Shown here: one piece after another, positions 1-35,640 of the stretch | Layout: each line of letters opens with the position of its first letter | How positions within the stretch are numbered: position 1 is the first letter of the stretch | From: an uncultured Clostridia bacterium | GTDB taxonomy: Bacteria; Bacillota; Clostridia; Lachnospirales; Lachnospiraceae | Direction: 5' to 3' | DNA length: 35,640 nt | Assembly (NCBI GenBank): GCA_946184675.1 | Contig: CAMHFW010000004.1 | Span: 1-35,640 of the forward strand | Notes under the pieces: model-generated | The model's input: only the letters and a program-made list of their open reading frames with translations | The model's database searches: none | Told to the model about the DNA's origin: nothing | Position numbers and translations under genes: made by a program

Positions 1-2039
1 TCCTGCGCCTGTCCCTGCATGGCAGTCTTAATCACTTCAAAAGCACTCTGGGCTGCTTCAGCCGCCATGAGCAGCTGGGGCAGGAAAAGGGTTCCCTTTT
101 CAAAGTCTTTTCCAACCTTATCCAGAGCCGGGATCAGGTCTGTATTGACGATTTCCATGGCTTCCCGGGTCTTAAGCGCTTCCTGCGCTGCCTTTGCAGC
201 CTTGCCGGCTACGCCGCGCACCACCGCTTCCTGCAAATCCGAGCCGTCTGCTGAGGCTTCGGATCCAGTTCCAGCGGCCCCTGCTCCGTCCGTTTTCTTT
301 ACGGTCTGTATCCCCTTATAATCCGCATATGCCCCGATGAAGCCTGCGAAATTCTCATCTCTGTCCGTCAGGGCCAGAAATGCACGGTAAGCCTGCATCA
401 TGGAATCATTATTGGGATTGATGATGGCGCAGGAAAGTCCTTCCTGCATGGCCATGGCAAAAAAGTAGGAATTGATGATTTCCCGGGCAGGCAGTCCGAA
501 ACTGATATTGGATACGCCCAGAATACTGCATCCGCCCAGTTCCTCCCGAATCCGGCGGATGGTCTCCAGGGTGGTGACAGCGGATTTGGAATCAGAAGAA
601 ACCGTCATGGCCAGACCGTCGATCACGATTTCCTCCGGACCGATCCCGTATTTGGCTGCCTCTGCAATGATCCTTTTGGCAATTGCGATCCTTCCCTGGG
701 CATCAGCCGGGATGCCGCTTTCATCCAGCGGCAGTGCCACGATCACGCCCCCGTATTTGGCGGCCAGCGGAAATACCATATCCATGCTTTCCTGCTTGCC
801 GCTGACAGAATTGATCATGGCCTTGCCGTTGCAGAGACGAAGTCCCTGCTCCATGGCGGCTGCGTTTGTCGTGTCAATCTGCAGGGGCAGGGCCGTCACA
901 CTCTGCAGCCTTTTCACAACAGAAGCGATCATCTCCGGCTCATCAATCTCCGGAAGTCCCACATTAACATCCAGCACATCCGCACCGGCATCTTCCTGCT
1001 GCAATCCCTGACTGATGATATAGTCAAAATCTTTGCTGCGCAGGGCTTCTTTGAACTTTTTCTTTCCCGTCGGATTGATCCGCTCTCCGATGATGACCGG
1101 TTTGTCCCCGATTTCCACAGTCTTTGAAAATGAAGAAATCACGCACCGGTGCTTCTTTGTGATGGGAATCAGAGGCATGTTTTCTGTGAGTTCGATGGTT
1201 TTCCGGATATATTCGGGCGTCGTCCCGCAGCATCCGCCAAGGCCCCTGGCGCCCAGTGCCGCAATTTTCTGCATATAGCCTGCAAACTCTTCCGGCCCGA
1301 CATCATAGAGAGTCTGGCCGTTTTCTACTCTGGGCAGCCCTGCATTGGGATTGACGATGACCGGAAGACTGCTGCAGCGGATCAGCCTTTCCACGATGGG
1401 AATCATCTGCCGGGGACCCAGGCTGCAGTTGATGCCGATCGCATCCACCCGCAGGCCCTCCAGCATGGCTGTCATAGACTCCGGCGTGCCGCCGGTCAGC
1501 ATCTTGCCGTTTTCATCAAAGACCATGGTGACAAAGACCGGCAGATCACAGTTTTCCTTCGCTGCCAGGACTGCCGCCTTGGTCTCATAGGAGTCATTCA
1601 TGGTCTCGATCAGAACCAGGTCTGCACCGGCTGCCGCCCCGATTCGAACCACTTCCCCAAAAAGAGAGACTGCATCCTCAAAATCCAGATCTCCCATAGG
1701 TGCCAGAAGCTTGCCGCTGGGGCCGATATCCAGCGCAACATAGGCGTCTTCTGTGCGGCTGCACTCCTCCCGGGCCCGGATGGCCAGCCTGACGCCGCTC
1801 TCTACAATCTTTTCCAGATTCTCCGGGTATTTGAGCCGGTTGGCTCCGAAGGTATTGGCATTAAAAACATGAGATCCTGCTTCCAGATATCCTTTATACA
1901 AGGTGCGGATCTCATCCGGATGACTGAGGTTCCAGGTCTCCGGCAATTCCCCGGGCTGCAGGCCCAGTGACTGCAGGATGGTCCCCGTGCCTCCGTCAAA
2001 AAAAACACGCCGGCTGCGTATTCTCTCTAAAATGGTCAT
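1..2039 (-). CDS. metH: Methionine synthase, cobalamin-dependent (homocysteine-binding, pterin-binding and start of B12 cap domain); runs off left edge
   Basis: Reverse-strand reading from ATG at 2039 gives MTILERIRSRRVFFDGGTGTILQSLGLQPGELPETWNLSHPDEIRTLYKGYLEAGSHVFNANTFGAN..., typical of the MetH N-terminal domain; the left edge reads LPQLLMAAEAAQSAFEVIK (B12 cap-like). It is missing from the ORF track because it has no stop in the window. Confidence 0.85.
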   Translation of the reverse strand, partial: MTILERIRSRRVFFDGGTGTILQSLGLQPGELPETWNLSHPDEIRTLYKGYLEAGSHVFNANTFGANRLKYPENLEKIVESGVRLAIRAREECSRTEDAYVALDIGPSGKLLAPMGDLDFEDAVSLFGEVVRIGAAAGADLVLIETMNDSYETKAAVLAAKENCDLPVFVTMVFDENGKMLTGGTPESMTAMLEGLRVDAIGINCSLGPRQMIPIVERLIRCSSLPVIVNPNAGLPRVENGQTLYDVGPEEFAGYMQKIAALGARGLGGCCGTTPEYIRKTIELTENMPLIPITKKHRCVISSFSKTVEIGDKPVIIGERINPTGKKKFKEALRSKDFDYIISQGLQQEDAGADVLDVNVGLPEIDEPEMIASVVKRLQSVTALPLQIDTTNAAAMEQGLRLCNGKAMINSVSGKQESMDMVFPLAAKYGGVIVALPLDESGIPADAQGRIAIAKRIIAEAAKYGIGPEEIVIDGLAMTVSSDSKSAVTTLETIRRIREELGGCSILGVSNISFGLPAREIINSYFFAMAMQEGLSCAIINPNNDSMMQAYRAFLALTDRDENFAGFIGAYADYKGIQTVKKTDGAGAAGTGSEASADGSDLQEAVVRGVAGKAAKAAQEALKTREAMEIVNTDLIPALDKVGKDFEKGTLFLPQLLMAAEAAQSAFEVIKTAMQGQAQ

Positions 2040-2044
2040 ACTTT

Positions 2045-2701
2045 TTATATCCTCCGAAAGGCACAGTCTGTCTTCGGGCAGACTGCGCATTCTTTTTCAT
2101 GGTCAGGCTGCATCTCTTTCGTCAGTCCGATCAGGGCTGTCACTGATTTGGACGGCATCATAAGCAGGCTGTCCGTCAGGGTCAGGCCGATCTTTTTCGG
2201 TGCGTCCAGAATCCGAAGCAGATCTTTTTGCAGGTCCAGGGGCAGGTCACCGTAGCCTGGTGAAAAGCGCGGTTTCAGATAGAGTCCTTCCTCTGCTGCC
2301 TGCCTGCGCAGCCGCGCGCAGATCTGATCACAGCAGGACTCGATCATCTCCGCGCAGAGTGCCTGATAGATCACAGCATCCGACATCCGCTGCGCGCTGG
2401 CCCGCCGGATCAGCAGATCCGGGCCCGGGCCAAGTGTTGCCGCTAACAGATATACTTCCCCGCAGCCCTGCAGATTCTTTCGCAGGTCTTTGCTGGCAAT
2501 CTGCATATCTGCTATCAAAAGGCAGGGAAAATGATTCTCCCCCTGTCTGACTGGCAACCGCATAAGCAGATGTCTTGGATCCGCCGCCTCCCGCAGTTTC
2601 TCCTCACAGGCTGCAATCTTCTCCTGCACCTGCGCATCCGGCCGTGCGCCGCCTTTGTATCCCAGATAGCGCCAGACCTGATCCTGCCTGATCGGGATCA
2701 T
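2045..2701 (-). CDS. Vitamin B12-dependent methionine synthase activation-domain protein (stand-alone)
   Basis: 218-aa ORF between metH and metF; contains RFSPGYGDLPLDLQKDLLRILDAPKKIGLTLTDSLLMMPSKSVTALIGL, typical of MetH activation domains; 4-nt overlap with metF. Confidence 0.82.
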   Translation of the reverse strand: MIPIRQDQVWRYLGYKGGARPDAQVQEKIAACEEKLREAADPRHLLMRLPVRQGENHFPCLLIADMQIASKDLRKNLQGCGEVYLLAATLGPGPDLLIRRASAQRMSDAVIYQALCAEMIESCCDQICARLRRQAAEEGLYLKPRFSPGYGDLPLDLQKDLLRILDAPKKIGLTLTDSLLMMPSKSVTALIGLTKEMQPDHEKECAVCPKTDCAFRRI

Positions 2702-3561
2702 CGCACGATCTCCGAAAGGGCATTCAGGATTCCCTCTGCCACGTCTGGTTTATTCATGGTGTAGACATGAATATATTTGCAGTCATTGGCGATCAGATCG
2801 ATGATCTGTTCTGCCGCATAGATGATGCCGGCCTGCTTCATAGAAGCCGGATCATCCCCGAACCTGTCCACAATGGCACGGAAGCGGTTAGGAACCGTCG
2901 TCCCGGAAAGAGCGACCGATCTCGATACCTGTTTGGGATTGGTGATCGGCATGATGCCGGCCAGAACCGGAACCGTCACGCCTCTTTCTCTTAAGCGGTA
3001 AAGATAGTTGTAATATACGGAATTGTCAAAAAACATCTGTGTCGTCAGGAACTGGCATCCTGCCTCGACCTTCTCTTTTACATGCAAGATATCTTCGTCT
3101 TTGTGAGCACACTCCACATGGCCGTCCGGATAGCAGGCGCCGCCGATGCAGATCTCCGGGTCCGCCTCGCGGATCTCGCGGATCAGCTCCGCCGCATACT
3201 GGTAATCATGGACCGGTGATCCTCCCTCGGGGATATCCCCGCGCAGGGCCATGATGTTGTCAAAGCCCATTTCCCGGTATTTCCCGATCATTGTGTGTAC
3301 ATGCTCTCTGGTGCTGGAAATACAGGTCAGATGCGGCAGCACGGTCGTCCCGTACTTGTCATGAATGTTTTTGGCGATATTCAGCGTATACTCAGATGTC
3401 CCACCGCCTGCTCCATAGGTGACAGACATAAATGCGGGGTGAAGCGCGGCGATCTTCTCTGTTGCCTCTGCAACAGAATCATAATTGCTGCTTTTCTTCG
3501 GCGGGAATACCTCAAAGGAAAGTGTCGGCTTCCCCTGGCTTAGTATCTCCGTAATCTTCAT
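2698..3561 (-). CDS. metF: 5,10-methylenetetrahydrofolate reductase
   Basis: 287 aa; LSFEVFPPKKSSNYDSV, FMSVTYGAGGG and PHLTCISSTREHV are MetF motifs; position next to metH. Confidence 0.93.
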   Translation of the reverse strand: MKITEILSQGKPTLSFEVFPPKKSSNYDSVAEATEKIAALHPAFMSVTYGAGGGTSEYTLNIAKNIHDKYGTTVLPHLTCISSTREHVHTMIGKYREMGFDNIMALRGDIPEGGSPVHDYQYAAELIREIREADPEICIGGACYPDGHVECAHKDEDILHVKEKVEAGCQFLTTQMFFDNSVYYNYLYRLRERGVTVPVLAGIMPITNPKQVSRSVALSGTTVPNRFRAIVDRFGDDPASMKQAGIIYAAEQIIDLIANDCKYIHVYTMNKPDVAEGILNALSEIVR

Positions 3562-3987
3562 TTTTATGCTCCTCCTGTTATATACCTTCTTAAATCAGAA
3601 TTCCCCGTCCCCGGAGATTCCATTTTGTCCGAATTATGTATATCATATTCTTTATGCGTCAGATATTCAAGAAAATTACGTCGTTTTTTTTTAATTGAGT
3701 TTAAATTCTGTTCAGATTATCTTGCATGTAAGTTTGCTGGATTACTTGCCGGCTGCGATGGAATGACATGAAAATCCAGAAAAGTGGGAAGTGTATAATT
3801 TCCCGGTCATTATGCTGCTTTTATATACATTATTACAGTCGTCTCCCCGAAATGCAGATTATAACCAGAAATCCCCAAAACCGTTGTCTGGATTAATATT
3901 CATCTTGCAGAGTCTGTCTGAAATAGCATTCAGAAGATGCACAATATAAGAATAAATTAGCAAAATATACATCGGCCTTTTCAAGAT

Positions 3988-4112
3988 ATGTATAATTAGC
4001 CTGAAAGAATGAAGTCTTTGTTGATAAAGGCTGATAAAGAAATAAAGAACCACCTGTCCGGTGCAGTACCTAACAGGTGGTTCTTCTAGTTGTAGAATTT
4101 TTTTACACTTCC
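3988..4112 (+). repeat. Dispersed element copy A (diverged relative of 23719-23917)
   Basis: tgtataattagcctgaaagaatgaagtctttgttgataaag...aaagaaccacc[hairpin]ggtggttctt...gaatttttttacac aligns by eye to the minus strand of 23719-23850; about 34 of 43 bases identical across the TGTATAATTA...TTGTTGATAAAG segment. Confidence 0.6.
4045..4085. terminator. 13-bp perfect hairpin within copy A (possible terminator of 4138-5577 on the minus strand, or structural hairpin of the element)
   Basis: AAGAACCACCTGT (4045-4057), 15-nt loop, ACAGGTGGTTCTT (4073-4085). Confidence 0.6.
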
Positions 4113-4137
4113 TGTTTATTTGTCTGTCCCGGCAAAT

Positions 4138-5577
4138 TCAGAACTTGCCGCTGCCGCCGGAGAAGCCGTGTGAGTTGACGCTCGTTCCGCCGCCTCCGCC
4201 GCCATGGCCGCCGGTCTTGTTCTGGCTGCTGCTCACCCGCACGCGGTTGACCGTTGTGTTCACATAGTGATCCTGCTTGGATCTCATATACATGCCGCTC
4301 TCGTGGCTGATATAGTTCACAGCAGTCCGTTTGATGCCGGTATTTTTCATGGTTCTGCGCAGGCTGCCAACGCGGCCTTTGCCAGTTATAAAACCAATAA
4401 GCAGAGACAGCAGCGAGCTTCCGCCTATCATGCCTGCCCAGTTGACTGTGCGCTCCATGGGCGTTCCGTCTGCCGCTTCTTTGAGAATCTTCTCGCCAAA
4501 ATTCAGGTAAGCGGAGAATCCGCCGTACCAGTCATTGTTTCTGAAAGACGACACGAAACGGTCTGTCAGCTGTCCCTGTGCATAATCTGTGTATGCAAAG
4601 AGGGCATCGGATCCGTAAATCTTGAGGCAGTAGTCGCGCTCTGCCATGCTAAGGGCCAGAATCACGCCGTTTTGCTCACTGCCAAGCCCCAGCTGATTGT
4701 CCAGGTACAGTTTCTCTGTCCAGAGCTCGATACTGGAGCTGCCTCCGTAGCTGCGGTAATCATCCACAGTCAGCACATAGACTCCTGTGCCGTACCGGTC
4801 TGCAAGTTCGCCAGCCTTGGACTCCAGCGTCTGCCTCTCCGCGTCGCTCATCAGACCTGCCCCGTCCTTGACATAGGTTCCGTCCATCTGATCCCAGACC
4901 AGATCACTGGATGCAACCTGATCCAGAGGAGGAAGCCCGTCCTCCGCCAATGACAGGACACTCTCTGCTGCAGTCTCCGTCTCAGCAGCCGTCTCCGCAG
5001 CTGCTTCTGTTTCTGAAAGACTTCCTGCCGTCCCTGCCGCGGCAGAGCTTTCTCCATTTACAGAAGCTACTACACATTCTATAGCATGGAAGAAAGCATC
5101 ATTGTCCGACTGCAGGTCTCCGCTGAAAGCCTCCTCATTCAGATACCGGCCGACTCCCGTGTACATATCGCTTACGATCGTCCGCAGGCTGTCCTTATTC
5201 TTCCCGCCGAATACGATATCATAGTCCTGATACTGCAGACCGTCTCCGTCTTCCGTTACATAGATCATCAGAAGAATGCCGTCTCCGGTTGACTTATATC
5301 CATAACCATACTGGGTATAGAAAATCTTTGCGTAATCGTCTATCCCCTTCCCTTCCAGATCATTCACCACATCAACATGAATATCGATCTGCTTTTCCTC
5401 TGAAAGGTCGCTCAGCTGCCGGCCCATGGTCTCACAACGGCTTTTATCAAGCTGGTCTGTGGAATCATAGAGCTGTCCGTATACGGAATAAGCCATAGCC
5501 GGCACGGCCGGAAGCAGGGTAAGGAGAAGGACAAGCATGAGCGCTGCTGCTGCAAATACTTTATTATTTCTGCGCAT
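4138..5577 (-). CDS. Secreted/membrane protein with two TPM (TLP18.3/Psb32/MOLO-1-like) domains and Gly-rich C-terminus
   Basis: Signal peptide MRRNNKVFAAAALMLVLLLTLLPAVPAMA; two TPM-like stretches (about residues 30-160 and 235-365); TM segment WAGMIGGSSLLSLLIGFITG; tail GGHGGGGGGTSVNSHGFSGGSGKF. Confidence 0.75.
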   Translation of the reverse strand: MRRNNKVFAAAALMLVLLLTLLPAVPAMAYSVYGQLYDSTDQLDKSRCETMGRQLSDLSEEKQIDIHVDVVNDLEGKGIDDYAKIFYTQYGYGYKSTGDGILLMIYVTEDGDGLQYQDYDIVFGGKNKDSLRTIVSDMYTGVGRYLNEEAFSGDLQSDNDAFFHAIECVVASVNGESSAAAGTAGSLSETEAAAETAAETETAAESVLSLAEDGLPPLDQVASSDLVWDQMDGTYVKDGAGLMSDAERQTLESKAGELADRYGTGVYVLTVDDYRSYGGSSSIELWTEKLYLDNQLGLGSEQNGVILALSMAERDYCLKIYGSDALFAYTDYAQGQLTDRFVSSFRNNDWYGGFSAYLNFGEKILKEAADGTPMERTVNWAGMIGGSSLLSLLIGFITGKGRVGSLRRTMKNTGIKRTAVNYISHESGMYMRSKQDHYVNTTVNRVRVSSSQNKTGGHGGGGGGTSVNSHGFSGGSGKF

Positions 5578-5592
5578 CTTTCACTCCTCCTC

Positions 5593-6762
5593 TTACAACG
5601 CGTACATGACCAGATACATGAGGATGGAAAGTACCGGAATTCCAACAATCACTGCAGTCAGGAAGGTCTTGAGAAATTCTTTGCGCTCTTTTTCCTGTGA
5701 GCTGGGAAGCTCTCCCACTACCTTGCCAGTCTGGCCGTTGACTGCAAACAGATACTGTCCTTCATTCCATCGGATGGTCAGCAGATAGGTGGGAATCAGA
5801 GCATAATGCACCTTTCCCCGTTTGAGGGTGACCTTTTTATTGCGGACCACGGCTGTTTCATAGCTGACCGTATTGCGCACAACATCTTCGGCCGTATTGA
5901 CTGCCCGCTCGTCCGCCCTTTTTGCGCTCTGCTCCACGCTGACATCAAACTTGTCAGCCAGATAGCCTGCCAGATAAGCCATGGAAAATGGCTCCAGCTT
6001 GTTGTAGTCATAAGGCTCCAGAGAGTCCATGTACTCATCCGGCATCTTGGAGGCCGCATCTACGGGAATCTTTTCAAAAACCACATCCCCGTCTCTGTGC
6101 ACTTCGTAATGCTTGGTTTCGGTCACCTCATAATCGCCCTGCATAAAAGCAGTACTCTCAGAGGCGTCAATATCCAGCACGACCCTTGCCGTGCCGTCAA
6201 ACAGCCAGAAGGGCACGTATACGCCCTGGATCTCCTGGATGTTCTTTTCATCTCTGAAGGTTTCCGGGAGCAGTGCCTTTCCCTGGTAATGCCTGAGAAG
6301 CGCTTTCTGGGCGTCTTCCTTATTCAGCTTGAAGGGAAGGACATAGTCCGGTTTCAGTGTTCCTGACAGCTGTCCCGGCACTACAGTAGGATTGCCGCAG
6401 TAGGGACAGCGGGTGGCCGCCGTGTTTTCATCGCAAATCAGCTCCGCGCCGCAGCTTGGACAGCTGTAGATACGGAGTCCCTGTCCTGCGCTGTTCCAGT
6501 TCTCCAGAGAAGACGTGTCCCAGCCGCCGGAAGATGTCTGTGAAGAGGCTCCGCCGGTCTCCGCCGCTGCCGGAGCTTCTGCCTGACTCTCTTCCGCTGC
6601 AGCCTCGGCCGCGCTTTCCACCTTTTCTTTATAAATGCTCTCAATCTCGGCAATCGTATACTTGCTGCCGCAATAGTCGCACTCCAGCTTTCCGCTGTCG
6701 CCGACATAATGCAGCGGGCCTGTACAGGCCGGGCACTTATAATTGATGATTTTTTCTGGCAT
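5593..6762 (-). CDS. Zinc-ribbon membrane protein (TFIIB-type zinc ribbon-like)
   Basis: Start at MPEKIINYKCPACTGPLHYVGDSGKLECDYCGSKY behind a GGAGGGA-type RBS; second CxxC pair CPSCGAELICDENTAATRCPYCGNP; C-terminal TM. The ORF track start at 6807 is probably too far upstream. Confidence 0.75.
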   Translation of the reverse strand: MPEKIINYKCPACTGPLHYVGDSGKLECDYCGSKYTIAEIESIYKEKVESAAEAAAEESQAEAPAAAETGGASSQTSSGGWDTSSLENWNSAGQGLRIYSCPSCGAELICDENTAATRCPYCGNPTVVPGQLSGTLKPDYVLPFKLNKEDAQKALLRHYQGKALLPETFRDEKNIQEIQGVYVPFWLFDGTARVVLDIDASESTAFMQGDYEVTETKHYEVHRDGDVVFEKIPVDAASKMPDEYMDSLEPYDYNKLEPFSMAYLAGYLADKFDVSVEQSAKRADERAVNTAEDVVRNTVSYETAVVRNKKVTLKRGKVHYALIPTYLLTIRWNEGQYLFAVNGQTGKVVGELPSSQEKERKEFLKTFLTAVIVGIPVLSILMYLVMYAL

Positions 6763-6816
6763 ACCATCCCTCCCTTTCCGTAAATCTCTATCTGACTCCT
6801 CTGACAATCTGTATGA

Positions 6817-7683
6817 TCAGACCTCTTCGTCCTTAGGCCCGTATCCCATCTCCTGCAGGTTCTGCAGATTGATCATGGCAATCTCGTGCCCCTGGTCTGC
6901 TGCCGTTTCAAACAGTCTGTAGGCCAGTTCGCGGTCCTGATCCACACCGCTGCCAAACATATAGCGAACACCCAGTGTATTGGCCGCATCCGGATCTCCG
7001 CCCTTGAGCGCCTCTACATACCAGTGCATCGCCTGCTCCTCGTCCTTGTCGACACCCTTTCCGTCGTCATACATACAGCCCAACTCATAAGCTGCCGCGG
7101 GAATGCCCGACTCTGCCGCCTGCTTATAGCAGCGCAGAGCATTGCGGTAATCGTCCTGGCCGTAGTAATGCCTGGCCAGATGATACTTGGCGCTGATACT
7201 GCCATTCTCTGCCGCGGTCATAAAGAGCTTCACAGCTGCGTCATGGTCCTGGTCAACCACATTTCCAAACTCATAGAAAAGTCCCAGGCTCGACTGCGCC
7301 TCTGCATTTCCGGCTTCCGCCGCCTTGCTGTACCAGTAAAATGCCATCTCATAGTCCTGGCTGATTCCTTCCCCGTTCTCATAGCAGTCTGCTACATTGA
7401 GAGCTGCGGAACTGCTGCCCTTCTCAGCGGCCTCTTTGAAATAAGAAAAGGCCTTTTCCATATCTTTTTCAACCGTTACGCCGTTGTAGTAGAACATACC
7501 CATATAGTTCTTTGCCTCCGCATGTCCGCCGGAAGCTGCCATCTCAAACCAGCGAATCGCGCGGGCAATGTCAGCCGTACGCTCCTCACCCTCCATATAG
7601 TAGCGGCCCATGTAGAACTGGGCCTCTGTATCACCTTTTTCTGCCTTATGCAGGATGTCAACCAGACTTAATTGTTCTGCCAT
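6817..7683 (-). CDS. Sel1-like repeat (tetratricopeptide-related) protein
   Basis: About seven A-x-x-x-L/M-G-x-x-Y-x-x-G-x(n)-A-x-x-W/Y/F-x-x-A-A-x-x-G units across 288 aa. Confidence 0.9.
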   Translation of the reverse strand: MAEQLSLVDILHKAEKGDTEAQFYMGRYYMEGEERTADIARAIRWFEMAASGGHAEAKNYMGMFYYNGVTVEKDMEKAFSYFKEAAEKGSSSAALNVADCYENGEGISQDYEMAFYWYSKAAEAGNAEAQSSLGLFYEFGNVVDQDHDAAVKLFMTAAENGSISAKYHLARHYYGQDDYRNALRCYKQAAESGIPAAAYELGCMYDDGKGVDKDEEQAMHWYVEALKGGDPDAANTLGVRYMFGSGVDQDRELAYRLFETAADQGHEIAMINLQNLQEMGYGPKDEEV

Positions 7684-7807
7684 TTGAAAGCACCTCGAAT
7701 CTTTATAAGGTTATATCCGATGAGAGAGCAGACTCCCATCTTGCTATATATAACAGTATACCGCATCCGGGCCGGATTGTCTCATGGAAAAAGACAAAAA
7801 AAGGCAC

Positions 7808-7837
7808 TTGACAAAAAAGGGCACGGGAGTGTACTGT
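7808..7837 (+). promoter_or_regulatory. Putative sigma-A-type promoter for the GntR gene
   Basis: TTGACA at 7808-7813, 18-bp spacer, TACTGT at 7832-7837; RBS AAGGAG at 7865-7870; ATG at 7878. Confidence 0.5.
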
Positions 7838-7862
7838 CTGATTAGTACACTCCCGTGCCCTT
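7817..7862. promoter_or_regulatory. 19-bp perfect inverted repeat in the promoter spacer and leader of the GntR gene (candidate operator or leader hairpin)
   Basis: AAGGGCACGGGAGTGTACT (7817-7835) gtctgatt AGTACACTCCCGTGCCCTT (7844-7862). Confidence 0.75.
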
Positions 7863-7877
7863 GTAAGGAGACGATTT

Positions 7878-8282
7878 ATGAAACTGGATGCCAACACCCA
7901 CATCTACCGTCAGATTATCGATGATATCCGCAAAAAGGCTGTATGCGGCGATCTGATCCCCGGCCAGAAGCTTCCCTCTGTCCGCGCCCTTGCAGACCTC
8001 TATCAGATCAACCCTAACACAGCTGCCCGTATTTACAAAGAGCTGGAAGCCGAGGGACTGGCCATTACCAGAAAAGGTCTGGGCACCTACCTTTGCAGTG
8101 ATGCCCGGACCCTGTCAGATCTCAGAGAGCTGCTGCTCTCTGACTGTATTTCCCGCTTTGCCGGGGAGATGAAAGCCCTCGGCCTGCAGCCCGAAGACGT
8201 TTTTCAGTCTGCTTTCTGGGACCAGTACAGATCCCGCTGTCTTCCCCCGGAAGACGGCTCACATTTTACTGATATACGATGA
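7878..8282 (+). CDS. GntR-family transcriptional regulator, YtrA type (short C-terminal region)
   Basis: 134 aa; IYRQIIDDIRKKAVCGDLIPGQKLPSVRALADLYQINPNTAARIYKELEAEGLAITRKGLGTYL wHTH. Confidence 0.88.
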   Translation: MKLDANTHIYRQIIDDIRKKAVCGDLIPGQKLPSVRALADLYQINPNTAARIYKELEAEGLAITRKGLGTYLCSDARTLSDLRELLLSDCISRFAGEMKALGLQPEDVFQSAFWDQYRSRCLPPEDGSHFTDIR

Positions 8283-9777
8283 CTGCGATACCCGGCACTA
8301 TATTGTCAAAAATAGTTCCTGCCACATCTGTCGGAAGATTGACACATCCGTGGGAGCCGTCTCCCTTATAGATATCTCCGCCGAACTGGCTCCTCCATGG
8401 CGCATCATGCATTCCCTGCCCCTGATTGAAGGCCATCCAGTATTCGACCTCGCTGCTCCAGTAGTCAACCGAATTCTCACCGGTCAGGACAGCCGGGCTG
8501 TCTTTGTAAGCCATCGGATAACAGCCAATCATAGTCTCTGTCTCACTGCTCCCAAGATTACCGGTCACGACATCGCTCTCCACGATCAGAGCTCCGTCTT
8601 TGTAAAACCAGAGGTGCTGCTTGGTAATCGATACTTCCACATAGGTCCCGTTCAGATCATCATCGCCTTCTCTGCCGTAATAAAGAGGGCAGCCAAAACT
8701 GTCGGTCTCATAGTACACAGGTTCCCTGCTGACAGACTCTCTGCCTAAAATATCATCTTTCAGAGCTGCGCATTCCGCGTCCGTATTGATGGTATAGCCA
8801 TACAGATTTACGTCAGCCGCAATATGGACGATCCTGCCGTCGTCTGCCACAAAAGCTCTGTCACGGAATCGGGTATCATATTTCTCAGCGAGTCCTGCTA
8901 CATACTCAGAGATCTTGTCGTCGTCAATCGCGACTTCCATATCCTCATCGACCGTAATCCAGTCTGTAATCTCAGAACCTTCCAGGACCTCCGTCTGACT
9001 GCCGAACCGATAAGTGATGGAGATTTCCTTAAAAGCATCCATCAGCAGCTGCTTGTTTTTCTCCAGGGCCTCTTTCTTCAGCGCTGTCGTATCTGTCGAG
9101 ACAGTCTCGGAAGTATAGACATCCTTTGGAACACTGATTTTCAGGACAGGATCTTCCAGGAAGGTGCCGTTCTCGATTGCGCCGTCCAGAACCTTTTCCA
9201 CATATTCCTGCAGCTTCTCGTCATCGATCTCATTGCCCTGCACCGGATCGACCACCTCGTAAAGCTCTGTTTCCTTATTAAGTTCCACATAGGCTTCGGC
9301 CGATACAACACGCGGTACGGAAAAGTCCTTGGAAAGGACAAACTTCTTCAGCTGCTCACTGTCATCCGCGTAATAATCCGTCAATTCAAAGCTGGCGCTT
9401 TCAACAAGCCGCTTTAAGGTGGTACTCAGATCATGTTTCTGCTGTTCTTCCTCTTCAATCATATCATTCAGGAAGGCCTGTTCATCAAAATCATGTCCGA
9501 AATCGGCAAGAGAACCCGAAAGAACGGTCTGTTCTCCTTCGGTCAGTTCCACCCTGGCGCCGACCAGCTTATCATTAATATTTTTGGCAACTTCTTCTAC
9601 CGGTTTCCCGGAAATATCCTCGCCATTGAGTTTGGTCCCCTCTAAGAACCCGTCAACGCTGCGCACTCTGTGGATCCCGCCTGCCACGGAGGCAAGTACC
9701 AGAAGACAAAGCACCGCAATCAGAAGAACTCCTTTTGTCTTCTGATTTAATCTATGTAAATATCTGAAAAACTTCAA
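8266..9777 (-). CDS. L,D-transpeptidase (YkuD) with N-terminal peptidoglycan-binding-4-like repeats, membrane anchored
   Basis: N-terminal TM (GVLLIAVLCLLVLASVAGG); catalytic motif GDGSHGCVNLPTDVA; VSITKQHLWFYKDGALIVESDVVTG. Confidence 0.9.
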   Translation of the reverse strand: MKFFRYLHRLNQKTKGVLLIAVLCLLVLASVAGGIHRVRSVDGFLEGTKLNGEDISGKPVEEVAKNINDKLVGARVELTEGEQTVLSGSLADFGHDFDEQAFLNDMIEEEEQQKHDLSTTLKRLVESASFELTDYYADDSEQLKKFVLSKDFSVPRVVSAEAYVELNKETELYEVVDPVQGNEIDDEKLQEYVEKVLDGAIENGTFLEDPVLKISVPKDVYTSETVSTDTTALKKEALEKNKQLLMDAFKEISITYRFGSQTEVLEGSEITDWITVDEDMEVAIDDDKISEYVAGLAEKYDTRFRDRAFVADDGRIVHIAADVNLYGYTINTDAECAALKDDILGRESVSREPVYYETDSFGCPLYYGREGDDDLNGTYVEVSITKQHLWFYKDGALIVESDVVTGNLGSSETETMIGCYPMAYKDSPAVLTGENSVDYWSSEVEYWMAFNQGQGMHDAPWRSQFGGDIYKGDGSHGCVNLPTDVAGTIFDNIVPGIAVIVYQ

Positions 9778-9799
9778 AACAATCTTTCCTCTAAAATAA

Positions 9800-11290
9800 T
9801 CAACGATCCTTGCAGCACGCTTCTTCCAGCCTGCTGATCACAATCTCAAGCGCCTTGATCCGCGCATACTTTTTATCGTTGGACTCCAGAATGTGCCAGG
9901 GAGCAAAACTAGTATTGGTCTTTTCCAGCATCTCATCCACGGCTTTCTCATAGAGATCCCACTTTTCACGGTTTCTCCAGTCCTCTTCTGTTATCTTCCA
10001 CTGTTTTTCCGGCGTATTCTGACGGGCTGTAAAACGGGCCAGCTGCGTATCCTTGTCAATCTGCACCCAGAACTTAATAATCACAGCGCCCCAGTCATCC
10101 AGTTCCTTTTCAAACTCATTGATTTCATTGTAAGCTCTCTGCCAGTCATTTTCCGAGCAGAACCCCTCCAGGCGTTCAACCATGACACGGCCGTACCAGC
10201 TTCGGTCAAAGATACTGATATGCCCGTCTTTGGGCAATCTGTTCCAGAATCTCCACAGATAAAATCTGGCCTTTTCATGTGGTTCGGGAGCCGGAATAGG
10301 CTCTACCTCATAACCGCGGGGATCCAGGGCTGCCGTGATCCGCTTGATGTTGCCGCCCTTGCCTGCGGCATCCCAGCCTTCATAGACAATGACCACCGGA
10401 ATCTTGCACCGGTAGATCTCATTATGCAGCCGGCTCAGACGGTTCTGCAGCTTGTCCAGCTTCTTCTTGTATACTTTCTCATCCAGAATCTTGTCATCCA
10501 GGGAGACCGAAGAAAGCTTTTCCACAGGCTCCAGAGGAAAAACATTCTGCCGGACAGGCACTGCCAGAGAAGAATTTTTCAGCGCCGTGCCGATCCCCTG
10601 ATTGAGAAAGCGCAGCACCTGTAAAAGTCCCCATTTACTGTCATTGGAATCAATGATATACCAGGGCGCTCCTGTGCCTGATGTGTCAGAAATATAACTG
10701 TCATAAATCTTCTGATACTCATCATAATGAGAATTCTCAAACCAGTCGGCATCTGTCACCCGCCAGCTGGTATTGTCATCCTTTTCCAGCTCTTTCAGCC
10801 GGCTCTTCTGTTCTTTTCTGCTGATATCGCAGAAAAACTTCATAATCAGGTATCCGTTATCAACCAGAGCCCGCTCAGCGCGGATGATGCTCACCACACG
10901 CTTTTTATACTGATCCGGGCTCAGCGATCCGTCCATCAGACTGTCTGTGATCTCCTCCATCCAGTAACGGTCATAAAAGGTAAACTTTCCTGCTTCCGGG
11001 ATTTCCTGCATATAGCGGTGGAGAAAAGGATACCTCTTCTCCTCTTTTGTCGGGTGAGCCATAGATGCGACATGGAAAAACCGGGGATCCAGTTCTTTGA
11101 TTACCTTGCCCAGGATCGTTCCCTTGCCGGCAGCTCCCCAGCCTTCAAAAATGACCATAACCGGGAGCTTCATTTCTTTCATCTGCATCTGGTAAGCAGC
11201 CAGCTGCTCCTGCTGCAGCTTCACCTCTTTTTTGAGTTCATTCTCATCCGGCCTGGCAGCCTTTACAAAATCCCTGAGCATATTATCCAC
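9800..11290 (-). CDS. Two-domain PPK2 family protein (polyphosphate:AMP phosphotransferase-like)
   Basis: 496 aa with two PPK2 Walker A motifs (EGWGAAGKGTILGKVIKELDPRFF and EGWDAAGKGGNIKRITAALDPRGYEV) and two lid/Walker B regions (FYDRYWMEE, FDRSWYGRVMVERLEG). Confidence 0.88.
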   Translation of the reverse strand: MDNMLRDFVKAARPDENELKKEVKLQQEQLAAYQMQMKEMKLPVMVIFEGWGAAGKGTILGKVIKELDPRFFHVASMAHPTKEEKRYPFLHRYMQEIPEAGKFTFYDRYWMEEITDSLMDGSLSPDQYKKRVVSIIRAERALVDNGYLIMKFFCDISRKEQKSRLKELEKDDNTSWRVTDADWFENSHYDEYQKIYDSYISDTSGTGAPWYIIDSNDSKWGLLQVLRFLNQGIGTALKNSSLAVPVRQNVFPLEPVEKLSSVSLDDKILDEKVYKKKLDKLQNRLSRLHNEIYRCKIPVVIVYEGWDAAGKGGNIKRITAALDPRGYEVEPIPAPEPHEKARFYLWRFWNRLPKDGHISIFDRSWYGRVMVERLEGFCSENDWQRAYNEINEFEKELDDWGAVIIKFWVQIDKDTQLARFTARQNTPEKQWKITEEDWRNREKWDLYEKAVDEMLEKTNTSFAPWHILESNDKKYARIKALEIVISRLEEACCKDR

Positions 11291-11385
11291 CCCTTCTGTA
11301 TGGGTCCGGGATCCAAAGTATTATCTTTTATTATAACAAACTCCATCCGCCCCCGCAAGCACAGGCTTCTGCAAATATCTACATG

Positions 11386-12519
11386 CTAAAGGTATTTCTC
11401 GATCTCCTTTATATCCTTCTCCCTCTCATAGATAACATATTCGTCATCTTCTGTCGGGTTCTTCCTGTAGTCTTCATAATAAGCGAAGCAGGCGTCCATA
11501 TAACGGCAGCACTCTTTCCACTCTTTTTCCTGCTTTTCCGAAAGTCTGGTCGGCTCCAGATCAAAACGGTCTGTCAGATACTTTGCCAGAAAATCCGTAA
11601 ACTTCTTCTGGCCGGTCATCATAAGATGATCTGAATTGTGGAAATCCTCCGGCTTCTGAATACCGGCATCTTTGCAGAAAGCATCCAGATCCACATAGTC
11701 AAATCCGTACTCTCTGATTATCTCTGCCGCCCGGTTGCAGCGTTCAAACGCCCGCACACTCTTTTCCCCTGTTATCTGATGAGGGAATCGTACAAAGAGA
11801 ATGTGCTCGATTCCGGAATTCTGACAGTCTGCCAAAAACTCCCGCAGGTACTTCTCTGCATCCGGATCCAGTTCTCTCTTTTTCTCCGGATCATAATCCA
11901 GATGCTTGGCCTCCGCCTTTTTATGGGCTGTATGGGAAAAACTGCCCTTGAGAAGGGAATAACCCCGCAGGTCCATCTTCGCCAATGTCAAAGCATTGCT
12001 CATTCTGTCTCTGGCCTGCCATTCACCATGAAACTTGATGATTGGAAAGTAATAGGAAAGCTTATCCTCTGTACCGTACTCACTGACTAGCTCCATTTTT
12101 TCCGGCATGCATTCCATATTGTCTGCCAGATAGCGGACGGAAGCCTCTTTATAGAGCATATCCTCCCCGTAAACCACGCCGTTTGTCTCTACCAGCAGGA
12201 CTTTCGGTTTCTGGTTTTTCAGGATCTCCCGCAGCTCATATTTCCAGAAAGTAACCGGGTTCGCTGCATAGGCATATGGATAGCTGGTAACTCCAGTCTG
12301 TTTGTAAAACTCCACTGCGCTGAAATCAGAGTAGACTTCACTGGCTCCTAATACAACAACATCCAGAGAATGCGGGTCTTCCAGTTCAAATCCCCGCAAG
12401 CGGATGGAATTATTGGTGGTGTCCCTCATGTAATAACGCTGGGCCAGGCCCAAAATGACTGCCAGCACCAGCACCAGGGAAACAATTTTGATCAGTCTTA
12501 TTATGTATGTCCTTTTCAT
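11386..12519 (-). CDS. SGNH/DltD-like membrane-anchored protein
   Basis: N-terminal TM; VVVLGASEVYSDF (Ser block) and DFHNSDHLMMTGQKKFTDFLA (D-x-x-H-like block); 30 nt downstream of the MBOAT gene. Confidence 0.75.
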   Translation of the reverse strand: MKRTYIIRLIKIVSLVLVLAVILGLAQRYYMRDTTNNSIRLRGFELEDPHSLDVVVLGASEVYSDFSAVEFYKQTGVTSYPYAYAANPVTFWKYELREILKNQKPKVLLVETNGVVYGEDMLYKEASVRYLADNMECMPEKMELVSEYGTEDKLSYYFPIIKFHGEWQARDRMSNALTLAKMDLRGYSLLKGSFSHTAHKKAEAKHLDYDPEKKRELDPDAEKYLREFLADCQNSGIEHILFVRFPHQITGEKSVRAFERCNRAAEIIREYGFDYVDLDAFCKDAGIQKPEDFHNSDHLMMTGQKKFTDFLAKYLTDRFDLEPTRLSEKQEKEWKECCRYMDACFAYYEDYRKNPTEDDEYVIYEREKDIKEIEKYL

Positions 12520-12549
12520 CCGTATTATCTCCTCAGCTGCCGATGCCTG

Positions 12550-14172
12550 TTAAAACTGCATGTATACAAAATCCGCCGGATCGTAACCCGGACCGTATAT
12601 TCCCCAGAATGCGATCATCAGTACAGTAATCGCGATCACCGCAAAACGAACCGCAAAGCTTCTGCGTTCCAGAAGTTCTCCCGGAGTATCGATCTGATTC
12701 TTTTCTTCCATAATACTGATAACAAACATGATCAGCATTCCGATTGCCAGAATCAGGAAATCGGCCTTCCCCAGCCCCAGGCCGGCGATCTCTGTTTTTC
12801 CCAGAGACAGCCGCTGATCGACCAGAGTTCTTCTCATCATATCCATGGCTCCGTAAAAACCCGGCGCGATATCAAAATAGTATCCCACCAGAACCAGGAT
12901 AAAGGTCCGGATAATCCGAAAGACCCTCCATCCGAAAGATTCCGTCCTGATCCGCAGAGCCGTGCACATCTTGTCAAATACCGGCTTTAACAGGATTGAA
13001 AACATGATAATGCCGCCATTCCAGAGACCAAAAGCTATATATTTACTGTTAGCCCCGTGCCAGAGTCCAACTACCAGGAAAACAATCACGGAAGAAATAC
13101 TGGTCGGCAATACCCTGGCGATATGAGCGCCGGCTGCTGTTTTCCCGAACCCAGACTGCTTCATCTTCTTGCTCCATCCCAGGAAAAGTTTGGAAATTGC
13201 GATCGGATTAAAGATATAATTCTTCATCCAGGCGCCCAGGGTGATATGCCATCTGCGCCAGTAATCATTGATCGACGTGGCAAAATAAGGTCTTCGGAAG
13301 TTCTGTACCATATCTATGCCCAGAATCTGGGCAATGCCGCGGCTGATGTCGATGCCGGCCGAAAAATCGGCATAAAGCTGCAGGGCGTAAAGCAGACCGG
13401 CAGCCAGGATCGTGGTTCCTGTATACTGGGTATAGTCTGCTGTTACCGTATTGATTGCGATCACCGCTCTGTCCGCGATAACAAGTTTCTTAAAATAACC
13501 CCAGAGAATCAGCTCCAGGCCCAGCTTAAAGCGGATAAATTCCGGCTTGTGCTCAGCTGTCAGCTGTGCTGCCAGCTGGCCGAAACTGCTGATCGGTCCC
13601 TGCACGATCTGTGGGAAGAATGATATAAAAAGAGCAAACTTCAGGAGATTTCTCTCCGCCTTTACTGCGCCGCGGGACACATCAATCAGATACCCCGCCG
13701 CCTGGAAAGTATAAAAGGAAATTCCAAGGGGCAGGAAAAGCTTCAGCATGGGAAGAGGACCGCCGTCAGCCGTGTGGCCCAGGATCTGGTTGATCCCTCC
13801 TGCCAGAAAATTGCTGTACTTAAGAAAGACCAGAATGCCGAAATTGGCGATCAGAGCAAGAGCCAGTATGGTCTTCTCTTTCTTTTTCACGCCGGCCTTA
13901 TAAGCCTTCTTCTCCTCCCTGCTCCAGCTTTTGCCTTCTGCTTTGATCTTCTCCTTTGACCGGAGCTTAAGGGATTCAATCCTTATAGCTGCCAGATAGA
14001 TGGTCACGGTGGTAAACAGGATGAAAACTGCAAACTTATAGCCTGCATACAGGTAAAAAACGTAGTCAGCAGCCAGCAGAATGAGCCACTGGTATTTTTT
14101 TACCGGAAACAGGTAATAGACCGCAATCACGACCGCCGTAAACAAGAAGAATGTCAAAGTAGTAAATGCCAT
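12550..14172 (-). CDS. MBOAT-family O-acyltransferase (DltB/AlgI-like)
   Basis: Multi-pass; DFSAGIDISRGIAQILGIDMVQNFRRPYFATSINDYWRRWHITLGAWMKNYIFNPI and catalytic-His region VGLWHGANSKYIAFGLWNG. Confidence 0.92.
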   Translation of the reverse strand: MAFTTLTFFLFTAVVIAVYYLFPVKKYQWLILLAADYVFYLYAGYKFAVFILFTTVTIYLAAIRIESLKLRSKEKIKAEGKSWSREEKKAYKAGVKKKEKTILALALIANFGILVFLKYSNFLAGGINQILGHTADGGPLPMLKLFLPLGISFYTFQAAGYLIDVSRGAVKAERNLLKFALFISFFPQIVQGPISSFGQLAAQLTAEHKPEFIRFKLGLELILWGYFKKLVIADRAVIAINTVTADYTQYTGTTILAAGLLYALQLYADFSAGIDISRGIAQILGIDMVQNFRRPYFATSINDYWRRWHITLGAWMKNYIFNPIAISKLFLGWSKKMKQSGFGKTAAGAHIARVLPTSISSVIVFLVVGLWHGANSKYIAFGLWNGGIIMFSILLKPVFDKMCTALRIRTESFGWRVFRIIRTFILVLVGYYFDIAPGFYGAMDMMRRTLVDQRLSLGKTEIAGLGLGKADFLILAIGMLIMFVISIMEEKNQIDTPGELLERRSFAVRFAVIAITVLMIAFWGIYGPGYDPADFVYMQF

Positions 14173-14183
14173 CGCCCGTAACC

Positions 14184-15428
14184 TCAGTTCTTACAATTCC
14201 AAAGATAAGTTTCTGTTCTCTCCCGCACCTTCACAAGTCTGCCGTCGGCGTACAAAAGCCAGACAGAAGGCAGGTCTCTGCTCAAGAAAGCTGCCATACC
14301 TTCGCTGACTGAATAGGCGCCGGTCTCATGGAAAATGAGAATATCATCCTCCTGCAGTCCGGGAAGGTAAGCCCCGCGCGCCAGCACATCCATTGTGGTG
14401 CAGAGGCTGCCGCAGAGGGTATACTGACCGGCTGCCTTTTCCTCTCCCTCCGCAGCAGGAGCGGAAAGGACTTCCAGAGCACCTTTCTCATCCCTGCGCA
14501 GGTGTGTCAGTCCGGGAATCTGCATCCCGGCCAGCTGCCCGTCATATTTCATCTGGTGCAGGCCGCCGTCCACAACCGCATAACCTACGCCCATATTATG
14601 TTTCACATCCACAACCCGGGTCAGATAAAATCCGCAGGGAGCCGCAAAAAAGCGTCCCATCTCTACTGTCAGATGTCTTTCGGCAGCAGCTCCGAACGTG
14701 CGGATTCTGTCTGCCAGCTGCAGCAGACGTGTGCGCTCCGCCTTCTCCGGATCTTCATCGAAATAATCCACAGCCAGTCCGGTACCGTATTCAATCTGAG
14801 CCGGCTCATAGCCGCATTCTTCTTTTAGGCGGGCCAGAGCCTCTTCAAAAGCATCCAGCTCCGCGGCAATCTTGGCCGCCTTGCGCTTCTGGGTCCCGGT
14901 GAAATAATGAATTCCGACCATATTGACGTGCGGATACTCTCCCCGCCTTTTCAAAATGTCCTTGAGCACGCTCTCATCCATGCCGAACTGACTGCCGCCG
15001 GTCAGGCGCAGCAGAACATCCACCGTTTTCCCATGGCTGCCGGCACAAGCTTCAATGCCTTCCAGATGACGGATGCTCTCTGCTGTCAGCACGCCGCACC
15101 CGTAATCAATCGCATCCTCAATATCCTCCGGCTGCTTATTGACTCCCGAAAAAATAATCTTTTCCGGAGCCACGCCAAGCTTTCTGCAGATCCTGAGCTC
15201 ACCGGGGCTGCAGACCTCTACCCTGCTGAATACATCCGGCAGGAAAGAGAGCAGAAAAGGGTTGGCCTTAATAGAAAAACAGATATCCACATCCGGACCG
15301 AACGCTTCCTTCACAAGAGCCGCGCGTTCCGCAAACAGTCTCTCTGAAAACAGATAGGCAGGCGTCCCGGTCTGCTCTGCCAGGGCCGCCAGTTTCTTTT
15401 CATCTGCAAACATGCCGGAATCTCCCAT
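14184..15428 (-). CDS. Fold-type III PLP-dependent decarboxylase (DapDC/ODC-like)
   Basis: PLP-Lys CFSIKANPF; HYFTGTQ; VEMGRFFAAPCGFYLTRVVDVK; CGSLCTTMDVLARGAYLP; ETGAYSVSEG. The C-terminal beta-domain motifs favour decarboxylase over alanine racemase. Confidence 0.85.
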   Translation of the reverse strand: MGDSGMFADEKKLAALAEQTGTPAYLFSERLFAERAALVKEAFGPDVDICFSIKANPFLLSFLPDVFSRVEVCSPGELRICRKLGVAPEKIIFSGVNKQPEDIEDAIDYGCGVLTAESIRHLEGIEACAGSHGKTVDVLLRLTGGSQFGMDESVLKDILKRRGEYPHVNMVGIHYFTGTQKRKAAKIAAELDAFEEALARLKEECGYEPAQIEYGTGLAVDYFDEDPEKAERTRLLQLADRIRTFGAAAERHLTVEMGRFFAAPCGFYLTRVVDVKHNMGVGYAVVDGGLHQMKYDGQLAGMQIPGLTHLRRDEKGALEVLSAPAAEGEEKAAGQYTLCGSLCTTMDVLARGAYLPGLQEDDILIFHETGAYSVSEGMAAFLSRDLPSVWLLYADGRLVKVRERTETYLWNCKN

Positions 15429-15655
15429 TATTCATCCTGCAGTCTGGTAACAAGAGCCAGAATTGCCTCGGCGCTGTTAAAGTTCTCCGGCACCAGGTCA
15501 ACCGGCTGGATCTCAATATCATACTCTTCATTGAGTGCGCCAACCAGTGAAATAATATCAAAAGAATCCAGAATACCGTCCTTTACCAGGAACTTTTCTG
15601 TCTCAAAATCCACATCCGGTCTGATCTCTTCCAGGATTGCCATTAATTCTTCCAT
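15428..15655 (-). CDS. Acyl/peptidyl carrier protein (DltC-like)
   Basis: 75 aa; phosphopantetheine-site-like DSFDIISLVGALNEEYDIEI; stop and next start share one base (TAATG). Confidence 0.85.
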   Translation of the reverse strand: MEELMAILEEIRPDVDFETEKFLVKDGILDSFDIISLVGALNEEYDIEIQPVDLVPENFNSAEAILALVTRLQDE

Positions 15656-15705
15656 GATGTAACCTCCTAAAATAAAAACAATATTGTTAATGACTGACTT
15701 TTAAA

Positions 15706-17214
15706 CTATGAAAACATCTCACGCAGGCTGCGCATGTCTGTCTTGCCATTGGGCAGCTTTGGCAGCACATCCAGCTTTTTGATCTTGCGGGGTACCATAA
15801 ATGCAGGCATCTGTGCCCGGAACTGCAGGGCGATTTCCTTTGCCGTCGCCTGTCCGCTGTAGAAAAGATAGAGAAGGGACTTTTCGGCGTCATAGAGTGC
15901 GCAGCACTCCTCCACGTCTTTTACCTGCAGGGCCGCAATCTCAATCTCATCCAGCTCAATCCTGTGCCCCAGGTGCTTGATCTGCCGGTCCATCCTGCCC
16001 AGGAACTCCAGAAGTCCATCCTCACGGTACTTTCCCAGATCTCCTGTCCGGTAGATCAGATCACGATAAGCCGTATTGAGCGGATTCTGCACGAAGGAAG
16101 CCGCGCTTCGCTCCGGATCCTTATAATATCCCAGCGCCAGTACCGGCCCGCCCACACAGATCTCGCCCGGCTGTCCCGGTGCAGGTTCTTTGCCCTGTTC
16201 ATCCAGCAAAATAATCTTGTAATGGGGATACGGCCGGCCGATCGGAAGTCTGGTATCTTCCTCTGCCTTTTCTTTCACCTCATACCAAGTGCAGGAAGCC
16301 GTCGCCTCCGTAGGTCCGTACTGATTGATAAAGCGGGTCTCCGGCAGATGGTCCTGCCAGGTCCTGAGAGCTTTATTGGAAATAACCGCACCGGAAAAGA
16401 TCACGCGCCGCAGCTTCTGAGGCACCTCGCAGGCGAAAGCTCCGAGTCTGGCCGCAATCTCCAGCCCCGCTGTGCTCCAGCAGAGGGTTGTCACGCCTTT
16501 TTCATTAATCGTGCGGAAAAGGCGGTCGGGCATGGCAAATTCATTTTTCGGGATGATCACCGAGGAGGCGCCTGTGTAAAGAGGCACATAAATATCACGG
16601 ACTGCCGCAATATAGTCCAGCGGCGCCTGATTGCCCAGCACATCGGTCTCATCCAGTCCCAGCACGCTCTGCACAGCATCGATATAACACATCAGGGAAT
16701 AGTGAGATGTGATCACGCCCTTGGGTTTTCCGGTAGAACCGGAAGTAAAGATTACATACAAAGGAGCATTATCTGTCATTCTCTCTGCAGGCCCGGGATC
16801 ATAACTCTCCGGATCACCCTGCTCCAGAATCTCCTCCAGAACAAACATCTTTCCGGCAAATCCAAGTTCCTGCGCTTTCTCCAGGAACATACGGCTGACG
16901 ATCATATACGGCGCGTCAATCACCTCCAGAATCTGACGCAGCCTTCCAGCCGGCATCTCCGCATCCGCAGGCGCATAAAAACAACCTGCTCTGACTACAC
17001 CCAGAAAACAGGCTGGTGTATACACCGATCTGGCTCCCATAACCACAACAGGACTGCCCGGCACTGCTCCCTGCCCCTGCAGGAAAGCGCCAACGATCCT
17101 GGAAATCCGGTCCGCTTCTTCAAAGGTCAGCGACCGTTCTGTATCCATATAAGCTGTCTTATCTTTATACTGCTGCACCGCCCGGTCCAGCCAGTTCAAA
17201 ACGATTCGATCCAT
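15706..17214 (-). CDS. Amino acid adenylation enzyme / AMP-forming ligase (DltA-like)
   Basis: 502 aa; YVIFTSGSTGKPKGVITSH, NQYGPTEATASCTWYEV, YRTGDLGKYREDGLLEFLGRMDRQIKHLGHRIELDEIE, LPNGKTDMRSL (ANL A/C motifs). Confidence 0.9.
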   Translation of the reverse strand: MDRIVLNWLDRAVQQYKDKTAYMDTERSLTFEEADRISRIVGAFLQGQGAVPGSPVVVMGARSVYTPACFLGVVRAGCFYAPADAEMPAGRLRQILEVIDAPYMIVSRMFLEKAQELGFAGKMFVLEEILEQGDPESYDPGPAERMTDNAPLYVIFTSGSTGKPKGVITSHYSLMCYIDAVQSVLGLDETDVLGNQAPLDYIAAVRDIYVPLYTGASSVIIPKNEFAMPDRLFRTINEKGVTTLCWSTAGLEIAARLGAFACEVPQKLRRVIFSGAVISNKALRTWQDHLPETRFINQYGPTEATASCTWYEVKEKAEEDTRLPIGRPYPHYKIILLDEQGKEPAPGQPGEICVGGPVLALGYYKDPERSAASFVQNPLNTAYRDLIYRTGDLGKYREDGLLEFLGRMDRQIKHLGHRIELDEIEIAALQVKDVEECCALYDAEKSLLYLFYSGQATAKEIALQFRAQMPAFMVPRKIKKLDVLPKLPNGKTDMRSLREMFS

Positions 17215-17263
17215 TCTTTTCTCCCGGTAAATCTTACAAGCGTCAAATTACATAGTCTTTTAC

Positions 17264-17269
17264 ATTATA
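17264..17269 (-). promoter_or_regulatory. -10 box candidate (TATAAT on minus strand) for the Dlt-like operon
   Basis: Minus-strand gtagTATAATgtaaaag about 50 nt upstream of the ligase start; the -35 is weak. Confidence 0.4.
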
Positions 17270-17346
17270 CTACTTTTTTTCTCTAAAAAAATACACTTAT
17301 CATCAATGTTATGTTTATTTTGGTACTTTTTTAAGAACAAACAAAA

Positions 17347-17390
17347 AGAGGCCTGTGATAACGCTTATATATACGTTATCGCAGGTCTCT
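17347..17390 (-). terminator. Rho-independent-terminator-like hairpin downstream of DUF1292
   Basis: Arms 17347-17363 and 17374-17390 pair at 15 of 17 positions; minus-strand exit reads CTCTTTTTGTTTGTTCTT. Confidence 0.65.
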
Positions 17391-17419
17391 GATCTGTCTG
17401 ATTCATTATGGAACCGCTT

Positions 17420-17680
17420 TTATTCTGCTTCGTTTAAAATAGCCTCCAGCTCTGCTGCTACTTTTTCAAAAAGCGCATCATCCTCGATGTCGAGCAGTTC
17501 AAAGCTGTCCTCGCCTTCCTTATATCCGTAGATATACACATCTTCACTGTCATCAAGCGGCAGCAGAGCGATATACTCGGCACCCTCATAATCAAAAATA
17601 CCAAGGATTTCGCAGTCGATCTTGCTATCATCGTCAAATTCCAGTGTGATGATATCCAGTTCAGCGTTTTCGTTTGCCAT
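17420..17680 (-). CDS. DUF1292 family protein
   Basis: MANENAELDIITLEFDDDSKIDCEILGIFDYEGAEYIALLPLDD...; start set by RBS AGGAGGATACAGATATG, shorter than the ORF track entry. Confidence 0.85.
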   Translation of the reverse strand: MANENAELDIITLEFDDDSKIDCEILGIFDYEGAEYIALLPLDDSEDVYIYGYKEGEDSFELLDIEDDALFEKVAAELEAILNEAE

Positions 17681-17761
17681 ATCTGTATCCTCCTGTAAAT
17701 CAGTGCTTTTTAAGTTCCTGTACACTATATCAGAAAAAACGTGGAATCACAATGCAAAATA

Positions 17762-18640
17762 TTACAGCATCTCAGGTTCCATATCCTCCAGGAAACGGAC
17801 GAGCCCCGGCGGATATTCCATCCCCTCCTCCAGGTTGGTGTCTCCCAGCACAACCAGTTTGTTCCGGCCGTGATAGTCGCTTCCCGCCGTAACATAGAGA
17901 TTATATTTTTCCGCAAAGCCGAGCACTTCATCCTGCAGTTTTCTGTTAAAGCCGGAATAAAATGCTTCCACGCCCTTCAGTCCGTACCCCATCAGCTTTC
18001 TCAGCCTCCGGTCCATCTCTTCCCCGATGATCAGCTGGTCTCCGCTCCCGTAAGAAGGATGCGCCAGCACAGGAATACCGCCGCCTCCCAGGATGCCTTC
18101 AATCGCCTGGTCCGGGGTAAAATACTGCCCTTTCACATGAAGCTTATTGATCATTTTATTGATCGCCTCATTCCGGCTTGGCGCATAGCCGTACTGAACC
18201 ATCAGATTCCCAATATGGGGCTTTCCGGGATTGTCCATCTGATAGAGGCTATCCACTTCCTCCTTGGGAAAAACAACGCCGAACTCGCTCTTTAAATGGT
18301 CCAGCCTCATCTCCAGTTTCTCCATGCGGTAACGATGGCCCGTTTCCACAAGCTTCCGCATAGACTCGGATTCCGGATCATACCCGTACCCGAGAATATG
18401 ATACTTCTTCTTCGTATCTTCCCGATCCTTACAGGAAAACTCTACGCCGGTCAGGAACTTCGGGTCTCCCTCCCGCAGATATTCCGGGATCTGCAGACTC
18501 CCTTTGACAGCATCGTGATCTGTCACCGAAAAGAGCTGAAGTCCCTTCTCTCTGACATATTCCAGAAGCTGTCCGGGCGTATCCGTTCCGTCAGAAATCG
18601 TTGTGTGCATATGCAAGTCAATTTTTATGAAATCATTCAT
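17762..18640 (-). CDS. PHP-domain metal-dependent phosphoesterase
   Basis: IDLHMHTTISDGTDTPGQLLEYVREKGLQLFSVTDHDAVKG; VLAHPSYG; VTAGSDYHG. Confidence 0.92.
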   Translation of the reverse strand: MNDFIKIDLHMHTTISDGTDTPGQLLEYVREKGLQLFSVTDHDAVKGSLQIPEYLREGDPKFLTGVEFSCKDREDTKKKYHILGYGYDPESESMRKLVETGHRYRMEKLEMRLDHLKSEFGVVFPKEEVDSLYQMDNPGKPHIGNLMVQYGYAPSRNEAINKMINKLHVKGQYFTPDQAIEGILGGGGIPVLAHPSYGSGDQLIIGEEMDRRLRKLMGYGLKGVEAFYSGFNRKLQDEVLGFAEKYNLYVTAGSDYHGRNKLVVLGDTNLEEGMEYPPGLVRFLEDMEPEML

Positions 18641-19770
18641 TCGTCATACTCACCATACTCACAGCCGATGTGGGTCGCTTTGATCACATCGACAAGTTCC
18701 AGTTTTCCTTTTTTCTTGTCATATAATTTCACAGTTCCCCAGCCGTTTCCGCCGTTCCAGAGGCGGTTGTGCCGCTTACTGCCGTCAGGAGCCTCATAAT
18801 TGATCAGGAGCATGTCCTTTTTCCGGCAGAAGATCTCTGTCTTCATGACCGCGTACTTATTCTCCTGGATCACTCTCCAGCGCACCAGATCATCCATTTC
18901 TTTGAAAGCAAACTTTGTTTTCACGCCCAGATGCAGCTTGGAGAAATTGAAATCATATTCCCTGCCTTCATAGTAGAATACCCCCAGCAGCCTGCGGTCC
19001 AGCGACAGGAAGTAAATCTGGGGACGGCCGCCGCCGATGTCAAATGCGCTGTTCATCAGCTGTTTGCCCATTTTCCGGCTGTACAGACAGTTGGAAGACA
19101 GCCACAGCCAGGGTGTGGTAAAATCTCTCCCCCAGTTTTTGTCGGCGTAGCCATAGCATTTTTCCGGAGATACCTTGTATTTTCTGCCATTGAGCTCCAC
19201 CCAGCCGCAGTAAGAAGTCTTCATCCCCTCCGCATGCCAGTACATGGCAAAGGCTTCCGCTTCGCGAAGGGGCTTGCTGGCTCCGTAGCCCACATTAAAA
19301 GCAATCTGCTTGTCAATGGTCAGGTCCCAGGACATCTCTCCCGCATCGCACATCCACTCCGGATGCGCCGCCGCATCCTCCGGGCTGATGGAAACGCTCC
19401 CCTTCAGCTCAATCTCAGAAGCCACGCAGTCCGCAGCCGTGATAAAGTAAGGCGCCCTTGCCCGAAGATCTACATCCTTCCAGGCAAAGAACCGGTGAAG
19501 CTGCAAGTGGTCTTCTCCCCAGGCGCCGCACTTAACCATCAGGTAGGAAGGCTTTTTCCCTGCCTTCTTATTTGCAGGAAGCTGGCCCAGTACCGGCTCA
19601 TCCTCAGCCAGTGCCGGATTGCAGACAAAAAACTCGATAAAAAACGGTTTGTCCTCTCCGGTCTCGGCATCCTGTCCTGTAAAGGAATGCCACCACCAGT
19701 CGTATCCGCAGCTGGCAAGCGGTCCGTGCAGCATGCATTCATCTCTTGTTTTATCATGACGATTAAACAT
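18637..19770 (-). CDS. Tocopherol cyclase/CrtC-like (AttH-like lipocalin) protein
   Basis: YWHAEGMKTSYCGWVELNGRKYKVSPEKCYGYADKNWGRDF resembles the conserved motif of tocopherol-cyclase-like proteins; ATGA overlap with the PHP gene. Confidence 0.5.
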   Translation of the reverse strand: MFNRHDKTRDECMLHGPLASCGYDWWWHSFTGQDAETGEDKPFFIEFFVCNPALAEDEPVLGQLPANKKAGKKPSYLMVKCGAWGEDHLQLHRFFAWKDVDLRARAPYFITAADCVASEIELKGSVSISPEDAAAHPEWMCDAGEMSWDLTIDKQIAFNVGYGASKPLREAEAFAMYWHAEGMKTSYCGWVELNGRKYKVSPEKCYGYADKNWGRDFTTPWLWLSSNCLYSRKMGKQLMNSAFDIGGGRPQIYFLSLDRRLLGVFYYEGREYDFNFSKLHLGVKTKFAFKEMDDLVRWRVIQENKYAVMKTEIFCRKKDMLLINYEAPDGSKRHNRLWNGGNGWGTVKLYDKKKGKLELVDVIKATHIGCEYGEYDE

Positions 19771-19838
19771 TCCCTGGTCCTCCTCTTCCGATTATTTCTT
19801 CTTCTGTTTCTTCTGTTGTACCTGCATGCTGCCTGCAG

Positions 19839-20789
19839 TCAGCTGACCACATTGACCGGTTCTCCCGTAAAAAATCCGCGGATATCCTTTGCCACGACAT
19901 CCACCAGACGCTGGCGGGTCTCCTGCCCTTTCCAGCCCATATGCGGGGTCAGGATCACATTTCCCATGGTATAGAGCGGATTGTCCTGTACGGGCGGCTC
20001 TGTCTCCTGCACATCCAGACCGGCTCCGGCAATCTTCCCTTCCTGCAGAACCTTAATCAGGGCAGGTTCATCGATCAGCGCACCTCTGGAAGTATTGATC
20101 AGGAAGGCTGACGGCTTCATCAGAGCCAGCGTCTGCTCATTGATCATATGCCTGGTCTGCTCATTCAGAGGGCAGTGCAGGCTGACATAATCGCTTTCCT
20201 TCAGCAATGTCTCAAGTGAAACAAAGCTTACCCCCTGCAGATCCTCTTTCTTCGTGCGGCTGTAAACCAGAACATTCATCTCCATGGCCTGTGCAATGCG
20301 GATCACCTGGCGGCCGATATTGCCGGCGCCAACCACACCCAGAGTCTTGCCGTTGAGCTCCACATGAGGCACCTTCAGATGCTCTGTAAAATTGGACCGG
20401 TCTCCCCTGGCCAGCATGCTGATCTGTGTCTGCATTGCCGAAGACAGATTGAGCATGAGCATAACTGCTGTATGAGCCACTCTCTGAGAACTGTAGGCCG
20501 GTACATTGCACACGGTAATTCCACGGGCACGCGCCGCATCCAGATCAATATTGTTATATCCGGTTCCCGCCTCGCAGATCAGTTTCACGCTCTCCGGGAA
20601 CTGCCCGATCATCTCCGCCGGCACCGGCATCTCCTTGGTCACCGCCACACAGGCGCCATCCAGTCTCCGGAGCACCTCTGCAGGCGTGCTGTCATCATAA
20701 ACCACTACATCAGGCGAAAGAGCAGAAAAGTCAAGTCTTCCATCATAGTTCATCTTCCCTGCATTCAGTACAACTACTTTCTGATTCAT
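19839..20789 (-). CDS. D-isomer-specific 2-hydroxyacid dehydrogenase
   Basis: GVVGAGNIGRQVIRIAQAMEMNVLVYSR; LINTSRGALIDE; GLDVQETEPP; LTPHMGWKGQETRQR. Confidence 0.92.
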   Translation of the reverse strand: MNQKVVVLNAGKMNYDGRLDFSALSPDVVVYDDSTPAEVLRRLDGACVAVTKEMPVPAEMIGQFPESVKLICEAGTGYNNIDLDAARARGITVCNVPAYSSQRVAHTAVMLMLNLSSAMQTQISMLARGDRSNFTEHLKVPHVELNGKTLGVVGAGNIGRQVIRIAQAMEMNVLVYSRTKKEDLQGVSFVSLETLLKESDYVSLHCPLNEQTRHMINEQTLALMKPSAFLINTSRGALIDEPALIKVLQEGKIAGAGLDVQETEPPVQDNPLYTMGNVILTPHMGWKGQETRQRLVDVVAKDIRGFFTGEPVNVVS

Positions 20790-21017
20790 ATTCTATGCTC
20801 TCCTTTCCCCAAAACCCATGCCTGTTATTTACAAGAAGTCATTGCTGTTTTGTACTGTTTCATCTGAAAACAGTATATCATATCGGGACAGTTCTGCCTA
20901 GGCTCGAGCTGGCATCCGCCGGCCCCGTCTTTTGTCAGCCGATTCCAATCTTTTAATGACATTTCCCCCGGGTCCATGCTATACTTTTTCCAGAATTATC
21001 TGCAAGGAGGGCTTCCC

Positions 21018-23036
21018 ATGTCTGAAATCAAAAAGTCGATTTGTCCCTACGACTGCCCCAATACCTGCGGGCTTCTCATGGAAGTGGAAGACGGCAGGAT
21101 CATCAGCGTCCGAAATGACCCGGATCACCCGGTCTCCAGAAACGGGATCTGCCGGAAAACGGCCCGCTATCAGGACAGTATCTATTCCAAAGACCGTATC
21201 CTGACGCCTCTGATCAGGGCCGGCAAAAAAGGGAGCGGCGAATTTGCGCCTGTCTCCTGGGAGGAAGCCATCCGCCGCATCACAGACACCTGGAAGCAGA
21301 TCATCGCAGAAAGCGGACCGGAAGCTATTCTCCCCAGCTGCTATTCCGGCGTGATGAGCGATATACAAAGAGGCTGCGGAGATGCCTTTTTCAACCGCAT
21401 GGGCGCCTCCCGCCAGGTCCGCACCCTCTGCAGCCCGGCCAAGGGAGCCGCTTATAGCTCCGTAGCCGGGAAAACAGGCTGCCAGGACCCCCGCGAGATC
21501 GCGGACAGCGACCTTTATATCATCTGGGGAAGCAATCTGGAAGCCACCCGTCCCCAGCTCATGTCTCTGCTCAATCGGCCGGAAAACAGAGCAAAACGCA
21601 GAATCCAGATCGACACCTATGCAAACTCGGATGGTGCCCATTTTGACCGGACCATCTGCATCAAAGCCGGCATGGACGGTGCCCTGGCTCTGGCCATGAT
21701 GCATGTCCTGGACCGGGAAGGCCTGTCTGATGAAGCCTTTTTGAAGGAATACGCGGAAGGCTATGAAGAATTCCGGAAAACGCTGGGCTCCTATACTCCT
21801 GAATGGGCAGAAACGGAAACCGGTATTCCGGCAGAGACCATCCGGACTCTCGCCCGCGAATATGCTTCTGTCAAAGCCCCCGTCATCATTCTGGGAAGCG
21901 GGGCTTCCCGCTACGCCAATGGCGGCATGACCGTCCGTCTGATCGTCATCCTGTCACTTTTTACCGGAGCCTGGAAATATCCCGGCGGCGGCTTGTGCGG
22001 ATGCACGCCGATCGACACAAGCTACGTGGATCAGGCTCCCATCAAGAGACCGGATTTTCTCAGGACTCCTGTCCGCAGCCTCAATATCAACCAGATGGCT
22101 TCCGCCCTGGCTCTGGCAGGTGAGGAAGCAGTCCGTTCTCTGTATGTGTACGGCAACAATCCCGCAGGCACGGTCTCCAACCAGGAAGGCGTGATCCGCG
22201 GCCTGATGCGGGAAGACCTTTTTACCGTAGTGCATGAACGCTTTATGACCGACACCGCCCTCTATGCGGACATCATACTTCCGGCCACTTTTTCCGTGGA
22301 GCAGACGGATATCTACCGCTGCTACGGACACTGCACTCTGGGTACAGCCCGCCCCGCCATCGCTCCGCTCGGAGAGTCCAAGAGCAACTGGAATACCTTT
22401 GCCCTCCTGGCTGAGGCTATGGGGTATGAAGATGACTATTTTAAGCAGACTGAAGATCAGATGCTCCAGTACCTGCTTGACCATCCGACCCCTGCCGTCG
22501 CTGCTCTCTCTGAAGCAGACCGGCAGATTCTGCAGGAAGGAGGAAGCATTTCCATGCCCTTCTCCGACCATATGAAAATCGGAACCCCTTCCGGGAAATT
22601 CCGCATTGTGGATGAATCTATGCCTATCCCGCTCCCCCGCTATACCAAAGCCCGCGGAGGCAGCTACCCGCTTCGCCTGGTCGCATCACCAAGCGCCTGG
22701 TCTCTCAACTGTGAGTATCTGGACCGGAAAGACCTGATGGAGCACCGCGGCGCGCAAAAACTCATCCTTCACACACAAGACGCAGCAGAAAGAGGCATCT
22801 CAGACGGTCAGCTGATCGAAGCTTACAATGATCTGTCTTCTGTATTCTTTGAAGCCGTCGTCACCGACCGGATCGCTCGCGAAAATGCTGTATGCGAAGG
22901 CGTCTACAACCGGGCAGACTGCGTGGGAGGCCGCGCCTTCAACGCGCTGACCTCCGAAAACCTGTCCGATCTGGGCGAGGGAACCACCATGAACGACAAC
23001 CGGGTGGAAGTGCGGCCTGCCGCAATCAGATATTAA
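21018..23036 (+). CDS. Molybdopterin-dependent oxidoreductase, catalytic subunit (DMSO reductase superfamily)
   Basis: Start MSEIKKS behind AAGGAGGG. CPYDCPNTCGLLMEVEDGRI...GICRK [4Fe-4S] motif; VRTLCSPAKGAAY at the expected metal-ligand region; YVYGNNPAGTVSNQ; DIILPATFSVEQTD. Confidence 0.9.
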   Translation: MSEIKKSICPYDCPNTCGLLMEVEDGRIISVRNDPDHPVSRNGICRKTARYQDSIYSKDRILTPLIRAGKKGSGEFAPVSWEEAIRRITDTWKQIIAESGPEAILPSCYSGVMSDIQRGCGDAFFNRMGASRQVRTLCSPAKGAAYSSVAGKTGCQDPREIADSDLYIIWGSNLEATRPQLMSLLNRPENRAKRRIQIDTYANSDGAHFDRTICIKAGMDGALALAMMHVLDREGLSDEAFLKEYAEGYEEFRKTLGSYTPEWAETETGIPAETIRTLAREYASVKAPVIILGSGASRYANGGMTVRLIVILSLFTGAWKYPGGGLCGCTPIDTSYVDQAPIKRPDFLRTPVRSLNINQMASALALAGEEAVRSLYVYGNNPAGTVSNQEGVIRGLMREDLFTVVHERFMTDTALYADIILPATFSVEQTDIYRCYGHCTLGTARPAIAPLGESKSNWNTFALLAEAMGYEDDYFKQTEDQMLQYLLDHPTPAVAALSEADRQILQEGGSISMPFSDHMKIGTPSGKFRIVDESMPIPLPRYTKARGGSYPLRLVASPSAWSLNCEYLDRKDLMEHRGAQKLILHTQDAAERGISDGQLIEAYNDLSSVFFEAVVTDRIARENAVCEGVYNRADCVGGRAFNALTSENLSDLGEGTTMNDNRVEVRPAAIRY

Positions 23037-23054
23037 AAAACAGGTGAATTCATT

Positions 23055-23663
23055 ATGAAGTTTTATGTAGATTTTGATGACTGCCTGTGTGAAACAGCCC
23101 GGGCATTCACAATGCTTGCATCAAAGTTTTTCGGAAAAGACGTCCCTTATGAAAACATCCGTACCTTTAATCTTCAGAAAGCATTTGATCTTAACGATGA
23201 TGAGTACGAGCATTTGATGATTGAAGGACATCAGCCGGAGATTCTTCTTTCCTATGAGGAAACGCCAGGTGCTTCACAAGTCCTGAACGAATTGATCGAC
23301 CAGGGACATGAAGTCTTTATCATCACAGGCCGTCCTCTCAGTACCCGTGAAGCATCCTTCAAGTGGCTTGACGAGCATGGCCTTTCACGTGTGAAAATGT
23401 TTTTCCTTGACAAGTACGGCAGAGACTATTTTATCAAAAACAGCGCTTTCAATCTGGGACTAGATGACTATTACCAGATGCATTTTGATGTTGCCATAGA
23501 AGATTCTCCCAGAGCTTTTAAATTCTTTGATCATTTACCGGAGCTTAAGGTTATGGTATTTGACCGACCTTGGAATCAGGAATCCGAGCTGCCCGGCAGC
23601 AATTATACCCGGTGTGCAGATTGGAAACGAATCCGGGAGCAGGTCAGCTGCCTGCTAAGGTGA
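23055..23663 (+). CDS. HAD-superfamily 5'-nucleotidase-like phosphatase
   Basis: MKFYVDFDDCLCETARAF (DxDxx), VFIITGRPLSTREAS, DVAIEDSPRAFKFF. Confidence 0.75.
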   Translation: MKFYVDFDDCLCETARAFTMLASKFFGKDVPYENIRTFNLQKAFDLNDDEYEHLMIEGHQPEILLSYEETPGASQVLNELIDQGHEVFIITGRPLSTREASFKWLDEHGLSRVKMFFLDKYGRDYFIKNSAFNLGLDDYYQMHFDVAIEDSPRAFKFFDHLPELKVMVFDRPWNQESELPGSNYTRCADWKRIREQVSCLLR

Positions 23664-23718
23664 AGTTCCTCTCTCCTTTCAGGAGTATTTACAGGCGTAG
23701 TTTCGCCGAATGCTTAAC

Positions 23719-23917
23719 GAGGCTGTAAAAAAGTTCCTGAATAGCAAGACCACCAGATCGGCTAAACGCCGATCTGGTGGTTCTTTGTACCTCTTCTTGC
23801 TTTATCAACAAAAACTATATTTTTCCACGTTAATTATACACTTCCCGCGTATCATGACAGTCAAGTCCTTTTGTGTGTGTAAATTCATGACATGAAAAGG
23901 GACTTTTTTACAGCCTC
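23719..23917. mobile_element. MITE-like element, 199 bp, 16-bp perfect terminal inverted repeats, internal hairpin
   Basis: GAGGCTGTAAAAAAGT (23719-23734) and ACTTTTTTACAGCCTC (23902-23917); internal perfect stem 23750-23762/23768-23780. Confidence 0.65.
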
Positions 23918-23932
23918 TTTGGGAGTATGGCT

Positions 23933-25105
23933 CTATAATTCCAGGTTTCTCTCGTCTTCTTTAGAGAAGACATGGGCGACTTTTCCGCTGAATGTGAAGT
24001 TGATCTGATCTCCCATTGCGGGCATTTCGTCGGCTTCCTGTGTAGGTACGATGATGATGACATCGCGTCCTGCGGCACTTACGTGGAGGTGTACGGATGC
24101 TCCCATCATTTCGGATACCTCAATTTTTGCGCTGATGCCGGTTCCCGGTTCTGCCAGTTCTGTGTGATCAGGGCGGACACCGAGGGTAACGGGCTGGGAT
24201 TGTACGTCATTTGCTTTCAGCCGTGCTTCTTTCCTGGCGGACAGCTCTACACGCATGCCCTCGAGCTCCACAAAATATTTGTCCCCCTCACGAATCAGCT
24301 CTGCGTCGAAGAAGTTCATGACGGGCATGCCGATGAATCCGGCAACAAACAGGTTGGCAGGATGATTGAATACCTCCTGCGGGGTACCGATCTGCTGGAT
24401 ATATCCATCTTTCATGACAACGATACGGTCACCGAGGGTCATGGCTTCGGTCTGGTCATGGGTTACATAGATAAATGTGGTATCAATACGTTCCCGCAGT
24501 TTGATGATCTCCGCGCGCATCTCATTGCGGAGCTTTGCATCCAGGTTGCTGAGAGGCTCGTCCATCAGCATGACCTTGGGGGCGCGGACAATGGCGCGCC
24601 CGATGGCCACACGCTGCCGCTGGCCGCCCGACAGGGCTGCCGGTCTGCGGTCCATGTACTGCATGATATCAAGGATTCCGCCAGCCTGTGTCACCTTCTC
24701 CTCAATCTCGTTTTTCGGTTTCTTGCGAAGCCTGAGTGAGAATGACATATTGTCAAATACAGACATATGAGGGTACAGTGCGTAGTTCTGGAAAACCATG
24801 GCGATATCGCGGTCTTTTGGCGCTACATTGTTCATCAGCTCACCGTCAATATAGAGCTCTCCGCCGGAGATCTCCTCCAGTCCGGCCACCATACGAAGTG
24901 TGGTGGATTTGCCGCACCCGGAAGGGCCGACCAGAACGATAAATTCCTTGTCCGCGATATCCAGGCTGAATTCCTGTACCGCTACTACGCCTTCATCCGT
25001 AATCTGCAGATTATTCTTCTTTTCTGGCGCATCTTTCTTCTTTTTCCTTGTACCGCCGGCATGGGGATAGACTTTTTTGATATTCACCAAACGGACCTCT
25101 GCCAT
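23933..25105 (-). CDS. Carbohydrate ABC transporter ATP-binding protein (MsmK/UgpC type)
   Basis: VGPSGCGKSTTLRMVAGLEE; LSGGQRQRVAIGRAIVRAPKVMLMDEPLSNLDAKLR; C-terminal regulatory/OB region. Start re-set to MAEVRLVNIKKVYPHAG. Confidence 0.92.
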   Translation of the reverse strand: MAEVRLVNIKKVYPHAGGTRKKKKDAPEKKNNLQITDEGVVAVQEFSLDIADKEFIVLVGPSGCGKSTTLRMVAGLEEISGGELYIDGELMNNVAPKDRDIAMVFQNYALYPHMSVFDNMSFSLRLRKKPKNEIEEKVTQAGGILDIMQYMDRRPAALSGGQRQRVAIGRAIVRAPKVMLMDEPLSNLDAKLRNEMRAEIIKLRERIDTTFIYVTHDQTEAMTLGDRIVVMKDGYIQQIGTPQEVFNHPANLFVAGFIGMPVMNFFDAELIREGDKYFVELEGMRVELSARKEARLKANDVQSQPVTLGVRPDHTELAEPGTGISAKIEVSEMMGASVHLHVSAAGRDVIIIVPTQEADEMPAMGDQINFTFSGKVAHVFSKEDERNLEL

Positions 25106-25220
25106 CGCTATTTCCTCCTTATTTTCTCGCGCCGCCACGCGGCGCTGCATCCTATATTTCACCGCACCCGTGTCCGGCGCCTTTTCTTTGCAACTGACTA
25201 TTCCGCTTTCTGAGCAAAGC

Positions 25221-26249
25221 TCATAGCACTTCCAGCAGCCTTTCCCGGACCGGATCCATCCGTTTATCAGAAAGACCGAAATCCATTTCCCGGTAGGACC
25301 AGGCCGCGCGGCCGATCCCGTACTTGTCAAATGCCTGGTGGATCATGCGGTACCATACATAAGCATCTTCCGGATCTGCCAGGTCGATCACTCCGTATTC
25401 CCCGCAGTAGAGCAGAGCACCGCGCTCTGCGGCGGCGGAGGCCGCATCTGCCATATATGCCTCAAAATACGCAGCGGACAGAGTCTCTTCCGGCGGATAT
25501 TTGTCAAGGCCTGCAACATTGCCCGGCACCATCTTCTGCGATGCTGCTTCCATCTGCCCGTAAGTGGCCGTGACCGGAATCCGGAAACTCTGATCCATGG
25601 TCGGCATCCAGTAGGCTCCCTGATGGGTAAAAATGTGAGGCTCATAGCAGTGGAAATTGTAGATAATCCTCTCATCTGCCGGAGGATCCAGATCCCGCAC
25701 TGCTGCCGCACTGTTATACCAGTAACCGCCTACCAGGATATAGGCATCCGGAGCAATCAGGCGGATCCGCCGGATGCACTCGCCGGCAATCCGGTTCCAG
25801 GCTGCGGCATAGGACTTTTCCGTCACTTCATTGAGCAGTTCAAAAGCCAGCATGTCGGCATTCTGCCCGAACCGTCCGGCGATCCTCTCCCAGAGCCGAT
25901 AAAAGCGTTCCTGATAGAACTCACTGTCAAAAAATCCCGCTTCACCTTCATCCGCATCAAAGGAATACCCCGCCGTCTTGTGCAGGTCCAGAATCATATT
26001 TAGACCATTGTCCCTGCACCATCCGATCGTCTTTTCCAGGCGGAGATAGCCTTCTTCCAAAGGCGCTCCATCCACATCTTCAAGCAGCTCATAATCAATC
26101 GGGACACGGACATGATCCGCCCCCCAGGATCTGATCACAGCAAAATCCTCTTCTGTAATAAACTTGTCATAGCGCTCCCGTGAATGGTCGCACTGGGAAT
26201 ACCAGCCTCCCAGATTGACGCCCTTCTGATGCCCGGACCAGATCTTCAT
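25221..26249 (-). CDS. Glycoside hydrolase family 5 (cellulase-like), no signal peptide
   Basis: MKIWSGHQKGVNLGGWYSQCDH; HVRVPIDYELLE; acid/base LAFELLNEVTEK; nucleophile region LLYCGEYGVID. Confidence 0.87.
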   Translation of the reverse strand: MKIWSGHQKGVNLGGWYSQCDHSRERYDKFITEEDFAVIRSWGADHVRVPIDYELLEDVDGAPLEEGYLRLEKTIGWCRDNGLNMILDLHKTAGYSFDADEGEAGFFDSEFYQERFYRLWERIAGRFGQNADMLAFELLNEVTEKSYAAAWNRIAGECIRRIRLIAPDAYILVGGYWYNSAAAVRDLDPPADERIIYNFHCYEPHIFTHQGAYWMPTMDQSFRIPVTATYGQMEAASQKMVPGNVAGLDKYPPEETLSAAYFEAYMADAASAAAERGALLYCGEYGVIDLADPEDAYVWYRMIHQAFDKYGIGRAAWSYREMDFGLSDKRMDPVRERLLEVL

Positions 26250-26272
26250 ATCCTAACTCCTTTTCCGGGCTC

Positions 26273-27130
26273 TTAACCCTTGACACTTCCGGCAGTAACG
26301 CCTCTGATGATGGACTTGGAAAGAATGATATATACAATCATAACCGGCAGGATGGCCAGCAGGATAAACATATATACCTTACCCATATCAAACTTGGAAT
26401 AGTCCGCGCTTCGCAGCTGGGCGATCATAATCGGGACTGTTTTCATCTCCGCCTTGTCCAGCAAGAGAGCCGGAATAAAGTAATTGTTCCAGGAGCTAAC
26501 AAAAGAGAAAATCATCTGTACAGCAATCGCCGGCTTCATGATTGGAAGAACAATCTTATTAAAGGTGTAAAACTCTCCTGACCCGTCTACTCGCGCTGCG
26601 TCAATGATCTCCAGCGGCAGCACGCTCTCCATATACTGCTTCATATAGAAGAAGACAACCGGAGCCGCGATACTGGGAACGATCAGCGGAAGAAAGTTAT
26701 TATTCAGATGCATCTTATTCATCATCTGTACGAATCCCAGTGCGGAAACCTGCGCCGGGATCATCATAACCGCCATGATAAAAGTGAAAACGGCTGTTTT
26801 TCCCTTAAAATCATAGACATGGATACCATAAGCCGTCAGTGCTGAAAAATAAGTGGTCAGCACAGCAGAAACCAGAGCGATGATCAGGCTGTTGAGCATG
26901 CCGCGGGGAATATTAATCGAAGCATCTGTCCATGCGTTGACCAGGTTGTCTATAAAATGCCCTTTGGGAATCAGCGTAAATCCGCTTGAAAGCTGCGCGT
27001 TGGACCTGGAAGCATTTATGACCATCAGATAAAAGAAGAAGAGGCACAAAACACACAGGAAGATCAGGATGATATACACGATCACGCGAAGGATCATGAG
27101 TTTGAGACGCCCTTTTTCGCTTTTATTCAT
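26273..27130 (-). CDS. Carbohydrate ABC transporter permease (MalG-like)
   Basis: Six TM-like segments; EAA-loop-like LEIIDAARVDGSGEFYTFNKIVLPIMKPAIAV. Confidence 0.92.
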   Translation of the reverse strand: MNKSEKGRLKLMILRVIVYIILIFLCVLCLFFFYLMVINASRSNAQLSSGFTLIPKGHFIDNLVNAWTDASINIPRGMLNSLIIALVSAVLTTYFSALTAYGIHVYDFKGKTAVFTFIMAVMMIPAQVSALGFVQMMNKMHLNNNFLPLIVPSIAAPVVFFYMKQYMESVLPLEIIDAARVDGSGEFYTFNKIVLPIMKPAIAVQMIFSFVSSWNNYFIPALLLDKAEMKTVPIMIAQLRSADYSKFDMGKVYMFILLAILPVMIVYIILSKSIIRGVTAGSVKG

Positions 27131-27146
27131 CTCATTCTTCCTCCTT

Positions 27147-28118
27147 TTAGTACTTGCGCTTCTGCTTCGGAGCCTTATACTGAGCAGAAAGCATCCTGTA
27201 TACGATACCTCCCAGGATACCGGTGATGATCAGAATGATGACCGAAATAGCGCCGGCCATGCCGAAGTTCTTATTGATCAGATAACCGTTGAGGTACATG
27301 ATCAGGGTTCTGGAAAGCTCATCCGGCACTCCTTTGCCGTTGGTCAGTACCTGCGGTACGTCAAACATCTGGATGCCGCCGATCATAGCCGTAATCAGGC
27401 AATATACAAAGATCGGCATCAGAAGCGGAAGAGTCACCTTAAAAAAGACCTGTGTGGAATTGGCGCCGTCAATCGTAGCTGACTCAAACAGGCTCTGGTC
27501 GATTCCCATGATGCCGGCCATCAGCACAATGGTCGTATTGCCGAACCACATCAGAAAATTCATCAGCGCGATCATACCGCGTACCGTGATCTTATAGGCA
27601 AAAAAGTCAAAGGACTGATCTATCATTCCGTTCTGAACCAGGATGGCCTGAATCGGGCCGGCCCTGTTAAAAAGTGTAAAGAACAGCATGGAAAATGCCG
27701 CAGCCATGATCAGGTTTGGCATATAGATGACAGTTTTAAAGAAGCCCTGCCCTTTGATATTGAGCCGGTAGCTTGTAAAAAAGATTGCCAGCAGCATTGC
27801 GATGACAAACTGGGGAACTGCGCCTGCTACCCACATAATCAGGGTATTGGCAAAATATTTGAGAATGCGGATGGTTCCGCTGGAATCAGGCGTAAAAACC
27901 GCCCTGTAATTGTCAAGTCCTACAAAATTAGGACCGATCTGGGTCAGACCGTCACGATAGGTCTCAAAAAAGCTGTTGTAAATCGTCAGAAACTGGGGCA
28001 CCAGCGTGAAGATGATATAAACCACAAAGAAAGGAATAATGAATATATATCCCCATTTTGCGTAATTCACTGCCTTCTGCTTTCCCGTTTTTTTCTGGTT
28101 CTGGCCGTCCATAGTCAT
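27147..28118 (-). CDS. Carbohydrate ABC transporter permease (MalF-like)
   Basis: EAA-loop-like QSLFESATIDGANSTQVFFKVTLPLLMPIF; multi-pass. Confidence 0.92.
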   Translation of the reverse strand: MTMDGQNQKKTGKQKAVNYAKWGYIFIIPFFVVYIIFTLVPQFLTIYNSFFETYRDGLTQIGPNFVGLDNYRAVFTPDSSGTIRILKYFANTLIMWVAGAVPQFVIAMLLAIFFTSYRLNIKGQGFFKTVIYMPNLIMAAAFSMLFFTLFNRAGPIQAILVQNGMIDQSFDFFAYKITVRGMIALMNFLMWFGNTTIVLMAGIMGIDQSLFESATIDGANSTQVFFKVTLPLLMPIFVYCLITAMIGGIQMFDVPQVLTNGKGVPDELSRTLIMYLNGYLINKNFGMAGAISVIILIITGILGGIVYRMLSAQYKAPKQKRKY

Positions 28119-28142
28119 TTACCTCCGTACCCCGGAAACGGG

Positions 28143-28198
28143 GGAGGCAGAGGACAGCTTACGTGTCTCTGGGAGACACGAAACCGCCCCCTGCCTCC
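28143..28198. promoter_or_regulatory. Nested intercistronic hairpin between solute-binding protein and permease genes
   Basis: Outer GGAGGCAG (28143-28150)/CTGCCTCC (28191-28198); inner CGTGTCTC-tgg-GAGACACG (28162-28180). Confidence 0.6.
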
Positions 28199-28228
28199 TG
28201 TCAGTCAACCGTTCCTGTTCAAGGAATA

Positions 28229-29596
28229 TTATTCCGGAACGTTGATGTTAGCGTAGGTCTCTTTTACGTAGTTGTAGAAGTTCTTCAGCGCTGTCTCTTT
28301 GTCAACAGAGCCATTGTAGTACTCCTGCAGTTTGTTCTGCAGACCTTCATTCAGGAGCTGATCATAGTTGGTATGATTCTCCCACTTGATATCCTTTGCA
28401 AGCTCTGCAAAGATCGCGATATCGTTCTGGCCGTCCAGAATAGCGGTGTTGCCATATTCCGGATCGTTTGCATACTTCTCAACAACAGCGGTGTTGTTCG
28501 GGAACTGGTTGTCCTGCTCTACCAGGTTGGAGCATACTTCCTCATTGGAAGTGAATGTCTCGAAGATGTCTTTGAGCATCTCAGTGTTGTCAGAACCGGT
28601 TGCTGCCAGGAGCCATGTGCCGCCCCAGAAGTAAGCCTGCGGTCCCTTTACGATGCACCAGTCACCGGGGCATCCTTCCTCGGGATCCTGTGCATTGGTC
28701 ATGCAGAAGTTGTAATACCATGCAGGTCCGAAGAAGCACATGGTCTTGCCTTTCGCATACATCTGGTCGGTCTTCTCCTGATCCCATACGCCGGCTGTCA
28801 GGGTGTAACCATTCTGAATGTAATTATCTGTCTGATCCATCCAGGCTGTGATCTGGTCATCAAACTGAAGATTGCCGTCTGCATCAACCCAGGGAGTGGT
28901 GCAGTTATTGGAGAATGCACGGAAAGTTTCAGCGAAAGAAGCTGTCATGTAGTAGCCTTTTTCCTTGGCCTGAGCTGCAACAGCATCAAACTTCTCCCAT
29001 GTATCGATCTGAGCCTGAACTTCCTCAGGAACGTCGGTGCCAAGCACATCCTTGGCAATGCTCTTACGGTAAATCACCGCTGCCGGACAGCACTGGAAGG
29101 AAACGCCCTTGCAGACACCGCTCTGATCGGATGCTGCCTTGATGGTGTACTCATACTCTGTGTCGGCGTTGGTAAATCCGAACGAGGAAACATCCATCGT
29201 ATACGGGGAATCTACATACTTGCCGATGTAGTCTGCCTCAGCCAGGAACATATCAATCTTCTCATCTGCCGGGGCATTCTCCTGATTCAAAAGAGCCTCG
29301 TCAAGCTTCTGCTGGTATACGCCGCCGTCGCTGGGATTGATGATCCAGTTTACGGTAACGCCTTCCGGTACCGTATAATACTTCTCGAAAAATCCCTTGA
29401 ACTCCTCATTCCAGGCATAGATATTAAATACCTTGCCCTGATCGGAAGCCTCACCGCCGGCAGCCTCTGTATCGGCAGCTTCTGATCCTGCAGCTTCTGT
29501 TGCCGGAGCACTGGTCTCCTGTTTCTGTCCGCCTCCGCATGCAGCCATGCTGAATACCATCATGCCTGCCAGGAGGAGTGTGATCATTTTCTTCAT
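28229..29596 (-). CDS. Extracellular solute-binding lipoprotein of a carbohydrate ABC transporter
   Basis: Lipobox MKKMITLLLAGMMVFSMAACGGG, low-complexity linker, family-1 SBP-like body; upstream of two permeases. Confidence 0.9.
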   Translation of the reverse strand: MKKMITLLLAGMMVFSMAACGGGQKQETSAPATEAAGSEAADTEAAGGEASDQGKVFNIYAWNEEFKGFFEKYYTVPEGVTVNWIINPSDGGVYQQKLDEALLNQENAPADEKIDMFLAEADYIGKYVDSPYTMDVSSFGFTNADTEYEYTIKAASDQSGVCKGVSFQCCPAAVIYRKSIAKDVLGTDVPEEVQAQIDTWEKFDAVAAQAKEKGYYMTASFAETFRAFSNNCTTPWVDADGNLQFDDQITAWMDQTDNYIQNGYTLTAGVWDQEKTDQMYAKGKTMCFFGPAWYYNFCMTNAQDPEEGCPGDWCIVKGPQAYFWGGTWLLAATGSDNTEMLKDIFETFTSNEEVCSNLVEQDNQFPNNTAVVEKYANDPEYGNTAILDGQNDIAIFAELAKDIKWENHTNYDQLLNEGLQNKLQEYYNGSVDKETALKNFYNYVKETYANINVPE

Positions 29597-29660
29597 AACT
29601 CTTTTCTCCCTTCGGTTGAATATTTGGAAGCCATCCGGCTTCAGTTCACATTTTCTTATA

Positions 29661-29683
29661 TTAAAACGCCCCTCGCGTTTTAA
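29661..29683. promoter_or_regulatory. Perfect palindrome TTAAAACGC-N5-GCGTTTTAA (candidate LacI-family operator or short terminator)
   Basis: Arms 29661-29669 and 29675-29683; overlaps the LacI stop codon, 65 nt upstream of the SBP start. Confidence 0.5.
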
Positions 29684-30699
29684 TCGATTTCTCTGACGGT
29701 GCTGCCCTCCAGCAGCTCGCCCTCCACCAGGATCTGCTGCGGCAGCCAGGTGTCTCTGTGCTCGATCTCCTCGATCAGGCTTCTCGACGCCTCCCGGCCC
29801 ATGGCCTCTGCTCCCTGACGGTAGGTCGTCAGTCTGGGGCGCAGTACCTGGGAAAGAAGAATGCCGTCGTATCCGACCACGCTCATCCCGTCCGGAACAG
29901 ATATCCCGTGCTTCTCCAGTTCTGTCATGCCGCCCAGGAAGGACAGGTCATCCGGATAAAAGATGCAGGTTGGCCGCTCCGAAAGTGCCAGAAGCTCTCT
30001 GGTCGCCAATCCGCTGGATCTGGGATCATGGTAATAGGCAGGCCGGATATAGTCTGCCGGAACTGATATTCCGAGCAGCGCGCAGGTCTTTTTAAAACTG
30101 GCCAGACGCTTCTGTGTAACCGTCGTCATCTCACCATGTATAAAAGCGATCCTGCGATGTCCCTTTTCATATACGAACCGGACCAGTGCCTCCATACCCC
30201 TTACATTATCTGAGAGGATGGATGTGCGGCTGTCAAAGCTGTAATCCAGCGTCACCGTCGGGATCTCGCTGGTCGCCAGCCGGATGATGGCCGGATCCTG
30301 GAAGTCCGCAGAGGCAATCACTACGCCGTCACAGCTGCGGTACTTGGCATGTTCATAATAATCCATGTGCATGGCGCCGAGGTTCTGTGAAATAAAGGTA
30401 ATGTCATATCCTCTTCTCTCTGCCTCGGCCTTGACACTCTCCAGGATCTGGGAAAAGTACTCATGAGAGATGCCCCCGCCTGTACGGTCCGAAAAAAGAA
30501 CTCCTATATTGTAGCTTCGTCCGACTTTCAGTGCTCTTGCGGCAGCATTTGGATGATATCCCATTTTTCTGGCAGTCTCCCGGATCCTCTTTGCTGTCTC
30601 TGCTGATACATCCGGCGCCCCATTGAGAGCCTTGCTTACGGTAGCTCTCGATACCCCGCATGCTGCAGCTATATCTGTGATCTTAATCATCGGATTCAC
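29680..30699 (-). CDS. LacI-family transcriptional regulator
   Basis: MIKITDIAAACGVSRATVSKALNGAPDVSAETAKRIRETARKMGYHPNAAARALK HTH plus periplasmic-binding-like domain. Confidence 0.95.
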   Translation of the reverse strand: MNPMIKITDIAAACGVSRATVSKALNGAPDVSAETAKRIRETARKMGYHPNAAARALKVGRSYNIGVLFSDRTGGGISHEYFSQILESVKAEAERRGYDITFISQNLGAMHMDYYEHAKYRSCDGVVIASADFQDPAIIRLATSEIPTVTLDYSFDSRTSILSDNVRGMEALVRFVYEKGHRRIAFIHGEMTTVTQKRLASFKKTCALLGISVPADYIRPAYYHDPRSSGLATRELLALSERPTCIFYPDDLSFLGGMTELEKHGISVPDGMSVVGYDGILLSQVLRPRLTTYRQGAEAMGREASRSLIEEIEHRDTWLPQQILVEGELLEGSTVREID

Positions 30700-30727
30700 C
30701 GTTTATCTTTCGTAAATTCTGCCTTTA

Positions 30728-30751
30728 CGTTTTCGTAATCGTTTTCGTTAT
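30728..30751. promoter_or_regulatory. Direct repeat CGTTTTCGTAAT / CGTTTTCGTTAT, candidate operator near the lacI promoter
   Basis: Two adjacent 12-mers, 11/12 identical, 29 nt upstream of the LacI start. Confidence 0.45.
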
Positions 30752-30878
30752 CTGCATTATAGCATCGTCCATTTTTGCCGTCAAGTAGCATTTTCGCAGT
30801 TTTGTTTGTGTATTATGCATAATATTTATCATGATAACTTTTGCATTATGTACATATTTTTGCATTTTCGAAAAACGC

Positions 30879-30926
30879 TTGCATTTCCGAAGCCTGTTTA
30901 GTATAATCTACTTAAACGATTTCGTT
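30879..30926 (+). promoter_or_regulatory. GH94 promoter with overlapping operator-like site
   Basis: TTGCAT (30879-30884), 17-bp spacer, TATAAT (30902-30907), then AACG-attt-CGTT (30915-30926) near the expected +1. Confidence 0.65.
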
Positions 30927-31004
30927 GATTTTGGAAAAATTATTATTAATTCTTATTTCAGACTACTATTTACATGCCGGGATACCGGCGCAGGAGAAAA
31001 AGAC

Positions 31005-33416
31005 ATGAAATACGGATATTTTGATGATGCAGCCAGGGAATATGTGATTACACGGCCGGATACTCCGCTCCCCTGGATCAACTACCTGGGCAATGACGGA
31101 TTTTTTTCACTGATCAGCAATACCTGCGGCGGTTACAGTTTTTATAAGGATGCCAAGCTTCGCAGGATTACCCGCTTCCGTTATAATAATGTACCTGCAG
31201 ACGACGGAGGCCGCTGCTTTTATATCTGCGATGATAAAAATGTCTGGAGCCCCGCTTTCCTTCCGGCGAGGGCTCCTCTGGACAGCTACCGGTGTCGCCA
31301 CGGCATGGGCTATTCTGTTTTTGAGAGCAGCAAGGATGATGTGCAGGCTTCCCTGACTGTTATGGTTCCCCTGCATACCGATATGGAAGTACAGAAACTA
31401 GTCCTGACCAACCAGTCTGCTTCCCCCAAAGAGCTTTGTGTTTATGCCGCTGCCGAGTGGTGCCTGTGGAATGCGGTGGACGATTCTATGAATTACCAGC
31501 GTAACTGGAACATCGGCGAGGTTGAGGTTGAAGGAAGCACCATCTACCATAAGACAGAGTACCGGGAGCGCCGCGACCACTATGCCTTCTATTCGGTCAA
31601 TGCGCCGGTTTCCGGTTTTGATACCGACAGAGATTCTTTCCTGGGCCGCTTCCGCGGCTGGGATGATCCGCAGGCGGTCGAAAGCCGTACTTCTTACGGA
31701 AGCATCGCCGCAGGCTGGGCACCCATTGCCTCCCTGCAGGTCAAAGTCACCCTGGCTCCCGGCGAGAGCAAGGTCCTGCTTTACTGTCTGGGATATGCGG
31801 AAAACACCGCAGATCAGAAGTTTACTGCCCCGGATGTGATCAATAAAGAAAAAGCGCATCTTCTTCTAAGCGCTTTTCAGACAGAGGCTCAGTTCGATGA
31901 AGCGCTCCTGGCCCTTAAGGAGTACTGGTCGCAGCTTTTGTCCCGCTTTTCCGTAAAAAGCAGCGAGGAGAAGCTGGACCGCATGGTCAATATCTGGAAT
32001 CAGTACCAGTGCATGGTCACCTTCAACATGAGCCGCAGCGCTTCCTATTACGAGAGCGGCACCGGACGCGGCATGGGATTCCGCGACAGCTGCCAGGATC
32101 TGCTGGGCTTTGTCCACCTGATTCCGGAGCGCGCCAGAGAGCGTATTCTGGATATCGCCGCCATCCAGTTTGATGACGGCAGTACTTATCACCAGTACCA
32201 GCCCCTTACCAAAAGGGGCAATGCCGATATCGGCAGCGGTTTCAATGACGACCCCCTCTGGCTGGTGGCCTGTACATGTGCTTATATTCGCGAGACTGGC
32301 GATTTTTCCATACTCCATGAACCGGTCCCCTTTAACAATGAGCCAGGAACGGAAGTTCCTCTGATGGAACACCTCCGCAGAAGCCTGGGCTATATCATTA
32401 GCCACCGGGGTCCGCACGAGCTTCCCTTGATCGGCCGGGCTGACTGGAATGACTGTCTTAATCTCAACTGCTTCAGCAATACGCCGGGCGAGAGCTTCCA
32501 GACGGCTTCCAATTTTGAGAGCGGCAAGGCGGAAAGTGTCTTTATCGCCGGCATGTTCGTCAAATACGGCAATGAGTACGCAGACCTCTGTGACCGGATC
32601 GATCTGAAAGAAGAAGGCAGTCAGATTCGTCAGGCTGTTTCTGAAATAGAAAAAGCCGTGCTGGAGCACGGCTGGGATGGTGAGTGGTTCAAGAGAGCTT
32701 ACGATGCTTTTGAGCGGCCCATCGGAAGCAAAGAGAATGAAGAAGGGCAGATTTTCATCGAGCCCCAGGGATTCTGCGTCATGGCCGGCATCGGCGGTGA
32801 AGACTACGGACGGCGGGCTCTGGCCTCCACCCTGGATCTTCTGGGCAATGAGTTCGGCATCGAAGTCCTCTACCCCTGCTACAGCAGATATTATGATTAT
32901 CTGGGCGAGATTTCTTCCTATCCTCCGGGATATAAGGAAAATGGTTCTGTCTTCTGCCACAATAACCCCTGGATCACACTTGCCTGCTGCACCCTGCATG
33001 ACGGAAACAGCGCATTTGATCTGTATACAAGAAACGCTCCTGCCTATATCGAAGACAAGAGCGAGATCCACCGCACGGAACCCTACTGTTACAGCCAGAC
33101 CATCGCCGGCCGGTCTGCAAAGACCTTCGGCGAGGCTAAAAACTCCTGGCTGACAGGCACCGCAGCCTGGTCCTTTGTCGCAGTCAGCCAGGGAATCCTC
33201 GGAATCCGGCCTGATTATGACGGTCTGATCATAGATCCCTGCCTGCCTGACAAGATGAAAGGATTCCATGTCAGCCGCGTATTCCGCGGCAGCCGCTATG
33301 ATATTACCGTACGCCGCGGTGATGAAAAAGGACTTATCGTGAACGGAGAAGCAGTCGCGGGACGGACGATCCCCCTGTCCGGCTCGCCGGTCTGCACTGC
33401 CATACTTACCATCTGA
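31005..33416 (+). CDS. GH94 glycoside phosphorylase, cellobiose phosphorylase-like
   Basis: Start MKYGYFDDAAREYVITRPDTPLPWINYLG behind CAGGAGAAAA; FRDSCQDLLGFVHLIPERARERILDIAAIQFDDGSTYHQYQPLTKRGNADIGSGFNDDPLW; GRADWNDCLNLNCFS. Confidence 0.9.
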   Translation: MKYGYFDDAAREYVITRPDTPLPWINYLGNDGFFSLISNTCGGYSFYKDAKLRRITRFRYNNVPADDGGRCFYICDDKNVWSPAFLPARAPLDSYRCRHGMGYSVFESSKDDVQASLTVMVPLHTDMEVQKLVLTNQSASPKELCVYAAAEWCLWNAVDDSMNYQRNWNIGEVEVEGSTIYHKTEYRERRDHYAFYSVNAPVSGFDTDRDSFLGRFRGWDDPQAVESRTSYGSIAAGWAPIASLQVKVTLAPGESKVLLYCLGYAENTADQKFTAPDVINKEKAHLLLSAFQTEAQFDEALLALKEYWSQLLSRFSVKSSEEKLDRMVNIWNQYQCMVTFNMSRSASYYESGTGRGMGFRDSCQDLLGFVHLIPERARERILDIAAIQFDDGSTYHQYQPLTKRGNADIGSGFNDDPLWLVACTCAYIRETGDFSILHEPVPFNNEPGTEVPLMEHLRRSLGYIISHRGPHELPLIGRADWNDCLNLNCFSNTPGESFQTASNFESGKAESVFIAGMFVKYGNEYADLCDRIDLKEEGSQIRQAVSEIEKAVLEHGWDGEWFKRAYDAFERPIGSKENEEGQIFIEPQGFCVMAGIGGEDYGRRALASTLDLLGNEFGIEVLYPCYSRYYDYLGEISSYPPGYKENGSVFCHNNPWITLACCTLHDGNSAFDLYTRNAPAYIEDKSEIHRTEPYCYSQTIAGRSAKTFGEAKNSWLTGTAAWSFVAVSQGILGIRPDYDGLIIDPCLPDKMKGFHVSRVFRGSRYDITVRRGDEKGLIVNGEAVAGRTIPLSGSPVCTAILTI

Positions 33417-33451
33417 CAGGAGCAGCTTTTCCCATCATCACTTTAAGCATA

Positions 33452-33506
33452 AAAAGCGCTTATCAGCCAGTCCATTCCCCTTCCTTCTGGCCCGATAAGC
33501 GCTTTT
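33452..33506. terminator. Bidirectional terminator between convergent GH94 and GDPD genes
   Basis: AAAAGCGCTTATC (33452-33464) / GATAAGCGCTTTT (33494-33506), A/T-rich at both ends. Confidence 0.75.
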
Positions 33507-33507
33507 A

Positions 33508-35382
33508 TTATTTCCATCTGAGCTCCGGTAATGTCAGCTCCGGCCTCTGCTGCCCCAGCAGTTTGATAAAGTCTGACAGCAGATCGCTGTAGCGGCTGTC
33601 CTCTACGCATTGCCTGGCCAGAGGAATATTATCTGTGATAATATTGTCCACGCGATTCTCGATCATACTGTTGATGCTTTTTTCGGAATTCACCGTCCAT
33701 GCATATATCTGTTTGCCGGCATTGTGCACACGGGACACCATCCTGACAGTCGCGCTGGAGGCTTCCACACTGAAATGATCCGCTGCCTCCATGCGGGTGA
33801 TATCGCCGTAAGCCAGGCTCATGACGTAGACCGTTTCCATTTCCGGGTCATACTCTTTGACCCGCTCAAGCACCCCGTAGACCTGCGAAGTGATCACACA
33901 GTCATTTTCCAGGCCGTATTCCCGTATAATATCAACGACAGCCTTTTCAAAATCCTTTTCATGTCCGGTCGGCTTGAGCTCCACATTGAGTCTGAGACCG
34001 CTTTCCTTGGAAAAAGCAGCAACCTCCCGCAGAAGGGGGACCTTTTCTCCGGCAAATTCCGGGCTGAAAAAGCTGCCTGCGTCAAGCTGGGCGATTTCAT
34101 CATAGGTCAGTTCCCAGACATTGGCATTTTTCCCTGTGGTCCGTTTTGTGTTGGAATCATGCATGACAATGATCTGCCCGTCTTTGGTCTGCTGGACATC
34201 CAGTTCCGTCCAGTCTGCCCCCTGCTCCCAGGCCCCGCGGAAAGCCGCCATGGTATTTTCCGGGTAGAAGGCGGAGGCTCCGCGGTGGGCTGTGATCTCC
34301 ATCACGCGGACATGTTCGATCTGCGGATTCAGCCTTCCGGAAGTAAATAAAAATCCAACACCGAATGCCGCCACAAGCAGCAGTCCGGCGGCGCTAAGCA
34401 GAATACGGTGCTGCAGGCGGAGCCTGGCCGGATCCTTCTCCATGCCGGGCGGCGGAATGTGGATCTCCTCCTCCCCTTTTTCCTCTTTGTGCAGATAAAA
34501 CAGAGCACTGACCACTGCGTAGGCCACCGGCGTGGAGAGGGCCATCGAAGCCAGAATAACAAGAACAACCACGATCCATACTCCTGTGGTCGTCAGCCAG
34601 CGCAGGACAAACATGTTCTCAAAAAAACCGGACAGAGCCATTGCAGCCGAAACCAGGCCGACAGTCAGTCCCAGCTGCACAAGCCAGAAAACGGTCTGCG
34701 ATGCGATCAGGGTCAAGAAATCACCCAGTCTGTGCTTGTCCGACAGGGCAGTGCTTCTCTGATGTGCCTGCCGGAAGGAGCAGCCCTCCAGTGTATAGTA
34801 GTGAATGGCATACAGCCACCGCATCAGGAGCAGGCCGGCAATCACAACCAGAGCAGCCGCGAGAATCGTATAAAGCTTTTTTGATAAAATGACTTCGATC
34901 ACGAATCCCGGCAGAGATAAGGTACTCATTACGCCGGTTGCCATACCGATGCTGGCAAAGGGCATCAGCATCAAAAGCACCAAGACCAGAAGATAATTTT
35001 GCGGAAGCCAGATCCGCAGGGCATTGCGGACCGAAAAGCGTATGATTGCCACGAGACCGGCTTGCTCTTTCTGCCTGGACTGATCCAATGTGTAAATAAC
35101 AGCACTGATATCAATCATATTCACGGTAGCTGCCAGAAGAACAAAAGCCAGGATCATCAGGATGGTAAGGGGATGTTTCAGAAATAACCAGATATTTTCC
35201 CTGGTCAGATAAGGGTAGCCGGAGAGTCTCATAATGCCGGTAAAGCACAGTCCAAGCAGAGGGAAGCCTGCCACTGTAATCAGCAGCTTGTAAAGGAGTT
35301 CAAACATGATAAAAGCTTTCCAGTTGCGCATGACCAGTCCAGCTGTGACAGGTCCTCTGGATTTGCGTATCCTCTGTCTCAT
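33508..35382 (-). CDS. Membrane glycerophosphodiester phosphodiesterase (multi-TM N-terminus plus GDPD domain)
   Basis: EITAHRGASAFYPENTMAAFRGAWEQGADWTELDVQQTKDGQIIVMHD; LRLNVELKP; N-terminal half with several TM segments. Confidence 0.92.
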   Translation of the reverse strand: MRQRIRKSRGPVTAGLVMRNWKAFIMFELLYKLLITVAGFPLLGLCFTGIMRLSGYPYLTRENIWLFLKHPLTILMILAFVLLAATVNMIDISAVIYTLDQSRQKEQAGLVAIIRFSVRNALRIWLPQNYLLVLVLLMLMPFASIGMATGVMSTLSLPGFVIEVILSKKLYTILAAALVVIAGLLLMRWLYAIHYYTLEGCSFRQAHQRSTALSDKHRLGDFLTLIASQTVFWLVQLGLTVGLVSAAMALSGFFENMFVLRWLTTTGVWIVVVLVILASMALSTPVAYAVVSALFYLHKEEKGEEEIHIPPPGMEKDPARLRLQHRILLSAAGLLLVAAFGVGFLFTSGRLNPQIEHVRVMEITAHRGASAFYPENTMAAFRGAWEQGADWTELDVQQTKDGQIIVMHDSNTKRTTGKNANVWELTYDEIAQLDAGSFFSPEFAGEKVPLLREVAAFSKESGLRLNVELKPTGHEKDFEKAVVDIIREYGLENDCVITSQVYGVLERVKEYDPEMETVYVMSLAYGDITRMEAADHFSVEASSATVRMVSRVHNAGKQIYAWTVNSEKSINSMIENRVDNIITDNIPLARQCVEDSRYSDLLSDFIKLLGQQRPELTLPELRWK

Positions 35383-35434
35383 AACTCCCCTCCTTCCCCT
35401 GATGTCCGGCAGATCTTTCTCTATTATATTATAT

Positions 35435-35475
35435 ATATCATATCTCTCATATCATATCTCTGTATCTCTGTATCT
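35435..35475. repeat. Short tandem repeats upstream of the GDPD gene
   Basis: ATATCATATCTCT at 35435-35447 and 35449-35461, followed by GTATCTCT/GTATCT units. Confidence 0.6.
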
Positions 35476-35509
35476 ATTCTATTATACGCAAAAAACCGCC
35501 AAGCTACAA

Positions 35510-35546
35510 GGAGACAGAGGGAGACAGGGGACGGTTCTCTGTCTCC
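35510..35546. repeat. REP-like palindromic repeat
   Basis: GGAGACAGAG (35510-35519) ... ggggacggtt ... CTCTGTCTCC (35537-35546). Confidence 0.5.
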
Positions 35547-35594
35547 CTCCTTTCGCATACAAAAACAGCCGGAAAATCAGTTTTTTGATATGCT

Positions 35595-35637
35595 ACCCCC
35601 AAGTAGGACACTGAAATATAAAAAACTACTTGGGGGT
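35595..35637. repeat. 12-bp perfect inverted repeat at right edge (possible insertion-sequence end)
   Basis: ACCCCCAAGTAG (35595-35606) / CTACTTGGGGGT (35626-35637); the rest lies outside the window. Confidence 0.4.
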
Positions 35638-35640
35638 GTT

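Follow-up and report, generated by a model that had tools for sequence, protein, structure and literature searches.

IS1272 and TnSha1, elements of the IS1182 family in Staphylococcus, use terminator hairpins as insertion sites and leave no target duplication (PMC4923244), and for IS1272 insertion occurs by stem-loop replacement, with stem-loop-dependent transposition proposed (PMC5678879). ISCbo5, an IS1182-family element of Clostridium botulinum group III, sits in hairpins at gene ends (PMC3098183). Short MITEs of an IS1182-family element have also been described, namely those of ISMac2 in Methanosarcina acetivorans, which are 160–169 bp long and present in 7–14 copies (PMC3852290).

Here we analyse a 35,640-nt stretch of Lachnospiraceae DNA (the window), in which a first-pass annotation had singled out positions 3988–4112 as a possible structured RNA. 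The segment is very likely the right end of a non-autonomous, MITE-like element with IS1182-family ends, and its hairpin inherited from the right end of an IS. What is observed comprises a repeat family, its TIRs, right-end homology to IS1182, a hairpin with compensatory change, a position at gene ends and the lack of target duplication; mobilisation in trans and terminator activity are the parts that we infer.

A family of short repeats without a transposase gene

The plus strand of 3988–4112 is homologous to the minus strand of 23719–23838, with ~71% identity (BLAST against the own genome, E = 2e-7). With the fullest copy as query, E values among copies range from 1e-31 to 1e-115, and the similarity is not by chance. 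The proposal that this segment and the 23719–23850 region are two diverged copies of one element thus agrees with motifs, coordinates and BLAST. The motif positions given at the time hold, whereas the extent was too narrow, the repeat running from ~3762–3786 to 4113 and the other copy to 23922; the annotation covered only the right-hand part, the one common to both window copies.

The own genome, a 1.9 Mb draft in 209 contigs that is 87% complete, contains at least four copies on three contigs (window copies in Table 1). The two fuller copies, C1:33340–33692 and C2:45689–46059, are each about 365 bp, with TIRs GCTGTAAAAAAG...CTTTTTTACAGC. Specifically, the element starts with the left TIR GGTTGTAAAAAAAGTCCCTTTT, the GTGTATAATT motif and ~180 bp of A/T-rich DNA, and continues with a second TGTATAATT, TTTGTTGATAAAG, the hairpin and the right TIR CTTTTTTACAGCC; in the copy alignment, 3988–4112 corresponds only to the right-hand part. 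The 4-kb copy (w4k) is 76% identical to the C2 copy over 3786–4113 (BLAST, E 5e-56) and has kept the body, with the left TIR gone and the right TIR decayed; having lost the left TIR, it cannot be active. In the 23.7-kb copy (w23k), the DNA separating the two TATAATT motifs has gone and the motifs are fused into one, so the deletion falls between them, while its 23-nt TIRs (23716–23738 and 23898–23920) are 91% complementary. TIRs like those of IS1182 elements are present in C1, C2 and w23k, and on the right side only in w4k. The copies (204–365 bp) carry no transposase gene and have stops in every frame read.

Table 1. Features of the two window copies of the repeat
Feature	Position	Strand	Basis
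MITE copy w4k, whole element; left border uncertain (left TIR decayed), clear homology from 3786	3762–4113	+	BLAST, alignment
First GTGTATAATT motif, left subterminal	3786–3800	+	aligned in C1, C2 and w4k
Second motif, TGTATAATTA, in w4k	3989–3998 (listed as 3988–3999)	+	copy alignment
TTTGTTGATAAAG	4017–4029	+	read in sequence
Right-end hairpin AAGAACCACCTGT...ACAGGTGGTTCTT of w4k, terminator-like in both directions; followed by GAATTTTTTTACA	4045–4085, arms 4045–4062/4068–4085	+	fold and reading
Decayed right TIR (AATTTTTTTACAC) of w4k	4096–4110	+	aligned with CTTTTTTACAGC of other copies
MITE copy w23k, 204 bp, internal deletion	23719–23922	−	BLAST, alignment, inverted-repeat reading
Left TIR GAGGCTGTAAAAAAGTCCCT of w23k	23898–23922	−	inverted-repeat reading
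Right-end hairpin ACCACCAGATCGGC...GCCGATCTGGTGGT of w23k	23749–23781, arms 23749–23762/23768–23781	−	fold and reading
Right TIR GGAACTTTTTTACAGCCTC of w23k	23716–23738	−	inverted-repeat reading

A TIR pattern scan of 295 genomes of the order returned only the own copy and one mismatch match, and neither the phage and plasmid collections nor distant blastn with the repeat gave a match. The sole match of the viral-contig pattern scans (L044) is an AT-rich chance match in a coding region, and in genomes G090 and G120 the BLAST matches (L015, L016), in coding DNA, are short and due to chance. No autonomous parent sharing the 350-bp body turned up in the own draft or elsewhere, its absence being weak evidence because repeats are often lost from draft assemblies. 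The small MITE family is new, its kind already known, and it is an essentially ordinary object.

IS1182-family relatives

A BLAST search of 145 related genomes returned a match in G096 (L014), a short element with the TIR GGGGCTGTAAAAAAGTC, the hairpin AAAGAAACGCCAG...CTGGCGTTTCTTT and an adjoining 82-aa open-frame remnant. The remnant matches no Pfam or NCBIfam family; it resembles, at 57–60% identity, the N-termini of the 528-aa proteins of G181 and G114, which are IS1182-type transposases (PF13751, PF05598, PF01609). This 0.3-kb deleted IS, in which the same TIR, the same hairpin and a remnant of the transposase N-terminus are present, is an intermediate form.

A transposase-based scan of genome contigs gave 80 hits, with 78 loci in Clostridia, and the layout is constant in those with readable ends: TIR GGGGCTGT(A/T/G)AAAAAA, a hairpin and, a few bases ahead of the transposase start, TGGTATAAT, then the gene, 100–200 bp, a hairpin and the right TIR. 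Full-length ISs (in G181, G114 and the scan loci) have GGGGCTGTAAAAAA as their TIR, with a hairpin immediately internal to the right one. The 1.8 kb ISs with a DDE_Tnp_1_6 transposase that occur in Lachnospiraceae and other Clostridia match the MITE in TIRs, right-end layout and stem; nearly all of them have this hairpin between an A-run and a T-run, its pairing preserved as the sequence changes. With some of them the MITE right end aligns base for base (ACAAAGAAACGCCAGTTCCGGCAAATGCC in L072, ACAAAGAACCACCAGTTCAGCCAAATGCC in C1). Two of these, from Clostridium sp. 12(A) (L053) and Mediterraneibacter agrestimuris (L072), share with the window elements the TIR (GGGGCTGTAAAAAA...), a right-end hairpin at equal distance, an AAGAAxCxCCAG stem and the lack of target duplication. 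They are 1.8 kb long with a transposase of ~528 aa, whereas the window elements are 0.2–0.37 kb, gene-less and unrelated in their interior, and have the TIR as GAGGCTGT or diverged, unlike the GGGGCTGTAAAAAA... of these ISs.

Neither as DNA nor in translation could similarity to IS1182 elements be detected for the inner ~250 bp of the MITE, and translation of the MITE revealed none to the IS1182 loci; that the MITE arose from an examined IS1182 by simple internal deletion is therefore not proven. Related IS1182s are found within the same family, and the genus itself provides a C-terminal remnant, with differing interiors. The remnant (G004:C8:4840–5073, in a same-genus species) belongs to an IS1182 transposase, is 67% identical and lacks a recognisable right TIR or hairpin.

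Two further observations concern the full-length elements themselves. Upstream of the transposase gene, loci L053–L110 have a second hairpin and T-run between the left TIR and the TGGTATAAT near the ATG, which suggests a terminator that would block read-in transcription and a leaderless transposase mRNA. The closed genome G114 contains four full-length, near-identical IS1182 copies (L047, L049–L051), suggesting recent activity.

The right-end hairpin as a probable terminator

The two window hairpins have MFE z-scores of −5.3 and −5.5, and none of 200 shuffles was as stable. The hairpins of IS right ends have z mostly between −2.5 and −9, as against a mean of −0.36 (sd 1.0) for 120 coding segments. 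Of the 33 IS right ends in which a TIR was identified, most have the outer end of the hairpin 16–29 nt ahead of where the TIR's ACAG ends; the diverged ISs L080, L062, L089–L092 and L096 do not fit this placement or were missed by the 100-nt window.

The inner stems had been correctly read as CTGT-N15-ACAG in one copy and AGATCGGC-N5-GCCGATCT in the other, and the claim that pairing is kept while the sequence changes is borne out once the comparison is extended to IS1182-family right ends. Specifically, in the 12-bp outer stem of a close group of these, 96.4% of cells are paired and four pairs have both sides changed. The stem covariation score is 0.341, compared with 0.127 in shuffles (0 of 500) and above every slid control too, modest evidence in that it comes from seven distinct rows and sequences that are related may score above shuffles. 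As the full 12-sequence alignment misplaces a gap in the 3′ arm, only the two stem arms were used for the pair count; the two-arm alignment was hand-assembled from identical rows, and in row win23k_C1 one base of the 3′ arm is deleted. A stand-alone structured RNA is nevertheless not supported: the segment is the end of a transposon-like repeat, its structure is common to IS1182 ends, where it resembles a terminator, and it has no match in Rfam.

The MITE copies have 6–8 A before the G+C core and 6–8 T in the 10 nt after it, that is, the G+C stem followed by a T-run of an intrinsic terminator, and the flanking A-runs and T-runs make the hairpin usable in both directions. Among ISs with a clear hairpin, at least five A are found upstream in 28 of 28 and at least five T downstream in 22 of 28. 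A simple terminator scan did not flag the MITE hairpin. By its composition, the IS right-end hairpin on the MITE is probably a bidirectional intrinsic terminator, termination itself being the step we infer. A transposase supplied in trans would recognise the TIRs (GCTGTAAAAAAG), and the hairpin inside the right end, inherited from the IS, would most likely act as an intrinsic terminator that closes the transposase transcript and replaces the host terminator at the insertion site.

An unlikely alternative is that the hairpin works as DNA and not as an RNA terminator, the IS1182 transposase recognising it in transposition as a cruciform or a single-strand structure. The distance to the right TIR, which is fixed in most ISs, would suit such a role, as would the stem-loop-dependent transposition proposed for IS1272 (PMC5678879). 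However, hairpin sequence and length differ completely between ISs, as they do in terminators, and the A-run and T-run flanks fit termination.

It is very improbable that the repeat carries a small RNA whose expression is driven by TGTATAAT and which terminates at the hairpin, even though TATAAT is kept in 4 of 4 copies, ~55 nt before the hairpin, and the segment folds well. A simple scan finds no acceptable −35 at proper spacing, against the suggestion that TATAAT is a small-RNA promoter, and the region between TATAAT and hairpin has no structure common to all copies. Furthermore, in IS1182 elements a TATAAT immediately precedes the transposase start instead of the right-end hairpin, and Rfam at gathering and permissive thresholds gave nothing (the best E, 0.95, falls far short of gathering). 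There is no support for a small-RNA gene in its own right. Equally improbable is a non-transposon intergenic repeat, REP/BIME-like or of another type, with no more than a resemblance to an IS end, for although the element is short, non-coding, intergenic and palindromic, it has 23-nt TIRs and a right end matching IS1182, and only four copies were found.

The candidate structured RNA thus turns out to be a mobile-element end, a caution that covariation alone can stem from insertion-sequence terminators.

Insertion sites and comparison with known elements

All four copies abut gene 3′ ends, and three of the four lie between convergent genes. The w4k copy is directly downstream of a TPM-domain gene (minus strand, stop at 4138) and upstream of an MTHFR-family gene, w23k lies between convergent genes for a MalK-like ABC ATPase and an NT5C-like protein, and C1 and C2 are each between convergent reading frames. 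At the C2 copy (G000, L003 512–1267), the upstream frame, by eye precorrin methyltransferase-like, ends at a stop codon that lies in the left TIR. No target duplication was found at any of the four copies or, apart from a T-run, in 34 full ISs.

The flanks of the 34 full ISs are more inverted-similar than swapped flanks (permutation p 0.002), as expected if the target is a palindrome; the inverted similarity of the flanks of the four MITE copies is not above chance. A search for empty sites in five other species of the genus gave no clear syntenic orthologue pair for the flanking genes and no usable junction, and a replaced terminator could therefore not be shown for the window copies. We tentatively suggest, as a possible though somewhat doubtful generalisation, that on insertion the host terminator is destroyed and replaced by the bidirectional terminator hairpins which IS1182 elements and their MITEs carry just inside their ends, a near-neutral exchange by which the elements would settle between convergent genes. 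The wider IS1182 set turns this into a testable idea: terminator-targeting elements carry replacement terminators.

By analogy with the published elements, the placement of the copies at gene ends and the lack of target duplication match the behaviour of the IS1182 family, which replaces terminator hairpins. The window copies share gene-end location and absence of target duplication with IS1272/TnSha1 and ISCbo5, the terminator or stem-loop target being that of those ISs; the latter are autonomous, whereas the window copies are gene-less. The MITEs of ISMac2 are likewise short and gene-less with IS1182-type ends, and differ from the window elements in host and sequence, the two being likened by description.
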